Positions 1 through 64,000 of a DNA stretch of 64,000 nucleotides are shown here, piece after piece (the first letter of the stretch is position 1; each line of letters begins with the position of its first letter). Below the pieces are notes generated by a model, which did not search any database, was not told the origin of the DNA, and saw only the letters and a program-made list of their open reading frames with translations. The stretch spans positions 626,465 to 690,464 of the forward strand of contig NZ_KB912877.1 in NCBI RefSeq assembly GCF_000383855.1, read 5' to 3'. Position numbers and translations under genes: made by a program. The DNA comes from Methylobacter marinus A45. GTDB lineage: Bacteria; Pseudomonadota; Gammaproteobacteria; Methylococcales; Methylomonadaceae.

Positions 1-327
1 TTCCATGAACTCCACCTGCCACATCAGGCGGTTTCCAATAGCGATGTCATCGGCATCCATCCGTGCAATATACTTGCCCCGTGCGAGCTCGCAACCGTAG
101 TTTAAAGACGCCACTAAGCCCTTGTTCTCCTGGCGGTAAACGCGTACCCGCGCATCCTGCTTATGGTAGCTGTCAAGTATAGAGGCAGTGGAGTCGGTGG
201 AACCGTCGTCAATGATGATGAACTCGAACTCCTGAAAGCTTTGGTCGAGAATACTCTCGACAGCTTCGCTCAAGAAGCGCTCGCCATTGTAGACAGGCAT
301 CACGACTGAGACCCGTGGAGTCATCAT
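1..327 (-). CDS. Glycosyltransferase family 2, N-terminal part (cut by window edge)
   Basis: The reverse strand reads 109 codons without a stop from an ATG at 327 to the window edge. The start MMTPRVSVVMPVYNG is the nucleotide-sugar-binding beta strand of GT-A family 2 enzymes. It is followed by IIIDDGSTDST and then by a DADD-type metal site (ARMDADD), all typical of inverting GT2 enzymes acting in the cytoplasm on lipid-linked sugar. A second ATG lies at 324. The rest of the gene is outside the window, so donor and acceptor cannot be inferred. It is the furthest downstream of four consecutive GT2 genes on this strand and probably belongs to the same polysaccharide cluster. Confidence 0.9.
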   Translation of the reverse strand, partial: MMTPRVSVVMPVYNGERFLSEAVESILDQSFQEFEFIIIDDGSTDSTASILDSYHKQDARVRVYRQENKGLVASLNYGCELARGKYIARMDADDIAIGNRLMWQVEFME

Positions 328-523
328 CGAGTTATTCACTCAATTACGTTCCATTAGCCGCCGCTAAACACTGCTTATCCCGATATGGCGGTTGCAACCC
401 GATTGTGTTTATGGAAACCATGCTCTGCCTCCGGGGAAACATTGTTAAAAACACGCTAGCCACGTTGTCATACCTATGAGAACGGCTAATCCTGCGACTC
501 ATAATCAGGGCGCCCGAAGCCGG

Positions 524-1342
524 TTAAAAATATCTGGACTTTGAAGTCGGCTTGACAAAATGACAGCCAATCAGACGAAAACACAGTACAAGATGGAATA
601 ATCTTAACCTTAACCATGGCCGGGGCTCGGGCTGTTTAAAGATACATAAAGCGAGCTTTGCAATATTATGACAGCCAAGCAAATCCCTGTTCGTATAATA
701 AGCTATGCTCACATATTCATTGAGCCGCTTTCTCAGCGAGCCTTTTCTAGGGTTGTTATATAGTGCTCCAGAACCTGAAATGCGGGCAACTGCCTTTTTT
801 TCACTGAAAAACAGCCACTTTGCCCATTCCTGATCTTCCGCCGTGAATACCTCGGGCTTAAATCCCCGTTTCCGCAAGAGCGGAACCTTGATGATCGAGC
901 AGGTGTTCGAAAGTCCGCAAAATCCATCGAAATTACTTTCATCAATCAGCTCATACCTTAAGACACCGAAATCTTCTCCTTGATTATAGGTATCAAAATA
1001 TACCGCCCCTATATTTTCATTCAAACGCAGCAAGTCAAGAGCGAACTCGATCGAATTATCCACCCCTAGCGCGGTATGAGAACTGATAATCAACACATAC
1101 GCCGTGGAAACGTAACTGATGCCCTGGTTCAGGGCTTCGGCGTAATTGAACTCAGCCCCGACAAAATTATGGATCACGGAATCAGCCGGCAACAAATCAA
1201 GCGTGCCGTCAGTCGAACCTGAATCGACAAAGATATATTCGCTAGGCGCCAGTGTTTGGCGCTGCAATGAATCTAAAGTAATAGCCAGGGTTTTTTCAGA
1301 ATTAAAGGTCCTGATAACAGTAGAATATTTTATACCGCCCAT
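524..1342 (-). CDS. Glycosyltransferase family 2 (tandem copy A)
   Basis: This encodes a predicted 272-residue GT2-like enzyme. It has an N-terminal STVIRTFNSEKTL strand, a VDSGSTDGT loop (the usual DD site is DS here) and an EDQEWAKW segment about two thirds along, which resembles the ED catalytic-base region of rhamnosyl- and galactosyltransferase-type GT2s. The reading frame stays open to an ATG at 1399, but the shorter start at 1342 (MGGIKYS) puts the first beta strand in its usual place. The protein is nearly identical to the gene at 1458-2273, apart from scattered substitutions and a one-residue indel near the middle (GEDFG versus EDLG). Sugar specificity is not visible. The role in surface polysaccharide assembly is inferred from context. 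Confidence 0.85.
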   Translation of the reverse strand: MGGIKYSTVIRTFNSEKTLAITLDSLQRQTLAPSEYIFVDSGSTDGTLDLLPADSVIHNFVGAEFNYAEALNQGISYVSTAYVLIISSHTALGVDNSIEFALDLLRLNENIGAVYFDTYNQGEDFGVLRYELIDESNFDGFCGLSNTCSIIKVPLLRKRGFKPEVFTAEDQEWAKWLFFSEKKAVARISGSGALYNNPRKGSLRKRLNEYVSIAYYTNRDLLGCHNIAKLALCIFKQPEPRPWLRLRLFHLVLCFRLIGCHFVKPTSKSRYF

Positions 1343-1457
1343 ACCCGCTAACCCGTTCTCGATTAAGTCAATTGCAAGGTGAAAGACAAAGCCAGGCATG
1401 TCGCCAGAATGATTCCAAAATCGATATGACTAAAAACCGTGCTGTTTCGCACATCAG

Positions 1458-2273
1458 CTAAAAATATCTGGATTTCGGAGTTGGCTTGACGAAATGACAG
1501 GCAATCAGACGAAAGCAAAGTACAAGATTGAATAGCCTTAGCCTTAGTCTTGGCCGGGGACCGGGCTGTCTAAGGACACCTAAAGCGAGCTTTGCAATAT
1601 TATGAAAACCAAGCAAATCCCTATTCGTATAATAAGCTACGCTCACATATTCATTGAGCCGTTTTCTCAGCGAGTCCTTTCTAGGATTGTGATTTAGCGC
1701 TCCGGACCCTAAAATCCGGGCAACTGCCTTTTTTTCGCTGAAAAACAGCCACTTTGCCCATTCCTGATCTTCCGCCGTGAATACCTCGGGCCTGAATCCT
1801 CGTTTCCGCAACAGCGGAACCTTGATGATCGAGCAGGTGTTCGAAAGCCCGCAAAATCCATCGAAATTGCTTTCATCTATCAGCTCATACCTTAAGGCGC
1901 CAAGATCCTCTTGATTATAGGTATCAAAATATGCCGCTCCTATATTTTCATTCAAACGCAGCAAGTCAAGCGCGAACTCGATCGAATTATCCACCCCTAG
2001 CGCGGTATGAGAACTGATGATTAATACATACGCCGTGGAAACGTGACTGATGCCCTGGTTCAGGGCTTCGGCGTAATTGAACTCAGTCCCCACAAAATTA
2101 TGGATCACGGAATCAGCCGGCAACAAATCAAGCGTGCCGTCAGTCGAACCTGAATCGACAAAGATATATTCGCTAGGCGCCAGTGTTTGGCGCTGCAATG
2201 AATCTAAAGTAATAGCCAGGGTTTTTTCAGAATTAAAGGTCCTGATAACAGTAGAGTATTTTATACGGCCCAT
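1458..2273 (-). CDS. Glycosyltransferase family 2 (tandem copy B)
   Basis: This is a predicted 271-residue GT2 enzyme and a near twin of the gene at 524-1342. It shares the STVIRTFNSEKTL start, the VDSGSTDGT loop, the GLSNTCSIIK segment and the EDQEWAKW motif. An ATG at 2411 would give 317 residues, but that start lies inside the 3' end of the preceding gene and adds no GT2-like sequence. The ATG at 2273 matches copy A. The duplicated DNA also includes about 50 bases upstream of this start and ends just after the stop codon. Divergence is low across the whole unit, which points to a recent tandem duplication with both copies still open. Confidence 0.85.
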   Translation of the reverse strand: MGRIKYSTVIRTFNSEKTLAITLDSLQRQTLAPSEYIFVDSGSTDGTLDLLPADSVIHNFVGTEFNYAEALNQGISHVSTAYVLIISSHTALGVDNSIEFALDLLRLNENIGAAYFDTYNQEDLGALRYELIDESNFDGFCGLSNTCSIIKVPLLRKRGFRPEVFTAEDQEWAKWLFFSEKKAVARILGSGALNHNPRKDSLRKRLNEYVSVAYYTNRDLLGFHNIAKLALGVLRQPGPRPRLRLRLFNLVLCFRLIACHFVKPTPKSRYF

Positions 2274-2344
2274 ACCCGCTAACCCGTTCTCGATTAAGCC
2301 AATTGCAAGGTGAAAAACAAGGCCATTACAGCCCTCTGCTCGCT

Positions 2345-3469
2345 TTACGAGTCGCGCCTCAACAATGCCGGCGCCACTTGGCGGATCCGTCTGATAACAG
2401 GGGCCAAGCAACTGGATAATTCAACACCCATCATTCGTTTGCACGTCAAAATAGCCCAAGGCAGTGATTTCTTGACTTCCGGATAACTATTGAGCGCGAA
2501 CTCAGCGAGCTGCTCGCTGAGTGCCACCTCTTTATCGCTGAACGCATGGCTTGCTTGTCTAACCGCCTGCAAGCCAAGATGGCTGAGTAATCTGCCGTGT
2601 AGTTGTTGAGCTTCAGGCAAGGTATGACTATAGGCCTTGAAGAAGCACTCGAAAGCCTCTTTCCGTTGCTCAAGATCCGCCAAACCTTTCGCCTTGTAGT
2701 AGTTAAACTGCATGTTGCCGCCATGGTAACGGGTCGCCGCCTGGTATTCGTTCAAAATCCCTACCGAAGCATGCGCGGACAAACGCAACCACATCTCCAT
2801 ATCGGCACTATGCGGTAGCTCAGAAAGGTATCCCCCCACACGCTTCTGTAGTTCTGTCCGAACCACTGCGGTAGGAGTCCTCACAATATTTACCGATCGA
2901 CTGGTCTCGATAAGCTTAAGAAATTCGACCCCACTCAGAGTGCGGGACTCCAAATTATCAGTGATTTGTGTGATGACCTTATTAACGAAGGTTTGCGGTT
3001 GACTGATGTAATCGCCGTCAGTGAGAATGAAATCAACCGCTTTACCAAAAATAAAACCCACTTCCGGATGTCTGTTCATTAGCCCAACCGCCCGGCCTAA
3101 GGCGTCGGGAAACAAGAAATCATCCGCTGAGATAAGCAAAAAGTAGTCGGCGGAAGCCCAATCGACGCCTTCGTTAAAGGTTGAGATATGTCCTTTGTTG
3201 CCGGAATGTCGATAAAAGCTGACGCGCGCGTCCTCTCGCGCCAGCTGAGCCCCGATTTCCGCCGTGTTATCGGGGGAGGCGTCATCGATGATCAGAACCC
3301 GGATATCAACCCCCGATTGGCTTAGGATACTTTCGACGCATTCCCGCAGAAAGCGACCATAGTTATAACATGGCACCATTACGTCGATAGAACTCATCGC
3401 ACCAGCTTTCCTGTTGAGAGCAACCGTGCGGTCAGCCGAACTTTGCTGTTTAGCAACAATGCCATTCAT
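2345..3469 (-). CDS. Glycosyltransferase family 2
   Basis: This is a 374-residue protein with a clear GT-A fold signature: SSIDVMVPCYNYGRF, then LIIDDASPDNT, then a SADDF metal-binding motif near residue 115. The C-terminal 130 residues look helical and match no recognised domain. The ATG at 3469 is preceded by a weak GCAGGT at about seven bases. An internal ATG at 3397 (MSSIDV) would remove a 24-residue extension and is a real alternative. The gene lies immediately upstream of GT2 copy B on the same strand, so the four GT2 genes are probably co-transcribed. It is unrelated to the twin genes beyond the shared fold. Confidence 0.88.
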   Translation of the reverse strand: MNGIVAKQQSSADRTVALNRKAGAMSSIDVMVPCYNYGRFLRECVESILSQSGVDIRVLIIDDASPDNTAEIGAQLAREDARVSFYRHSGNKGHISTFNEGVDWASADYFLLISADDFLFPDALGRAVGLMNRHPEVGFIFGKAVDFILTDGDYISQPQTFVNKVITQITDNLESRTLSGVEFLKLIETSRSVNIVRTPTAVVRTELQKRVGGYLSELPHSADMEMWLRLSAHASVGILNEYQAATRYHGGNMQFNYYKAKGLADLEQRKEAFECFFKAYSHTLPEAQQLHGRLLSHLGLQAVRQASHAFSDKEVALSEQLAEFALNSYPEVKKSLPWAILTCKRMMGVELSSCLAPVIRRIRQVAPALLRRDS

Positions 3470-3633
3470 GCGAATACCTGCGTTAAGTCTCTGTTAATTC
3501 ACGCGCGTGCGCGTGAACCTGCCCCTTTATTCTGTAGTAGTTGCGGATGCACCCCAGGTTGTTGAAATGCCCAGCGGCTGACGTTGCAGATATTGTGCGC
3601 GAACTGTTATCCGCTTTATTTTCGTTGACTTAT

Positions 3634-3800
3634 GATCTGGCTAAAAAGACTTCCTGAGACTGGAACCTTGCATAGGATGCGCTGACCAAAAGTAGGCGCT
3701 CCAGGCGGCGCAGTGAAGCGCATCGCTCGCGAACGATGCGCCTCCTGGCGTCGGCGCATCCTATGTTTAAACAGGGAAATTATTTACGACCAAATCCTTA
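3634..3800 (+). repeat. 167-bp dispersed repeat with 95-bp palindromic core, copy 1
   Basis: The core 3671-3765 begins CATAGGATGCGC and ends GCGCATCCTATG, a perfect 12-base terminal inverted repeat. Inside lies a second palindrome, GCGCATCG / CGATGCGC, around CTCGCGAA. Similarity to the copy at 21909-22075 extends about 35 bases beyond the core on each side. The second copy has the opposite orientation. There is no coding capacity, so this is best described as a REP- or MITE-like non-autonomous element. Confidence 0.8.
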
Positions 3801-3930
3801 GGGATTATTGTCCTCTGGTTTAGCACAACGTTAAAGTTGGTATAAACACCTAAGCAATAGCACTTAATGATCTGGCTACGGTTAAGCAATATGATGTGTC
3901 TATAGTCAGTCAATTTCATTATGGCGGGTA

Positions 3931-3958
3931 AATTGTAGGTGCGAATTCATTTATGCCC
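3931..3958 (+). repeat. 28-bp direct repeat, copy 1
   Basis: The sequence starting AATTGTAGGTGCGAATTC is identical over 28 bases to 23894-23921 and in the same orientation. Both copies are intergenic, one on each flank of the polysaccharide locus. Confidence 0.75.
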
Positions 3959-4001
3959 TATGGGTACTTGTGCCCTTATGCATTCCCACGCAGGAGAGAG
4001 T

Positions 4002-4151
4002 GTGAAAGAATTAGTAAAAACATCATAAAAAGCCTTATTTACCACGAAGATCACGAAGGACACGAAGAAAAAAATTAAGTTAATCAAAAACTTAAAACTT
4101 CGTGCTCTTCGTGTCCTTCGTGGTTAAATCCTTTAAATTGAATACTTTCAC
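4002..4151 (+). repeat. MITE-like element, GTGAAAG-ended, short copy
   Basis: The element begins GTGAAAGAATT and ends AATACTTTCAC, a terminal inverted repeat with one mismatch. It contains facing copies of a CCACGAAGGACACGAAG-type unit, so it can fold on itself over most of its length. The inverted copy at 24606-24890 has the same ends but is about 135 bases longer in the middle. A 32-base segment, 4120-4151, is identical to the reverse complement of 24606-24637. Confidence 0.75.
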
Positions 4152-4251
4152 AGCCTCAGGAGCGTGGAAACGAGTAAACTCTGTGCTCTCTGTGGTTATT
4201 CATTTGGACAAAAAATGAATGCTTTCACCGCGCGGAGGGAAACACCCTGAC

Positions 4252-5721
4252 ATGAGCGAACCACTTCATATCGTATTGCGCTGTAATGCCCCATTACTGC
4301 CCAAAGTCCGTTATGTGTTTGATACATTATTCATGGCGCGGGGGATTCCGGTGGTGTATTCCGCTTTGCCGCCGGCGCACGGTCCCTGGCTCTTGTATAG
4401 TTCTTCCAAGGAGCCTTCATGGCCGCTCGAACGATGTCTGGCTGTTGCCCATTGTCCGGAATCCTGGCTATTTCTCGAAAGCCATGCCGCTATCGAGGCC
4501 GCTGTCGCCGTCGATGGATCGATCGTCCTGTTCCCAAAAACAGCCGCCGGTTTCGAGACCGCACTGAACATCCCTTTCGATCTCGCCGCCAATGCCTTTT
4601 ATTTCTTGAGCGCCTGGTCCGAACGTCTCGGGCCGGACAAGGATGAAACGCGAAGCCTGTACTCGAACAGTATCTTTGCCCGTTTGGGCGTGCCGCAAGA
4701 TATCGTCGATCAGTACCTTGATGCGCTCATGACACAGCTGCATGCGCTCTGCGGCAGGCTTGAAACAGAACCATGGCACGCGCTCGCATGGCCGCAAGAT
4801 GCCGCCTATGCGCTCATCCTGTCGCATGATATCGATTTCATTCCGGCCAATCTCATCGATATCGTCAAACAGGGCGCGAAAACGGTGCTGCGCCACCTCG
4901 TCCGCCACCGCGATCCGGCTGACGCCTGGCGGGCTGCGGCAGGACTGGCACGCGCGCTGATGCATAGAGACGATCCTTATGGCTGCGTGCCCGATATCAT
5001 TGAGCGGGAGACAGAACTGGGGGTGCGTGCATCGTTCCAGGTAGCCGTCGGTCACAGGCATCCCAACGACGTCAACTATCGCATCGAGGACGACCGCATC
5101 CGCGACTATTTGCGCGCGATTCCCGATGCCGGTTTCGACCTGTGTCTGCACGGCAGCTACCGGTCCACCGAAAACCCCGTCTGGTATGTAGAGGAAGCGG
5201 CACTTCTGGCGCGGCGCCTGGGCCGGCCGTCCGGCTCGCGCCAGCACTTTCTTTCATTCCACTATGACGCCTTATTTAGCGCGCAGGAACAGGCAGGCAT
5301 CCAGTATGACATGTCCATGGGATTCCCGGACCGCACGGGGCCGCGTGCCGGATTTTCCTATCCTTATTTCCCTTACTGCCTCGCCGAGGATCGTCCTTAT
5401 AACGTGCTTCAGCTCAACCTGTTCCTGATGGACGTTACCTTGCGGGGCTATCTGGGGTTGAAAGGCGCACGCGCGTGGGAGGTCATCCGGACTACGCTCG
5501 ACACCCTGCGCCGCAAGCGGGGTTGCGTCTCGATCGTATGGCATCCGATCGTTTTCAAAGGCGCGCGCGACCCCGGTTATGACCATTTGTTCTGGAAAAT
5601 GGTCGGCTATACGCTTGAGACGAACGGTCTCGCTACAGATGGCAGAACCATCAATGATTTCTGGCGCCGGCAAGCGAAAAATTACATAAGCTTCGGCGAA
5701 GGCTATAAAGAAGATGGTTGA
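4252..5721 (+). CDS. Polysaccharide deacetylase-like protein (NodB-like)
   Basis: This is a 489-residue protein with no signal peptide. The C-terminal half carries a deacetylase-like core: SHDID at residues 191-195 matches the first (Asp) motif, and LCLHGSY around His300 matches the H-x-S/T-type metal motif. A late SIVWHP segment fits the closing His of the fold. The N-terminal 180 residues are a separate region that I do not recognise, though proteins with this layout are usually annotated as polysaccharide deacetylase family. The start at 4252 has GGAGGG about 12 bases upstream; a longer frame from 4219 lacks support. The GT4 gene follows 76 bases downstream, so the two are probably co-transcribed. 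The likely role is deacetylation of an N-acetylated sugar or oligosaccharide intermediate, but the substrate is unknown. Confidence 0.8.
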   Translation: MSEPLHIVLRCNAPLLPKVRYVFDTLFMARGIPVVYSALPPAHGPWLLYSSSKEPSWPLERCLAVAHCPESWLFLESHAAIEAAVAVDGSIVLFPKTAAGFETALNIPFDLAANAFYFLSAWSERLGPDKDETRSLYSNSIFARLGVPQDIVDQYLDALMTQLHALCGRLETEPWHALAWPQDAAYALILSHDIDFIPANLIDIVKQGAKTVLRHLVRHRDPADAWRAAAGLARALMHRDDPYGCVPDIIERETELGVRASFQVAVGHRHPNDVNYRIEDDRIRDYLRAIPDAGFDLCLHGSYRSTENPVWYVEEAALLARRLGRPSGSRQHFLSFHYDALFSAQEQAGIQYDMSMGFPDRTGPRAGFSYPYFPYCLAEDRPYNVLQLNLFLMDVTLRGYLGLKGARAWEVIRTTLDTLRRKRGCVSIVWHPIVFKGARDPGYDHLFWKMVGYTLETNGLATDGRTINDFWRRQAKNYISFGEGYKEDG

Positions 5722-5797
5722 AGGTACATGAAGCGTGATGAATGTTAGCCGCGCAATGGCGCGGGATTGCCAATATTGATCAATGAGGAAATAGCCT

Positions 5798-6973
5798 ATG
5801 GCATGTGTTTTCATGGCGGCCTATACCAATTACCGCCGGGATCCCAGAGTGAAACGCGAGGCAGAGGCCCTGGTGGAGCGCGGTCATCATGTCGTGTTTC
5901 TGGCGCGGCGCCAGCACGGGGAACCGCACCGTGAAACCATCGCCGGCGTGGATATCATCAAAACCATCGGCTTGAAGAACAAGTGCACTTCATTTCTCGA
6001 ATACATGATCGATTACCTTGTATTCTTTTTAATGATATTCGCGCATTTATCGCTGCGCCCGTTGCGCTATCAGCTGATTCATATCAACAACATGCCTGAT
6101 TTTTTGGTATTCGCAACCTGCCTGCCGCGTCTGCTCGGCGTCCCGGTAATTCATGACGTACACGATTTAATGCCCGAACTCTATCTGGAGAAGTTTTCTT
6201 CCGGAGAACAGCACTGGATCGTCAGGGCACTGAAACTGCAGGAACGCTGGGCCGGAAAATTCGCCTCGGCCGTGATTACTGTCGAGGATCGCCTGAAGGA
6301 TATTCTGTCCGCAAGAGGCATCCCGCGCGAGAAAATCCACATACTGATGAATCTGCCCGATGACCGCATTTTCGCGGCGCGCGGACAATTGCCCGCCAAG
6401 CCCGAAAACGCGCCGTTCGTGATGGTTTACCATGGCACCCTTGCCCGCCGACTCGGACTGGATATCGCCTTAGAGGCGGTATCGAAAGCTCAAGACGCGA
6501 TACCGCGCATGGAGCTCCGCATTATCGGCGCGGGCGAGGAACGGGAGCACTTACTGGCGTTGAGCGATCGGCTCGGCCTGCAGGATACGGTCAAGTTCAG
6601 CGACGGCTTCGTGCCGGTGGAAAAGATTCCCTCGATGATCCACGACGCGGATGTCGGCCTGATTCCTTTGCGCATCAGCAGCGGCACGGACATCATGCTG
6701 CCCACCAAGTTGCTCGAATACGTCACGATGGGAATCCCCTGCATCGTGCCTGAAACAGGCACGATCAGCCGCTATTTCGATGAGGAAATGGTGCAGTTCT
6801 TCGCGGCGGAAAACGCCGGCTCCCTCGCCGAGGCAATGATTACGCTTTATCGGGACGCCGGTAAACGAAGCGCTCTGTCCCGTAACGCGACCGAACGCTT
6901 CGCAAAGGTTTACCACTGGAGCGCGCACAAAAAGGTCTATACCGATCTTGTAGAACGCCTCATTGGACAATAG
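5798..6973 (+). CDS. Glycosyltransferase family 4
   Basis: This 391-residue enzyme has a two-domain GT-B layout. The N-terminal domain carries HVVFLARRQHGE and a VIHDVHDLMPE segment. The C-terminal Glycos_transf_1 domain (roughly residues 200-370) has MVYHGTLARRLGLDIALEA, IIGAGEE, and the nucleotide-binding stretch LLEYVTMGIPCI. GT4 enzymes are retaining and transfer from a nucleotide sugar to a lipid-linked acceptor at the cytoplasmic face. The hydrophobic stretch near residues 65-88 (LVFFLMIFAHLSL) is probably a membrane-association helix. The ATG at 5798 follows a GAGGAAATAGCCT ribosome-binding site. It follows the deacetylase-like gene and converges on the sugar dehydrogenase only five bases downstream. 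Confidence 0.9.
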   Translation: MACVFMAAYTNYRRDPRVKREAEALVERGHHVVFLARRQHGEPHRETIAGVDIIKTIGLKNKCTSFLEYMIDYLVFFLMIFAHLSLRPLRYQLIHINNMPDFLVFATCLPRLLGVPVIHDVHDLMPELYLEKFSSGEQHWIVRALKLQERWAGKFASAVITVEDRLKDILSARGIPREKIHILMNLPDDRIFAARGQLPAKPENAPFVMVYHGTLARRLGLDIALEAVSKAQDAIPRMELRIIGAGEEREHLLALSDRLGLQDTVKFSDGFVPVEKIPSMIHDADVGLIPLRISSGTDIMLPTKLLEYVTMGIPCIVPETGTISRYFDEEMVQFFAAENAGSLAEAMITLYRDAGKRSALSRNATERFAKVYHWSAHKKVYTDLVERLIGQ

Positions 6974-6978
6974 CCTCC

Positions 6979-8319
6979 TCAGCCAAGCCCATGCGGCGGG
7001 TTCACCGTAGAGATCGTTTCCAGGACAGTGCGTTCCGCGCGCGAAGATCGCCCGATTCCGAAGTAAAGCACGCCGGCCGCTTCGGCGTCCTGCTGGTTCC
7101 AGAAATTACGGCCATCCAGCACCACTTCCACCCCTTGCTTTCGCCACGCAATAAAATCAGGATCAGCGAATTGAGCGTGGGCCGTGCTCAGAACGACGAC
7201 GCATGCAGCCTCTATCGTGCCCGGTTCAAACCCGGCATCGCGAACTTCTTCATCGGTGTAATGGGGATCCTCGATCGTCACGCGCGCGCCCAATCGCTGG
7301 AGTTCGTCGCGCAGTGCATAGGTTGGGCTGAAGGTGTCCACCTTGACGCCAGGCCGGAAGCCCAGCCCCAGGATGTGCACGTTTTTGCCATTCAGGTTCT
7401 TCCATCTTGCTTCAATCCGTTTCAATTGCCTGGCGGGCTGGGAATCGTTGATTTCGCGGGCGGCTTCTGAAATACGTTGAGGCAGGCCCAAGCGCCGCGA
7501 TTCCCGGGTCAGGAAATACGGATAGACCGGCACGCAATGACCGCCTACACCAATGCCCGGCAACAGCAGATTTGCCTCGCCGTCAGTATTGGCGGCCAAG
7601 CGCACCCGCTCGAAATCAACGCCGGCGATTTCGCAAAAAGCCGCAAACTCATTGGACAAGGCAATGTTCACGTCCCGGTAGAGCATGCCCAGCAATTTGG
7701 CCATCTCCGCCGCTTCGATAGTGCCCACATCGTCAACCGGCGCCCCCAGATAGCGCTGATAAAATGCCACCGCCTTTGCGCATGAATCAGAGTCCAGACC
7801 GCCGACAATTTTGGGCGTGGTCTCCAGTCGCGCCAGCACATGGTTTGCCTTCACGCGTTCCGGACTGTAGGCCACATGGAAGTCTACCCCTGCCTTTAAA
7901 CCACTGTGCCGTTCCAGGCACGGTATCAGGCAGCGCCGGGTACCGCCCACGGCCACGGTGGTCTCGTACACCACCAGCGTGCCTGGGCGAAGCCCCTTGC
8001 CGATTTCCTCCGAAGCCTGCTGCAGTATGCTGAAATTGATATCGCGTTCGGACGTCAGGTGGGCGGGTACGATAACCACGATCACATCGGCTTCGGACGC
8101 GGCCTTGCTGGTATCCGTGCCGGCCTGAAGCCGGCCTTCCTTGTGCAAATCATCCATGAGCTCGGCCAGCCCCGGCTCTTCATAAGGACAAACGCCGGCA
8201 TGAACAGCATCCACAAGCGTCTGATTGATGTCGCTCACTGTTACGCTTGCTCCATGTCTGCCGAACATGCAAGCAAGGGGAAGTCCCATCCGGCCGCCGC
8301 CTACTACCGTAATCTTCAT
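6979..8319 (-). CDS. Nucleotide-sugar 6-dehydrogenase (UDP-GlcNAc/ManNAc type)
   Basis: This 446-residue NAD-dependent enzyme oxidises C6 of a UDP-sugar to the uronic acid. An N-terminal Rossmann fold (VVGGGRMGLPLA) is followed by SPERV near residue 152 and the catalytic GVGGHCVPV with Cys262. A C-terminal UDP-binding domain contains LGLGFRPGVKVD. Family members with this GGHC context include WbpA, WecC and TviB. The WbpB-, WbpE- and WbpD-like genes at 19-22 kb make a UDP-GlcNAc 6-dehydrogenase (WbpA-like) role the most economical reading, though UDP-ManNAc or UDP-Glc cannot be excluded. It would act in the cytoplasm to supply an acidic sugar for the surface polymer. Confidence 0.88.
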   Translation of the reverse strand: MKITVVGGGRMGLPLACMFGRHGASVTVSDINQTLVDAVHAGVCPYEEPGLAELMDDLHKEGRLQAGTDTSKAASEADVIVVIVPAHLTSERDINFSILQQASEEIGKGLRPGTLVVYETTVAVGGTRRCLIPCLERHSGLKAGVDFHVAYSPERVKANHVLARLETTPKIVGGLDSDSCAKAVAFYQRYLGAPVDDVGTIEAAEMAKLLGMLYRDVNIALSNEFAAFCEIAGVDFERVRLAANTDGEANLLLPGIGVGGHCVPVYPYFLTRESRRLGLPQRISEAAREINDSQPARQLKRIEARWKNLNGKNVHILGLGFRPGVKVDTFSPTYALRDELQRLGARVTIEDPHYTDEEVRDAGFEPGTIEAACVVVLSTAHAQFADPDFIAWRKQGVEVVLDGRNFWNQQDAEAAGVLYFGIGRSSRAERTVLETISTVNPPHGLG

Positions 8320-8610
8320 TCTGCAATACTCCTCATGCCTTGTTTTGAAAACCGTGTCATTGAGATTGCCGCGAAATCAGGCGCACTTGCGCAATTCAAC
8401 GGGCTTTCAACGATCCGGTATTATTGCCTCATGCCGTCAAGCGAGTCGCGGAAAAGCGTGGGCGCCGGTCAGGAAATAAAGCCTATTTCCGGCTGTGCTG
8501 AAATCATCCCCGCCTCCCCTCAACGGCTTTTTGTAAAACATGAATCATTCGCCCATCCTCCACTTCAGTTCAATCCTGATCGATTCAGACAATAATAAGC
8601 CCTGATTTTT
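8320..8610. other. Intergenic gap without recognised feature
   Basis: These 291 bases separate the sugar dehydrogenase from the tyrosine-kinase-like gene upstream of it. A plus-strand open frame crosses it but is continuous with antisense of the dehydrogenase and resembles no protein. No terminator or repeat was recognised. Confidence 0.4.
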
Positions 8611-9366
8611 TCAGGCGGTTTCACACGGGTACCCATACTGATAGGTCGGAAGCGGCTGTTGTGATTTGTTCACCACCAGCCCAAGCAGGTTGGTCTGCTC
8701 CAGAATGTACATGGAATGCTGGAGTTCATCGGCCGTGTTCTTTCCATCCTCTACAACCAGCAGAGCCGCATCGATATAGGGCATAAACAACAGCGCATCG
8801 TCCGCGGCAAAAAGCGGCGGGATATCGAAAATGATTATCCGCGACTCATAGCGCGATTTGATCTCTTCGATCAAATTGACCATTTTGTGGGATGAAATCA
8901 ATTCCGAAGCACTGTTGCTGGCGTTTTTACCCGGCAATATCACCAGGCGTTCAATACCGGGATTGATTAAGGCATCTTCCAGGGGCACCTCTCCTTCCAG
9001 ACAATCGACCAGTCCGAATTCCCATTGCAATCCCAGATATTGGCCCACACTTGGCCGCCTGAGATCAGCGTCAACGACGAGAACGCTTTGATTTCCCTCC
9101 ATGGCCATGGCGATCGCGAGATTGATGGAGATGAATGTTTTTCCCGCGTTTGGCGTCGCGCTGGTGACTGCGAAGCTATTCCAGTTGTTTTCCCTGAGCT
9201 GCTTGAGGACATTGGTCCGGAGCACACGGAATATATCCGCTCTTGGATCGTTGTAAAGTCCCATAATAACCCGGTTATTGCGCAGCACATCGGGATCAAT
9301 AGTGACCCGTTGGGTTTTCGTGTATTGGATCGAGTCGAGTGGATATCCATCCGCCTTATTAATCAT
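8611..9366 (-). CDS. BY-kinase-type capsular polysaccharide ATPase (CpsD/Wzc C-domain-like)
   Basis: This is a 251-residue cytoplasmic P-loop protein. It has a Walker A variant SATPNAGKT (Lys76), the Walker A' motif VLVVDADLRRP near residues 95-105 and Walker B IIIFDIPPL. This set defines bacterial tyrosine kinases and their regulators (CpsD, CapB, and the Wzc cytoplasmic domain). The C-terminus carries a short Tyr cluster, Y242-Q-Y244-G-Y246, the usual site of autophosphorylation, although it has only three tyrosines. The partner membrane protein is encoded three bases upstream at 9370-11145, so kinase and adaptor are split. The expected role is control of polymer length and export through phosphorylation cycles. 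Confidence 0.87.
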   Translation of the reverse strand: MINKADGYPLDSIQYTKTQRVTIDPDVLRNNRVIMGLYNDPRADIFRVLRTNVLKQLRENNWNSFAVTSATPNAGKTFISINLAIAMAMEGNQSVLVVDADLRRPSVGQYLGLQWEFGLVDCLEGEVPLEDALINPGIERLVILPGKNASNSASELISSHKMVNLIEEIKSRYESRIIIFDIPPLFAADDALLFMPYIDAALLVVEDGKNTADELQHSMYILEQTNLLGLVVNKSQQPLPTYQYGYPCETA

Positions 9367-9369
9367 TGG

Positions 9370-11145
9370 TCATTCTCCAATCAGGGCATGATTATTACCG
9401 TTACTATGTCCCTGCGTTTGATTCATGGCTGTATTCAACGGAAAGAAAAGAACATACATCGCAATGGCAACCAGCATGATGAAAGCGATGCCGGTCCTGA
9501 CAACAACTTTCCTCATTCTATTCTGCTTCGCCAGCCGTTCGCCCACCTCGGCCGGCGACTCGATGTACGGAACGACAACCAACGGCATCAGTCCGGTGAC
9601 TTCGCTAATGGCCCGGTACCCCCTGATTCCGGGCTCCAGGAATTCAAGCAGGAAAGCAATGCCGAGGCCTGCGATAATTCCCATGAAAGAACCGCCGATG
9701 ACGACCTTTCTTCTGCTGACTTGTTCCGGACGCGCGGGAATAGCGGGAGGTTCGATGAGGGTCAGCGTTTGCCCTTGCTGCTGTACTTCCAGGGTTTGAG
9801 CAAGCTTGGCATCCAGCCATTTTTCCTTGAGTTGGGTGTATTTCTTCATGGTGTTGTCCCGTTCCCTGATCAGATTGGTATATTCCATTTCAACCTGAGG
9901 CGCCATCGCAAGGATAGTGTGCAATTTTTCAAGTTTCGCTTTTAAATAGTCCTGCTTCTGCATCAATGACTGAAGCTCTGACTGACTGCTTTTATACTGC
10001 GCCTGCACACCTAAATAAGCCGGATTAATGGCGTTCATGGCCACCGCTTCCTGCTCCTGCCGCGAATGCGGCTGCGTATTTTTCAAGCGTTGTTCAAGCC
10101 GGTCGATTTGTTTTCTGCGCTTGACTATATCCGGATGATTATCGGCATACATTTCTTCCAGTAATTCAAGTTCACGCCGGGCTTCCGCCAACTGTTTCTT
10201 CACGTCTTCATGCGCCAGTTGCCCTTCGAAAGCCGGGTCCAACCCCTTTATTTCGCGTTTGAGACGAACCACCGATGGATGGGAAGGTGAGTAAAGACTG
10301 GAATATCGAAGGTATTGCGCGCGCAAGATTCTGAGCGTTTCGGCCCGGCTTTTCGGCGCCTTGTCATCAGACTTGCCCGGCAGTTCCTGTTGCGCTCTTG
10401 CCAGCTCCGCCGATAAAAAAGCGATCCTTTCCTTTGTCGCCCGGATCTGGTTATCGGTGTCTCTCAGTTCGCTCTCCGCGCGGTCGATCGCTGCCAGATT
10501 CCCTTGCACTTGCTCCGGCAGACTGAAGTTATTTTGCTCTTTGTAGTTGGCGATTCTATTATCGATTTCCTGAAGCTCCCGGTTCAGCTTGGCCGATTCC
10601 TCCATCAGGAACTCAGCCACATTGGTAGCCCGTTGAGTTCGGGCTTTATCATTTTGCTCGATGAGCAGAGCCGCCAGCTTACCCGCCACTTCTTGCGCCT
10701 TGGCGGGTTCGCCATGGCTGAAGGAAATATAAAAGGCGACTTCAGCCATTCTTGATTCATTCCGGGGCGTTAAAGAAGATGTGGTTAGCCCAACCTCGGT
10801 GCTATCCCTGAACAAATTCGCCAATTCATATTTCGTATAGCCATTCCTGAACCCGCTGTAAAGGCCAGTCGCATCAATAATCGACAATACGTTATCGGTC
10901 ATCATGACCCTTTGGTATATCGATTGGATCTGTTCCGCCGCATAGCGGGACGCGGTCGATTCGAAAAGTTTTGTGGGAATTGGCGCTTCGATCAACAACG
11001 TTGCCGTTGACCGATAAACCTTAGGCAGATTATAGGCGATGATGACAGAAACCAGGCTGGCAAGCAGCCAGGTCACTACGATGTAGTACTTGCGTCGTTT
11101 TACAAAGTCAAGGTAATCGGCTAATGTTTTAGTGTGTTTATCCAT
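9370..11145 (-). CDS. Polysaccharide chain-length/co-polymerase protein (GumC/Wzz-like)
   Basis: This 591-residue inner-membrane protein of the PCP family has a transmembrane helix near residues 20-40 (YYIVVTWLLASLVSVIIAY). A long periplasmic coiled-coil region follows, rich in Glu, Arg and Gln (about 170-450). A proline-containing segment, PPAIPARPEQVSRRK, precedes a second helix, and a third hydrophobic stretch lies near residues 547-567. It lacks a fused kinase domain, which is supplied by the adjacent gene. Such proteins oligomerise in the periplasm and set polymer length, usually with an outer-membrane Wza-like channel. No wza homologue is in this window. The two genes are clearly one transcription unit. 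Confidence 0.88.
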   Translation of the reverse strand: MDKHTKTLADYLDFVKRRKYYIVVTWLLASLVSVIIAYNLPKVYRSTATLLIEAPIPTKLFESTASRYAAEQIQSIYQRVMMTDNVLSIIDATGLYSGFRNGYTKYELANLFRDSTEVGLTTSSLTPRNESRMAEVAFYISFSHGEPAKAQEVAGKLAALLIEQNDKARTQRATNVAEFLMEESAKLNRELQEIDNRIANYKEQNNFSLPEQVQGNLAAIDRAESELRDTDNQIRATKERIAFLSAELARAQQELPGKSDDKAPKSRAETLRILRAQYLRYSSLYSPSHPSVVRLKREIKGLDPAFEGQLAHEDVKKQLAEARRELELLEEMYADNHPDIVKRRKQIDRLEQRLKNTQPHSRQEQEAVAMNAINPAYLGVQAQYKSSQSELQSLMQKQDYLKAKLEKLHTILAMAPQVEMEYTNLIRERDNTMKKYTQLKEKWLDAKLAQTLEVQQQGQTLTLIEPPAIPARPEQVSRRKVVIGGSFMGIIAGLGIAFLLEFLEPGIRGYRAISEVTGLMPLVVVPYIESPAEVGERLAKQNRMRKVVVRTGIAFIMLVAIAMYVLFFPLNTAMNQTQGHSNGNNHALIGE

Positions 11146-11328
11146 AAGGCTCAGAGAAAAATAATCGCTTTAAAATCAAACAACTTAGGGGCCGAATTCA
11201 TAATCCCGCTACGAGTACCTCGCCTGTCGGCCTGATCGTAAAAATACATTTTCCGTATGAAGGCGTGACGATCTGTTTTTTTCTATCGTCAAGTGACTGA
11301 CTTTTTGTTAATCCTTCTTTAGTTCAAG
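11146..11328. other. Short intergenic segment upstream of the gumC-like gene
   Basis: Together with the pseudogene fragment that follows, this makes a stretch of about 400 bases without an intact gene. It should hold the promoter of the copolymerase-kinase pair, but no motif was recognised. Confidence 0.35.
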
Positions 11329-11588
11329 GCCTTAATGCAGAGCCCCTGATTTGTGAATCCGGGCACCCGCCACCGTTATTTTTTACTTCTTTATTAATGC
11401 CTCCGGGCCGGCCAGCCATAGGCCTGGTCACGGTAGTTGTAGACGGTGGTGTCCGGTATGCTCAAGGCCCATGCAATATCAGGAGCGTTTGGCTGGACCG
11501 CCGCCGTCCAATACAAGCCGTTTTGCGCGTTGATAAATGGCGACGCCCCATCATTGTTGACAACGATCGCCGGTTGCATCGGTCAAAA
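11329..11588 (-). pseudogene. Truncated duplicate of the DUF1566 gene 3' end
   Basis: About 260 bases match the 3' third of the DUF1566 gene (13866-14139) on the same strand. The translation retains SPFINAQNGLYWTAAVQ and ALSIPDTTVYNYRDQAYGWP. The fragment has no start, and an in-frame TGA follows LTDATGDRCQQ. It is also shifted by small indels, so it is not a functional gene. Its 5' end is read as the last residues of the upstream wzt frame. With the intact gene it forms a pair of direct repeats on either side of wzm-wzt. Confidence 0.85.
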
Positions 11589-12957
11589 TAGTTTTCGTTA
11601 TCGTCTGAGTGTTATTTTCATGGTAATCCAGGGTATAGCTGACCGCCGGCCTGACAATACCAGGCAGTACCGCCATATTGCTTTCCAGGGGTATGTTTTC
11701 GACTTCAAAGGCGCATATTCTATCTCGTCGGAATAGCAGGTAACGCTGGCTCTGACCAAAAAACAGATTCATGCTGTAAATATTGGCATTAAGCAGGTCC
11801 GGCGGTATGAAGGCAGTGATTTTATGTTTGCCCTGTTTCGAGTTTCTATCCTTGGCAAACACAAAACCGTGATGAAAAACCAAAACGTCGTCTTTTGTGA
11901 GTATCTCAAACGTCAGGTCTTCGGTAATATCCTTAACTTTGTTGAAAAAATCTATTTCTATCCGAACACCCGAACCGATGTCCAATACGGTTCCGTTTAT
12001 AGGCGTTATTTTTATGCTATTTACCCGGATATTGTCATTTTCGGCATCGTTGCCAAATTCCCAATAGTTGTTTTTATTGGTTATCAGCACATTGTTATCT
12101 TGATAAAAATCAATAGCGTCTGAAATTTTTCCTTCAAATCGCTTGTAGCCATTAATGAGCACGATGCCGTTTTTGCACAGGCTTTTTACCGCCGCCATAT
12201 TATGGCTGACAAAGAGGACGGTCCGGCCATGACTTTTAGACACATCCTGCATTTTACCAATTGCTTTTTTCTGAAATTCAGCATCACCGACCGCCAACAC
12301 TTCATCAACAACCAGAATTTCCGGCTCCAGATGCGCGGCTATGGCAAATCCCAGGCGCACGATCATGCCGCTGGAGTAACGTTTAACCGGCGTATCAAGG
12401 TATTTTGCTACCCCGCTAAAGTCTACGATTTCATCGAGCTTGCTGGTAATTTCCCTTTTGCGCATCCCCATGATGGTACCGTTCATGTAGATATTTTCCC
12501 GCCCTGTCATTTCCTGATGAAAACCGGTACCCACTTCCAGCAGGCTGGCCATTCTGCCACGCGCCCTGACACGCCCGCTCGACGGTGAGGTCACTTGGGA
12601 GAGGATTTTTAACAAGGTACTTTTACCCGCGCCATTCTTACCGATAATGCCCAGTACCTCACCTTCCTGGAGCTCCAGATTAATATCGCGCAAGGCCCAT
12701 ACATGTTCGCCTTTTTTCGCGGCCTGGGTCCGATCATTGATTGTGCCTATTATGGAATACGGGTCTTCCTTGCCCATTATTCTGGTTTTCCACCAACGGT
12801 TAAGGTCATGAGACAAGGTGCCCGTCCCGACTTCGCCGAGACGATAAAGTTTACCGAGATTTTCTATTTTAATTATGGGTTGCGACATGTACATTCCATT
12901 TTTAAAAAAATTAAGACCCGAGATTTTCTGGCCTATATTCGTTGGATTGTTTTTCAT
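11551..12957 (-). CDS. wzt: ABC transporter ATPase for polysaccharide export, with C-terminal carbohydrate-binding domain
   Basis: This is a 468-residue Wzt-type protein. The nucleotide-binding domain (about residues 25-275) has Walker A GKNGAGKST, signature YSSGMIVRLGF, Walker B ILVVDEVLAVGDAEF and a switch His in FVSHN. A C-terminal beta-rich domain (about 300-455, containing IEIDFFNKVKDI) matches the Wzt_C class, which binds the capped polymer end before export. The final residues, LTDATGDRCQQ, do not belong to the family: they are encoded by the captured DUF1566 fragment, so the native C-terminus has been replaced. The start at 12957 lies six bases after the wzm stop; ATG at 12888 (MSQPIIKIENL) is an alternative and fits the family start better. 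Confidence 0.92.
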   Translation of the reverse strand: MKNNPTNIGQKISGLNFFKNGMYMSQPIIKIENLGKLYRLGEVGTGTLSHDLNRWWKTRIMGKEDPYSIIGTINDRTQAAKKGEHVWALRDINLELQEGEVLGIIGKNGAGKSTLLKILSQVTSPSSGRVRARGRMASLLEVGTGFHQEMTGRENIYMNGTIMGMRKREITSKLDEIVDFSGVAKYLDTPVKRYSSGMIVRLGFAIAAHLEPEILVVDEVLAVGDAEFQKKAIGKMQDVSKSHGRTVLFVSHNMAAVKSLCKNGIVLINGYKRFEGKISDAIDFYQDNNVLITNKNNYWEFGNDAENDNIRVNSIKITPINGTVLDIGSGVRIEIDFFNKVKDITEDLTFEILTKDDVLVFHHGFVFAKDRNSKQGKHKITAFIPPDLLNANIYSMNLFFGQSQRYLLFRRDRICAFEVENIPLESNMAVLPGIVRPAVSYTLDYHENNTQTITKTILTDATGDRCQQ

Positions 12958-12963
12958 GATTAA

Positions 12964-13806
12964 TTAAACCGTATCGATAAAATTTCGTTCGGTCTGGTGA
13001 AAAATGATGATGCCCATGAATAACAGAATCGTCATAAAGCCTCCGGAATAAGCCAGGGCCTGCCAGCTAAAGTGACCCGCGCCTAAAAAGGCATATTTGA
13101 AGCCTTCCAGAACAGGGGTTAACGGATTGGCTTGAATGAAGATTTTATATTTTTCCGGAACAGTCGATACCGGATAAATGACAGGCGTCGCATACATCAG
13201 CAATTGAATGCCGAACGTGAGCAAGTGATTCAAATCCCGGTATTTTGTCGTTAAAGAGCTAAAAATAAGACCTGCCGCCAGCCCAATACCTGCCATCAAG
13301 ACGATATAAACGGGTACTAATGCCAAAGTCCAGTTAGGTTGAATGGTCGTATTACCTGAGTAAAGGAAATACAAATAGATGATGATAAAAATCGCCAGCT
13401 GGATAAAAAACTTTATTAAGCCCGACAGTACTTCAGCGAAAGGAATAATAAGCCGTGGAAAATATACTTTTCCAAATATTTGGGCATTTTGGTTGAAGGT
13501 ATGCGCGGTCTGGTTGAAGCACTCGTGAAAGTAATTCCAGATGACAATGCCGGACAGGTAAAACAGTATTTGGGGAAGACCGTCCGTGGATATATTGGCA
13601 ATCCGGCCAAAAACCAACATGTACATGCCCGTGGTCATAATCGGTTGTACTATGAACCATATCGGCCCCAGTATAGTTTGTTTGTAAACGGTGATAATGC
13701 TGCGCTTGACAAACATGTAAAGTAAGTCACGATAAAACCAGATTTCCTTGAAATTAATCTTCAACAGATGTTTTTTTGGTTTTATATCAATATTATAGGT
13801 ATTCAT
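12964..13806 (-). CDS. wzm: ABC-2 type polysaccharide export permease
   Basis: This 280-residue membrane protein has six predicted helices. They include IWFIVQPIMTTGMYMLVFG, ILFYLSGIVIWNYF, LIKFFIQLAIFIIIYLYFL and LALVPVYIVLMAGIGLAAGL. This is the TagG/Wzm fold of exporters that move undecaprenyl-linked O-antigen, capsule or teichoic acid across the inner membrane. The segment YRDLLYMFVKRSI at the N-terminus is the amphipathic gate region of the family. It lies directly upstream of wzt in one operon. Both genes are noticeably AT-richer by eye than the neighbouring dehydrogenase and deacetylase genes, consistent with separate acquisition. Confidence 0.92.
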   Translation of the reverse strand: MNTYNIDIKPKKHLLKINFKEIWFYRDLLYMFVKRSIITVYKQTILGPIWFIVQPIMTTGMYMLVFGRIANISTDGLPQILFYLSGIVIWNYFHECFNQTAHTFNQNAQIFGKVYFPRLIIPFAEVLSGLIKFFIQLAIFIIIYLYFLYSGNTTIQPNWTLALVPVYIVLMAGIGLAAGLIFSSLTTKYRDLNHLLTFGIQLLMYATPVIYPVSTVPEKYKIFIQANPLTPVLEGFKYAFLGAGHFSWQALAYSGGFMTILLFMGIIIFHQTERNFIDTV

Positions 13807-13855
13807 GTAATCATATTTGCTTTTAAAATCAAGTTCTGACTCATTGGTAACCGGA

Positions 13856-14557
13856 TTACATTAGAGCCTTGATGCATAGCCCCTGATTTCTGAATCCGAG
13901 CGCCTGCCAACCATTATTTTTACAACTTTCTTTATTAATACCGATATTATTGCCCCGGACCGGCCAGCCATAGGCCTGGTCACGATAGTTGTAGCCGGTG
14001 GTGTCCGGTATGCTCAAAGCCCATGCCGTGCCAGGAGCGTTTGGCTGGACCGCCGCCGTCCAATAGAAGCCGTTTTGCACGTTGATAAATGGCGACGATC
14101 CCTCGCTGTAACAACGATCGCCGGTTGCATCGGTCAAAAAGGGCATGCAGTTTTTTTCCCTCGCATCGGCAGCTGTCCTTTCCCACTCGAACCAGAAGGG
14201 CAAATGCCATTCGCCTGGTGACGATCCATCAGTTAAGCCGCACTGACCATTGGCCAGGTCCGCCGCCGCGACAGCGGTATCGGCCCAATTCCTCGGGCCG
14301 AAATTTTCGCAGTTTGCATCCTTCAGCCAGATCAACCCCGTCTCGGCATCGGTTACCGTGCCATTGCCGCAATCGGCATAGCGGAACCCGGCACGTTCGC
14401 AGGGGCCATCTGCCTCTGCAACCGCCTCTCCCGCGCCGGATAACAGTAACAATGGCGATAGCAGTATTACCTTTTTCAAAACCCGATTGCCGGCCTTTCG
14501 AAATGTTTGAAGGCTGGTCAAAATTCCTAACAAGTGCTGCTCAGAAAATAGCTTCAT
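13856..14557 (-). CDS. Secreted DUF1566 (Lcl C-terminal-like) protein
   Basis: This is a 233-residue protein with an N-terminal signal sequence (VLKKVILLSPLLLLSGAGEAVA). An internal ATG before VILLSPLL is absent, so the longer start with about 25 extra residues is kept. The mature part has the hallmarks of DUF1566, a C-type-lectin-like fold: TVTDAETGLIWLKDANC, GEWHLPFWFEWER, a WTAAVQPN strand and a C-terminal GLCIKALM. Paired cysteines suggest disulfides in the periplasm or at the surface. The function is unknown; lectin-like binding to the exported polymer is a guess from context. Its last 274 bases are duplicated downstream of wzt at 11329-11588. Confidence 0.8.
   Translation of the reverse strand: MKLFSEQHLLGILTSLQTFRKAGNRVLKKVILLSPLLLLSGAGEAVAEADGPCERAGFRYADCGNGTVTDAETGLIWLKDANCENFGPRNWADTAVAAADLANGQCGLTDGSSPGEWHLPFWFEWERTAADAREKNCMPFLTDATGDRCYSEGSSPFINVQNGFYWTAAVQPNAPGTAWALSIPDTTGYNYRDQAYGWPVRGNNIGINKESCKNNGWQALGFRNQGLCIKALM
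13866..14139 (-). repeat. Direct repeat flanking wzm-wzt (intact-gene copy)
   Basis: This part of the DUF1566 gene is repeated at 11329-11588 in the same orientation, with scattered substitutions and small indels. The two copies bracket about 2.3 kb containing only wzm and wzt. Confidence 0.8.
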
Positions 14558-14800
14558 GGTCGTTACTCATCATAAAAGTACAAGTCCAAATAACGTAAAT
14601 CCCACCGGCAATAGCCGCGGTACACCCCATGCATCGATTTTGGCAAGGGCACCAATCATCCAACCGTAAAAATTACGAACTGGAGATGATCGGCGGCCCC
14701 CTATTCGCCTAAAGTTACATTTTCTTCATAATCACTTTCTTACCCCTATTCATGCCTGACTTGCCCGCGGTTTCATGCTCAACAATGCGGTGGCAAATGA

Positions 14801-17800
14801 CTAATAGGTCACCCTCACGGCTACCCAATCCAGCGAAAAATCGCGTCTCGTATTCGAAGCCACGTTGGCAACGCGCACTCGGAAGTTGGCGTTTGACAGA
14901 TTGCTTGAAGCCCAGGAGCGGCCCCAGTTATCGGCAGTGCCGCCGAGAATATAGGTAGCCTCGCTGCCTGAGAGCGTCGGCGTGACTTTGGCCGCTGTCC
15001 ATGTTGCGCCGCCATCCCAGGAAAGTTGCACACACATCCTCGGAGAACCACTCGTGGCATCGACCCGTGCGTCCAGACGAACCTCTATGCCCGCGATGGT
15101 GGCGCCACTCGGTATGTTGAGGCCGTAGTTATAATAGATATGTTTATCCTTGCCGGCATTCGTGCAGGAGGTATTGCTATTGGTGCCACTGTTTGTGTCC
15201 ACGGCGAACAGGCCATCATCGCCGTGAGCATTGGCCGGATTCGTTTGAAATCCATTTCCGTCGCCATGGTTTATTACCGGCGCATTGGCGGTCGGACCGA
15301 CAAAGATATTGGCGCTTTGCACTGTCAGCACGGTGCTGCCTGTGACACCATCAAGCGTCGCCGAAATAGTACTTTCTCCGGCATCATGCCCGGTCGCCAC
15401 TCCGGATTGGTCGATAGTCGCCGTCGCCGTATTCGAAGAATCCCAGGTTACGTTATCGGTAAGATCCTCGGTAGAGCTGTCCGGATAAGTCCCCGTTGCT
15501 ATAAATTGCTGGGTCGCGCCCACCTGAATCGTCGGATTCGCCGGTGTTACCGCTATCGATTGTGGCGTCAGCGTCGGATTGGATTCCGCACTGGTGATCA
15601 CTTCGGCCCAGGCGATATCGGCATTGGGGAATCCGCCGGGTGAAGCGCCTGTCACGATCGCGAAGCGCGGATTGTTCAGTGTCTGAACCACGCTGCCCAG
15701 GGATGTCCAGTTAGCCCCGTCCAATGAGTAATAGCCGCTGATATCGCCTGTCGCCGGATTACGGTCCAAGCGGAAGTGCAGGTTGCTGGTCGCGCTCACT
15801 GAAACAGAGTTAAGATCTGTTGGCGATCCATTGAGCTCGTGGGCGAAGTTAATCCTGTTCCCTCCATTGTAAATTCGCGTTACCTGCACATAGTTGTCAT
15901 CATCCTGATAAGCCAGCAACCCTGCCTGCTGGTAATCCTGGGTCGGCGAAAAAGACTGCAACTTGAGTCTTATGCTCGTCCAGTTGGCCGGAAGGTTTCT
16001 AAACAATGAATTCCGGGTATCATTCGCATCCTCCCAAACATCACCGGTATCCACCGGTATGCGAATCACCCCGGGATGCGCCGTCTGGTCATAGCTGACC
16101 ACGGCTCCGGAGGTCTGCTCGGTATTGCGCGTGCCGCCGCTGGCGGTCCGCGCCAGAAAATCCCAGCCGTCCGCCAACAGGCTGGTCCTGTCCGGGTAGG
16201 TAAAATCGTCATGGACGGTGCCCGAAGGGCTGACCGTGAGCGTCACGTTGACCGTCCGCGGCGTGTTCGTCGCGCCCTCGGCGGCGATGGTAATGGCCTT
16301 GTTATAAGTGCCGGGTGCCAGGCTGGCGCTGTTGACCGACACCGTCAGCGTGCCGGCTCCCGTGCCGCTCGTCGGACTCACCGCCAGCCAGGCCGGCGCG
16401 CTGCCGTCCGCCGACGCGGTCCAGTTCAGCGTGCCCCCGCCCGTGTTCGTGATCGCCAGCGTCTGATTGGCCGGGTTACTGCCCTCCGTAGCGGCAAAGC
16501 TCAAACTACCGGGAGAAACGCCAATCGTCGGATTGGGTCCGACAGCGCCATAATTGATTTCAGCGGCTTTGGGATTGATATCGATGGCGGTATTAAAAAA
16601 CAGGATGTCATTACCATTGATTGTCTTTATAAAAAAAGACGTGTTGGCGCCATTGATGAGGACTGAGGAAACCGTCCGAGTATCGTCGATATCGACCTTT
16701 AAGGTAATAACATCGTTAGGGCCGAACGAGTCATCAAATGTCCTGACCGCGGTCTGGGGAATCGGCAAACGGTAAAAATCAAATGTCGTTTTGCCCTCCG
16801 TTTCCTGATAATTATTTAAAACAAAGCGATCCCTCTGCAGGATGTACTTTATCACTGCATCGACCGGCGCTCCCCAAATATCCTTAGTGACGGCATATGC
16901 AATGGCATCATCGTCGTTACAGCTGTTATGAAGCACCAGATTAGCCCATTTTTCCTGCTGCACGGCCATATCTATGACCGTTTTCAAATCGCTGGGAGGG
17001 TACGGCGTATGTTCATGCGAGTTGAAGCTCTTCAGGTTGTGGAAATTACTAGGCGTCTGGTCTTCCAGTTCGTTAATGTTATAGCCCCTGGAAGCTAAAA
17101 AGTACTCAGAGGATATATCCTGTTCATAGACATCTGTAAAACCGCAGGGCCAGGCAAATGTCGTTATTTGAGAACATAGCGGCCCGCCTCCTATTAATCC
17201 GCAGATGGACTCGATGCTTGGAATCCATTCCTGATTCCGAAGATTCTCCTCGGACACTGGTGCGCAGATATGATTGACCGTGTGCGATCCCAGCTCCATG
17301 CTATTACTGTAAATTGTTGAAAATAGAACATTTTCAGGAGGCGCTGGCGACTGGTTGTCCAACCCCTGTATATAAAACCCGCCTTCCATGGAATTAGTCA
17401 GTTCCGTGTTGTAGCACGAAGTCTGACTATCATCCGTGGAAGCGCTCAAAGCACTTCTGTAACCATCCTTCCATGGCGAGACGGAAACGGGTGTGCTTGG
17501 ATTTACGATTAGATCGACCCCTACTTGTTGCGGGCTATTCCCGGCCGCTTCGGCGCTGACTGTCACGGTTGAGGAATAGACGCCAGGTGACAAACCTGAT
17601 GCATTTACAGAAACGTCCATGGTACCCGGAGTACCGCCATTCAACGGAGAGGCCGCTAGCCACGGTGCCTCCGGCGTCGCATTCCAATCGAAATCCTCTA
17701 ACCCGCGTGACAAAACATTGATGCTCTGTGAAGACGGATTCGCGGAACCGGCGGTTGTGTTAAAAACAATATCCCTGGGAAATAATGATAAGTCAGGGCC

Positions 17801-18505
17801 TGGAACTATGCCCGTTGTGATATGAACCGAAGCCAGATCGGCATTCGGAAAACCGAAAGGAGAAGCGCCGACAAAAATTGCCAGACGTGGATTCTTTAGC
17901 CGCTGAGCGATCCTGCCAAGCTCAGTCCAGGCACTTCCGCCGATTGAATATTCCCCGATAAAGCTATCGTTGCCCCGACTTAAACGAAGATAAAGATTAC
18001 TGGTCGCGCTGGTTCCGGCCGCGCTGTCAACGACGCCGACGCCATCGGATTCGTAAACGAACTCAAAATGATTGCCGCCATTGTATATCCGGGTTACCTG
18101 TATGTAGTTGTCGTCATCTTGATAAAGCAACAGCCCCGCTTGTTGATAGTTATCCGTAGGCGCGAATGACAAGTTGAGCGTGATACTCGTCCAGTCGGAA
18201 GGCAAATCGCGAAACAGCGTATTGCGGGAATTGTTCAGATTCGACCATAAGTCGCCAACATCCGCTGGTATCCGCAAGATCCCAGGATGTGAGGATTGAT
18301 CATAGGAAACGACCGCACCTGTGGTTTGCTCGGTATTTCTCTCATCCCCGCTGCTTGTTTTCGCCATAAAGTCCCAACCCGCCGTCAGTAAGCTTGCCCG
18401 ATTGGGATAGACAAAATCATAGTGTTCATCAGCCAGGAGTTGTTGTTGAGTGCCAAGGATGAAGAACAATAAAATTACAAGAACCGTTTTATATAATGCC
18501 ATCAT
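14801..18505 (-). CDS. Large secreted modular polysaccharide deacetylase with beta-sandwich repeats
   Basis: This is a 1234-residue protein with a signal peptide (residues 1-25). The visible modules are: a LamG/DUF1349-like beta sandwich (27-235); a BACON/Ig-like domain (about 240-335); a NodB-like catalytic region (about 345-580) with STDD (Asp358, Asp359) and SHTVNH (His408, His412); a second BACON-like domain (about 660-760); a second LamG-like domain (765-975) closely similar to the first; a Big2-like domain (about 980-1068, IAVTPANPTIQVGATQQF); and a C-terminal beta-rich domain. The Asp-Asp and HxxxH arrangement is that of metal-dependent deacetylases. Sandwich modules around the catalytic domain suggest binding to an extracellular glycan. 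It probably trims or modifies the exported polymer outside the inner membrane. No sorting motif was seen at the C-terminus. Confidence 0.82.
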   Translation of the reverse strand: MMALYKTVLVILLFFILGTQQQLLADEHYDFVYPNRASLLTAGWDFMAKTSSGDERNTEQTTGAVVSYDQSSHPGILRIPADVGDLWSNLNNSRNTLFRDLPSDWTSITLNLSFAPTDNYQQAGLLLYQDDDNYIQVTRIYNGGNHFEFVYESDGVGVVDSAAGTSATSNLYLRLSRGNDSFIGEYSIGGSAWTELGRIAQRLKNPRLAIFVGASPFGFPNADLASVHITTGIVPGPDLSLFPRDIVFNTTAGSANPSSQSINVLSRGLEDFDWNATPEAPWLAASPLNGGTPGTMDVSVNASGLSPGVYSSTVTVSAEAAGNSPQQVGVDLIVNPSTPVSVSPWKDGYRSALSASTDDSQTSCYNTELTNSMEGGFYIQGLDNQSPAPPENVLFSTIYSNSMELGSHTVNHICAPVSEENLRNQEWIPSIESICGLIGGGPLCSQITTFAWPCGFTDVYEQDISSEYFLASRGYNINELEDQTPSNFHNLKSFNSHEHTPYPPSDLKTVIDMAVQQEKWANLVLHNSCNDDDAIAYAVTKDIWGAPVDAVIKYILQRDRFVLNNYQETEGKTTFDFYRLPIPQTAVRTFDDSFGPNDVITLKVDIDDTRTVSSVLINGANTSFFIKTINGNDILFFNTAIDINPKAAEINYGAVGPNPTIGVSPGSLSFAATEGSNPANQTLAITNTGGGTLNWTASADGSAPAWLAVSPTSGTGAGTLTVSVNSASLAPGTYNKAITIAAEGATNTPRTVNVTLTVSPSGTVHDDFTYPDRTSLLADGWDFLARTASGGTRNTEQTSGAVVSYDQTAHPGVIRIPVDTGDVWEDANDTRNSLFRNLPANWTSIRLKLQSFSPTQDYQQAGLLAYQDDDNYVQVTRIYNGGNRINFAHELNGSPTDLNSVSVSATSNLHFRLDRNPATGDISGYYSLDGANWTSLGSVVQTLNNPRFAIVTGASPGGFPNADIAWAEVITSAESNPTLTPQSIAVTPANPTIQVGATQQFIATGTYPDSSTEDLTDNVTWDSSNTATATIDQSGVATGHDAGESTISATLDGVTGSTVLTVQSANIFVGPTANAPVINHGDGNGFQTNPANAHGDDGLFAVDTNSGTNSNTSCTNAGKDKHIYYNYGLNIPSGATIAGIEVRLDARVDATSGSPRMCVQLSWDGGATWTAAKVTPTLSGSEATYILGGTADNWGRSWASSNLSNANFRVRVANVASNTRRDFSLDWVAVRVTY

Positions 18506-18756
18506 GTCACCAGCCTCTAGGTTTTATATTTTCCATCAGTTGGCACTGATCCCTTCAATTATCGCCTGTTGCCATTCTTAATACGTCTGTATTCACCGTC
18601 GTCGGTTAAAGCATAACCAGCGGAAAACCTATTCAACGCGGCTAACCCGTTGGTTATATCCCGCCGCGAGCTCGGCTTTACATCCTCGCGCCAAGCTTCC
18701 TGCATCTCGTGCTTCCGCCACAACATTCCCAGTAACACTGCTGCTCCAACTAACGC

Positions 18757-19920
18757 TCAATTCGCAAGCTGTTTCTGAACAAATGCATGCGTATCATGGT
18801 TTTCTTCCGGCTCAGTCCCCGACTGGCTCGCCAGCATCTTGACCGCTTCACAAACCGCTTTGCATTGAGCCCGACTTAGCTCGGCAAACATCGGAAGGGA
18901 GAGGACTTCATCGGCCGCTTGTTCTGAATGGGGAAAATCCCCTCTTGCATAGCCCAGGTCGGCATGGGCCGGCAGCAAATGCACGGGAATGGGATAATGG
19001 ATGCCTGTCTGAATGCCTTTGGCCAGCAATGCCTGTTGCCATTCATTACGCCGCCGGGTCCGGACCGCATAGATATGGTACACATGCCGGACATAAGGCA
19101 TGACCTCTGGCGTCGGCACTCCGCTGTCAGACAACAGCTCGTTGTAATACCTGGCCGCCGCCCGCCTCGCTTCAGTCCATGTTTCCAGATGGCGCAGCTT
19201 GACTCTGAGGACAGCCCCTTGGATACCCTCCATGCGATAATTGTATCCCTTGAGCACATGCCGGTATTTCTGCTCTGCCCCCCAGTCGCGAAGCATGCGG
19301 ATGGCGCGGGTATATTCGGTATTGTTAGTCACCACCATGCCGCCTTCACCGCAGGCACCCAGATTCTTGCCCGGGTAGAAACTGAAACAGCCCATATCTC
19401 CCAGAGTGCCTACTCTACGCCCTTTGTATTCGGCCCCATGAGCCTGGGCGGCATCTTCGATCACCACCAGACCATGCCGTCTAGCAACTTCCAGAATGGG
19501 GTCCATGTCGGCCGGCTGACCATACAGGTGTACGGGTACAATGGCTTTGGTCCTATCGGTGATAGCGCTTTCGATCGCCTTCGCTTCAATCGTGAACGTT
19601 TGCGGGTCGATGTCAACAAACACGGCTTTAGCACCGGTATAGTCAATCGCCGCCACGGTTGCCACAAAGGTAAATGGAACCGTAATCACCTCATCCTGGG
19701 GACCAATTCCAGCCGCTAGCAGGGCAAGGTGCAGAGCGCTGGTCCCTGTATTCACGCCAATGCCATATTGGGCCTGGCAATAGGCGGCAAATTCTTCTTC
19801 AAACGCTGCCACCTCGCTTCCCAGGGTAAACTGGCAAGTTTCCAATACCCCCTGGATAGCGGCGTTGATTTCATCCTGGATTCCAGTGTATTGCGCTTTA
19901 AGATCGACAAACGGAATCAT
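18757..19920 (-). CDS. DegT/DnrJ/EryC1 sugar aminotransferase (WbpE-like)
   Basis: This 387-residue PLP enzyme of the DegT family has the expected Asp156 in IEDAAQAHGA, the Schiff-base Lys185 in FYPGKNLGACGEGG and the N-terminal NTGTSALHLAL phosphate site. Such enzymes transaminate a 3- or 4-keto UDP-sugar with glutamate. The start is ATG 19920, which overlaps the stop of the upstream oxidoreductase in an ATGA arrangement; the longer frame to 19941 is not needed. Pairing with a Gfo/Idh/MocA enzyme and a hexapeptide acetyltransferase matches the WbpB-WbpE-WbpD route that makes the 3-acetamido group of UDP-2,3-diacetamido-glucuronic acid. It is similar to but distinct from GnnB at 32.5 kb. Confidence 0.85.
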   Translation of the reverse strand: MIPFVDLKAQYTGIQDEINAAIQGVLETCQFTLGSEVAAFEEEFAAYCQAQYGIGVNTGTSALHLALLAAGIGPQDEVITVPFTFVATVAAIDYTGAKAVFVDIDPQTFTIEAKAIESAITDRTKAIVPVHLYGQPADMDPILEVARRHGLVVIEDAAQAHGAEYKGRRVGTLGDMGCFSFYPGKNLGACGEGGMVVTNNTEYTRAIRMLRDWGAEQKYRHVLKGYNYRMEGIQGAVLRVKLRHLETWTEARRAAARYYNELLSDSGVPTPEVMPYVRHVYHIYAVRTRRRNEWQQALLAKGIQTGIHYPIPVHLLPAHADLGYARGDFPHSEQAADEVLSLPMFAELSRAQCKAVCEAVKMLASQSGTEPEENHDTHAFVQKQLAN

Positions 19921-20960
19921 GCCACTATCCTCCCTTGGCACATGTGCATTCCGTTGATTTTGACGGCTCGGCCACTTTCGCTCATCGACCGGGTCGCTGC
20001 CTCAATCAACTGCACCACGCGCAGCCCCAGTGCTCCATCCGTTTCCGCGGTCTTGTCATGCTCGATACAGTCGACGAAATGTTCTCCCTCAACCCGCAAG
20101 GCCTCTGTGGAATCCAGCCATGGCGCCCACATGTCTCCGGTACGATAGCCAACCCGCATCGCATAAATCTGCCGGGGGTCGTCGGTAAAGCTAATGCCCT
20201 TGTCATAGACCTTGATCTTTTCACTTGGCTCCAGGTCATCATAAGTAATCATTTTCTTGCTGCCGCCGATGAGAATCTGGCGCACCTTAACCGGCGCCAG
20301 CCAGCTTACATTGCTATGCGCAATCATGCCGGAATCATAGAACAGTGAGACATATGCCAGATTCTCCGGTGTGCCGGGAAAGTGATTGGTCCCAGCGGCC
20401 GATACCGCCACCGGTTGCTCCCCCAGCAAGTAATCGAGGATAGAGAAGTCATGCACAGCCAAGTCGGAAATGACGCTCACATCGCGCTGGAACAAGCCAA
20501 GATTGACTCGGGTCGAGTCGTAGTAATAAATGCTGCCGAGATCCTCTTGCTTTATGATCTCCGCAATTTTACGTACCGCTCCCGTATAAATGAATGTATG
20601 GTCGACGATCAACACGCGCTTCCGTTTCTCGGCTTCCTCAGCCAGCTTGTGTGCCTGAGCAGATGTCTCAGTCATGGGCTTTTCCAGCCACAAATGCTTC
20701 CCGGCCTTGAGGACCGCCATTCCTAGTTCGAAATGTGTGCTGACTGGCGTTGCCACCGCGATGGCATCAATGGATATATCCTCAACCAGATCCTGGAAGC
20801 GCGTTGTCGTTTTCACGCCCGGATAACGTTTCTGAACAATCTCGAGTCTCTTCTGATCCAGATCCGCTACGCCGGCAACTGTCAGCCCCGGGGTTTCGGT
20901 GAAATTTCTGACCAAATTGGGTCCCCAGTAGCCATAGCCGATAATGCCTATTTTAATCAT
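19917..20960 (-). CDS. Gfo/Idh/MocA sugar-3-dehydrogenase (WbpB/WlbA-like)
   Basis: This is a 347-residue NAD(H)-dependent oxidoreductase. The Rossmann start is IGIIGYGYWGPNLVRNF, the EKP motif is LWLEKPM near residue 95, and the H-x-x-D region is SDLAVHDFSILDYLLG. WbpB/WlbA enzymes oxidise the 3-OH of UDP-GlcNAc-uronic acid, making the ketone used by the WbpE-type aminotransferase. The translational coupling to that aminotransferase (overlapping ATGA at 19917-19920) supports this role. The substrate is inferred from the operon, since family members act on many sugars. Confidence 0.83.
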   Translation of the reverse strand: MIKIGIIGYGYWGPNLVRNFTETPGLTVAGVADLDQKRLEIVQKRYPGVKTTTRFQDLVEDISIDAIAVATPVSTHFELGMAVLKAGKHLWLEKPMTETSAQAHKLAEEAEKRKRVLIVDHTFIYTGAVRKIAEIIKQEDLGSIYYYDSTRVNLGLFQRDVSVISDLAVHDFSILDYLLGEQPVAVSAAGTNHFPGTPENLAYVSLFYDSGMIAHSNVSWLAPVKVRQILIGGSKKMITYDDLEPSEKIKVYDKGISFTDDPRQIYAMRVGYRTGDMWAPWLDSTEALRVEGEHFVDCIEHDKTAETDGALGLRVVQLIEAATRSMSESGRAVKINGMHMCQGRIVA

Positions 20961-21301
20961 GATGACTCTCTTTCAGTTGAATGGAATTAATTGCATTACT
21001 TTCAAAATTGCTGAAAATCCAACCACTTTGCGCATCACATAATTCACCAGTATGAGAGCTACTCCCGCGGTTATCCGTATAAAAAACTCAGGTGCCGGTA
21101 ACCCGCGACGCGGAATACCCAACACGGGAGGGGCCCACTCTAAGGAGATAATCCACAAATGGTCCCAAACATACGTTGTTCAGTGGCTCACCGCATCGGA
21201 AGAGCCCCAGTCATCAACTTCATCGATTACAAGGCGCTGCAAGAGTCTGGTTGCCCTTATTGATACGCTTACAGTAATGGTCAAAACTCCGCAGCAATGT
21301 C
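20961..21301. other. Intergenic region, no recognised feature
   Basis: About 340 bases separate the acetyltransferase gene from the oxidoreductase gene on the same strand. The short open frames here look random. I saw no repeat or terminator. A promoter for the wbpB-wbpE-like pair could lie here. Confidence 0.4.
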
Positions 21302-21802
21302 CTAGGCAACACTTGTCGCCGCCGCGCTCCCCCGAGCACGAGCATCTCCCACGACGCGGGCTGGTATGCCAGCGACGATTGCATGGTCGGGCACATCGCG
21401 GGTAACCACAGCTCCGGCACCAATCAAAGCCCCTTCGCCAATAGTGATGCCACAAAGAATGGTTGCGTTGCTGCCAATGGAAGCGCGTGCCTTGACATGA
21501 GTCCTGATAACCTGCCAATCAGCCTCTGTTTGCAAATCTCCTTCCGCATTAACGGCTTTCGGATAAATATCATTAGTGAACATAACACCATGGCCGACGA
21601 AGACCCCGTCCTCGATATCAACCCCTTCGCAAATAAACGTATGGCTGGATATTTTGCAACGGGCTCCTACCGAAACCCCCTTTTGTATCTCCACGAAAGT
21701 ACCGATTCGGGTCCCCTCGCCAATAACGCAACCGTACAGATTTACGAGCTGAGGATGGAATATGACAACATCTTCACCTAAAACCACATTCTCTTTAATC
21801 AT
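21302..21802 (-). CDS. Hexapeptide-repeat acyltransferase (WbpD-like)
   Basis: This is a 166-residue left-handed beta-helix protein. Repeating hexads run through the sequence (VIGEGTRIGTFVEIQKGV, GARCKISSHTFI, ATILCGITIGEGALIGAGAVV) and end in VPDHAIVAGIPARVV, the conserved CoA-side ending of sugar N-acetyltransferases. The start at 21802 has AGAGGA nine bases upstream; the frame continues to 21850 without support. WbpD acetylates the 3-amino group of UDP-GlcNAc(3N)A with acetyl-CoA. That role is inferred from the adjacent WbpB- and WbpE-like genes. Confidence 0.85.
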   Translation of the reverse strand: MIKENVVLGEDVVIFHPQLVNLYGCVIGEGTRIGTFVEIQKGVSVGARCKISSHTFICEGVDIEDGVFVGHGVMFTNDIYPKAVNAEGDLQTEADWQVIRTHVKARASIGSNATILCGITIGEGALIGAGAVVTRDVPDHAIVAGIPARVVGDARARGSAAATSVA

Positions 21803-21908
21803 TCTGTTTCCTCTAAATTGAATAGGAGTTGTTCTATCCAGCAAAATCATTCGTTGCCCAGACTCAGACTAATGATGATGCCCGGTACCGCTGCCGGCTT
21901 TCGCTGCT

Positions 21909-22075
21909 TAGGATTTGGTCTTAAATAATTTCCCTGTTTAAACATAGGATGCGCCGACGACAGGAGGCGCATCGTTCGCGAGCGATGCGCTTCACTGCGC
22001 CGCCTGGAGCACCTACTTTTGGTCAGCGCATCCTATGCAGGATTCCAGTTTCAGGAAGTCATTTTTAGCCAGATC
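21909..22075 (-). repeat. 167-bp dispersed repeat with 95-bp palindromic core, copy 2 (inverted)
   Basis: The core 21943-22037 has the same perfect 12-base ends, CATAGGATGCGC and GCGCATCCTATG, and the same length (95 bases) as 3671-3765. Flanking sequence matches in the opposite orientation, from GATCTGGCTAAAAA on one side to GACCAAATCCT on the other. It sits between the acetyltransferase gene and the sugar transferase gene, in a 419-base stretch with no other feature recognised. Confidence 0.8.
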
Positions 22076-22221
22076 CTGAGTGTTATTCGTCCTTAACTTG
22101 CCATTTTCAGGCTTACCGGAGGCGCCGAACCAGAAACCCAGGAAATGCAACTGTTTCCAGGCCCGAATATCGGGGATTCGGTCAATTAAGCAGGATCTGC
22201 TGGCTTTCGTTGCCTTACGCA

Positions 22222-23352
22222 TCAAACAGCCCCCCGGCATCTTAAAACCTCCGTGACAGTTCTCAGTAAAATCTTTAAATCAAACAAGAGAGACCAGTTT
22301 TGAATATACCGAATATCTAGCCTTACAGCGTCATCCCATCCGGTCTTGCTCCGCCCTTCCACTTGCCAGAGCCCTGTGATCCCGGGCTTCATCTCTAATA
22401 TTCGCCTGAGATGCCACGGTTGATATTTTTCCGCCTCATAAGGAAGAGGCGGCCTGGGACCAACCAGACTCATGTCCCCCTGTAATACATTGAAAAGCTG
22501 AGGCAGCTCATCAATACTGGTTTTTCGAATGAATCTCCCAACCCTGGTTGTCCTGGGATCAGATTTAATTTTGAATAACGGCTTTTCCTCATTCCCCTGA
22601 TTAATTTTTACGTGATGGCCATCGATAAAGTCTTGAATATATTCACGATGTATCTGATCATCCATACCCTCATGCATGGATCGGAATTTATAGAATGTAA
22701 AAGGGATACCTTGTTTGCCCAATCGGATTTGCCTGAAAATAACGGGGCCCGGAGAAGTCGCTTTGATAGCGAATACGGTAATTAACATTACAGGCATTAA
22801 AGTAAATATACCGATGATCGAACCTATGATATCGACGCCTCTTTTGACCAGTAATTTCAGCTCTGAAGCCCTCCTTGAATCTTCCAACTCGAAAGGGTAA
22901 GCATCTGGCCGAATACAGCCGTTTTTTACGAGACTTTCAAATATTTGATCCGGATAAGTCGAAGTGGTGATAGAAAATTTTGGATAGTTATTTCCATTGA
23001 TTAATTTTCCACAAATCACTTTGGCTCCGGTTTCATCCGTATCGGGGAGAAGTACACCGATGGTTTCTTGATTGACAAAGCCACAAATATCGGTATCCCG
23101 TGTTTTTGACCGAACATCGTGCAAAATCTCAATCATATCCGTTGATTCCTCACTTGCCTCTTTATTGAGAGTCAGCAATATAATTGATAATGCTGACCTG
23201 GACCGCTGAGCCCGAAGCTTCTCAAGACGTAACTGCTCAAGAAAACTGAAATCATAAAAAATTTTTCCGAAATCAGGCCGATAGTGATTTGAATTATGGG
23301 TGGGGTTGGAAAATGGCGTTGGCTTTAAAAGTAAATCTTCGCTTTTTTTCAT
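22222..23352 (-). CDS. Initiating undecaprenyl-phosphate sugar-1-phosphate transferase fused to a GGDEF-like domain
   Basis: This is a 376-residue protein. Residues about 167-376 are a bacterial sugar transferase (WbaP/WcaJ/PglC class) with a membrane re-entrant helix (VDIIGSIIGIFTLMPVMLI), PVIFRQIRLGKQG, FRSM, KTSIDELPQLFNVLQG, SLVGPRP and PGITGLWQV. This enzyme transfers a sugar-1-phosphate from a UDP-sugar to undecaprenyl phosphate and starts repeat-unit assembly. The usual four N-terminal helices of WbaP are replaced by a soluble domain (about 40-125) that looks like a degenerate GGDEF fold, with RDTDICGFVNQETIGVLLPDTD in place of the R-x-x-D/GGDEF segment. Direct c-di-GMP control is therefore possible but unproven. 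It is the first gene of the minus-strand block, with a long non-coding region upstream. Confidence 0.87.
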   Translation of the reverse strand: MKKSEDLLLKPTPFSNPTHNSNHYRPDFGKIFYDFSFLEQLRLEKLRAQRSRSALSIILLTLNKEASEESTDMIEILHDVRSKTRDTDICGFVNQETIGVLLPDTDETGAKVICGKLINGNNYPKFSITTSTYPDQIFESLVKNGCIRPDAYPFELEDSRRASELKLLVKRGVDIIGSIIGIFTLMPVMLITVFAIKATSPGPVIFRQIRLGKQGIPFTFYKFRSMHEGMDDQIHREYIQDFIDGHHVKINQGNEEKPLFKIKSDPRTTRVGRFIRKTSIDELPQLFNVLQGDMSLVGPRPPLPYEAEKYQPWHLRRILEMKPGITGLWQVEGRSKTGWDDAVRLDIRYIQNWSLLFDLKILLRTVTEVLRCRGAV

Positions 23353-23893
23353 TTTTATCCCAATGCTAACGTCTTAGCAACGTACATAAAATATTTTAAG
23401 CATCTTTTAAATCCTCATTGTTAATGAGTAACAACATAGCTCCATTGTTCAAGATACTCATCGAATAAAATACACATAGTGTCTTCAAAACCGGCAACAA
23501 CTTTTTTGTTTCATCAATTTTTTCAAAATACATGCAATCGCGCTTAAAGCTGTTTTTTTAAGCTTGATTCCTTAATCAATTTTTTAGCCGGCTAGCGTAA
23601 TCTAAAGATCACACAGTTGTAATACGCAAATGATGTCGATGAACATCCATGCTTAATAATTTTGAGCATGTTACTGAGTGATTATTGTTCCTTTTTTTCA
23701 CCCAAAATCACACTTGGTACAAATACCTAAGTAACATTACCAGGACTTACGCGCCTTAATCTGGCAGGTATTTTGCTGTAAAGGATTATCAGGAGGATAT
23801 GAAAAACTTGTAATTCGGCGGATAACAGCCGCACTACTAGGTGACCTGCTGATCAATGATCAGACTAAGTAATAAGCATGGAATAAATCAGGC

Positions 23894-23921
23894 AATTGTA
23901 GGTGCGAATTCATTTATGCCC
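23894..23921 (+). repeat. 28-bp direct repeat, copy 2
   Basis: This is identical to 3931-3958 and in the same orientation. It lies in non-coding DNA. Confidence 0.75.
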
Positions 23922-24203
23922 ATTCCTAAGATCTTGAAATCTTCCATTACAATGCAATCGACCGCTATCAGAATGTCAAATGTAAATGATCTGTTGAAAC
24001 ATATCCCGTGATGCAAGGGGCTAATAGCCAAGCCAAAAAACATCAAGACCGGCTTGTGTAGACTATTTTGCAACAAGAAATTGAATTCAAAAAAACCGAA
24101 CAGAAACGTGCCTACACAAATAGATGTCTCTAGGGGGTCTGTTCGGGAATAGGGCTCGGTATTCAGGTCATATACAACCAGATTTTCAGCGACTTTGACT
24201 CGC

Positions 24204-24413
24204 TTAGGAACGCGAATGAAATAAAACCCGCAATTGAGGCAGGATTTCTGTTCCTATTCAACGACTGCATGGATGCAGGAGGTAGAGCAACGCATGGAGC
24301 AGTTGCCGAGGCGCGCAAACAGGCGCATAGCCAGCTATGTAACTGTTTGCGCAACGCCGAAGAGGGACGGAAAGACAAGTCAGTTGCGGGAGTTATAAAA
24401 TTCACGCTCCTTA
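24204..24413 (+). repeat. MITE-like element with imperfect 35-bp inverted ends, copy 1
   Basis: The left end TTAGGAACGCGAATGAAATA and the reverse complement of the right end, TAAGGAGCGTGAATTTTATA, are imperfect inverted repeats continuing through a CCCGCAA block. The outer 60 to 70 bases at each end match the element at 34669-34879, while the centres differ. No transposase is encoded. Confidence 0.7.
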
Positions 24414-24605
24414 GTTGAGCGATTGCTGGAATCACATTGGGAAATGGCCTGTAGTTATCTCGATTCCGTCGAGCCGGGGGGAAGGGGCTTCAGGTCATTT
24501 TCCCATCCCGCCTCCAGCATATGCATTCGCCTTAAATTGAAGGCCAAGGTCACCAGTTTCCACACACCCGCTACCTCCTCAGGTAATGTCGCTACACTAA
24601 AGAGA

Positions 24606-24890
24606 GCGTGAAAGTATTCAATTTAAAGGATTTAACCACACGAATGCAGGTGCAGATATTTGCTCCTCGGAAACAACTCCTGCGTTTTCCATTCGTCACA
24701 TCCCTGGGGCTTAGCAATTCAGGAGCAGCCTAGCGGTGTACCGAGGACACGAACGCCTCCATGTAGGACTCGGTAGAATTATGTTTGGAACAGCAATCGA
24801 GAACATGAAGTCTTAAGCTATCGATTGACTTAATTTTCTTCTTGTCCTCCGTGGTGAACAAGGCTTTTTATGACGTTCCAATTCTTTCAC
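24606..24890 (-). repeat. MITE-like element, GTGAAAG-ended, long copy (inverted)
   Basis: The element begins GTGAAAGTATT and ends AATTCTTTCAC. Read on the minus strand, it starts like 4002-4151, with CATAAAAAGCCTT and CCAC-GG-GGACA blocks in the same order. It then carries about 135 additional bases before rejoining the shared 32-base end. Confidence 0.7.
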
Positions 24891-25040
24891 AGCCTCGGCC
24901 CGCATTTCACACAGGAGAGTTAGGAACGAGTAACTTATCAGCTGTTTTCTTAAGGAAAATAAGCAAGCGGGGACAACTCGGAACAGGTCTTGATACCGAC
25001 CTAATGACTTTATGAACCGGAAATTGATTGGAAAAAAGGC

Positions 25041-25070
25041 AAAAAAAAGGGCCTGCAGTTTGCAGGCCCT
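25041..25070 (-). terminator. Rho-independent terminator downstream of the tRNA cluster
   Basis: On the minus strand AGGGCCTGCA and TGCAGGCCCT form a perfect ten-base stem with a short loop, followed by eight T residues. It lies just past the 3' end of tRNA-Asn and should end the tRNA transcript. Confidence 0.9.
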
Positions 25071-25079
25071 AATTTTACT

Positions 25080-25155
25080 TGGCTCCCCCGGACGGGCTCG
25101 AACCGCCGACCTAATGATTAACAGTCATCCGCTCTACCGACTGAGCTACAGGGGA
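25080..25155 (-). tRNA. tRNA-Asn (GUU)
   Basis: The minus strand folds into a cloverleaf. The acceptor TCCCCTG pairs with CGGGGGA, the D arm is GCTCAGTCGGTAGAGC, and the anticodon loop is CTGTTAA with GTT as anticodon. The T arm is GGTTCGAGCC, followed by an encoded CCA. It is the last of three tRNAs before a strong terminator. Confidence 0.95.
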
Positions 25156-25178
25156 ATAAACTTTTTTAGAATCTTCAA

Positions 25179-25255
25179 TGGCGCGCCCGGAGAGATTCGA
25201 ACTCCCGACCGCTCGGTTCGTAGCCGAGTACTCTATCCAGCTGAGCTACGGGCGC
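25179..25255 (-). tRNA. tRNA-Arg (ACG)
   Basis: The minus strand gives a 77-base cloverleaf. The acceptor GCGCCCG pairs with CGGGCGC, and the anticodon stem CTCGG/CCGAG encloses CTACGAA with ACG as anticodon (A34 read as inosine). GTTCGAATC forms the T loop, and CCA is encoded. It lies between the Asn and Ser tRNA genes. Confidence 0.95.
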
Positions 25256-25339
25256 CTTATTGATCCGATCATTATCCTTTGTTGATGATTCCTTGTCAAC
25301 TTTATTTTTTAATAAAATAAAAATCAACCTTAACTATCG

Positions 25340-25431
25340 TGGCGGAGAGAGAGGGATTCGAACCCTCGATGGGCGATAAAACCCATACTCCCTTAGCAGG
25401 GGAGCGCCTTCAGCCTCTCGGCCATCTCTCC
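25340..25431 (-). tRNA. tRNA-Ser (GCU)
   Basis: This is a 92-base class II tRNA on the minus strand. The acceptor GGAGAGA pairs with TCTCTCC, the anticodon loop contains GCT, a long variable arm is present (GGGTTTTATCGCCC), and CCA is encoded. It lies immediately downstream of csrA, the order usual in gammaproteobacteria. Confidence 0.95.
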
Positions 25432-25439
25432 TAAAACTT

Positions 25440-25640
25440 TTACTCTTCTGAGTCGCTCAATCCTGTAGACTCAGCTTGTTCTTTTTTAATCCTTTCATAA
25501 ATTTCTTCCCTATGAACAGAGACTTCTTTTGGTGCGTTAACACCGATGCGAACCTGATTTCCTTTGACTCCAAGAACAGTGACTGTAACTTCATCACCGA
25601 TCATCAAAGTCTCTCCTACCCGACGAGTCAAGATAAGCAT
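25440..25640 (-). CDS. csrA: Carbon storage regulator / translational repressor CsrA
   Basis: This is a 66-residue protein starting [18 protein letters not shown], with the [26 protein letters not shown] core. CsrA dimers bind GGA-containing hairpins over ribosome-binding sites and repress or stabilise mRNAs for carbon storage, motility and biofilm functions. Residues Leu4, Arg6-7 and Arg44, which contact RNA in the family, are present. The gene follows lysC on the same strand and precedes tRNA-Ser. In this genome it is a plausible regulator of the exopolysaccharide locus next door, but that is inference. Confidence 0.97.
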
Positions 25641-25732
25641 GGCTTCTCCCTATATCTATTTAAAAACCACTGTTCTTACACAGCATCCAACCAAGATGCA
25701 CAATTATAGCAGCTTTTTCAGATAAATAAAGT

Positions 25733-26959
25733 TTAAGATTCTACTTCTTGATCTAACTTGAAAGCAGCATGTAGTGCTCTGACTGCCAGCTCCAGATATT
25801 TCTCATCAACAACAACGGAAATTTTAATTTCAGAAGTCGATATCATTCTAATGTTTATCCCTTCTTTTGCAAGCGTTTTAAACATAGTGCTGGCAATGCC
25901 CGCATGAGAACGCATGCCAACGCCCACAATTGAAATCTTTACAATACTGTCATCGCCAGTAACTTTTCTGGCACCAAGCTCTTCGCGTATGCCTTCCAAT
26001 AACGTTTTCGCCCTGAGGTAATCATTGCGATGCACGGTAAAAGTAAAATCCGTCGTCGAATCATCGGCAATATTCTGGACGATCATGTCGATTTCGATAT
26101 TGGCATCGGCAATCGGCCCAAGAATCTTAAACGCAACACCCGGCAAATCAGGCACTCCGGTAATGGTTAATTTTGCCTCGTCTCGATTAAATGCGATTCC
26201 GGAAATTAAAGCACTTTCCATTTGTGATTCCTCATAGGTAATGAGCGTACCCTTACCTTCTTTAAATGATGATAATACTCTTAAAGCAACGTTATATTTG
26301 CCGGCAAACTCAACTGATCGGATTTGCAGCACTTTTGAACCCAAGCTGGCCATCTCCAGCATTTCTTCAAAAGTGATTTTGTCGAGCCTGCGGGCTTTCG
26401 GCTCTACCCTGGGATCAGTAGTGTAGACACCGTCCACGTCCGTATAAATATGACATTCATCGGCTTTTAAAGCCGCCGCTAAGGCAACTGCCGTCGTATC
26501 AGAACCACCACGTCCCAATGTCGTGATATTGTCGTGCTCATCAACACCTTGAAAACCGGCGACAACAATGACCTTTCCCGCGTTAAGATGCATCCGTATG
26601 CGGGTATCATCTATATTGCGTATCCGGGCTTTAGTATGACTGCTGTCGGTCAGAATTTTTACCTGCCCTCCGGTATAAGAACACGCCGGACAGCCAATCT
26701 CGTGCAAAGCCATACTCAAAAGCGAAACGGTGACCTGCTCTCCTGTTGACAGCAGAACATCCATTTCTCTTTCAGTAGGCTGTTGTTGCATTTCCCTTGC
26801 CAAGGACACCAAACGATTGGTTTCGCCGCTCATCGCCGAAACGACGACGACAATCTGATCACCTAGATCATGCGCTTTTTTGACTTTTTCAGCGACTGCT
26901 TTAATTCGCTCGACAGAACCTACCGAAGTACCGCCGAATTTGTATACATATAATGCCAT
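25733..26959 (-). CDS. lysC: Aspartate kinase
   Basis: This 408-residue enzyme phosphorylates aspartate, the first step to lysine, threonine and methionine. The kinase domain has YKFGGTSVGS at the start, FQGVDEHDNITTLGRGGSDTTA and a YTDVDGVYTTDPR segment. Two C-terminal ACT domains (about 265-400, VPDLPGVAFKILGPIADANI and SHAGIASTMFKTLAKEGINI) give allosteric feedback control. The length is standard for the monofunctional class. It sits between alaS and csrA, an arrangement shared with many gammaproteobacteria, and lies 18 bases downstream of alaS. Confidence 0.96.
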   Translation of the reverse strand: MALYVYKFGGTSVGSVERIKAVAEKVKKAHDLGDQIVVVVSAMSGETNRLVSLAREMQQQPTEREMDVLLSTGEQVTVSLLSMALHEIGCPACSYTGGQVKILTDSSHTKARIRNIDDTRIRMHLNAGKVIVVAGFQGVDEHDNITTLGRGGSDTTAVALAAALKADECHIYTDVDGVYTTDPRVEPKARRLDKITFEEMLEMASLGSKVLQIRSVEFAGKYNVALRVLSSFKEGKGTLITYEESQMESALISGIAFNRDEAKLTITGVPDLPGVAFKILGPIADANIEIDMIVQNIADDSTTDFTFTVHRNDYLRAKTLLEGIREELGARKVTGDDSIVKISIVGVGMRSHAGIASTMFKTLAKEGINIRMISTSEIKISVVVDEKYLELAVRALHAAFKLDQEVES

Positions 26960-26977
26960 TCACTATAACCTTAATTT

Positions 26978-29590
26978 TCAAGCATTCATTTGCTCTTGCA
27001 CCCAAGCCGGAACCTGAGCCAATGCCTCGGCCAAACGAGATGGATCATTGCCGCCGGCCTGGGCCATATCAGGTCTGCCGCCGCCCTTGCCACCGACTTT
27101 TGTCGCCACAAAATTAACCAGATCGCCAGCTTTTATACGTCCCATTTGATCTTTGGAGACGCCCGCGCATAGCATGACCTTGCCGTTATCGACGACCGCC
27201 AGCACGATTGCAGAGCTGCCTAATTTGTTTTTCAACTGATCCACCATGTCGCGCATGGATTTAGGGTCAACATCATCGAGTTTGACGGCTAAAACCTTGA
27301 TGCCGCCGACATCAATAGCCTGCGCACTGATCTCTCCACCTGTTGAACTCGCCAGTTTTGATTTCAAGCGTTCCAACTGTTTCTCCAATGACTTGTTTTT
27401 TTCTATCAGTTGTTCAACTTTTTCGGGCGCCTTTTCGACTGAACTTTTTAAAAGCCCCGCAATACCGGTCAAGGCCTTGTCTCGACTTTCAATCCAGTCA
27501 ATACAGGCATTTCCGGTTACCGCCTCAATACGTCTAACACCCGCCGCAATACCGGTTTCACTGATTATTTTAAAACAACCTATGTCGCCCGCCCTATCGA
27601 CATGTGTGCCGCCGCAAAGCTCTGTTGAGAACGCGCCAATCTTTAGAACCCTGACTTCGTCACCGTATTTTTCGCCAAACAAAGCCATGGCTCCGGCATT
27701 CATAGCTTCATCTTTCGCCATGATTTGCGCGGAAACGGGATTGTTCAACCGGATCTGCTCATTGACCAGATGTTCAATAACGCTGATTTCATAGGCTGTC
27801 ACTGGTTCAAAATGCGAGAAGTCAAATCGCAGACGCTCCGCGTTAACCAGGGATCCTTTCTGAGCCACATGATCACCTAAAACCCGTCTTAATGCCGCAT
27901 GCAGTAAATGGGTAGCCGAATGATTCAGTTCAGTTGCCTTTCTATCGGCGGCACTGACACGCGCATCGCACACTTGCCCTTTGCTCAGAGTTCCCGCAGT
28001 GACCTTACCCTTATGTAAAAACAGATTACCGCCCTGCTTTTGCGTATCAGTCACTTCAAATACTGCGCCATCGGCTTCGATTCTGCCGCAATCGCCCACC
28101 TGCCCCCCGGATTCAGCATAGAAAGGCGTTTTATCCAGAACCACAATGCCTTCGTCACCTTCCTCCAGACTGTCAACCGGTTGGCCTTTTTGGTAAAGTC
28201 CAAGGATATGTACCTGATCATCGAGTTGTTTGTAACCGGTGAATTCGGTCTGCACATCCAGTTTGATATCCTGATCATAATCGGCCCCGAAACTGCTGGC
28301 GGATCGAGCTCTTTGCCGCTGCTCGGACATAGCCATTTCAAAACCGGCATGGTCGACGGAGAGATGGTTTTCACGAGCAAAATCAGCCGTCAAATCCACC
28401 GGAAAACCGTATGTATCATAAAGCTGGAATACCGTATCACCAGGAATTACCGAACCTTCCATTCTGGCCACACAAGCTTCGAGGATTTTCATGCCTTGTT
28501 CTAAAGTTTCAGCAAAGCGCTCTTCTTCTTTTCTCAGCACCCGTTCGACTTGCGCCTGGCCGCCTTTAAGTTCCGGATAAGCCTCGCCCATTGCTTCTAC
28601 CAGTGGCGCGACTAATTTATAGAAGAACACATCACGAATACCCAGACGATAACCGTGGCGGATAGCCCGGCGAATGATCCGCCGCAGGACATACCCGCGC
28701 CCTTCGTTTGACGGCATGACACCATCGGCCACCAGGAAGGCGCAGGAACGGATATGATCGGCAATCACCCGCAATGAACTTTGCGTTAAATCATTGGTTC
28801 CGGCGATTTCAGCCGCGGCTCTCAGCAATTTCTGAAACAGATCGATCTCATAATTGCTGTGCACCCCTTGCATCACTGCTGAGATTCGCTCAAGCCCCAT
28901 GCCTGTATCGACAGAAGGTTTGGGCAAGGGATGTAAATTTCCTTCACTGTCGCGATCATATTGCATGAACACCAGGTTCCAGATTTCGATATATCTGTCT
29001 CCATCCTCTTCCGGTGAACCCGGCGGACCGCCAGGAATGTCTTCGCCATGATCATAGAATATTTCGGTACATGGCCCGCAAGGACCGACATCGCCCATGG
29101 ACCAAAAGTTATCCTTGGCACCGATTCTTGAAAACCGGCTCGGATCGATTCCGATATCCTGCAGCCATATTTTTTCAGCTTCGGAATCTTCCTCAAAAAC
29201 GGTTACCCATAATTTCTGCGCTGGAATTCCCAACTCCTTCGTCAGAAATTCCCAGGCAAAATGGATTGCTTCTTTCTTGAAATAGTCGCCGAAGCTGAAA
29301 TTGCCCAGCATTTCAAAAAACGTATGATGACGGGCCGTATAACCGACATTTTCCAAATCATTGTGCTTACCGCCTGCTCTCACACAGCGCTGGCTAGTCA
29401 CGGCCCGACTATAATCGCGCTGATCTCTGCCTAGAAATACATCCTTGAACTGCACCATGCCGGCATTCGTGAATAACAAGGTCGGGTCATTACCGGGCAC
29501 TAGCGAACTTGAAGGCTGCACAGAGTGACCTCGTTCGCGAAAGAATTCCAGAAATGCGGAGCGCAATTCTGAACTAGTCATTTTTCTCAT
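26978..29590 (-). CDS. alaS: Alanine--tRNA ligase
   Basis: This 870-residue class II synthetase is the expected length for the family. The catalytic domain starts [16 protein letters not shown] and has [14 protein letters not shown] and [19 protein letters not shown]. The editing domain carries [12 protein letters not shown] and [13 protein letters not shown] with the zinc-binding His and Cys residues. The C-terminal C-Ala domain ([24 protein letters not shown]) is complete. It charges tRNA-Ala and clears mischarged Ser and Gly. It lies 21 bases downstream of recX and is likely in the recA-recX-alaS-lysC transcription unit. Confidence 0.98.
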
Positions 29591-29611
29591 AGTAACTAAA
29601 TGATTTAAAAA

Positions 29612-30079
29612 CTAAAATTTATTCTTGTTAATATTCAAATGATCATATAAAGCACTGATCATTTCACCGGTAAAGCCGCGATGCAATAAAAATCGGCTGC
29701 GTCTTGCCCACTCATTTCGATCCAGGTTTTTCTTATGGTTATATTTTTTGCTGTAAACCTGCTCCAGCAGTTCCATCCAACTATCGCCGGACTCTCGTAA
29801 AACTTCCTCTAAATCAATTTCATCAATTCCATTTTGCCGAAGCTCATATTCAATGCGAACAGGTCCATAGCCTCTCTGCATACGATAGCGGGCATAGTTT
29901 GTGGCATAGCGTTGATCATTTTGCCAGCCTTGTCGCGCTAACTCATCAATAACAGCCAGTATGTCTGCCCTATCAAAACCTTTTCCCGTTAATTTAACGA
30001 GCAATTCTTTCCGGCTATGCTCTCTGCGAGTCAGTAATCGAAGACAGGTTTCCTTAATTGCTTTACAAGCGTCATTCAC
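29612..30079 (-). CDS. recX: Regulatory protein RecX
   Basis: This 155-residue protein has three-helix RecX repeats, with RLLTRREHSRKELLVKL, then DELARQGWQNDQRYATNYARYR and GPVRIEYELRQNGI. RecX caps and inhibits RecA filaments. It is encoded 23 bases downstream of recA on the same strand, the usual position. The length is normal. Confidence 0.95.
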   Translation of the reverse strand: MNDACKAIKETCLRLLTRREHSRKELLVKLTGKGFDRADILAVIDELARQGWQNDQRYATNYARYRMQRGYGPVRIEYELRQNGIDEIDLEEVLRESGDSWMELLEQVYSKKYNHKKNLDRNEWARRSRFLLHRGFTGEMISALYDHLNINKNKF

Positions 30080-30102
30080 AACAGATTAAATCAACCGAGC
30101 GG

Positions 30103-31140
30103 CTAGTCGCCTTCATCCGCCAGAGAAGCTTCCTCAATGAGTTCTGGCTTCCGCCCAAACGCCTCGGCCCGTATTTTGCTTTCGATCTCTTTGGCTTTTT
30201 CAGGATGTTCCTTCAGGAAGGTTTTAGCGTTATCCTTGCCTTGGCCAATTTTTTCATCGCCATAGCTGTACCAGGACCCCGCCTTCTGGATGAAACCATA
30301 ATTGACCCCCAAGTCGACCAGTTCGCCCAGGAACGACACACCCTCGTTATACAAAATCTCGAACTCAGCCTGTTTAAAAGGTGGAGCGACTTTATTTTTA
30401 ACAACCTTTACGCGAGTTTCGTTTCCTATTACTTCTTCGCCTTTTTTAACCGAGCCGATACGTCGAATATCCAATCGCACCGAGGAATAAAACTTAAGTG
30501 CATTACCGCCGGTCGTTGTTTCGGGGCTGCCGAACATAACGCCGATTTTCATCCTGATCTGGTTAATAAAAATAACCAGCGTATTGGATCGCTTGATGTT
30601 GGCTGTTAATTTTCTCAATGCCTGCGACATCAGGCGCGCCTGCAGTCCCATATGGGAGTCGCCCATATCGCCTTCGATTTCAGCCTTGGGCGTTAAGGCC
30701 GCGACCGAATCGACGACGACGACATCAACGGCACCGGAACGCACCAGCATGTCGGTAATTTCCAGGGCCTGCTCACCGGTGTCGGGTTGAGACACCAGGA
30801 GATCATCGACATTGACGCCGATTTTTTCGGCGTAACTGGGATCCAGAGCATGTTCGGCATCGACAAAAGCCGCTGTGCCGCCGAGTTTTTGCATTTCAGC
30901 AATAACTTGCAGCGTCAAGGTGGTTTTGCCGGATGATTCAGGTCCATAAATTTCCACAATACGGCCGCGCGGTAAGCCTCCGCAGCCCAGCGCAATATCC
31001 AACCCCAGAGAACCGGTAGAAACCACTTCGATATCACGCGCGGCAGCTACATCGCCCATGCGCATGACAGATCCCTTACCGAACTGTTTTTCTATCTGCA
31101 TCAGCGCTGCGCCCAGCGCTTTCTTCTTGTTCTCATCCAT
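30103..31140 (-). CDS. recA: Recombinase RecA
   Basis: This is a 345-residue recombinase. Walker A is [10 protein letters not shown] near residues 66-75, Walker B is [10 protein letters not shown], and the DNA-binding loop L2 region is [18 protein letters not shown] with QIRMKIG before it. The acidic C-terminal tail ([12 protein letters not shown]) is short. RecA forms filaments on single-stranded DNA, drives strand exchange and triggers LexA cleavage. I found no clean CTG-N10-CAG LexA site in the 131 bases upstream, only a half-site near the start, so SOS control is not shown here. Confidence 0.98.
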
Positions 31141-31271
31141 TGTTTATGCCCTGTATATTGAAAAGGAAGTATCGCTCAATCGAACTGTTTATTATCACAT
31201 AGAGATATGTATTCGGATAGCCTTGATTTGCAAATCAACCTTATCTCTTTTGCGACCCTGATTTCTTAACT

Positions 31272-32420
31272 TCAATTAGACAACATGGCCCAAGCGAGTT
31301 CCGCCATGTTTTTCGAACCTCCACCCTGCCCCAACTGCGCCTTAACCTGGGCCAGGTTGCCACGCATCGTGTCGGCATAAGCCTTATCGGTTAAAATCCG
31401 GTTGATTTCCGCCGCCAGATTTTCCGAAGTCGCCTCATGCTGAATCAGCTCTCTCACAATACGTTTGCCAGCAATAATATTGGGTAATCCGATAAACGGT
31501 GTTTTCACAAGCCATCGCCCTAGAAAGTAAGTTACCAGGGAAAGTTTATAGGCTATTACCATAGGAATGGTTAACAAGGCAATTTCCAGCGTTGCCGTGC
31601 CCGATGTTGTCATGACCACATTGCAGCACTGAATCACATCATAAGGCTGATTTTTTACCGTGGTAATTTTAACCGGCGACTGGCGAAGATATTCTTCGAG
31701 CAATGCATCGCTGATTGAATCGGCCTGAGGCAGCAGAAACCGGGCTTCAGGAAAATCGATCTGAATCTTTCCGGCGGCTTCCAGCATGACCGGCAGCATG
31801 CGCTTGATCTCATTGGCACGACTCCCCGGCAATAAGCCAATCACTGTTTTTCTTTGCCCCAGGCCGAATCGCATTAGATCTTCTTCTTTTGAGTACTGGG
31901 CATGGACTTTATCGGCAGACGGATGTCCGACATAGCGGACCGGCACATTTTCGGCTTCATAATAAGCCGTCTCAAAGGGGAAGATGACCGCCATCATGTC
32001 AATGACTTGCCCGTATTTCTTAACCCGTCCTGGACGCCATGCCCACACTTGTGGACCGACGTAAAACAGCACCTTGATACCGTGCTGCTTGGCGTATCGT
32101 GCCAGCTTGAAGTTAAATTCCTTGTAATCGACGCAAACCAGCAGATCCGGTCGCTCATCCGAAAGTATCCGTTGCATGAGCTTCAGAGCGCGACGAATTT
32201 CACCATAATGCTTTATCACTTCGACAACACCGATCACAGAGATAGTCGATGAGTCATAACGAATATCAACGCCCGCCTGAGCCATTTTCGCGCCGCCCAT
32301 GCCGATGCCATTGATATCCTGCTGATATTTACGCAATTCCAGGAACATATTGGCGGCGTGCTGATCGCCGGAAGACTCGCCGGCACTGAACATAACAGTG
32401 AATGGTTTGTTTTGTGACAA
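31272..32420 (-). CDS. lpxB: Lipid-A-disaccharide synthase
   Basis: This 382-residue GT-B enzyme of family 19 joins UDP-2,3-diacyl-GlcN and lipid X to form the lipid A disaccharide. It has FSAGESSGDQHAANMF at the N-terminus, the GMGGAKMAQAG stretch, VGPQVWAWRPGRVKK and GLLPGSRANEIKRML, all diagnostic of LpxB. A gnnB gene lies 112 bases upstream with a terminator-like hairpin between. If GnnA/GnnB are active, this LpxB should accept N3-acylated substrate, as happens in organisms with amide-only lipid A. Confidence 0.96.
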   Translation of the reverse strand: MSQNKPFTVMFSAGESSGDQHAANMFLELRKYQQDINGIGMGGAKMAQAGVDIRYDSSTISVIGVVEVIKHYGEIRRALKLMQRILSDERPDLLVCVDYKEFNFKLARYAKQHGIKVLFYVGPQVWAWRPGRVKKYGQVIDMMAVIFPFETAYYEAENVPVRYVGHPSADKVHAQYSKEEDLMRFGLGQRKTVIGLLPGSRANEIKRMLPVMLEAAGKIQIDFPEARFLLPQADSISDALLEEYLRQSPVKITTVKNQPYDVIQCCNVVMTTSGTATLEIALLTIPMVIAYKLSLVTYFLGRWLVKTPFIGLPNIIAGKRIVRELIQHEATSENLAAEINRILTDKAYADTMRGNLAQVKAQLGQGGGSKNMAELAWAMLSN

Positions 32421-32462
32421 GAATGAACCTATCGAATAAATATATTAGAGACTACCAAACAA

Positions 32463-32485
32463 AAGGCCGACTAAAAGCCGGCCTT
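32463..32485 (-). terminator. Hairpin terminator after gnnB
   Basis: On the minus strand AAGGCCG and CGGCCTT form a seven-base stem (extendable) with a GCTTTTAGT-type loop, followed by TTTTG. It lies between the gnnB stop and the lpxB start. It could partly separate lpxB from gnnA-gnnB. Confidence 0.6.
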
Positions 32486-32532
32486 CATTGCTATTGCGTC
32501 AATCTTTATCGCTTGACCAATCCTGCAATCAC

Positions 32533-33630
32533 TTAAGCGGTTAATACCTCACGGATAACGCTGACAATCTCTTTGATAGTCGCATCAGCCAGATAAGGGC
32601 AAATCGGCAACGAGAAACAGTTGGCCGCAACGGACTCGGTGACAGGCAGACTCAAACCCGCGCATTCCTCTTTAAATACATTTTGCTGATGCAACGGCAC
32701 CGGGTAATACACTGCGCAGCCTATTTGCTTATCCTGCAAGGCTTTTAACACCTCATCCCGACGATCGCACAACAAAGTATACTGATGATAAACGTGCTCG
32801 CCGAGCCCATCTTCAAAAGGAGTCGTCAACGGCAGATCAGCCATTAATTCGGAATAAAGATGTGCGGCATGACGACGCCCTTTATTGTACTGATCGATTC
32901 GTTTCAGTTTCGCTCTTAAAACCACCGCCTGCATATCGTCCAGACGACTGTTATAACCGATAACATCATGATAATACCGTATATCGGAACCATGATTGCG
33001 CAATCTTTTGATTTCGGCTGCGGTTTCGTCAGAGTTTGTCGTCACCAGACCGCCATCCCCGAAAGCCCCTAAATTTTTACTCGGGAAAAAGCTGAAGCCA
33101 GACGCATGACCGATAGCGCCGGTTTGTTGTCCGTTGATGCTCGCGCCGAACGACTGGCAGCAATCTTCAATCAGCTTCAGGTCATGTTGATCGCACAACT
33201 GCTTGATTTTAGCCATATCGGCGGGCTGACCGAACAGATGCACCGGCATGACTGCCTTGGTTTTTGGCGTAATGGCTTTTTCAATCGCTTCCGGGGAGAT
33301 ATTGAAAGTCTTCGGATCGATATCGACAAAGACCGGCTTGGCGCCTACATACTTGATCGCCTCGGCCGTGGCAATAAAAGTGAAGGCAGTAGTGATGACT
33401 TCATCACCAGCACCAATGCCTTCGGCAAGCAGCGCCAAATGCAAGGCATCGGTGCCTGAAGCCACGCCGATGGCATGCTTGACGCCCAGATACTCGGCCG
33501 CTTCTTTTTCGAATGCCTGAACATTAGGCCCTAGAATAAACGAGCAGTTTGCTATTGTCTCAGCCAGCCCCTGCTCAATTTCATCTTTGATTTCAGCATA
33601 TTGAGCCTTCAGGTTTACCATTGGTATCAT
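32533..33630 (-). CDS. gnnB: UDP-GlcNAc 3-aminotransferase (lipid A), GnnB-like
   Basis: This is a 365-residue DegT-family PLP enzyme. It has SGTDALHLALLA for phosphate binding, Asp156 in LIEDCCQSFGA and Lys185 in FFPSKNLGAFGDGG. GnnB transaminates UDP-3-keto-GlcNAc to UDP-2-acetamido-3-amino-dideoxyglucose, which LpxA then acylates on nitrogen. The call rests on neighbourhood: a Gfo/Idh/MocA partner is directly upstream and lpxB directly downstream, as described for lipid A clusters with 2,3-diamino sugar in Acidithiobacillus-type bacteria. A role in another 3-amino sugar, as for the related enzyme at 18.8 kb, is the alternative. Confidence 0.85.
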   Translation of the reverse strand: MIPMVNLKAQYAEIKDEIEQGLAETIANCSFILGPNVQAFEKEAAEYLGVKHAIGVASGTDALHLALLAEGIGAGDEVITTAFTFIATAEAIKYVGAKPVFVDIDPKTFNISPEAIEKAITPKTKAVMPVHLFGQPADMAKIKQLCDQHDLKLIEDCCQSFGASINGQQTGAIGHASGFSFFPSKNLGAFGDGGLVTTNSDETAAEIKRLRNHGSDIRYYHDVIGYNSRLDDMQAVVLRAKLKRIDQYNKGRRHAAHLYSELMADLPLTTPFEDGLGEHVYHQYTLLCDRRDEVLKALQDKQIGCAVYYPVPLHQQNVFKEECAGLSLPVTESVAANCFSLPICPYLADATIKEIVSVIREVLTA

Positions 33631-33685
33631 ATTTTATTGCCTTTAATTTATTCAGAAAATCTTATAGCGCAATGCAAAAAGACGA

Positions 33686-34621
33686 CTATTTGTCGCCTAA
33701 CAAACGCGTAATCTGTATCGCCGTTTCAAGCGCTCTTTTACCGGCTTCACCGGATACCAGAGGATTTTCTCCGGTATGAATACAATTGATGAAATGCTTA
33801 ATTTCTTCCAGCAAGGCATCACCGCTTTCAAACACGGATTCTTCCGTTTCTATTTCAGGGATGCCCGGGAACATCTCCTTGCTGCCGGTACGGTGTTTGG
33901 TCAAAACACGGTTTTGGAAATCCACCGATACATAGGAACGAGGACGGAACATGCGCATTTTACGCTCCATCTTCATGCTGATGCGGCTGGCGGTCACATT
34001 GGCTACACAGCCGTTTTTAAACATCAGCCTGGCATTGGCGATATCGGTGCCCTGAGTCAGCACCGGCGTGCCGCTGGCATCGATGCGCTCTACTTCTGAA
34101 TCCACCAGTGCCAGAATGATGTCGATATCATGAATCATCAAATCCAGCACCACGCTGACGTCATTAGCGCGCGGATTGAAAGGCGACAGGCGATGAGACT
34201 CGATAAACAGCGGCTTTTCCTCGTTATCAAGACCTAATACGGCCGGGTTAAACCGTTCCAGATGCCCCACTTGCAGTATCAGATTTTTTGCCTTGGCAAT
34301 AGCTATCAGTTCTTCAGCTTCCTCAACTGTTACGGTAATCGGTTTCTCAACCAGCACATGCGCGCCATGTTCAAGAAAATCCTTTGAAACTTTGTGATGC
34401 AGGGTTGTCGGCACGACAATACTGACCGCATCGACTTCGCCAAGCAGGGGTTTATAATCGGTCAATGCCTGGGCGCCGTATTGCCCTGCGATTTCTTTGG
34501 CTGTCGCCTCATTGATGTCGACAACGGCAACCAGCTCACAATCCGGCAGTGACGCATATTTCTGTGCGTGAAATTTCCCTAGATAGCCTGTGCCAATAAC
34601 AGCGCATTTTATTTTTTTCAT
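33686..34621 (-). CDS. gnnA: UDP-GlcNAc 3-dehydrogenase (lipid A), GnnA-like
   Basis: This 311-residue Gfo/Idh/MocA oxidoreductase starts KIKCAVIGTGYLGKFHAQKY (Rossmann fold), with VLVEKPITV as the EKP motif and VVLDLMIHDIDIILAL for the catalytic His-Asp pair. GnnA oxidises the 3-OH of UDP-GlcNAc with NAD+, giving the 3-keto sugar for GnnB. The short length, about 310 residues, fits GnnA rather than the 345-residue WbpB-like protein at 20 kb. It is the first gene of the gnnA-gnnB-lpxB cluster. Confidence 0.85.
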   Translation of the reverse strand: MKKIKCAVIGTGYLGKFHAQKYASLPDCELVAVVDINEATAKEIAGQYGAQALTDYKPLLGEVDAVSIVVPTTLHHKVSKDFLEHGAHVLVEKPITVTVEEAEELIAIAKAKNLILQVGHLERFNPAVLGLDNEEKPLFIESHRLSPFNPRANDVSVVLDLMIHDIDIILALVDSEVERIDASGTPVLTQGTDIANARLMFKNGCVANVTASRISMKMERKMRMFRPRSYVSVDFQNRVLTKHRTGSKEMFPGIPEIETEESVFESGDALLEEIKHFINCIHTGENPLVSGEAGKRALETAIQITRLLGDK

Positions 34622-35029
34622 GTAATTACTTTATTAATTTAGTTCAACTTACAACCCGACAAGAAGCCTTAGGAACGGAATGAAATAAGACCCGCGATTG
34701 AGGCAGGATTTCTGTTCCTGCTCAACGACTGCATGGATGGGGTGAATGCAGAGAAATGACGGGATCATTTCCTGTCCATGCAGTCGTACTCACGCCCCTT
34801 ACCTACATCCCTGTAGGCAACGCAGGGGATGGACGGAAAGACAAGTCAGTTGCGGGCGTTATAAAATTCACGTTTCTTCAATAGTGACAAAGACCTCGCG
34901 GTGTTATCTACCCTGCTACGGGATAAAACCGCATATTGTAAACCATCAGTCTGTATTCAGAAAATTTTGTGCAGACATCCTGCTGGTAAAAAGCCGTGTC
35001 CTTTTTATTTTATTGAAACCCCGGTCAAG
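34622..35029. other. Intergenic region containing a MITE-like element
   Basis: About 400 bases separate gnnA from the GGDEF-EAL gene. The first half is filled by the element at 34669-34879. The remaining 150 bases hold no feature that I recognise. The gnnA promoter must lie within or next to the element. Confidence 0.55.
34669..34879 (+). repeat. MITE-like element with imperfect 35-bp inverted ends, copy 2
   Basis: Both ends match the element at 24204-24413: TTAGGAACGGAATGAAATAA through the GGCAGGATTTCTGTTCCT block on the left, and GACGGAAAGACAAGTCAG through ATAAAATTCACG on the right. The centre differs and has its own palindromes, such as CCTACATCCCTGTAGG. There is no coding capacity. Confidence 0.7.
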
Positions 35030-37828
35030 TCAATCCGCCCGTCGCGGTCTGCCTATGTAGTATCCCTGCGCATAATCAATGCCGAACTCCTTAAGAATAG
35101 TCAAAATAGCTTCATTTTCGATAAACTCCGCCACTATTTTTTTGCCAAATGCATGCGCGACTCCGGCCAAAGCCTTGACGAATATCTTGTCGTCCTCACG
35201 CTTATCGATCTGCCTGATAAATGAGCCATCAATCTTGACGTAATCAACAGGAAAATGCCTCAGGTAATAAAATGAAGAAAAATTGCCTCCGAAATCATCC
35301 AAGGCAAACACACAACCCAGCGCTTTAATCCGGTCAATCAATATCTTCGCTGCCGCGAAATTGGAAACCGCCGCTGTTTCAGTAATTTCGAAAATAATCT
35401 TTGCAGGATCAACTTCCGGCATATTGATGAGTTGGGAAACATCCTCAAAAAGCGTCGGATCATTGAATGAATGTCCGGATAAATTAACTGTCAATTTATA
35501 ATCCTGGCCCTGGCGTTCGTATTCGATATGTTTTTTTACGACTTTTTTCAGCACTAACCGGTCGATTTGCCCGCTCAAACCCAACTCTTCCGCATGACCG
35601 ATAAAATCCGCCGGCATAATCAATTGTTCATCATCCAACTGTAGCCGAATCAAGCATTCAAAGTGACTTATTGCATTCGTCTTGATATTAAGAATGGGCT
35701 GGTAAAACAGCACAAACTTATCATTGGCTATGGCATCCTCGAGAGTCGCTTGCCAATACAGCATCCGGTTTAATTTAACCTGATAATCAAAATCGGGAGA
35801 AAACACATGGTATTGCCCTCCGCCCATTGCTTTTGCCTGACACATGGCAAAATTCGCATTGGCCAACAATTCATTGGGGGCCATTCCGTGCTGAGGGAAA
35901 AAGGCAATACCCAAACTGGCACTGACTTGATACTTTTTCTCAGCAAACCCGACATCCAGGGCCATAAGCACTTCATTAATTTTTTTAGCGATACATTCAA
36001 TACCTTCTAAGTCTGCATGAGGCATAACGACCGCGAATTCGTTATCGCCCACTCGAGACAATAAATCAGTTGAGCGTAGGGTATTTTTAAGCGCACTGGC
36101 AATGCGCACAAGCAACTGATCCGCACCTTCTTGGCCGCCGCAATCATTAATGGCCTTATAGTGATCCAGATCCATGTAAACCAGGGCAACCTGATAATCA
36201 TAGCGCTGGGCTGAAGCCAGGGCTAGAGCTAGCTCTTCCTGAAATTTTCGGCTATTGCTCAAGCCGGTCAAATAATCATAAACGGGCATTCTGAAACTTT
36301 TTTCTTCAGCAATTTTGCAGGCACTGATATCCACACCTAAAGTCAGAATCACTGCTTCGTTTGTATTGCCAACGGATTTCAAAAGCGTATGCAACCAGGA
36401 AACATTCAGCAGTTTACCTGATTCGGTCAATAAAAGTCCGTCCACCTGAAACTTGCCGGAACGCAAATCCCCTGCTCTTAACCGACTTAATTTGTCCAGA
36501 TGTTCCTTGTCCGACTCCGGCAGGAAGGCATCAAACACTTTACCGATTATGGATCGACTATCCGACTCAAATTCATCGACACCAGCCTGGTTGATCGTCA
36601 AAATCATGCCGTTCAGTTTTTGAGTGATGATAATAATAGGCGCTACATCAACTAATTGCCGGACAAAGTCTCTCTCTTTTCCCAAGGCCTGGCTTTTTTC
36701 CAACAACTTAAGCGTATTGCTGCGCACCTCCAGCTCCAGATGCTCCAACTGGTCCGACAAGGTTAAAGCCGTATGATTTAATTTATCCAACTCATCATAG
36801 CCAAAATTGGAGAAAGCTTTAATGGTCACCTGTTTTTTAAATTGCTCGTATTGATTTTGTGACAATAGAGGCAATGCCTGCGAGAGCTGAGTGACTCGGC
36901 GTAATGAAAAATGCAGAACCACTATCAGCAGCATAAGTGAAGCCAGAAAACTGATGACGCCTTGAAACCAGACTTGCTTCAAATCCTCGTTAAAACCGGT
37001 AAAATCGGCGGTAATATCGTCCACAAACAGAAAAAAAGGCGGCCCAGCCGCTTCTTGGTGAACCGGGAAAACCCTAACCTCAAAAACAGCGTCATTCAAG
37101 CTGATTGTTTTACTGTGTTCCAATAACTCATCAATCGTAAAATGCCTGGAAATGTAATCAAATACAGGGCCATTTTTTTCAGGTAATGTCATTCCGGAGA
37201 GCTTATAAGGCCATTGATGCTGCTCTGTCGCTTCATCCATGATTAAAAGCCCGATATCCGAACGTGTTGCCCGTTTATATTTGATAATGACATCGGCAAA
37301 CGACCGAATCACACTGAAAGCTCCGGATGTTTCCGAATTTCCCATGACCGGCGTGACAGTCTGCTGAAAACATTTGTGGGGACAAAAAACCTGATGTTCC
37401 GGCGCCTCATTGCGCAGAACCTTCTTGACAATTGAATTCAAGGAAACCAACTGGCTACCCCAGGACTTTATCGGCTGGGCTTGATTATCAAAATAAGTGA
37501 CGTTTTCCATGTCCCAACTGAATTGCCATTTCGATAACGTCTCATCCAATACTGACAATACCTGATATCGAGGCTTGTCCTGTGACGAAAGCACATCAAT
37601 TAGCGATAACAGCTCGCCAAACTGTTCTAGAACCAGAAATGAGTCTTCAGTCAATGCCTTGGCTATATTAATATGACTGCTTTGAATTTTTTTCCGGTCG
37701 AGTTCGAAATTATCTATAGCTTCCAGATAGGAAAAATAGGAGAAAACACTGTGCAAGATCAGGAAGACACTACCGAATAGAATAGCTAATTTCCATCTCA
37801 GACTAAAAAAAATTCCTTTAATATGCAT
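35030..37828 (-). CDS. Membrane sensor GGDEF-EAL protein with PAS domain
   Basis: This is a 932-residue protein. A transmembrane helix near 13-33 and another near 287-307 enclose a periplasmic sensor domain. A short HAMP-like linker and coiled coil follow, then a PAS domain (about 390-505), a GGDEF domain and an EAL domain. The GGDEF signature is altered to GDNEF at residues 594-598. EAL is changed to ECL at 724-726, but the other phosphodiesterase residues remain (VNLSG, FEITET, LDDFGGNFSS, VKIDGSF, AEFIE). So c-di-GMP hydrolysis is likely and synthesis uncertain. It lies eight bases downstream of a porin gene, which is preceded by a PstS-like gene. This suggests a sensory operon in which the periplasmic protein feeds the sensor domain. 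Confidence 0.88.
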   Translation of the reverse strand: MHIKGIFFSLRWKLAILFGSVFLILHSVFSYFSYLEAIDNFELDRKKIQSSHINIAKALTEDSFLVLEQFGELLSLIDVLSSQDKPRYQVLSVLDETLSKWQFSWDMENVTYFDNQAQPIKSWGSQLVSLNSIVKKVLRNEAPEHQVFCPHKCFQQTVTPVMGNSETSGAFSVIRSFADVIIKYKRATRSDIGLLIMDEATEQHQWPYKLSGMTLPEKNGPVFDYISRHFTIDELLEHSKTISLNDAVFEVRVFPVHQEAAGPPFFLFVDDITADFTGFNEDLKQVWFQGVISFLASLMLLIVVLHFSLRRVTQLSQALPLLSQNQYEQFKKQVTIKAFSNFGYDELDKLNHTALTLSDQLEHLELEVRSNTLKLLEKSQALGKERDFVRQLVDVAPIIIITQKLNGMILTINQAGVDEFESDSRSIIGKVFDAFLPESDKEHLDKLSRLRAGDLRSGKFQVDGLLLTESGKLLNVSWLHTLLKSVGNTNEAVILTLGVDISACKIAEEKSFRMPVYDYLTGLSNSRKFQEELALALASAQRYDYQVALVYMDLDHYKAINDCGGQEGADQLLVRIASALKNTLRSTDLLSRVGDNEFAVVMPHADLEGIECIAKKINEVLMALDVGFAEKKYQVSASLGIAFFPQHGMAPNELLANANFAMCQAKAMGGGQYHVFSPDFDYQVKLNRMLYWQATLEDAIANDKFVLFYQPILNIKTNAISHFECLIRLQLDDEQLIMPADFIGHAEELGLSGQIDRLVLKKVVKKHIEYERQGQDYKLTVNLSGHSFNDPTLFEDVSQLINMPEVDPAKIIFEITETAAVSNFAAAKILIDRIKALGCVFALDDFGGNFSSFYYLRHFPVDYVKIDGSFIRQIDKREDDKIFVKALAGVAHAFGKKIVAEFIENEAILTILKEFGIDYAQGYYIGRPRRAD

Positions 37829-37836
37829 GTGCTTAA

Positions 37837-39036
37837 TTAAAACCTAAACGATAATTGCAATCCATACAGATCCCAGTCCTGAACGGTAAGGCTCCTGATG
37901 GAATTGTCCGCCTGGGGTAGCCAGGCCGTACCATGGATTCGATGGTATTCAGCCCTTAACATCCAGGATGTCGTCATGTCCCAACGCAGGCCAAACATCC
38001 AGTCCTTGGCATAAGCGGCATGATTCGGCAACCCGAGTGCAACGGCTCTCTGCCCGCCCCTATCATTTTTATTATTATAGAGAACATCATAGCGAATATT
38101 CGCCCGCAACTGCTCCAAAATCTGGTAGCCCCCCTGAATGTACCAGCTTTCCGTTACCGATTTAAAATCTGGAAAAGAAGTTCCGAAATTACTGACACTA
38201 TTCCATCGATAATCATATTCGCCTGTTAATGAAAATTTTTCGCCGTTATATTGGGCGGAAAACACCAATGGCCGAATATGAGCCTCACCGCTCGAAAACG
38301 TATCGCCCGCCACAGGTCGATATTCAAGCTCAAGATCCACATAGCTCACGGCAAAAACATATTCTCCGCCATTAATTTCATAATTAAGCTGCGCGGCAAT
38401 AGCAGGCTGCGCCTGAAACTCGCCTTTGGCATCAGGACCGAGTACGGTTGACCGTATTTCTCTATTATTTCCTAGCGGGACGCCGACATTAAACTTGAAG
38501 GAAAAATCGCCATAATGCGTGCGTTGCTCGGCATAAAGTGAACCGCCATCCGCGGAAATCAGCAACGAGCGTGAACGATTGAAATAGATGCCTTGAGGTA
38601 ATAGTATAGTCGGGTGCGTAAAAGATACATCCCTGGTTTCATTATATAGGCCATACGGCGTTTTAACCCGGCCGGCACGGAGACCGATCCGGCCGCTTGC
38701 ATAATTCCATAATGTCAGATCAGCCAAGCCATAATCGAGTTTTACACTGCCACGATCAACATCTCCATCACGCCGATATAAGCCTTGAGCCGTAAATCTT
38801 AATCTATCGAGCGGCTGATAGGAGACATTCAAACCTATTTCAGTCAATCCGGGAGTAATGCCGTCGTCGCTTTGCCCAAAAATATTATTATCGGAAGAAT
38901 GAAAAAAACCTTGTGTCAAAAAACCATGAAACTTGAGTTCATCAGGTACAATACCGGCTTGCGCGATACCGGACAGACAGAACAGGCTCAACAGTAAAAT
39001 TCCGTTATTGGTATTCAAATAAGCGTATTTTTTCAT
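37837..39036 (-). CDS. Outer-membrane beta-barrel porin
   Basis: This 399-residue protein has a signal peptide ending at GIAQA. Amphipathic beta strands alternate with polar loops and the terminal residue is Phe (LQLSFRF), as required for BAM insertion. The sequence (KFHGFLTQGFFHSSDNNIFG, LRAGRVKTPYGLYNETRDV) resembles porin-like proteins that recur beside PstS-like and GGDEF-EAL genes. A substrate is not visible. The start overlaps the 3' end of the upstream gene by 32 bases, suggesting translational coupling. Confidence 0.83.
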   Translation of the reverse strand: MKKYAYLNTNNGILLLSLFCLSGIAQAGIVPDELKFHGFLTQGFFHSSDNNIFGQSDDGITPGLTEIGLNVSYQPLDRLRFTAQGLYRRDGDVDRGSVKLDYGLADLTLWNYASGRIGLRAGRVKTPYGLYNETRDVSFTHPTILLPQGIYFNRSRSLLISADGGSLYAEQRTHYGDFSFKFNVGVPLGNNREIRSTVLGPDAKGEFQAQPAIAAQLNYEINGGEYVFAVSYVDLELEYRPVAGDTFSSGEAHIRPLVFSAQYNGEKFSLTGEYDYRWNSVSNFGTSFPDFKSVTESWYIQGGYQILEQLRANIRYDVLYNNKNDRGGQRAVALGLPNHAAYAKDWMFGLRWDMTTSWMLRAEYHRIHGTAWLPQADNSIRSLTVQDWDLYGLQLSFRF

Positions 39037-39460
39037 TGTCCGTTCTGCTATTTAAATACCCGATGGCATAGGGCGTATTGGCTATTTTATCAATCATTTC
39101 CTGTTCAGAATCCAGCTGAACGGGTATCGCCCCAGTCCCAGAGTAAAGCATTCTGTCCCATATTCTTCTGAGCTGGTGTGGAAACATATTGAGATTGTTT
39201 TTAACAAAATCCTTATGAAGAAAGTCATCATCGGATAAAGTAAAAACTTTGATTCGCTCGCCGTTAGGCCAGAATTGCTGCCGCATCATGAATACAGCCC
39301 GAACTTCCGCCAGCGTATACTGCTTCGAAGGCACGGTTTGATTGACGACTATCTCCGCCGCATTGACAGAAGAAAGACTCATGATAGCGATGATAATGCC
39401 GACTCTTAAGGAACTAGCCAGTTTTTCATGAACAAACTGCTGCAACGTAAAAGTTTCCAT
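39005..39460 (-). CDS. PstS-like periplasmic substrate-binding domain protein
   Basis: This is a 151-residue secreted protein with a hydrophobic signal segment (VGIIIAIMSLSSVNAA). The mature part carries the short PBP-like layout: VVNQTVPSKQYTLAEVRAVFMM, WPNGERIKVFTL, and IANTPYAIGYLNS. Similar half-length PstS-like proteins lack ABC permeases and are found with porins and signalling proteins. Here it heads such a three-gene set. Ligand binding and delivery to the sensor domain is inference. Confidence 0.75.
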   Translation of the reverse strand: METFTLQQFVHEKLASSLRVGIIIAIMSLSSVNAAEIVVNQTVPSKQYTLAEVRAVFMMRQQFWPNGERIKVFTLSDDDFLHKDFVKNNLNMFPHQLRRIWDRMLYSGTGAIPVQLDSEQEMIDKIANTPYAIGYLNSRTDNEKIRLFEYQ

Positions 39461-39573
39461 TAATTTTTATCTAACGGCATGAGTCTTTATAGACGAGTTT
39501 ATTAATACTGATTCAGGTCTGGGGCTATATGTTCTCCTTTAACACCCAAACAATTGGTCCATTTGCTTAAAGC

Positions 39574-40077
39574 CTAATGCCACCCTCCGTATTGTTTGGT
39601 GGGATCGCCTTTAAATCCGGCCGTTGTACCTTTGCCGCTAGCCGTTTTGCTTTGTGAAATTGCATTTATGGCCGCCCTGGCCATATTTTCTTTTGTCACG
39701 CCGCCGAGATCTCGTGCCGAACGCACCACCAATGTAGACATAGGCGTAATATCCTGTTTCACTGCCGAAGGATCGATAACAACCGCTTCCAGCAATTCAT
39801 CATGGCCGGTGATTTCCAGGAAGACCGGATAGGCGGTATTGGCCGGAATGTTCACCGAATATTGGGAGTCGCCATTAAGCACTACCGAAGTCACCGGTAC
39901 GCCATTTTTATCTTTAACCGCGACCTCACCGCTGATTACTGGCCCATCCCTGTCCGAGACGACACCTTCAATATGGGAATAGGCTTGTGCCGCCGAACCC
40001 TTATCATTTGACGAATCGCTGCAACCGCCCAAAAGTAAAGGCACGGCGACAATGACAGCTTGAAACATGTTTTTCAT
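39574..40077 (-). CDS. Lipoprotein of the copper operon, function unknown
   Basis: This 167-residue protein has a lipobox (LLLGGC near residue 19), so it should be anchored in a membrane after lipidation. Residues about 33-95 look like a carboxypeptidase-regulatory-like beta sandwich (HIEGVVSDRDGPVISGEVAVKD). The C-terminus is a flexible Gly/Lys/Thr-rich tail ending GDPTKQYGGWH. The gene starts three bases after the copA stop and is the last of copZ-copA-lipoprotein. A periplasmic copper-handling or adhesion role is possible, but no metal site is evident apart from the terminal His. Confidence 0.7.
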   Translation of the reverse strand: MKNMFQAVIVAVPLLLGGCSDSSNDKGSAAQAYSHIEGVVSDRDGPVISGEVAVKDKNGVPVTSVVLNGDSQYSVNIPANTAYPVFLEITGHDELLEAVVIDPSAVKQDITPMSTLVVRSARDLGGVTKENMARAAINAISQSKTASGKGTTAGFKGDPTKQYGGWH

Positions 40078-40080
40078 TAT

Positions 40081-42330
40081 TTACCCTCTAAATTTTACCC
40101 AATGCAAACGGTTGGCGTTAGAGACCACTGTCACGGATGACATGGCCATTGCCGCACCAGCTATCATAGGATTCAATAAAATTCCAAATACGGGATACAA
40201 CAACCCCGCCGCGACCGGAATACTGATCGTATTGTAGAAAAAAGCCCCGAGCAGATTCTGTTTTATATTGACCAGAGTCGCTTTGGACAATTCGATGGCC
40301 TCAGGAATTTTTAATAACGACCCTTGCAGAATGACGACATCAGCGCTTTCAATAGCAACGTCGGTGCCGGTACCGATAGCCAACCCGACATCGGCCTGAG
40401 CCAATGCCGGCGCGTCATTGATGCCGTCACCTACCATGCCGACAATTTCCCCTTGCTGCTGCAGTTCCTTCACGACAGCCGCCTTATCTTGCGGCAGCAC
40501 TTGCGCCCTGACTTCAGAAATACCCGCCTGGCGGGCAATAGCCTGCGCCGTAATTTCATTATCGCCAGTTACCATTAGCAGGCGAACGCCCTGGCTTTTC
40601 AATAACTGTACGGCCTCCGCCGAATCTTTTTTAATCGGATCCGACACGGCGATAATGCCGGCGACTTTATGATCCACTGCCAACAGCATCGGTGTTTGGC
40701 CCTGGGCTGAAAGCTTTTGCAATTTGCTGTTATATCGCGAATATTTGACGCCTTTTTTATCCATCAGCGCCTGATTGCCGAACAACACGGACTGTTCGTT
40801 GATTTGCGCCGTTACGCCATGCCCCGTAACCGCTTCAAATTTTTTGACTTTTTCCAGCCTGATGCCCCGGTCTTCCGCCGCCGACAAAATGGCCGCCGCT
40901 AACGGATGCTCCGAGCCGGCTTCAATACTCGCGGCCCATTGCAGAACAGCCTCATCGCTATAATCACCGATGGCTTCGATAGCCGAAACGACAGGTCTGC
41001 CCTCGGTTACCGTCCCGGTTTTGTCAAGTATCATACAAGTCAGCTTACCTGCCGTCTGTAGCGCCTCACCATTGCGGATCAAAATCCCTGACTGGGCGGC
41101 CCGGCCGACCGCGACCATGACTGAGATAGGCGTCGCCAGGCCGAGCGCGCAAGGACAGGCGATAACCAATACCGTCATGGAAGTCACAAAAGCATAGCCT
41201 AATGCTGGTTCCGGCCCCCAGGTATACCAAATCAGGAATGTCAGCACCGAAAGCGTGACCACTGCCGGTACAAAAACGGCTGCAATTTTATCAGCCAACC
41301 GGGCGATTTCAGGTTTACTGCTTTGTGCCTGGCGCACGCTTTTAATGATTTGCGCCAATGCGGTATCGCGGCCGATACGCGTCGCTTTGAACAGAAAACT
41401 GCCGGTCTGGTTTATCGTGCCGCCGACCACTTCTGATCCTACCGTTTTTTCTACCGGCAGCGGCTCGCCCGTCAGCATGGACTCATCAATAGTGGAATGC
41501 CCTTCCAGCAGCACGCCGTCCACAGCGATTTTTTCACCGGGCCTCACTCTCAACGTTTCGCCCAAGCCTACCAGTTCAATCGGAATATCCATTTCCACCC
41601 CGTCTCTAAGCACGCGCGCCGTGCGTGGCTGCAAACCGATCAGCTGGCGAATCGCTCCGGAAGTTTTGCCTCTGGCCCGCATTTCCAACGCTGAGCCGAG
41701 ATTAATAAATGCCAGGATGATCACGGCGGCCTCAAAATAGGCATGCCGGGCCAGGGAAGGCAGCGTGTCGGAATAGTCAATGACTATCGTGGAATAAAGC
41801 CATGCAGAGCCCGTGCCCAGAGCAATCAGGGTATCCATATTGGCCTGACCTAAACGTAGCGATTTGATCGCGCCGCTGAAAAAATGCCCGCCTGAATAAA
41901 ACAGGATGCAGAAGGTGATCAGCGCGATTTCCGGCCAGAACCATTGCCCTGCCGCCGAATCGATTTCAGGCAACCACCCGAGATGATCGCCAAGCATCAG
42001 CGGCACGCCAAGCATCGCGGCCGCGGATGCTTTTTTCATCAGGTTTCGGTAACGTTGCAGCTCCAGCTCTTCCTGTTCGGTTACATCTTCGAGCCCTTCC
42101 ATCACGGCTGCGTCATAACCGGCCTCCTTAACGGCCTGCGTTAACACCTCGGGATCGGCGTGTCCTTTTACCATCGCTGAATGATCGGCAAAATTGACAC
42201 TGACCGAAGTTACGCCTTCTACCGCGGACAAGGCACTCTCAACAGCACTTACGCAACCCGCGCAACGCATGCCCAAAATAGATAACCGCAACTCTTCCGC
42301 CGCCGTATCAGAAATTTCTTGTGCATTCAT
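40081..42330 (-). CDS. copA: Copper-translocating P1B-type ATPase
   Basis: This is a 749-residue pump with one N-terminal HMA domain ([13 protein letters not shown]). Eight membrane helices include the Cu(I)-binding ACPCALG motif. The cytoplasmic domains carry [11 protein letters not shown] (actuator), DKTGTVTEG (phosphorylated Asp) and [16 protein letters not shown]. The late [15 protein letters not shown] and [12 protein letters not shown] segments match the CopA subgroup. It exports Cu(I) from the cytoplasm, or delivers it for cuproenzymes. Copper supply would serve the cytochrome oxidase encoded at 54-57 kb. It lies 51 bases downstream of the copZ-like gene. Confidence 0.95.
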
Positions 42331-42381
42331 AAATTATCCGGTCTGACTAACAATATTAGATACCTTACAGCCAATAAAATA

Positions 42382-42591
42382 TCACTCTACAGTAAAGCCC
42401 GCTTCCGTAATGGCCTCTGTAATCGCATCCAGATCCGTTTTTCCAGCATCATATTCAACGCTCACCTCATTATCCTTGGCCGATGCTTTAACTGACACGA
42501 CACCTTCGATAGTATTCAGTTTATTCGTTACATTCGATTCACAACCGCCACATTTCATGCCGGTAACGGTTAATGTTACAGATTCAGTCAT
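42382..42591 (-). CDS. copZ: Copper chaperone (HMA domain), CopZ-like
   Basis: This is a 69-residue single HMA domain with GMKCGGCESNV as the metal-binding CxxC loop, in a ferredoxin-like fold. CopZ-type proteins carry Cu(I) to CopA. It is the first gene of the copper operon, with GAGAGAAATG context and a good GGAG upstream. No CueR-type dyad was recognised in the divergent region. Confidence 0.92.
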   Translation of the reverse strand: MTESVTLTVTGMKCGGCESNVTNKLNTIEGVVSVKASAKDNEVSVEYDAGKTDLDAITEAITEAGFTVE

Positions 42592-42851
42592 TTCTCTCTC
42601 CTTTTAACCAGTACGTTAGTCTTTATATCATACTCGACCGATCGCCAATAATCATGATATAAATTGACATTTCATCATACAAACATCTGGTTTGTCCCGC
42701 CTACCCGGATGTTTGTTGCTAACCGGAAATTTCTGTTACTTCCGCTAAAATATAAAGATTCAGTCACAACAATAGCCAACCGGTCTCACTTTGCTTCAGA
42801 CAATGGATTTTGTATTCACACCCTCCGAAATTTAATACCCACCTAAATACA

Positions 42852-44057
42852 ATGGCAGACTTTATTATCGGACGGCAGCAGATTCTTGACAAAAAGCTGA
42901 ACATTTACGCCTATGAAATTCTTTTTCGCGGCCAGGATTTCGATTTAAGACGGGAAGACGGCGCCACGCAGGCCACCAATCAAGTTATTACCGACTCCAT
43001 TCTGGAACTTGGCCTCAACCAGATCGTCGGTCCTCATAAGGCGTTTATTAACTTCACCACACAGAACATTCTGGAAAAAACGCCCATGAATCTTCCCAAG
43101 GACCGGATAGTAGTCGAAGTTTTAGAGAATGTGTCCGTCGATTCAAGAATCATCAGCAACCTGAAAGAACTGACCCAGCAGGGCTATACTATCGCCCTGG
43201 ATGATTTTGTGTTTTCCGAGAAATGGAAGCCTTTGATAGAGTTTGCCGACATCATCAAATTGGATATTCTGGACCTGGGCGAAAACAAAACCCGGACTAC
43301 CATTGAACAACTTAAACCTTATAACGTGAAACTTCTCGCTGAAAAAGTAGAAACCCATGATGAATATCTATACCTGCGTGAAATGGGATTCGATTATTTT
43401 CAAGGCTACTTCTTCCAAAAGCCCAATATCATCGCGGGCAAACGCCTGGGCGTCAATCAGGCCGCCGCTATCCGGTTGCTGACGGTCATTAACGATCCCG
43501 AGGTTGAATTTGAACAACTCACCCTGATCATCTCCCAGGATGCCGTGCTCAGCTACAAGCTGCTGCATTACATCAATTCCGCTTTCTTCTCGGTGCCGAA
43601 TAAAATCAAATCCATCCGCCACGCGATATCTTATCTGGGCTTGAAGGAAATCAAACGCTGGTCGAATATATTGACGTTGGCTTCACTATCGAACAAACCG
43701 GTGGCGATGCTGCAGAACGCATTGATCCGCGCCAAAATGTGCGAGCGGCTAGGCGATCTGATTGGCGAACAATCCGAGCATTTTTTCCTGGTCGGCATCT
43801 TGTCCAGCCTGGACAGCATCCTGGATATCCCCCTGGAAGACGCACTTGCCCAACTACCCTTGACCGACGACATGACTTCAGCCATATTGGCCGGCGAGGG
43901 ACCGGCCGGAGAAGCCCTGCGGTGCGTCATCAATTATAACTATTGGAATATTTCAGCCGTGGCGTTTCAGGACCTGGACCAGAAAATCATAGGCGAAGCC
44001 TACATCCAAAGCATCAACTGGGCAAAAGATGTACTGAGCGAGGTTATATTGATATAA
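42852..44057 (+). CDS. EAL-HDOD domain signalling protein (YuxH-like)
   Basis: This is a 401-residue protein. The N-terminal half is an EAL fold with YEILFRG in place of EAL, FINFTTQNI, VVEVLEN, IALDDFVF and FQGYFFQKP. The second Asp-motif residue and several catalytic positions are changed, so it is probably enzymatically inactive. The C-terminal half is an HDOD domain (LSYKLLHYINSAFF, SIRHAISYLGLKEIKRW). Proteins of this architecture act in motility, type IV pilus or stress signalling through protein contacts. The ATG at 42852 (MADFIIGRQQI) matches the family start; an upstream ATG at 42810 is weaker. It is divergent from copZ. Confidence 0.88.
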   Translation: MADFIIGRQQILDKKLNIYAYEILFRGQDFDLRREDGATQATNQVITDSILELGLNQIVGPHKAFINFTTQNILEKTPMNLPKDRIVVEVLENVSVDSRIISNLKELTQQGYTIALDDFVFSEKWKPLIEFADIIKLDILDLGENKTRTTIEQLKPYNVKLLAEKVETHDEYLYLREMGFDYFQGYFFQKPNIIAGKRLGVNQAAAIRLLTVINDPEVEFEQLTLIISQDAVLSYKLLHYINSAFFSVPNKIKSIRHAISYLGLKEIKRWSNILTLASLSNKPVAMLQNALIRAKMCERLGDLIGEQSEHFFLVGILSSLDSILDIPLEDALAQLPLTDDMTSAILAGEGPAGEALRCVINYNYWNISAVAFQDLDQKIIGEAYIQSINWAKDVLSEVILI

Positions 44058-44088
44058 ACTGCCCGACTCCACACCTGTAAATAAATCT

Positions 44089-44712
44089 ATGCAATTAAAC
44101 ACGATTACCAACCAAACTATTGCACTCGCCGGTATTGCCCAGGCGGCGGCGCTGGTTCAACAACTGGCAACAACCGGTACGGCCGATGCCGACGCCATGG
44201 AAGCCAGCATTGCCAGTATTTTAAAAATCGATTCCGACAGCGTGACCGATATCTATGGCGGCTTGTCCGGCCTGAAACTAGGGCTTGAACAGCTCCATGA
44301 GCAAATGACCGGTTATAAAATTGTCAATCCTGAGCAGGCGCGTTATTCCGCGTCCCTGGTTTTTCTGGAGAAACAGCTGTCCGGTCGCAAGGATATGCTC
44401 AAAACCATACGAAACGGCGTGGAAAAAGCCAAGCTCCAAAGTGAGCATTTCGGCCCGATGCATGAAAATGTACTGGCTAACCTCGGCGAAATATACCACA
44501 GCACGATCAGCACCCTGCAACCGAGGATTATGGTCAATGGCGAGCCGGGCTACCTGTCCCGACCCGATATCGTCAATAAAATACGCGCATTGTTGCTGGC
44601 CGGCATTCGCTCGGCCATTTTATGGAAACAGTGCGGCGGTACCCGCTGGAAGTTCCTGTTTTTCAGGAAAAAGATTCAAGTCGAATTGGAAAACCTGCTG
44701 AAACAAATCTAA
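44089..44712 (+). CDS. hflD: High frequency lysogenization protein HflD homologue
   Basis: This 207-residue, mostly helical protein starts NTITNQTIALAGIAQAAALVQ and has GLKLGLEQL, ARYSASLVFLEKQLS and LANLGEIYHSTISTLQPRI, all characteristic of HflD. In Escherichia coli it is a membrane-associated protein encoded near mnmA and purB, and it affects lambda CII. The cellular role is poorly understood. Here it is separated from those partners and lies between the EAL-HDOD gene and the Gld-type transporter. Confidence 0.88.
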   Translation: MQLNTITNQTIALAGIAQAAALVQQLATTGTADADAMEASIASILKIDSDSVTDIYGGLSGLKLGLEQLHEQMTGYKIVNPEQARYSASLVFLEKQLSGRKDMLKTIRNGVEKAKLQSEHFGPMHENVLANLGEIYHSTISTLQPRIMVNGEPGYLSRPDIVNKIRALLLAGIRSAILWKQCGGTRWKFLFFRKKIQVELENLLKQI

Positions 44713-44721
44713 AGCGTTAAC

Positions 44722-45657
44722 ATGACAACTCTTATAGAAGCCGAGCATCTGCATCGCTATTACGGCAAACATTGTGCGGTACATGACGTCAGCTTTACCT
44801 TGGAAAAAGGCGAGGTACTGGGCTTTCTCGGACCCAATGGCGCCGGTAAAACGACAACCATGCAGATGCTTTGCGGCAATCTGGCGCCCAGTGCCGGTCA
44901 GATTAAAATCAACGGCTTTGATCTGCTCGACCGGCCCAAAGCAGCCAAACGGAGCCTGGGCTATTTACCCGACACGCCGCCGCTATACCGCGACTTAAGC
45001 GTGCAGGAGTTTTTGCATTATTGCGCGCAACTGCACGGCATCCCCCGAAGTTCGATAAAGCCGGCCATCGCCAAGGCTAAAGAGCGCTGCGGTCTCAATG
45101 ACGTCGCCGACCGGCTGATCACCAATCTGTCCAAAGGCTTCCAGCAGCGCGTCGGCATTGCCCAGGCCATCCTGCACAACCCGGATGTCATCATACTGGA
45201 TGAGCCGACCGTGGGCCTCGACCCTATTCAAATCCGTGAAATCCGCACGCTGATCCGCGAACTGGGCCAGGATCACGGTGTTATCCTGTCCACGCATATT
45301 CTGACCGAAGTCCAGGAATCCTGTTCGCATGTACAAATCATCCATCAGGGGCGACTGATCCTGAAAGAAACCATTGCCGGCCTTAACCGGCAAATGAATA
45401 CCGGCACGTTGCGGGCCAGTACGCGCCTCCCGCCTGATCTGGACGCGCTGATGTCGCTGCCTGGCGTGACCTCCATCGAAACCGTGACCGAACGCCAGAT
45501 CAGAATTCATCACAGCACGAACGACCACACGGCCGAGCGAATTGCCGAGACCATTGTAGCTTCAGGATGGGGTCTGCAGGAACTGACACCGATCAAACGA
45601 TCGATGGAAGATATTTTTATTACCCTGACCCAAGAACCGAAACAGATCGACTTATGA
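44722..45657 (+). CDS. ABC transporter ATP-binding protein (GldA-like)
   Basis: This is a 311-residue ATPase. Walker A is GPNGAGKTTT, the signature is LSKGFQQRVGIA, and Walker B is VIILDEPTVGLD. A C-terminal extension (about 220-311) fits the GldA/NatA class. The stop overlaps the permease start in an ATGA arrangement. With the permease and GldG-like protein downstream it forms the conserved three-gene Gld set. This set is needed for gliding in Bacteroidetes but is also widespread in non-gliding proteobacteria, where the substrate is unknown. Confidence 0.9.
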   Translation: MTTLIEAEHLHRYYGKHCAVHDVSFTLEKGEVLGFLGPNGAGKTTTMQMLCGNLAPSAGQIKINGFDLLDRPKAAKRSLGYLPDTPPLYRDLSVQEFLHYCAQLHGIPRSSIKPAIAKAKERCGLNDVADRLITNLSKGFQQRVGIAQAILHNPDVIILDEPTVGLDPIQIREIRTLIRELGQDHGVILSTHILTEVQESCSHVQIIHQGRLILKETIAGLNRQMNTGTLRASTRLPPDLDALMSLPGVTSIETVTERQIRIHHSTNDHTAERIAETIVASGWGLQELTPIKRSMEDIFITLTQEPKQIDL

Positions 45658-46406
45658 TTCTAGCTATTGCCGCGCGTGAGTTTAAAACCCTGTTTTCATC
45701 GCCGATGGCCTGGACGATATTGGCGATTCTGCAATTCATCCTCGCCTTTTTATTCTTATCGCAAGTCGAAACCTTTACCATGCTCCAGCCCAAACTGGCT
45801 GCTATCGAAGGCGCGCCGGGGCTGACCGATATCATCGTCACACCCTTGTTCGGAAACGCGGCCATTATCCTGTTGCTGGTAACCCCGCTGTTGACCATGC
45901 GCTTGATTTGTGAGGAACGAAGAAACAAAACCTTGTCATTGCTGCTTTCGGCACCTGTTTCCAACAGCGACATCATTATCGGCAAGTATCTGGGCACGCT
46001 CGGCTTATTGCTGCTGATAATCCTGCTGACCGCGCTGATGCCGTTATCCCTGCTTGCGGGCGGCGAGCTGGATTTCGGCAAACTGTTCGCCAACATACTG
46101 GCGTTACTGCTGCTGGTTTCCGCTTTCGCCGCGACCGGCCTATTTGTATCCTGCCTGGCCGGTCATCCGACCGTTGCCGCCCTGGGTACGTTCGGCTTGT
46201 TACTGGTGCTGTGGGTTCTGGACTGGACAATGGGCATGGATGACCAACGTAGCGAGTTGTTTGAATACCTGTCCCTGTTAAGGCATTTCCAGAATATTCA
46301 AACCGGCCTGGTCAGCAGCCTCGATATCAGCTATTTTCTGCTGTTTATCAGCACTTTTATCCTGCTCAGCATACGCAGACTCGATAACGACCGGTTGCAA
46401 AGATGA
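45654..46406 (+). CDS. ABC-2 family permease (GldF-like)
   Basis: This is a 250-residue permease with six predicted helices, starting MILAIAAREFKTLFSSPMAW. The hydrophobic segments include ILQFILAFLFLSQ, AAIILLLVTPLLTMRLICEE (with the RLICEERRNKT turn common to this family) and ILALLLLVSAFAATGLFVSC. The longer frame from 45567 overlaps the ATPase gene and is not needed. It should form the membrane part of the transporter with the ATPase at 44722. Confidence 0.9.
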   Translation: MILAIAAREFKTLFSSPMAWTILAILQFILAFLFLSQVETFTMLQPKLAAIEGAPGLTDIIVTPLFGNAAIILLLVTPLLTMRLICEERRNKTLSLLLSAPVSNSDIIIGKYLGTLGLLLLIILLTALMPLSLLAGGELDFGKLFANILALLLLVSAFAATGLFVSCLAGHPTVAALGTFGLLLVLWVLDWTMGMDDQRSELFEYLSLLRHFQNIQTGLVSSLDISYFLLFISTFILLSIRRLDNDRLQR

Positions 46407-47749
46407 AGATATCCCGACGCATACATCAGCGGATACGCGTGAAAAACCTGCTGCTGACCTTGATGTTGCTGGCCGCCATCGGTGGACTGGCCTGGTTAAG
46501 CACCCGCTACACCCTGGAAACCGACATAACCGCCAATGCCGGCAACACGCTGTCTCCGGCTTCGGTAAAGCTGCTTGCGTCCATGCCGGACAAACTCGCC
46601 ATCACGGTTTACATGAAAGCAGATCAGCCGATTCGCAGCCAGATCGCGCAACTGGTCGATCGTTACAAACGACATAAACCCGACCTGAGCCTCACTTTCA
46701 TAGATCCCGATACGCAACCGGAAAAGACGCGCGAGCTGAATATCGGCCCAGCCGGCGCCATTCTGATCGAATATCAGGGTCGTATCGAGAAATTAACCTT
46801 TATTGATGAATCATCCTTGACCAATGCCCTGCTGCAACTGGCCAATGCTCATGAACGCTGGATCACGTTCCTGACCGGCCATGGCGAGCGTTCGGTTGAA
46901 GGACAGGCCAATTTTGATCTGGAGCAATTCGGCAAGGAACTGGCCCGACGCAAGATCAACGCCCAAACCATTAACCTGGCCACCCTGCCGGCCATTCCCG
47001 ATAACTCGGCATTGCTGGTCATGACCGCCCCGACAGTGCCGCTGCTGGCGAACGAAACCGAGATCATCAATCGCTACATAGAGCAAGGCGGCAATCTGCT
47101 CGTGTTGGCCGATCCTGATGCCGTGCATCTCGATACCCTGGAGCAGCGCCTGGGCATACATCGACTGCCTGGCGCCATCATGGACGGCAGTACCCAGTTG
47201 TACGGCATTACCGATCCGAGTTTTGTGCTCGTGGCGGAATACGGGCCTCACGCCATCACGCAAGGTTTCCAGACCACCACGATCTATCCCGCTGCCGCGG
47301 CGCTGGAAATGGACGCGGAATCGGATTTTCAGGCCGAAGCCATACTCAGCAGCGCCCGACAGTCCTGGACAGAAACCGGCCCTGTTAAAGGAAATGTCCA
47401 ATTTGATGCCGACAGCGATGAAAAACAAGGTCCGCTGCCCGTGGCCTATGCGTTGACGCGCGCCGTCAATGAAAAAACGCAGCAACGCATTGTCGTCGTC
47501 GGGGACGGCGATTTTCTGTCCAATGCCTATATCGGCAATGTCGGCAACCTGGACATGGGGCTCAGAATGGTCAACTGGCTGATCCATGACGACCGTTTTA
47601 TCGACATTCCGGCTAAAACCGCCAGCGATAAAAGCCTGCAATTGACAGAAACATCGGTTGCCGTCATCGGCTTCGGCTTCCTGCTGGTCATACCCTTATC
47701 GTTAATGGGCACCGGATTTTTGATCTGGCGCCGACGCAAACGGCGATAA
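46403..47749 (+). CDS. GldG-like ABC transporter auxiliary protein
   Basis: This 448-residue protein has a transmembrane helix near residues 15-33 and one near 416-438 (VIGFGFLLVIPLSLMGTGFLIW). Between them is a large extracytoplasmic domain: FLTGHGERSVEG, LLVMTAPTVPLL, GGNLLVLADPDA and VVVGDGDFLSN. This is the intramembranous GldG/DUF4350 arrangement. The start overlaps the permease stop by four bases, and the three genes form one operon. Confidence 0.88.
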   Translation: MKISRRIHQRIRVKNLLLTLMLLAAIGGLAWLSTRYTLETDITANAGNTLSPASVKLLASMPDKLAITVYMKADQPIRSQIAQLVDRYKRHKPDLSLTFIDPDTQPEKTRELNIGPAGAILIEYQGRIEKLTFIDESSLTNALLQLANAHERWITFLTGHGERSVEGQANFDLEQFGKELARRKINAQTINLATLPAIPDNSALLVMTAPTVPLLANETEIINRYIEQGGNLLVLADPDAVHLDTLEQRLGIHRLPGAIMDGSTQLYGITDPSFVLVAEYGPHAITQGFQTTTIYPAAAALEMDAESDFQAEAILSSARQSWTETGPVKGNVQFDADSDEKQGPLPVAYALTRAVNEKTQQRIVVVGDGDFLSNAYIGNVGNLDMGLRMVNWLIHDDRFIDIPAKTASDKSLQLTETSVAVIGFGFLLVIPLSLMGTGFLIWRRRKRR

Positions 47750-47777
47750 ATATAAAATTTCAATAGATTGATCAGCA

Positions 47778-47865
47778 AACCACGGAAAACACGCGACTCA
47801 TGAACGACGGCATGAATTGCCGGGCAAAACCAAATAAATTCATGTCCTCCGTGTGCTTCGTGGTT
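47778..47865. repeat. Imperfect inverted repeat of the CCACGAAGGACACGAAG type
   Basis: AACCACGGAAAACACG on the left and the reverse complement of CGTGTGCTTCGTGGTT on the right form an imperfect palindrome spanning most of the 160-base gap between the gldG-like gene and mutM. The same repeat unit occurs inside 4002-4151 and 24606-24890. Confidence 0.6.
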
Positions 47866-47910
47866 TTATGCTTTAAGCACCATTACCTTTGACTCCTTGG
47901 CTTTACTTTC

Positions 47911-48726
47911 ATGCCCGAATTACCCGAAGTTGAAACGACCCGACGCGGCATAGCGCCTTATATTGAAGGACAAACGGTCAGACGCGTCATTATCCGCCAA
48001 CCCAGCCTCCGCTGGCCGGTGCCGGAAAATCTCGATCAAATCTTGAAAGGCCGGCGCATACAAGCCGTTTGCAGAAGAGCGAAGTATCTGCTGCTTGCCA
48101 CCGATGCCGGCACGTTGCTGCTGCATTTGGGCATGTCCGGCAGTTTGAGGATCATTGCCAACGGCCAGATCACCGGCAAACATGACCATATCGATTTTAT
48201 TTTTGATGACAATATCATCCTGCGCTTCAACGATCCGCGCCGGTTTGGCGCGGTGTTATGGACATCGGCGCCGGCCGAACAACATCCGCTGCTCAAAAAC
48301 CTCGGCCCCGAACCATTGCTGGCGGATTTCAGCGGCGAGTTGCTCTATAAATTGTCCAGAAACAAAAAAATGGCGGTCAAGTCATTCATTATGGACAGCC
48401 ACATAGTGGTTGGCGTCGGCAATATCTACGCCAATGAAGCCTTGTTCATGGCCGGCATACACCCCGCACGTCAAGCGGGCAAAATTGCCCTGTCCCGTTA
48501 TCAGAAACTGGCCGACTGTATTCGTATGATCCTGCATCAGGCTATCGCACAAGGCGGCACGACATTGCGCGACTTTGTCAACGAAGCCGGAAAACCGGGC
48601 TATTTCCAGCAACAGCTCAATGTCTACGGCCGGACTGGACTGCCTTGCCCCCGCTGCCGACAGACTTTAAAGGAAATCAGGTTATCCAATCGTTCAACGG
48701 TATTTTGCGGCGATTGTCAGCGGTAA
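47911..48726 (+). CDS. mutM: Formamidopyrimidine-DNA glycosylase
   Basis: This is a 271-residue base-excision repair enzyme. The mature N-terminus [12 protein letters not shown] contains the catalytic Pro and Glu. [12 protein letters not shown] and the [10 protein letters not shown] strand follow, then the helix-two-turn-helix [11 protein letters not shown]-terminal zinc finger, CPRCRQTL with CGDCQR, is complete. It removes 8-oxoguanine and ring-opened purines and has lyase activity. Length and order are standard. Confidence 0.97.
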
Positions 48727-49007
48727 TGGTAAGGTGCACTTCTACTTCCAACATGAGCGGCTTGACTCGAAAATTTACGAACGCTATCCCGAATTTCACC
48801 CACTTTGAATCGAATCAATTAAGGCTGGTTAATGTCCGCATCTGTCGAATATCTTCGTAGCGGCGCGGTAATATCGTCAAATTCAGGCATGGAAATACTT
48901 GTCGAACCGTAAGTGTCCGGCAGATTGTTGCCGGTATTTAACTGAAACGAACCGGCCATACCGATAAATTTGCTTTATCCCTGTTAATCCTTATAATTGC
49001 CGCCTGC
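48727..49007. other. Intergenic region upstream of the cobalamin riboswitch
   Basis: These roughly 280 bases between mutM and the riboswitch contain no open frame that resembles a protein. The btuB promoter should lie in the last part, but no motif was recognised. Confidence 0.4.
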
Positions 49008-49192
49008 TTTCAGGTTCCATCGGTTTTTTGCCGATGGTTAAACGGGAAGTCGGTCAGGTTATGCCAATGCCGACGCTGCCCCCGCAACGGTAGATAAGTG
49101 AAAGAATCGTTAATATGCCACTGTGTCATGCATGGGAAGGTGACGATTCAGGCTCTCGCCACTTATAAGCCCGGAGACCGGCCCGAAAGTAT
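49008..49192 (+). promoter_or_regulatory. Cobalamin (adenosylcobalamin) riboswitch
   Basis: The leader of btuB carries the class signature in order: a P2-type stem around CAGGTTCCATCGG, GGGAAGTCGGT, GACGCTGCCCCCGCAACGGTA, and the B12 box AAGCCCGGAGACCGGCC near 49167-49183. The consensus AGYCMGGAGACCKGCC is met. A hairpin-rich stretch (49203-49232, ACAGCGGAGGGCTGT and CTGTCTGCGAAAAAGACAG) follows as a likely expression platform. Ligand binding would lower expression of the B12 uptake genes. Confidence 0.93.
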
Positions 49193-49304
49193 TATTCGGA
49201 ACAGCGGAGGGCTGTCTGCGAAAAAGACAGCATATCTTCGTCGTCTTCTTTTTGTCCTCCGTTGTTATTACACAACCTTTATGCGCGGGCGGCGCAGAGG
49301 ACAC

Positions 49305-51143
49305 ATGCGAAAATTCATAGTCAGTTCATTATTGTTGGCCGGTTTTAACAGCTCTGTACAGGCTCGGGAAACTCAGGCTGACGAATCGCTCAATTTACCC
49401 GAAATGGTCGTGACGGCCACACGAACGGAAACCCCGAAAAACCAGTTGGCGGCTTCGGCAACCGTTTATTCCCGAACCGATATCGAACGTCTGCAATCCA
49501 AAACCCTGCCGGAACTGTTGCGGCACACGACCGGTATCGATATGACGCAAAGCGGTTACGGTCAAAACACCAGCGTTTACATGCGCGGCACCAATTCCGA
49601 TCACGTACTGGTCCTGGTCGACGGCATTAAAGTCGGCTCGGCGACCTTGGGCACGACACCGTTTCAGTTTATTCCCATCGACCAGATCGAGCGCGTGGAA
49701 ATCATCAAAGGCCCGCAATCGAGCCTGTACGGTTCGGAAGCGATAGGCGGCGTCATCCAGATTTTTACCCGCAAAGGCGGTCAGGAAGAAAAACCCAGTT
49801 TCAGCGTGGATGCCGGCGGCGGATCATACGATACCATCAAGACCTCCGGCACGGTCAGCGGCAAATGGAAAAACAGTTGGTACAGCCTGGGTGCATCGCA
49901 TTTCAATTCCCAGGGCTTCGATAACCGCGAGCCGGTCCCGGGACGTTTCGGCCTCGACCAGCCCGACAAGGACGGTTACCGCAACACGGGCTTGAACGCC
50001 AGGCTCGGCTACCGTTTCGACAATAATGCCGAACTGGAAGCCTTTTTCATGCGCGCCGAAGGCAAAAACGAATACGACGGCAACTTCCAGAACAAAACCA
50101 AATTCGTTGACCAGGTGGTCGGCACATCAGCCAGCATGGATCTACTGGATAACTGGCGGTCAACGCTGCGCCTGGGCCAAAGCCGTGATGACAGCGACCA
50201 GTTTGCACCCGACGGTTCATTCGCCAGCCGCTTCAATACGACGCGCTGGAACACCACCTGGCTGAACGAATTCACACTGTCCGACGACCACCGACTGATT
50301 GCCGGCACGGATTACCGCGTCGATGAAGTGGAAAGCACGACGTCTTACAAAGAGATATCGCGCTACGATATCGGCATATTCACGGAATTGCACAGCCGCT
50401 TACTGGACAGTCATTTTATCAATGCCTCTTTACGCTGGGATGAAAACGAGGCTTTCGGTGACTATGTCACCGGCAATTTCGGCTGGCGCTTTAACTCGGA
50501 CTACGGCATCAGTACCTTCGCCAGCTTCGGCAACGCCTTCAAGGCGCCGACCTTTAACGATCTCTATTTTCCGAATTTCGGCAACGCCAGCCTGAAACCG
50601 GAAAAATCGACTACTTTTGAGACAGGGCTTGCCGGCGACCATTGGCTACAATGGGAAGTGCGGGCTTATCACACCAATATCGACAACCTGATCACGCCGG
50701 TCACGAATCCGGTCACGTTTGATTTGAGCGCGGAAAACGTCGGCAAGGCTCAAATCGACGGCATTGAAATCCAAATCAGCAAGCAGTGGCGAGGCTGGGA
50801 CGGCAAACTGGGACTCGACCTGTTAAGCCCCAAAAACCGCGAAACCAATGCCCGCCTGCCGCGCCGCGCCGAGAAAACCCTGTCGTTTGATCTGTCCAGG
50901 TCATTCGGATCATTGGATCTGGGCACGCATGTCCTGGCCCAAGGCGACCGCTTCGATGAAGCTCGCAACCAGACCAAAGTGGCCGGTTACGTCACCGTCG
51001 ACCTGCGGTCAGCCTATCATTTCAATAAAAACTGGATATTGAGCGCGCAACTCAATAACCTGCTGGATAAAAACTATCAGACAATTAATACTTACAACAC
51101 CGCGGACAGGAACTTCTTCCTCGCTATTCATTATAATAATTGA
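49305..51143 (+). CDS. btuB: TonB-dependent vitamin B12 receptor BtuB
   Basis: This is a 612-residue outer-membrane receptor with a signal peptide ending near SSVQA. It has a TonB box-like ESLNLPEMVVTATRTET and a plug domain with VYMRGTNSDHVLVLVDGIK and VEIIKGPQSSLYGSEAIGG. A 22-strand barrel follows, ending NNLLDKNYQTINTY and a final aromatic-rich strand. The frame is open from 49098, but that part is the riboswitch. ATG 49305 has AGAGGA upstream and starts the signal peptide. It imports cobalamins across the outer membrane. Confidence 0.95.
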   Translation: MRKFIVSSLLLAGFNSSVQARETQADESLNLPEMVVTATRTETPKNQLAASATVYSRTDIERLQSKTLPELLRHTTGIDMTQSGYGQNTSVYMRGTNSDHVLVLVDGIKVGSATLGTTPFQFIPIDQIERVEIIKGPQSSLYGSEAIGGVIQIFTRKGGQEEKPSFSVDAGGGSYDTIKTSGTVSGKWKNSWYSLGASHFNSQGFDNREPVPGRFGLDQPDKDGYRNTGLNARLGYRFDNNAELEAFFMRAEGKNEYDGNFQNKTKFVDQVVGTSASMDLLDNWRSTLRLGQSRDDSDQFAPDGSFASRFNTTRWNTTWLNEFTLSDDHRLIAGTDYRVDEVESTTSYKEISRYDIGIFTELHSRLLDSHFINASLRWDENEAFGDYVTGNFGWRFNSDYGISTFASFGNAFKAPTFNDLYFPNFGNASLKPEKSTTFETGLAGDHWLQWEVRAYHTNIDNLITPVTNPVTFDLSAENVGKAQIDGIEIQISKQWRGWDGKLGLDLLSPKNRETNARLPRRAEKTLSFDLSRSFGSLDLGTHVLAQGDRFDEARNQTKVAGYVTVDLRSAYHFNKNWILSAQLNNLLDKNYQTINTYNTADRNFFLAIHYNN

Positions 51144-51190
51144 CCCTACATCGCTGGACTTTAATCACTAACCCATTTGGAGATAACAAT

Positions 51191-51760
51191 ATGAATATAA
51201 AACAATGGCTGCAAGTCGAGTATTTGCCGATTCCGCTGATCGCTATCATGGCGCTGACGCGCTTTCATCATTTCGGCGATGTTCTGCATCTGCCCGATGC
51301 CTCGCTGGCGGTTTTCTTCTTCGCCGGCTTTTACCGCAAAAAAGCCTTATTCGCCTTTTTGTTATTACTGGCCGGCTTGATCGATTATGTCGCGATCGCA
51401 AACGGCACCAGCGCCTGGTGCGTGTCCCCTGCCTATGTATTTCTGGTTCCGACCTATGCGGTCATGTGGTTGGCGGGCCGTTACTGCTCGAAGTTCAAAT
51501 CATTTAACGCACCCGAACTGGCCATCTCGGTCGGTCTGATGGCACTGGCCACCTCAGTTGCATTCGTCATCTCGAACGGCAGTTTCTATCTATTTTCAGG
51601 ACGTTATACGGATTTGTCATGGGCGCAATACGTTGCTCGCGTGGCACAGTATTATCCGCCTTATGTAGGCTTCGCCATGGTTTATGGATTAGCCGGTTAC
51701 CTGATTATCAAGCTATTGAAATCAATGCCTGACTTACAGGCAGCACATAAAGAAGTTTGA
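51191..51760 (+). CDS. btuM: BtuM-like cobalamin transporter (solitary ECF S-component type)
   Basis: This is a 189-residue inner-membrane protein with six or so helices, starting after a TTGGAG ribosome-binding site. It has the motif MALTRFHHFGDVLHLPDASLA near residues 20-40 and a single Cys at 77 in GTSAWCVSPAY. BtuM proteins of this size carry one conserved Cys at about this position that coordinates cobalt and removes the cyano group of cobalamin. The position directly downstream of btuB and the riboswitch supports the call. There are no ECF ATPase or T-component genes nearby, consistent with solitary function. Confidence 0.72.
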   Translation: MNIKQWLQVEYLPIPLIAIMALTRFHHFGDVLHLPDASLAVFFFAGFYRKKALFAFLLLLAGLIDYVAIANGTSAWCVSPAYVFLVPTYAVMWLAGRYCSKFKSFNAPELAISVGLMALATSVAFVISNGSFYLFSGRYTDLSWAQYVARVAQYYPPYVGFAMVYGLAGYLIIKLLKSMPDLQAAHKEV

Positions 51761-51769
51761 AGCTGTTTC

Positions 51770-51794
51770 CACAGAGGGCTTTAAGCCCTCTGTG
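51770..51794. terminator. Bidirectional hairpin between convergent btuM and rsfS
   Basis: CACAGAGGGCTTAAGCCCTCTGTG-type palindrome (stem about 11 bases) lies between the two convergent genes. A T-rich tail is weak on either side. It is the only candidate terminator there. Confidence 0.6.
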
Positions 51795-51818
51795 CCACTA
51801 ATGTTCTGCCCGTACCAA

Positions 51819-52160
51819 TCAGACTACTTCTTTGGCCCGGTCAACCGACCACAATTTTTCCAGTTGATAAAACTCGCGTGCCTGGGCCGTCATCACATGA
51901 ACGATGACATCGCCCAGATCCAGCAATACCCAGTCAGCGCCTTGGTCGCCTTCGATGCCGAGCGGTCTAAAACCGCTCTCTTTGACTTTTTCCGATACGT
52001 ACTCGCATAAGGACCGAACATGACGATCGGAAGTACCGGTAGCGATAACCATATAATCGGTAAAACTGGTTTTACCCCTGACATCTATTGTGGTGATGTA
52101 TTGTCCTTTGCGTTCATCCAAAACGGTCTGGACAATATTTAATAACTCATCTGTTCGCAT
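51819..52160 (-). CDS. rsfS: Ribosome silencing factor RsfS
   Basis: This 113-residue protein has the RsfS/DUF143 core: DVRGKTSFTDYMVIATGTSDRHVRSL, then GDQGADWVLLDLGDVIVHVM and FYQLEKLW. RsfS binds ribosomal protein L14 and blocks 30S joining in starvation. The gene lies downstream of nadD, as in most gammaproteobacteria, with 32 bases between. The length is standard. Confidence 0.96.
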   Translation of the reverse strand: MRTDELLNIVQTVLDERKGQYITTIDVRGKTSFTDYMVIATGTSDRHVRSLCEYVSEKVKESGFRPLGIEGDQGADWVLLDLGDVIVHVMTAQAREFYQLEKLWSVDRAKEVV

Positions 52161-52192
52161 TCAAATTCCTATAGTCAATAAATTATGAGAGC

Positions 52193-52813
52193 TTAACTCT
52201 CGTAAAGCTTATGTTGCTTAATGTATTCTATGACAGCATCAGGCAATAAAAAACCCGGATTGTGTTTTTCCGCAATCATTTGTCTGATAGCCGTTGCCGA
52301 GATTTCAAGCTGTGTAACTGGCTGAAAGAATAATTTGCCGGCCGGCGCCTGCGTGAGCTCGCTTATCCCGTTAGCCTTTTTGGCCGCGAAATAGCCGTCA
52401 AGTTCCTGTAATTGAACCCCTGGCCGCGTCATGACGACGATATGCGCATAATCGAACAACTGCTGCCAGCAATGCCAGTTGGTCAGATTTTTAAACGCAT
52501 CGGCCCCGACAAACAGTATTAAAGTCTGTTCGGGGAATTCCAGCCTGAAGGATTTTAGCGTATCGATCATATAGGACCGACCCGCCCTGTCCAGTTCCCG
52601 GGTATCGATGACAAAGCCGGACTGATTTTGAATAGCCAGTTCCAGCATCCGCACGCGCATCAGCGCCGTGGCGGCTGGTTGTTCGCGATGGGGGGGATGG
52701 GCGCTGGGCAACAAGCGGATCTCGGTCAACCCGAAAACTTCCTTGACTTCCAGCGCCGGGCGCAGATGACCGTAGTGCACCGGATCGAACGTGCCGCCCA
52801 AAATACCGATCAT
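52193..52813 (-). CDS. nadD: Nicotinate-nucleotide adenylyltransferase
   Basis: This 206-residue enzyme has the nucleotidyltransferase motif GGTFDPVHYGHLR at the start and the ISATAIRQMI motif near residue 170. It makes nicotinate adenine dinucleotide in NAD synthesis. The start codon directly follows the proA stop (TAA-ATG), indicating translational coupling. The order proA-nadD-rsfS is conserved in gammaproteobacteria. Confidence 0.96.
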   Translation of the reverse strand: MIGILGGTFDPVHYGHLRPALEVKEVFGLTEIRLLPSAHPPHREQPAATALMRVRMLELAIQNQSGFVIDTRELDRAGRSYMIDTLKSFRLEFPEQTLILFVGADAFKNLTNWHCWQQLFDYAHIVVMTRPGVQLQELDGYFAAKKANGISELTQAPAGKLFFQPVTQLEISATAIRQMIAEKHNPGFLLPDAVIEYIKQHKLYES

Positions 52814-54070
52814 TTATTGCCGGATATGGCCATCGCCGAGCACAATGTATTTCAGCGAGGTCAGGCCCTTCAAACCGACCGGGCCGCGTGCGTGCAGTTT
52901 GTCAGTGCTGATGCCGATCTCGGCGCCCAAGCCATATTCAAAGCCGTCGGCAAAACGCGTCGAGGCATTGACCATGACCGAACTGGAATCGACTTCCCTC
53001 AGGAAGCGTCGGGCCAGCGTGTAGTCTTCCGTGACAATGGCTTCGGTATGGCCGGAACTGTACCGATGGATATGCTCCATGGCCTGATCCGGCCCATCGA
53101 CAATCCGGATCGATAAAACCGGCGCCAGGTATTCGCTGCGCCAGTCTTCCTCGGTTGCTCTTTTGCACCCTGGAATCAGGGAGCAGGTTTTCAGGCAGCC
53201 GCGCAATTCCACGCCTTTTTCCTCATATTCCCTGGCCAGTCTCGGCAATACTTTCGCGGCAATGCCTTCGGCCACCAGCAATGTTTCCATGGCATTACAA
53301 ACCCCGTAACGATGGGTTTTGGCATTAACGGCTATGTTAATGGCCTTATCCATATCGGCTTTATCGTCGATATAGACATGGCAAATGCCATCCAGGTGCT
53401 TGATCACAGGGATCGTGGCCTCCTTGGAAATACGCTCGATCAGGCTTTTGCCTCCACGCGGCACGATCACATCCACGTACCGGTCCATCGTGATCAATTC
53501 GCCGACGGCCGCGCGGTCCGCAGTCGCCACACATTGCACCGCCTCCACCGGTAAGCCGGTCTCCGCCAGACCTTTGGTGATACAGGCTGCGATCGCCTGA
53601 TTGGAATGCAGCGCTTCCGAGCCGCCTCGTAGAATACAGGCATTGCCCGATTTAAGGCACAAGGCCGCGGCATCAACCGTCACATTGGGACGAGACTCGT
53701 AAATAATGCCGATCACGCCCAACGGCACGCGCATTTGCCCGACCTGTATGCCGCTGGGCCGGTAACTTAAATCGCTGATTTCACCGACCGGATCAGGCAA
53801 GGCGGCCACCTGTTTCAGACCTTCGATCATCGCCTGGATGCGCGCCGGTGTTAAGGCCAGCCTGTCCAGCGATGCCGCATCCAGACCGTTTTGCCTGCCG
53901 GCCTCCAGATCCTTGGCGTTTTCCGCAATCAGCATGTCTCGATCGGCTTCGATGATTTCCGCTATTTTCAGTAAAGCCTGATCTTTCTTGTACGATTCGG
54001 TTCGACTGATTTCTCTCCCCGCTGCCCTGGCGTTAAGGCCCAGACTGCTCATATATTGTTTGATTTCCAT
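52814..54070 (-). CDS. proA: Glutamate-5-semialdehyde dehydrogenase (gamma-glutamyl phosphate reductase)
   Basis: This is a 418-residue NADPH-dependent enzyme of proline synthesis. It has [33 protein letters not shown] and the catalytic Cys in [14 protein letters not shown]. It reduces glutamyl-5-phosphate to the semialdehyde. The partner proB is not in the window. It is the first gene of proA-nadD-rsfS. Confidence 0.96.
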
Positions 54071-54317
54071 GATTCTCTCTCAAACGGATCTAAATTAACT
54101 TTCCATTATAAATCGATTCCATGCCCATTGACAGTAAGCATTTCTACTTAGTTATTTCTTATTTTTCAAACAGATAAATTAAAAATTGACTTTTCATCCG
54201 TTTCATCATTACATTCGGAATTGTCAGTCTCGACAAGCATCCGCTCCATCCGCCGGATCGGCCGAACCTCCGGCATCGCTCTAGAAGCAATAACAATAAA
54301 AAAATCGAGGAGAAGCT

Positions 54318-54470
54318 ATGACTCAATTAAGCGAAGAAGAACGCGAAAAAATCATCAAGAGCCCGCCTGTTGGCACCTGGGCTCTGATGCTAATGGTTGG
54401 CGCCGGCATGGTTGCCGCCTGGCTGTTTCTCTATTACGGCGTATTTCTGCCGCGTGGTGCTATAGACTAA
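54318..54470 (+). CDS. Small single-helix cytochrome oxidase subunit (ba3 subunit IIa-like)
   Basis: This 50-residue protein starts MTQLSEEEREKIIKS and has a single transmembrane helix, ALMLMVGAGMVAAWLFLYYGVF. A strong GAGGAGAAG ribosome-binding site precedes the ATG at 54318. It is ten bases upstream of the subunit II gene, in the position of the small subunit IIa (CbaD-like) of ba3-type oxidases. Homology is inferred from position and shape only, as the sequence is too short for a motif. Confidence 0.75.
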   Translation: MTQLSEEEREKIIKSPPVGTWALMLMVGAGMVAAWLFLYYGVFLPRGAID

Positions 54471-54480
54471 AGGGGACCTT

Positions 54481-55089
54481 ATGAATACCGACCCATTGAA
54501 AAAGAAATGGTCCAGTGCAATCCAGTCCTTAGCCGAGCAGTTTAAAGGCGACCCTGTTCATATTGATCCGTTGGAAAAAAAATGGGTATACGTGATACTG
54601 GGCATGGCCGGCCTGCTTGTCGGCATCATTATCATAGATGCGCTGTTTCACGGCATTAATCCTCCCAGCCATGTTGAAACCATCGATTCAGCCCGCCTGC
54701 ATCTGAGCGAGGAATTCGCCGAGGACAACCTGGGCGTTCAGGTTGATGAAAGCGGCAATATAACGGTCCGGATAGTAGCCGGTCGTTACGGATTTTACCC
54801 CAAACAGGTTACCGTCCCTTCCGGCACGACTTTAACATTCCGCTGGGCCAGCATGGATGTCTTGCACGGCATTCACTTGCCCATGACCAACATGAATACG
54901 ATGATACTGCCGGGCTATGTCGCAGAGCTGAAGACCGATTTTCCAAAACCCGGCAACTACCCTTTGCTATGCAATGAATATTGCGGCATGGGACACGATC
55001 ACATGTGGGGCAGTATCACAGTCGTCGCGAAAGAACACTGGACCGCACCGGTAAAAACAGCTTCCAAAGGAGACAGCAGTCATGAATGA
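54481..55089 (+). CDS. Cytochrome c oxidase subunit II, ba3-type
   Basis: This is a 202-residue protein with one transmembrane helix (VYVILGMAGLLVGIIIIDALF) and a periplasmic cupredoxin domain. The CuA ligands are visible: His in VLHGIHLP, then Cys-Asn-Glu-Tyr-Cys-Gly-Met-Gly-His and the Met of HDHM. CuA receives electrons from a c-type cytochrome. The N-terminal cytoplasmic stretch repeats an unusual DPLKKKWSS / DPLEKKWVY pattern. It overlaps the subunit I gene by eight bases. Confidence 0.93.
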   Translation: MNTDPLKKKWSSAIQSLAEQFKGDPVHIDPLEKKWVYVILGMAGLLVGIIIIDALFHGINPPSHVETIDSARLHLSEEFAEDNLGVQVDESGNITVRIVAGRYGFYPKQVTVPSGTTLTFRWASMDVLHGIHLPMTNMNTMILPGYVAELKTDFPKPGNYPLLCNEYCGMGHDHMWGSITVVAKEHWTAPVKTASKGDSSHE

Positions 55090-56707
55090 TGCTGAAGAAA
55101 AAAAACTGGCGCTAAGCCATATGTGGATCGCTTTCGGGGCATTCCTTATCGCCTCATTCATGGGCGCCTATCAGGTTCTGGAACGCAGCGGCTTCCTGCC
55201 GATTATTGAGTCAAGCCGGGTTTATTTCGCTTCGGTCAGCAGCCATGGCGTATTGATGGCTTATGTTTTAACGGTTTTTTTTATACCCGGTTTTGGTTAT
55301 TACACGGCCACGACCAGCCTGAAGCAGCCGGTATGGAACATAAAACTGGCCTGGGCCGGCTTCGGCGTGTCCCTGTTGGGCACGGTCCTGGCAGCCATCC
55401 CCTTGCTGACAGGTTCCGCTTCCGTACTCTATACCTTTTATCCGCCCATACAGGCGCACTCCTTGTTTTACGTCGGTGCCACCTTATTGCTTGCCGGCTC
55501 CTGGGTCTGGTGCTGGATCATGATTGTCATGATGGGGCAATGGAAGCAGGCCAACCCCGGACAGCCTGTGCCTCTGGCTATGTTCGCAACCGTGTCCAAT
55601 GCCGTGTTATGGCTATGGACCAGCGTCGGTGTTGCCCTGGAAGTATTGTTTCAACTGATCCCTCTGGCTTTCGGCTGGATGGATACGGTCGATCCCGGAC
55701 TGGCGCGCACCTTGTTTGCCTGGACCTTGCACCCCATTGTTTACTTCTGGCTGATCCCCGCCTACACGGCCTTTTATGTATTCGTGCCAAAGCAGGCGGG
55801 CAGCTATATACTGAGCGATGAACTGGCCAGAGTCTCCTTTATTGTGCTGGTCGTCTTCAGCCTGCCAATCGGCTTCCATCATTTATATATGGATCCGGAG
55901 CAGGCCAAAGGCTGGAAGCTATTGCACGGCATCGGTACATTTATCGTCACCCTGCCGACACTGCTGACCGGCTTTGCCGTGATTGCGTCGCTGGAAATAG
56001 CCGGCAAACTGCGCGGCGGCAAAGGCCTTTTCGGCTGGATTGGCGCCCTGCCTTGGCGCAACCCGATGGTGCTGGCCATGATTCTGGGCCTGATGATGCT
56101 GATGCTGGGCGGTTTCGGCGGCATCGTCAATGCCAGCTATGCCATGAACGCCATGATTCACAATACCGCCTGGGTTCCCGGCCATTTTCACCTGATCTTT
56201 GCCGGCACGACCGTCATCATGTACTTTGCCATTGCTTATTATCTCTGGCCAATATTGACGGGCAAGCCGCTGTTCTCGCAGAACATGGCCTTACTGCAGT
56301 TATGGACCTGGTTTATCGGCATGGTCGTCCTGAGCACTCCCTGGCACATTCTGGGATTATTAGGCCAGCCCCGGCGCATTTCCAGCGTTCAGTACAACAG
56401 CCCCCTTACCCTGGCATGGGATACATTTGAACTGGCCATGATTGTCGGCGGCCTGATAATGCTGGGGTCAGCTTGTTTATTTGTCTACAATCTGGCGAAG
56501 ACTCAATTAAATTCAACAACTGAAACCTATAAAGGCGAAGTCGAATACGCCGAACCGATCTATCCGGTCGCTCGTTTGCCTGAATTTCTGAATGACTTCA
56601 AAATCTGGAACTGGGTCATAGCAGCCGCCATGCTTATCAGTTTCGGCTATCCTATTCTTCAGTTCTTTTTCATGGACACGTTCGAATCAAGCGGATGGGG
56701 GTACTAA
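55082..56707 (+). CDS. Cytochrome c oxidase subunit I, ba3-type
   Basis: This 541-residue heme-copper oxidase has about 13 helices. It has SSHGVLMAYVLTV with the low-spin heme ligand region and TLHPIVYFWLIPAY (CuB His and cross-linked Tyr). FHHLYMDPEQ gives the CuB His pair, and VPGHFHLIFAGTTVIMYF holds the heme ligands near the end. The lack of the A-family D-channel signature and the relation to CbaA place it in the B-type (ba3) group, with high oxygen affinity. It reduces oxygen to water and pumps protons. Confidence 0.93.
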   Translation: MNDAEEKKLALSHMWIAFGAFLIASFMGAYQVLERSGFLPIIESSRVYFASVSSHGVLMAYVLTVFFIPGFGYYTATTSLKQPVWNIKLAWAGFGVSLLGTVLAAIPLLTGSASVLYTFYPPIQAHSLFYVGATLLLAGSWVWCWIMIVMMGQWKQANPGQPVPLAMFATVSNAVLWLWTSVGVALEVLFQLIPLAFGWMDTVDPGLARTLFAWTLHPIVYFWLIPAYTAFYVFVPKQAGSYILSDELARVSFIVLVVFSLPIGFHHLYMDPEQAKGWKLLHGIGTFIVTLPTLLTGFAVIASLEIAGKLRGGKGLFGWIGALPWRNPMVLAMILGLMMLMLGGFGGIVNASYAMNAMIHNTAWVPGHFHLIFAGTTVIMYFAIAYYLWPILTGKPLFSQNMALLQLWTWFIGMVVLSTPWHILGLLGQPRRISSVQYNSPLTLAWDTFELAMIVGGLIMLGSACLFVYNLAKTQLNSTTETYKGEVEYAEPIYPVARLPEFLNDFKIWNWVIAAAMLISFGYPILQFFFMDTFESSGWGY

Positions 56708-56708
56708 C

Positions 56709-57359
56709 ATGAATAAAATAATCCAAACGGCATTGCTGGGTCTTTTGGCCACAAGCCTTGCACATGCCGAACCCTCCTCTCAAGTTGCCTGGACGTCCGA
56801 CCAGCTGAACTTCGTAAAAAAAGGCAACAGCAAAAACGGCAAGGAATTGACCGCCCAGTGCATTGGCTGTCACGGCGAAAAAGGCATCAGTCCGACGCCT
56901 GGGTTTCCCTCGCTGGCGGGCCAGTTGGCAACCTATATCTACAAACAGTTGCAGGATTACAAAAACGGCCAGCGTACTCACCCGCTCATGACCTCGATAG
57001 CGGCGGGATTAAGCGACCAGGATATGGCCGATATGGCCGCCTGGTACAGTTCACTGCCGCCGCCCAGGAACAAAGCCGGCAATAAAGAGCTGGAAATTGC
57101 CGAGCGACTGGTATTCGAAGGCGACGGCAGGCGCACCCTGCCTCCGTGTTACACCTGTCATGGCCCCGAAGGGCAAGGCGAGAAAATGGATATACCGGCC
57201 CTGGCAGGGCAGCAGGCCGAATATTTCGCAGCCACACTCACGGCCTATAGAAATGGCGAGCGCCACAACGACATCTACAGTCGCATGCGCATACTCAGCC
57301 AGCAGCTGAGCGATACGGAAATACAAGAGCTTGCGCAATATTACCAGCAACTGCAGTGA
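56709..57359 (+). CDS. Diheme cytochrome c (c4-like)
   Basis: This 216-residue periplasmic protein has a signal peptide ending near SLAHA. Two CxxCH heme sites are present, CIGCH at 51-55 and CYTCH at 147-151. Each is followed by a distal Met-containing segment (HPLMTS, and the RMRIL region). The two domains match cytochrome c4, a common electron donor to oxidases. The gene starts one base after the subunit I stop and is co-transcribed, so it is the likely donor to the ba3-type oxidase. Confidence 0.92.
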   Translation: MNKIIQTALLGLLATSLAHAEPSSQVAWTSDQLNFVKKGNSKNGKELTAQCIGCHGEKGISPTPGFPSLAGQLATYIYKQLQDYKNGQRTHPLMTSIAAGLSDQDMADMAAWYSSLPPPRNKAGNKELEIAERLVFEGDGRRTLPPCYTCHGPEGQGEKMDIPALAGQQAEYFAATLTAYRNGERHNDIYSRMRILSQQLSDTEIQELAQYYQQLQ

Positions 57360-57369
57360 TGGTGAGACT

Positions 57370-59790
57370 ATGAACATCCTGCCTATAGGCCTGTTAACCA
57401 CGATGTTGGCAGGCAGCCTGTCAGTCCTGCCGGTTTTCGCCCAGGAAACGCCCGGGACGGGCAGCAGTAAGATTTTTAAGGCGAATGAACAGAAGCCGAA
57501 GAACGATTACAACATCACCATCAATTATGAACTGGGGATGCACTGCACCGGCTTTGACTTTTCTTACTGTTGCGTCCTGCCGCCCTACAATTCCATCCAG
57601 AGCCAGGTCATTAAGACGGCCGGCTCTACCTATGAATTTCCGCGGTTGCTGGTCGCCGACCCGAATGATCCGACCGTTTTAGTTGACGGCGACAAACGCA
57701 TGAAGCTTGAATACGGCCACGTCGGCAACACTTTTTCAGAAGGCACGAAGCTGGCTTACTGGAATATACCGTACGACGTAAACCACGATGGCAAATACGG
57801 CAATAATGAGAATGTGGCCAACGCTTATTTCACCCACCTGTATGTCTACAAGGGATTGAAAGGCGACAATCCCGACAACACCAGCAAGGACAGCGAAAAG
57901 CAGCGGATCGGCATCGAAATCCCCATCCCGCGCGATATGGGTCCGGCCGGCGCGGCGGCGCCGAGCCCCGTGAAAGGCGGCCATCTGCATTACACGGGCG
58001 ATAAGGGCACCGTTGTTTATACCAAATCGCCGGTACTGGACAACGTGCCTATCGTGCTGACCAACCCGGGCATCTGGGATGCGCTGGGTCTGCCGTTGAC
58101 GCCCTTCTATGACGACATGATGCGAAAAAGCCCGCTGGAAATCGTGGAAAGTGACATCCGGCCTTATCAGGAAGCCTGGGTGGGACTGGTCGACGCCAAA
58201 ACCAATCAGCCCATTATCGATAGCCATTCCGGCAACCCCGTGAAATTCATCGGCACCAATCCGATCGATGTGCCCAACTGCTCCAACTGTCATTCCAATG
58301 AGAACGCCAATGGCGACACCTTCACTTTGTACAAACAGGAAAAAGCGTTCTGGAAAGGTCTGGGCGCCAGCGATTACATGGCCGATTTAAAGGCCACATC
58401 CATTTCCATTTTACAGATCCACGACGCCCGCCACGGCACACAGTTTACGGCCAAATACGATCCATCGAGCCGAGCCACCCAAAACCGCTTGGGCGCCGAT
58501 CCGGTTTTATGCCAGCAATGCCATGCCGATAACGTCATCGGCGTGCTGCAATCGAAGGGTGTCGTCGAAGTCATTTCCGGCGGCCAGAAAATTGAAGGCG
58601 ACAATCCGATTCCGCCCCTGTCGCAAGCCTTGCACCGGGTTCATCAGACCATACGCCCCATGCCCGACTCGTACGGCCGCACCGGCACCTGCGCCGGCTG
58701 CCATCCTTCGCACAGGCAGGACGGCTCCATGGACGGCTATGCCATCACGGCGGACGGCAGGAATTTTTACGCCTCATCCGACAACCGCGACTCCAAAGGC
58801 GGGTGTTTTGCCAGCCGCGACGTCCATTCCAACCCCGACAAGGATAAAGACGGCGTCGGTACCCCCGAGCATCTGAATGAAATCGGCAAATGGATACAGG
58901 CCAATGTCTCTAAAATCGGCACCGGCGAAGGCGGCAACGGCGTCTGGTGCACCAACTGCCATACCCAGCTCTCCAGGGAACTGTATCAGCGAGATGATTT
59001 GGAAAATGCCTTCAAGCAAACCGGCAAAACCATCCGCGACCAGTCGCTGGATGACATCGCCAAGGCGATAGGCGTCGACCGCAGAACGCTGGAAGAACAG
59101 TATCTTGATCCTAAAGTGGTACCGGATGAAAACGGCCATGATACCCCCGGCAAATCCGGCATTCTGAAAACCTGGGCCAAGGACCACATGGTGCCTGACA
59201 TTGCCGTCATTGCCACCAAAGACGGCAAACCGCTGGTGACCAAGGATGAAGACGGTGATATTAATGTCTCGATATTATCGGCCAATCCTTCGGTAAAAAT
59301 GTCCGCGTTGACAGTGCCGGAAGACGCCAACGGCGTCACGGCGGTCTCCTATGACGCGGCCTCACACGGTCGGGACTACTGGCTGGCGCCCGGCGAGCCG
59401 CATTGCGCCGACTGTCACGCGCCGCCCTACGTCGAAGGCCAGGGCGGCGTAGCCTTCCCGATCAATCAGCCCGGCAAGTACAGCCTGATGCGCTATTCGA
59501 AAGGCCATGCCGGCCTTGCCTGTCAGGCTTGTCACGAGTCCATCCACGGCTTGTACCCGGTAACGACGGCAGTCGACACCACGACTTACAAACAGGCCCC
59601 GCAATACAATCCGGACGGCAGCCACGGTCCGCTGTTATGCGCATCCTGTCATCAGACCAACCAATTCGGCGTGCCGGTTGTCGCGGAAGCGTTGACCTGG
59701 AACGGCAAGAAAATCAAGGATGATCTGGATGCGGCAATCAGCTGGATACATGCCAACGCGCCGGATTTGGGCGGCAAAAATCCTAAATAA
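57370..59790 (+). CDS. Multiheme cytochrome c with seven CxxCH sites and a Cys/His-rich N-terminal domain
   Basis: This is an 806-residue secreted protein with a signal peptide (LLTTMLAGSLSVLPVFA). Heme-binding CxxCH sites start at residues 304, 381, 441, 527, 679, 718 and 757, so seven hemes are expected. Before them is a domain of about 250 residues with a distinctive cluster, ELGMHCTGFDFSYCC at about 55-68. It has no CxxCH but contains His58, Cys59, Cys67 and Cys68 and could bind a metal. The start at 57370 begins the signal peptide; the earlier frame at 57331 overlaps the cytochrome c4 gene. It is the fifth gene of the oxidase operon. The role is likely periplasmic or outer-face electron transfer; the exact partner is unknown. 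Confidence 0.85.
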   Translation: MNILPIGLLTTMLAGSLSVLPVFAQETPGTGSSKIFKANEQKPKNDYNITINYELGMHCTGFDFSYCCVLPPYNSIQSQVIKTAGSTYEFPRLLVADPNDPTVLVDGDKRMKLEYGHVGNTFSEGTKLAYWNIPYDVNHDGKYGNNENVANAYFTHLYVYKGLKGDNPDNTSKDSEKQRIGIEIPIPRDMGPAGAAAPSPVKGGHLHYTGDKGTVVYTKSPVLDNVPIVLTNPGIWDALGLPLTPFYDDMMRKSPLEIVESDIRPYQEAWVGLVDAKTNQPIIDSHSGNPVKFIGTNPIDVPNCSNCHSNENANGDTFTLYKQEKAFWKGLGASDYMADLKATSISILQIHDARHGTQFTAKYDPSSRATQNRLGADPVLCQQCHADNVIGVLQSKGVVEVISGGQKIEGDNPIPPLSQALHRVHQTIRPMPDSYGRTGTCAGCHPSHRQDGSMDGYAITADGRNFYASSDNRDSKGGCFASRDVHSNPDKDKDGVGTPEHLNEIGKWIQANVSKIGTGEGGNGVWCTNCHTQLSRELYQRDDLENAFKQTGKTIRDQSLDDIAKAIGVDRRTLEEQYLDPKVVPDENGHDTPGKSGILKTWAKDHMVPDIAVIATKDGKPLVTKDEDGDINVSILSANPSVKMSALTVPEDANGVTAVSYDAASHGRDYWLAPGEPHCADCHAPPYVEGQGGVAFPINQPGKYSLMRYSKGHAGLACQACHESIHGLYPVTTAVDTTTYKQAPQYNPDGSHGPLLCASCHQTNQFGVPVVAEALTWNGKKIKDDLDAAISWIHANAPDLGGKNPK

Positions 59791-59799
59791 CCGCAAAAC

Positions 59800-59823
59800 G
59801 CCGATGGGCATTGCCCCGTCGGC
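59800..59823 (+). terminator. Hairpin between multiheme cytochrome and prolyl isomerase genes
   Basis: GCCGATGGGC and GCCCCGTCGGC form a stem with one mismatch around ATT. No T-run follows, so it may be an attenuating or processing hairpin rather than a full terminator. Confidence 0.45.
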
Positions 59824-59849
59824 ATGGATGCAACGATGAGACAGTTTTT

Positions 59850-61097
59850 ATGCCTATAAAGAAGATCGGTTTATTATTCTGGCTTGCCTGCACCATTAGC
59901 GGCGCTGCCGTCGCCGACACGGTGCTGGTCAAAGTCGGCAACGGCCAGGTTACCGAACAGCAACTGGAAAAAGCCATGAGTGCGGCGCCTTTCGCCAGTC
60001 AGTTTCCGGCGATGGATGAAAAAGACCAGGCCTACCTGCGCGGCGACATGCTGATGCGTCTGGCCCGATCGGAAGCGCTCTATCAGGAAGCCGTCGCCTC
60101 GGGCATGACCGAAACCCAGACCTACAGGCAGGAAATGAGCAATTTCCGCACGTCCCTGCTGGCGCAACGTTATCTGACGCATCTGCGCGATCAGATCAGC
60201 ATCCCGGCAGCCTTGGAAAGCCGACTGAAAGACGACTTGAAAGGCAACGGCGACGCGCTTATGGCGGCCCGCGCCGCCTATATTGCGCGGCAATTCAAGA
60301 ATTTGAAGGAAAGCCGCATAGCCGAGCTTAAACAACAAGCCCGCATCAAAACTTATTTCGAACGTCTGGATAAAAATACAAAAGCCGATACCGTACTGGC
60401 GGAAGCGACCGGCTATACCATTAAATACGCCGATCTGATGCCGCCTCAAGGCGCTGTTAGCACAGATCCTCAACCTATTAAAGACAAGGTCAACGAGTGG
60501 CTTGAACTAATGCTTCTGGCACGTGCGGCAGTAGCCGAGGGCATTGACGTTGAAACGCAAGTGGCCGATTACGGGCACTATCTGGGCGCCAAAATGCTGC
60601 TGGCGGCACAGGAACGGCAATGGATACCCGACGATAAAACGCTGCTCGATTATTTCCATAAACATCCGGAGATCGGCTACATCCCCGAACGCAGGCAAAT
60701 CGGCCAGCTTGTCGCGGCCACCAGGGAACAGGCCGAAGCCCTGCGCCGACGCATACAGGCCGGTGAAAGCCTGTTTAAACTGGCGGCCGAATACAGCATC
60801 GATCCGTATGGCCGCGAGCATGCCGGCGATATGGGCTGGCTGCAGGAAGGCAGCGGTTTCGACGCGGTCGAACAGGTCCTGAAAATACTGCCAAACAATC
60901 AGGTCAGCGATATTATCCAGACCCCCAGGGGCTGGCACCTGGTCATGATCGTGAACCGCAAGCCTGCCGAGCATAAAGAATTTGCAGGGATAAAAGATAG
61001 GGTAAAACAGGCCTTGATCGCCGAGAAAATGACGGCTTATCTGGAACAGGTCATGGCCAGGCATCCGCTGGATTGGCAGATAAAAGACCGTATTTGA
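59850..61097 (+). CDS. Periplasmic peptidyl-prolyl cis-trans isomerase, parvulin type
   Basis: This is a 415-residue protein with a signal peptide (IGLLFWLACTISGAAVA). The N-terminal part is a SurA/PrsA-like chaperone region rich in helices. A rotamase domain lies at about 275-360: ERRQIGQLVAATREQAEALRR, then LAAEYSIDPYGREHAGDMGW and VSDIIQTPRGWHLVMIV. An earlier ATG at 59811 lacks a signal-peptide fit. The position after the cytochromes suggests that it helps fold the multiheme cytochrome or another exported protein. Confidence 0.87.
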   Translation: MPIKKIGLLFWLACTISGAAVADTVLVKVGNGQVTEQQLEKAMSAAPFASQFPAMDEKDQAYLRGDMLMRLARSEALYQEAVASGMTETQTYRQEMSNFRTSLLAQRYLTHLRDQISIPAALESRLKDDLKGNGDALMAARAAYIARQFKNLKESRIAELKQQARIKTYFERLDKNTKADTVLAEATGYTIKYADLMPPQGAVSTDPQPIKDKVNEWLELMLLARAAVAEGIDVETQVADYGHYLGAKMLLAAQERQWIPDDKTLLDYFHKHPEIGYIPERRQIGQLVAATREQAEALRRRIQAGESLFKLAAEYSIDPYGREHAGDMGWLQEGSGFDAVEQVLKILPNNQVSDIIQTPRGWHLVMIVNRKPAEHKEFAGIKDRVKQALIAEKMTAYLEQVMARHPLDWQIKDRI

Positions 61098-61114
61098 TAC
61101 TTGAGCCCGGCCGG

Positions 61115-61672
61115 TCACTCAAGCAACGGTTTGACGATCGTGTCGAATGCCTCATCATTAAAGATACCGGTTTGCATGAAGACCGGCCGGCCTTCGCGAT
61201 CGATGATAACGGTAAAAGGCAGAACGCCGGCCGGGTCGCCCCACTGATTCAATAACTCATATTGCTGGGCGGGGTCGGCGCGTAGGATTGGATAATTGAT
61301 TCCCAGGGTACGGGCATAGTTGCGTAATTTTTTTGTCTCATCGAGACCGATGCCGATAATCTGCAGTCCCTGCCCTGCATAGGCCTGCTGATATTTCATA
61401 AAATACGGAATTTCAATCTGACAAGGACCGCACCAGGTCGCCCAAAAGTTCAGCATGATGACTTTGCCGCGCCACTCAGACAGATTATGCTCTTTTCCAT
61501 CGAGGTCGTTCAGGATCAAAGCAGGTAGAGCCCTGACCTTGTTTACCGGCCTGATATGTTCGGTCTGCGCAGCCATGGCGGGCGCGCAGAATCCTATAGC
61601 GCCTGACAATATTGCGGCCATACCGACATACCATATCGGGAGCACTTTTTCTTTTTTAACCAATTTAATCAT
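61115..61672 (-). CDS. TlpA-like periplasmic thioredoxin
   Basis: This 185-residue protein has a membrane-anchor or signal segment (VLPIWYVGMAAILSGAIGFCA). The thioredoxin fold carries LNFWATWCGPCQIEIPYF, with WCGPC as the active site. DETKKLRNYARTLGINYPIL and the cis-Pro in GVLPFTVIID follow. TlpA proteins reduce apo-cytochromes or copper centres before cofactor insertion. It converges on the isomerase gene and lies close to the oxidase operon, so a role in CuA or heme site reduction is reasonable but inferred. The open frame to 61786 is not needed. Confidence 0.88.
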   Translation of the reverse strand: MIKLVKKEKVLPIWYVGMAAILSGAIGFCAPAMAAQTEHIRPVNKVRALPALILNDLDGKEHNLSEWRGKVIMLNFWATWCGPCQIEIPYFMKYQQAYAGQGLQIIGIGLDETKKLRNYARTLGINYPILRADPAQQYELLNQWGDPAGVLPFTVIIDREGRPVFMQTGIFNDEAFDTIVKPLLE

Positions 61673-61810
61673 AATGTTACACGCCAATGACTTAAGAGAT
61701 TGAGATAAACCGAAACAGAGTCGATAGACTATATTAATAATTCCTAATATACTAAAAGTATATCCAGGCTGATTTTCCGACTGCAAATAACAAAAAAAAC
61801 GGCATACACC

Positions 61811-63160
61811 ATGTTTGACCTATCAAAATACGCTACCTCCGCCGCTACGGCTTTATTACTGGGCTGCATAGGCTTTTCCGCCCCGGCCGTCGCCGAAAGC
61901 AACAACTACACACTCGAACAAGCCGTCAATTATGCGCTGGACAATAATCCGAGCCTGCAGGTCATGCATGAACGCATTGCCCAGGCCGAAGCCCAGGTCG
62001 GCGAGGCGCTGGCCAGCTTTTATCCGCAGGTCAAAACGCGGCTTTCCTACGAGCATTCCGACAACCCTGCCCGCGCGTTCAGCATGGTTATCTCGCAGCG
62101 GCGGCTGGACTTAGGCGGTACTGACTTCAACCATCCCGGCGGTGTCGACAATTACCGCCCGGAAGTGATCGCCACTTACTCGCTCTTTAACGGCGGCCAG
62201 GACTATCAAAACAAAATAGCCGCCGAACTGGGCGTGGACGCGGCCACACTTGAGGAATCGGCGACGCGCAACCAGCTGATTCAGGCAGTCACCTCGGCAT
62301 TTTACAGCGTGCTGGCCGCCAAGGAAGCGCATAAAGTGGCTCAGCGCTCCATTGATGCGGTAAAAAGCGAGCTGGAGCAAAGCCGTACCCGCTATGAAGC
62401 CGGAACCGTACTCAAATCCGACGTGTTATCGCTGGAAGTGCAACTGGCCGAGGCCCAGGATGCCGAAATCCAGGCCGCCAATGCCATAGAACTGGCTCAA
62501 AGCGGACTCAGGACCCTTATGGGAATCGATGCCAGTGGAGAATTCGGTATCGCCGAAAGTTCGGTCTGGCAACTGCCGCAACTCGATAAATCTTTTGAAA
62601 CGCTGCTGACTCAAGCAATCGCACAGCGCCCCGAATCGGAAGCCGCCCAGAAACAGATTGAAATTGCCGAGCGCAAGCTTAGCGCCGCCAAAGGCGCTCA
62701 TCTGCCCCGAGCCGATGCTTATCTCAGCTACGGCTCCGACAGCAAGAACCTCGATTACTCGACCAACCGCGACAATGTCACCGCCGGCGTCCAGGTCGAA
62801 CTGGACGTCTTCTCAGGTTTTCGCACCAGCGAAAATGTGAAAAAAGCCGAGAGGCAGCTTGCCGAAGCGAAGAAAATCGCCCGGAAAATACAGCTCGACA
62901 TCGAAAATGACGTTAAAACCGCCTATCTGAAACTTCAGGAGGCATTGGAGCGGGTCAAAGTGACAACCGTTTCGGTCACGTCCGCGGAGGAAGCTTTCCG
63001 GCTTGTCAGCGAACAGCGCCAGGCCGATGTCGTCACCATCACGCGCTATATCGAAAGCGAGGTCGCGCGCGACAAGGCCAACTCGCGCGTCATCGCCGCC
63101 CGTTACGATGCCCTGCAGGCGGAAGCCGAACTCAATAAAGCGTTAGGTAATTGGAAATAA
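61811..63160 (+). CDS. TolC family outer-membrane efflux protein
   Basis: This 449-residue protein has a signal peptide ending near APAVA. The two halves each show the TolC layout of a coiled-coil helix pair and short beta strands: NNYTLEQAVNYALDNNPSLQVMHERI at the start, ATRNQLIQAVTSAFYSVLAAKEA, and a second helix pair near 270-440. It forms the outer-membrane channel of a tripartite efflux or type I export system. A membrane-fusion gene follows after ten bases. Confidence 0.9.
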   Translation: MFDLSKYATSAATALLLGCIGFSAPAVAESNNYTLEQAVNYALDNNPSLQVMHERIAQAEAQVGEALASFYPQVKTRLSYEHSDNPARAFSMVISQRRLDLGGTDFNHPGGVDNYRPEVIATYSLFNGGQDYQNKIAAELGVDAATLEESATRNQLIQAVTSAFYSVLAAKEAHKVAQRSIDAVKSELEQSRTRYEAGTVLKSDVLSLEVQLAEAQDAEIQAANAIELAQSGLRTLMGIDASGEFGIAESSVWQLPQLDKSFETLLTQAIAQRPESEAAQKQIEIAERKLSAAKGAHLPRADAYLSYGSDSKNLDYSTNRDNVTAGVQVELDVFSGFRTSENVKKAERQLAEAKKIARKIQLDIENDVKTAYLKLQEALERVKVTTVSVTSAEEAFRLVSEQRQADVVTITRYIESEVARDKANSRVIAARYDALQAEAELNKALGNWK

Positions 63161-63170
63161 AGGAATCTTT

Positions 63171-64000
63171 ATGACAGATCACAACCCGGCCATGAAAAAC
63201 AAATGGCTCATCCCGGCCGCCGCCATCCTTGGGCTTTTCCTGGTCATTCTTTACGCGCTGGGACTTATCGGTGCCGGCGATAAAGTAGAGCCGGGCACTC
63301 AGGAAATTGCGGCAAAGCCTGTGCCGGCCAATGCACAGACGCTCGTGGTCGGCCAAAGCAAAACCGATGATGTCCAATTCTGGCCCGGTACAGTCCGTTC
63401 GCGCATAGTCGCCAATATTTCACCCAAATACACGGCGCGCATCACCAGCATCGAAGTCAATGCCGGCGACAGCGTCAAAAAAGGCCAGGTACTGGCCAGG
63501 CTGGACGAACGCGAAGCGACGGCGAGCCTGAATGAAGCCAAGGCGCGCCTGGCCGCAGCCAGGGCGCAGGCCGCCCAGGCCGTTGCCGATGAGAAACGAA
63601 CCCGATTTCTCTATGAAAAACAGGCCGCCACGCGCGAAACTTACGATGCCGCCATCGCCCGCTCAAAAGCCGCGCAAGCCAATGTCAAACAGGCCGCCAG
63701 CGCCCTTGAGCAACTGCGCGTCTCGTTAGGTGAAAATACTTTGCACGCGCCTTTCAACGGCATCATTTCCAAACGGTTGAAAGATCCCGGCGACATGGGA
63801 CTCATTGGCGAGCCTATCGTTATTTTACAAAAACCCGAGGATTTGCGTCTGGAGGTTGCGATTCCAAACTTCTGCGCCAGCCGCATCCGTACCGGCATGG
63901 AAGTCGATGTGCGCATTGATGCCCTGGATAAACATTTAACAGCCAAAATCGATGAGATCACCCCTCAAATCGATATAGAAACACGCACCCAGCTGGTCAA
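63171..64000 (+). CDS. RND-type membrane fusion protein (5' part, cut by window edge)
   Basis: This is a frame of 276 codons from ATG 63171, with a GGAATC context upstream, still open at the window end. It has an N-terminal membrane segment (IPAAAILGLFLVILYALGLIG), a lipoyl half-motif (VNAGDSVKKGQVLARLDERE) and a coiled-coil hairpin with many Ala and Arg residues. The second lipoyl half follows (LHAPFNGIISKRLKDPGDMG), then a beta-barrel domain. It should be the periplasmic adaptor between TolC at 61811 and an inner-membrane pump beyond the window. The substrate is unknown. Confidence 0.9.
   Translation, partial: MTDHNPAMKNKWLIPAAAILGLFLVILYALGLIGAGDKVEPGTQEIAAKPVPANAQTLVVGQSKTDDVQFWPGTVRSRIVANISPKYTARITSIEVNAGDSVKKGQVLARLDEREATASLNEAKARLAAARAQAAQAVADEKRTRFLYEKQAATRETYDAAIARSKAAQANVKQAASALEQLRVSLGENTLHAPFNGIISKRLKDPGDMGLIGEPIVILQKPEDLRLEVAIPNFCASRIRTGMEVDVRIDALDKHLTAKIDEITPQIDIETRTQLV

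Follow-up and report, generated by a model that had tools for sequence, protein, structure and literature searches.

The copper of the octaheme sulfite reductase MccA is bound by two cysteines. This copper lies at the active site (PMC6703420). The MccA/SirA enzymes also have a heme with a CX12-15CH motif, a quinol module of the NrfCD type, extra conserved cysteines and a set of maturation genes; one of these encodes SirH, a TlpA-family protein that matures the multiheme sulfite reductase SirA and is needed for full SirA levels (PMC6976685). Other described proteins, MtrC, OmcA, MtrF and UndA, combine a beta-domain with a heme domain and carry a CX8C motif in the beta-domain, which in MtrC forms a flavin-control disulfide (PMC4486940). 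MtrC and OmcA are lipoproteins of the outer membrane that have ten hemes in two pentaheme domains and MtrAB as a partner. In PCC3, Uet and other porin-cytochrome clusters, a multiheme cytochrome has a PPIase gene as a neighbor (the Uet cluster includes one; PMC10734462), together with a porin and a larger number of cytochromes or hemes. The cluster described in a paper on Methylobacter at a bioanode is of the MtrAB type and is a different system from the one analyzed here (PMC13322032).

We analyzed a 64,000-nucleotide stretch of the Methylobacter marinus A45 genome, hereafter the window, in which a multiheme cytochrome is encoded in an oxidase operon (Table 1). The frame of this gene is open from a TTG codon at position 57331 to position 59790; the ATG at 57370, with GGTGAG ahead of it, is the likely start. 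The intact 806-residue product has seven CXXCH motifs, in agreement with the seven hemes of the first-pass annotation; every CH dipeptide lies inside one of them, and the atypical CX12-15CH motif is absent. Its only non-heme cysteines are C59, C67, C68 and C479, and its mass amounts to about 12.1 kDa for each heme. The leader is of the signal-peptidase-I type as judged from its sequence, with the predicted cleavage site given in Table 1. H58, C59, C67 and C68 lie within the N-terminal 300 or so residues, mostly occupied by a heme-free domain of about 255 residues. This domain had been left unassigned and falls within no sequence family of Pfam, NCBIfam or the PDB. Sequence searches of the PDB gave nothing below an E value of 0.06 with a profile of the family, or below 0.04 with a profile of the wider superfamily defined below.

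The genes for CoxII, CoxI and a cytochrome c4 are found directly upstream, which confirms the earlier observation that the gene is linked with a ba3 oxidase and a c4. The oxidase has the CuA motif in CoxII and the HPxxY motif in CoxI that mark the ba3 (B) type; the HPIVY form is presumably that of B-type enzymes, an assignment taken from the ba3 oxidase of T. thermophilus. The 50-residue peptide at the operon head had no Pfam match; by its position, it is a small IIa-like oxidase subunit. No terminator-like sites were found on the plus strand inside the operon.

Table 1. Oxidase operon, neighboring genes and parts of the seven-heme cytochrome, in positions of the window
Feature	Positions	Strand	Basis
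50-aa peptide with a single TM segment, head of the oxidase operon	54318..54470	+	Reading frame; group f6 relatives head other cox operons
CoxII, CuA motif CNEYCGMGHDHM	54481..55089	+	PF00116, 28 bits
CoxI, heme-copper oxidase, HPIVY	55082..56707	+	PF00115, 291 bits
Diheme cytochrome c4-type protein, two CXXCH	56709..57359	+	PF00034, two stretches
Seven-heme cytochrome, 806 aa	57370..59790	+	Directly after c4
Sec signal peptide, LSVLPVFA before and QE after the predicted cleavage site, no lipobox	57370..57444	+	Sequence
N-terminal domain, residues 46-300, predicted beta-sandwich, no named family	57505..58269	+	AF2, pLDDT 77, pTM 0.76
NYELGMHCTGFDFSYCCVLPPYNS motif, residues 52-75, with H58, C59, C67, C68	57523..57594	+	Invariant in alignment A1; most conserved segment
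Heme motif 1, C304SNCH	58279..58293	+	
Heme motif 2, C381QQCH	58510..58524	+	
Heme motif 3, C441AGCH	58690..58704	+	
Conserved non-heme loop, residues 446-488: H448, R449, D471, R473, C479, R483, D484, H486, N488	58705..58833	+	
C479, superfamily-invariant non-heme Cys in the heme domain	58804..58806	+	22/22 superfamily rows; 57/58 own-branch rows
Heme motif 4, C527TNCH	58948..58962	+	
Heme motif 5, C679ADCH	59404..59418	+	
Heme motif 6, C718QACH	59521..59535	+	
Heme motif 7, C757ASCH	59638..59652	+	
Parvulin-type PPIase, downstream of the cytochrome	59850..61097	+	PF00639/PF13616
TlpA/ResA-like thioredoxin, WCGPC active site, convergent	61115..61786	-	PF00578, PF08534

Conservation was examined at two depths. 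A single scan of contigs from bacterial genomes returned 47 loci, from Methylobacter, Methylomonas, Sedimenticola, tubeworm endosymbionts, Thiotrichaceae, Rhodocyclaceae, a Hyphomicrobiales bin, Calditrichota and Nitrospirota. In an alignment of 39 homologues (A1), H58, C59, C67 and C68 were invariant in all 39 rows, and the most conserved 15-residue segment of the whole protein was centered around residue 61, above every heme motif. Therefore, the cluster formed by these four residues, whose invariance the first-pass annotation had proposed to check, is not due to chance. A survey of homologues found no known multiheme reductase with an assigned substrate, and no published paper was found that names this protein or any set of multiheme cytochrome, PPIase and TlpA. 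The seven-heme protein is a real, conserved and unnamed branch of multiheme cytochromes, and the N-terminal motif described in the first-pass annotation is borne out, more strongly than was stated there.

Distant relatives share the N-terminal domain, the hemes and an NDLGMHC...DF...ILPPFN pattern with this family, and their profile aligned with the family profile at an hhalign probability of 100 (E 3e-38 over residues 46-447). We define here the LGMHC superfamily by the N-domain motif GMHC...LPP[YF]N, seven in-register hemes and C479, and the YCC branch by the same features together with C67, C68, H448 and H486; the window protein has all of these features, as well as the adjacent, co-occurring PPIase. 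The seven heme motifs were in register across the superfamily, and in its 22 rows H58, C59, C479, H351, H422, H425, H713, H726 and H752 were kept wherever a row covered the site. Seven of these residues (58, 351, 422, 425, 713, 726 and 752) are histidines outside CXXCH, a count that equals one per heme. Superfamily members outside the branch, for example L018, L091 and L097, are like the window protein in the N-terminal domain, the register of the first hemes, H58, C59, C479 and the distal histidines. However, they have mostly nine hemes, mostly F at position 67 and S or A at 68, mostly K or S in place of H448, and mostly K or N in place of H486. Within the branch, C67, C68, H448 and H486 were invariant in A1 and were kept in 55 to 58 of 58 non-redundant rows, the exceptions being gaps and one paralogue. 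According to these alignments, the four residues are hallmarks of the YCC branch only. Superfamily relatives occurred neither in viral contigs nor in plasmids, and none of the seven superfamily contexts read had the recurrent PPIase, TlpA or oxidase genes alongside.

Structure prediction gave a beta-rich N-terminal domain when this part was modeled alone, with the scores listed in Table 1. The full-length AF2 model had a pLDDT below 50 at residues 54-72 and 478-500, among its lowest values. A Foldseek comparison of the N-terminal domain with the PDB gave E values of at least 0.3. The best Z score on a second look was 6.0, to the copper protein FetP/P19; as this lies within the range of chance arrangements, we assign no fold on its basis. 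MccA, NrfA and MtrC did not appear in these lists, which does not count as evidence. The domain is thus modeled as a beta-sandwich with no convincing match in the PDB.

A Nitrospirota genome (G333) holds five paralogues of the cytochrome. One of the five (L118, 4403-6766, minus strand), in this Nitrospirota bin, has an open frame of 787 residues with all seven heme motifs and 14 of 14 heme cysteines. It retains H58, H448 and H486 and carries the changes C59I, C67T, C68A and C479S, so that the 15 altered positions among 118 otherwise invariant ones include all four non-heme cysteines (p 1.8e-4, for one sequence and with phylogeny ignored). Because exactly these cysteines were lost while the hemes and H58 were kept, this one paralogue suggests that C59, C67, C68 and C479 are one functional unit whose members are retained or lost together; H58 seems to be part of the heme system and looks like a heme ligand. 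The single Cys/His cluster proposed earlier therefore stands as regards its invariance but not its composition, since H58 would go with the hemes and the cysteine set would extend to C479 in the heme domain.

The four cysteines could instead form structural disulfides only. A C59-C479 bond would staple the N-terminal domain to the heme core, C67-C68 (or a swapped pairing) would make a second bond, and the protein would serve as an electron relay or store that links c4 with other carriers and performs no chemistry itself. The co-invariance of C59 and C479 in the superfamily, the pairing of C67 with C68, the absence of all four from L118 and the thiol-disulfide protein encoded next door are all consistent with this role. 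It would also fit that, with H58 as a ligand, every heme would be bis-His and no heme site would be open. However, two independent disulfides need not disappear jointly. Moreover, charged residues, and not just cysteines, are conserved in the N-domain loop and in the 446-488 segment, both in A1 and in the 58-row set, far beyond the need of a staple. The protein content per heme is also high for a mere wire: according to a review, peptide-replete multihemes with more than 7 kDa per heme are all catalytic, and the cytochrome therefore falls in the range called catalytic there (PMC7096707). We regard a purely structural role as possible, at a tentative level.

Gene neighborhoods were then compared across genomes. 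The PPIase gene lay just downstream of the cytochrome gene in 37 of 42 testable loci in a synteny table read by eye. Three of the five exceptions (L049, L065 and L120) were oxidase-linked copies from genomes that hold a second, PPIase-linked copy. Among 61 related genomes, the PPIase was present in 13 of the 15 that have the cytochrome and in none of the other 46 (Fisher p 1.6e-11, phylogeny ignored); the two cytochrome genomes lacking it, G005 and G022, had only cytochrome fragments near a contig end. The TlpA-like gene accompanied the cytochrome in loci without the oxidase. A ba3 CoxI was found in 40 of the 61 family genomes, and since most of these lacked the cytochrome, the oxidase does not need it. 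When seven CoxI contexts were read, the full cassette was seen in one (L131) and the cytochrome was absent from the others. Thus, the constant partners of the cytochrome are the parvulin PPIase and the TlpA-like thioredoxin, not the oxidase, and the oxidase coupling stated in the first-pass annotation holds for the window operon but not for the family.

Oxidase linkage was found in two lineages, Methylomonadaceae and Sedimenticola-type loci. A first tree suggested an independent double origin; we dropped this idea, as one origin was not rejected (p-AU 0.36). In the Sedimenticola-type loci, a copper-type P-ATPase gene lies between c4 and the cytochrome gene, and a relative of it, a heavy-metal P-type ATPase, is encoded elsewhere in the window (40081-42330, minus strand). 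Other loci have a NapC/NirT protein and c4, fused in one kind, and c4 adjoins the cytochrome gene in loci of the oxidase-linked as well as the NapC-linked kind.

Several further arrangements were observed. In a Calditrichota locus (L055:5247-7911), a gene for a protein that resembles cytochrome bd subunit I and is fused to a c-type heme domain lies, together with an unnamed membrane partner, directly upstream of the seven-heme gene. L059, L063, L068 and L072 have in tandem a nine-heme paralogue of 1039-1252 residues, the PPIase, a seven-heme paralogue and a TlpA-like gene, which in L063, L068 and L072 is preceded by a small lipoprotein-like gene. Another large nine-heme protein, with a carboxypeptidase-regulatory-like domain and a PF22113 score of 54 bits, is encoded near the nine-heme paralogues in L071 (14094-16958) and L073 (12747-15542). 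A PAS-containing sigma-54 activator gene is near the cytochrome gene in L046, L047, L070, L073, L074 and L115, identified by Pfam in L070 and by BLAST grouping in the rest.

Two non-heme cysteines that are invariant and come from different segments raised the comparison with MccA/SirA, in which case C59 and C479 would bind Cu(I) next to a heme, and a small oxyanion of sulfur or nitrogen would be the substrate. The PPIase and TlpA-like protein dedicated to the cytochrome and the many sulfur-oxidizing hosts point the same way. However, the family showed no sequence match to any solved MccA/SirA enzyme, the protein has seven hemes rather than eight and no CX12-15CH motif, an NrfCD-type module was not seen with it, and no heme site would be open if H58 is a ligand. 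We consider such an enzyme very unlikely.

Extracellular electron exchange was the other comparison to be weighed: the protein would work at the outer membrane like MtrC or OmcA, passing electrons to or from minerals or other cells. A lipobox pattern was present in 22 of 64 listed proteins, the hosts live at redox interfaces, and the C59-X8-C68 spacing equals that of the MtrC disulfide motif (PMC4486940), although by count alone, C68 being absent from the superfamily. MtrC was also the top row of a PDB fold search with the whole model, a very weak match (Z 2.6, the highest value for this model), and PF22113 (MtrC/MtrF domains II/IV) matched all 39 members (best 6.7e-9). We rejected PF22113 as an unspecific sign of kinship with MtrC, since the family scored 29.6 bits where the cut-off is 30, a NapC protein and a NapC-c4 fusion scored 27.4 and 39.7, and control genomes also matched. 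Solved MtrC and OmcA structures gave no sequence match with the family, and a lipobox is lacking from the window protein. In its genome, neither an MtrB/PioB porin nor an MtrA/DmsE decaheme scored above the cut-off (PF11854/TIGR03508), no porin or further cytochromes of the PCC3/Uet kind were found at the locus, and none of the recurrent partners was noticed to be a porin. Two other multiheme-like open frames of 771 and 851 residues elsewhere in the genome, outside the window (G000, C1:4863695-4864468 and C1:1569685-1570203) gave sub-threshold DmsE/MtrA or PF22113 matches. The extracellular or metal-oxidation route suggested earlier is thus unsupported for Methylobacter, and we hold an MtrC/OmcA-like role to be doubtful. 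The cytochrome is probably periplasmic in Methylobacter and lipid-anchored in many relatives; with a lipobox in about one-third of the listed homologues, some relatives may be exposed at the surface.

The data suggest a redox enzyme that is still uncharacterized rather than a plain electron wire. We give about an even chance to a cell-envelope multiheme oxidoreductase with a thiolate site near its hemes that exchanges electrons with cytochrome c4. This reading is favored because of the protein-per-heme ratio and because the PPIase and TlpA-like protein recall the maturation sets of multiheme reductases. In such an enzyme, the small beta-sandwich would pack over the seven-heme core, and H58 would most likely ligate one heme on its distal side. 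Where the two domains meet, C59, C67 and C68 from the N-domain loop and C479 from the heme domain would make up a single thiolate site beside the hemes, either metal-bound or as a redox-active disulfide set. The invariant H448, R449, D471, R473, R483, D484 and H486 are probably near this site, which is where the substrate chemistry would likely take place. During maturation, the PPIase and TlpA-like protein dedicated to the cytochrome would fold it and maintain its cysteines in the reduced state, although the TlpA-like protein could also serve the CuA site of CoxII. Against the proposed enzyme, the superfamily outside the branch does without C67 and C68 and, in the contexts read, without the partners.

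As the gene sits in an oxidase operon, the electron path in Methylobacter would most likely lead from a substrate through the hemes to c4, the ba3 oxidase and O2. In relatives linked to NapC/NirT and c4, electrons could run the reverse way, from quinol. A more specific proposal, which we think rather improbable, is that the four cysteines hold a metal center such as copper between the beta-sandwich and the hemes; the protein would then be an undescribed heme-metal oxidoreductase by which methanotrophs and sulfur bacteria of the Sedimenticola type feed a periplasmic substrate into c4 and the ba3 oxidase.

If the favored reading holds, an unnamed multiheme enzyme family would be common to aerobic methanotrophs, sulfur-oxidizing vent symbionts and two further phyla. 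The natural paralogue without the whole cysteine site offers a ready genetic test. In Methylobacter, the cytochrome may reveal an extra respiratory electron donor besides methane.
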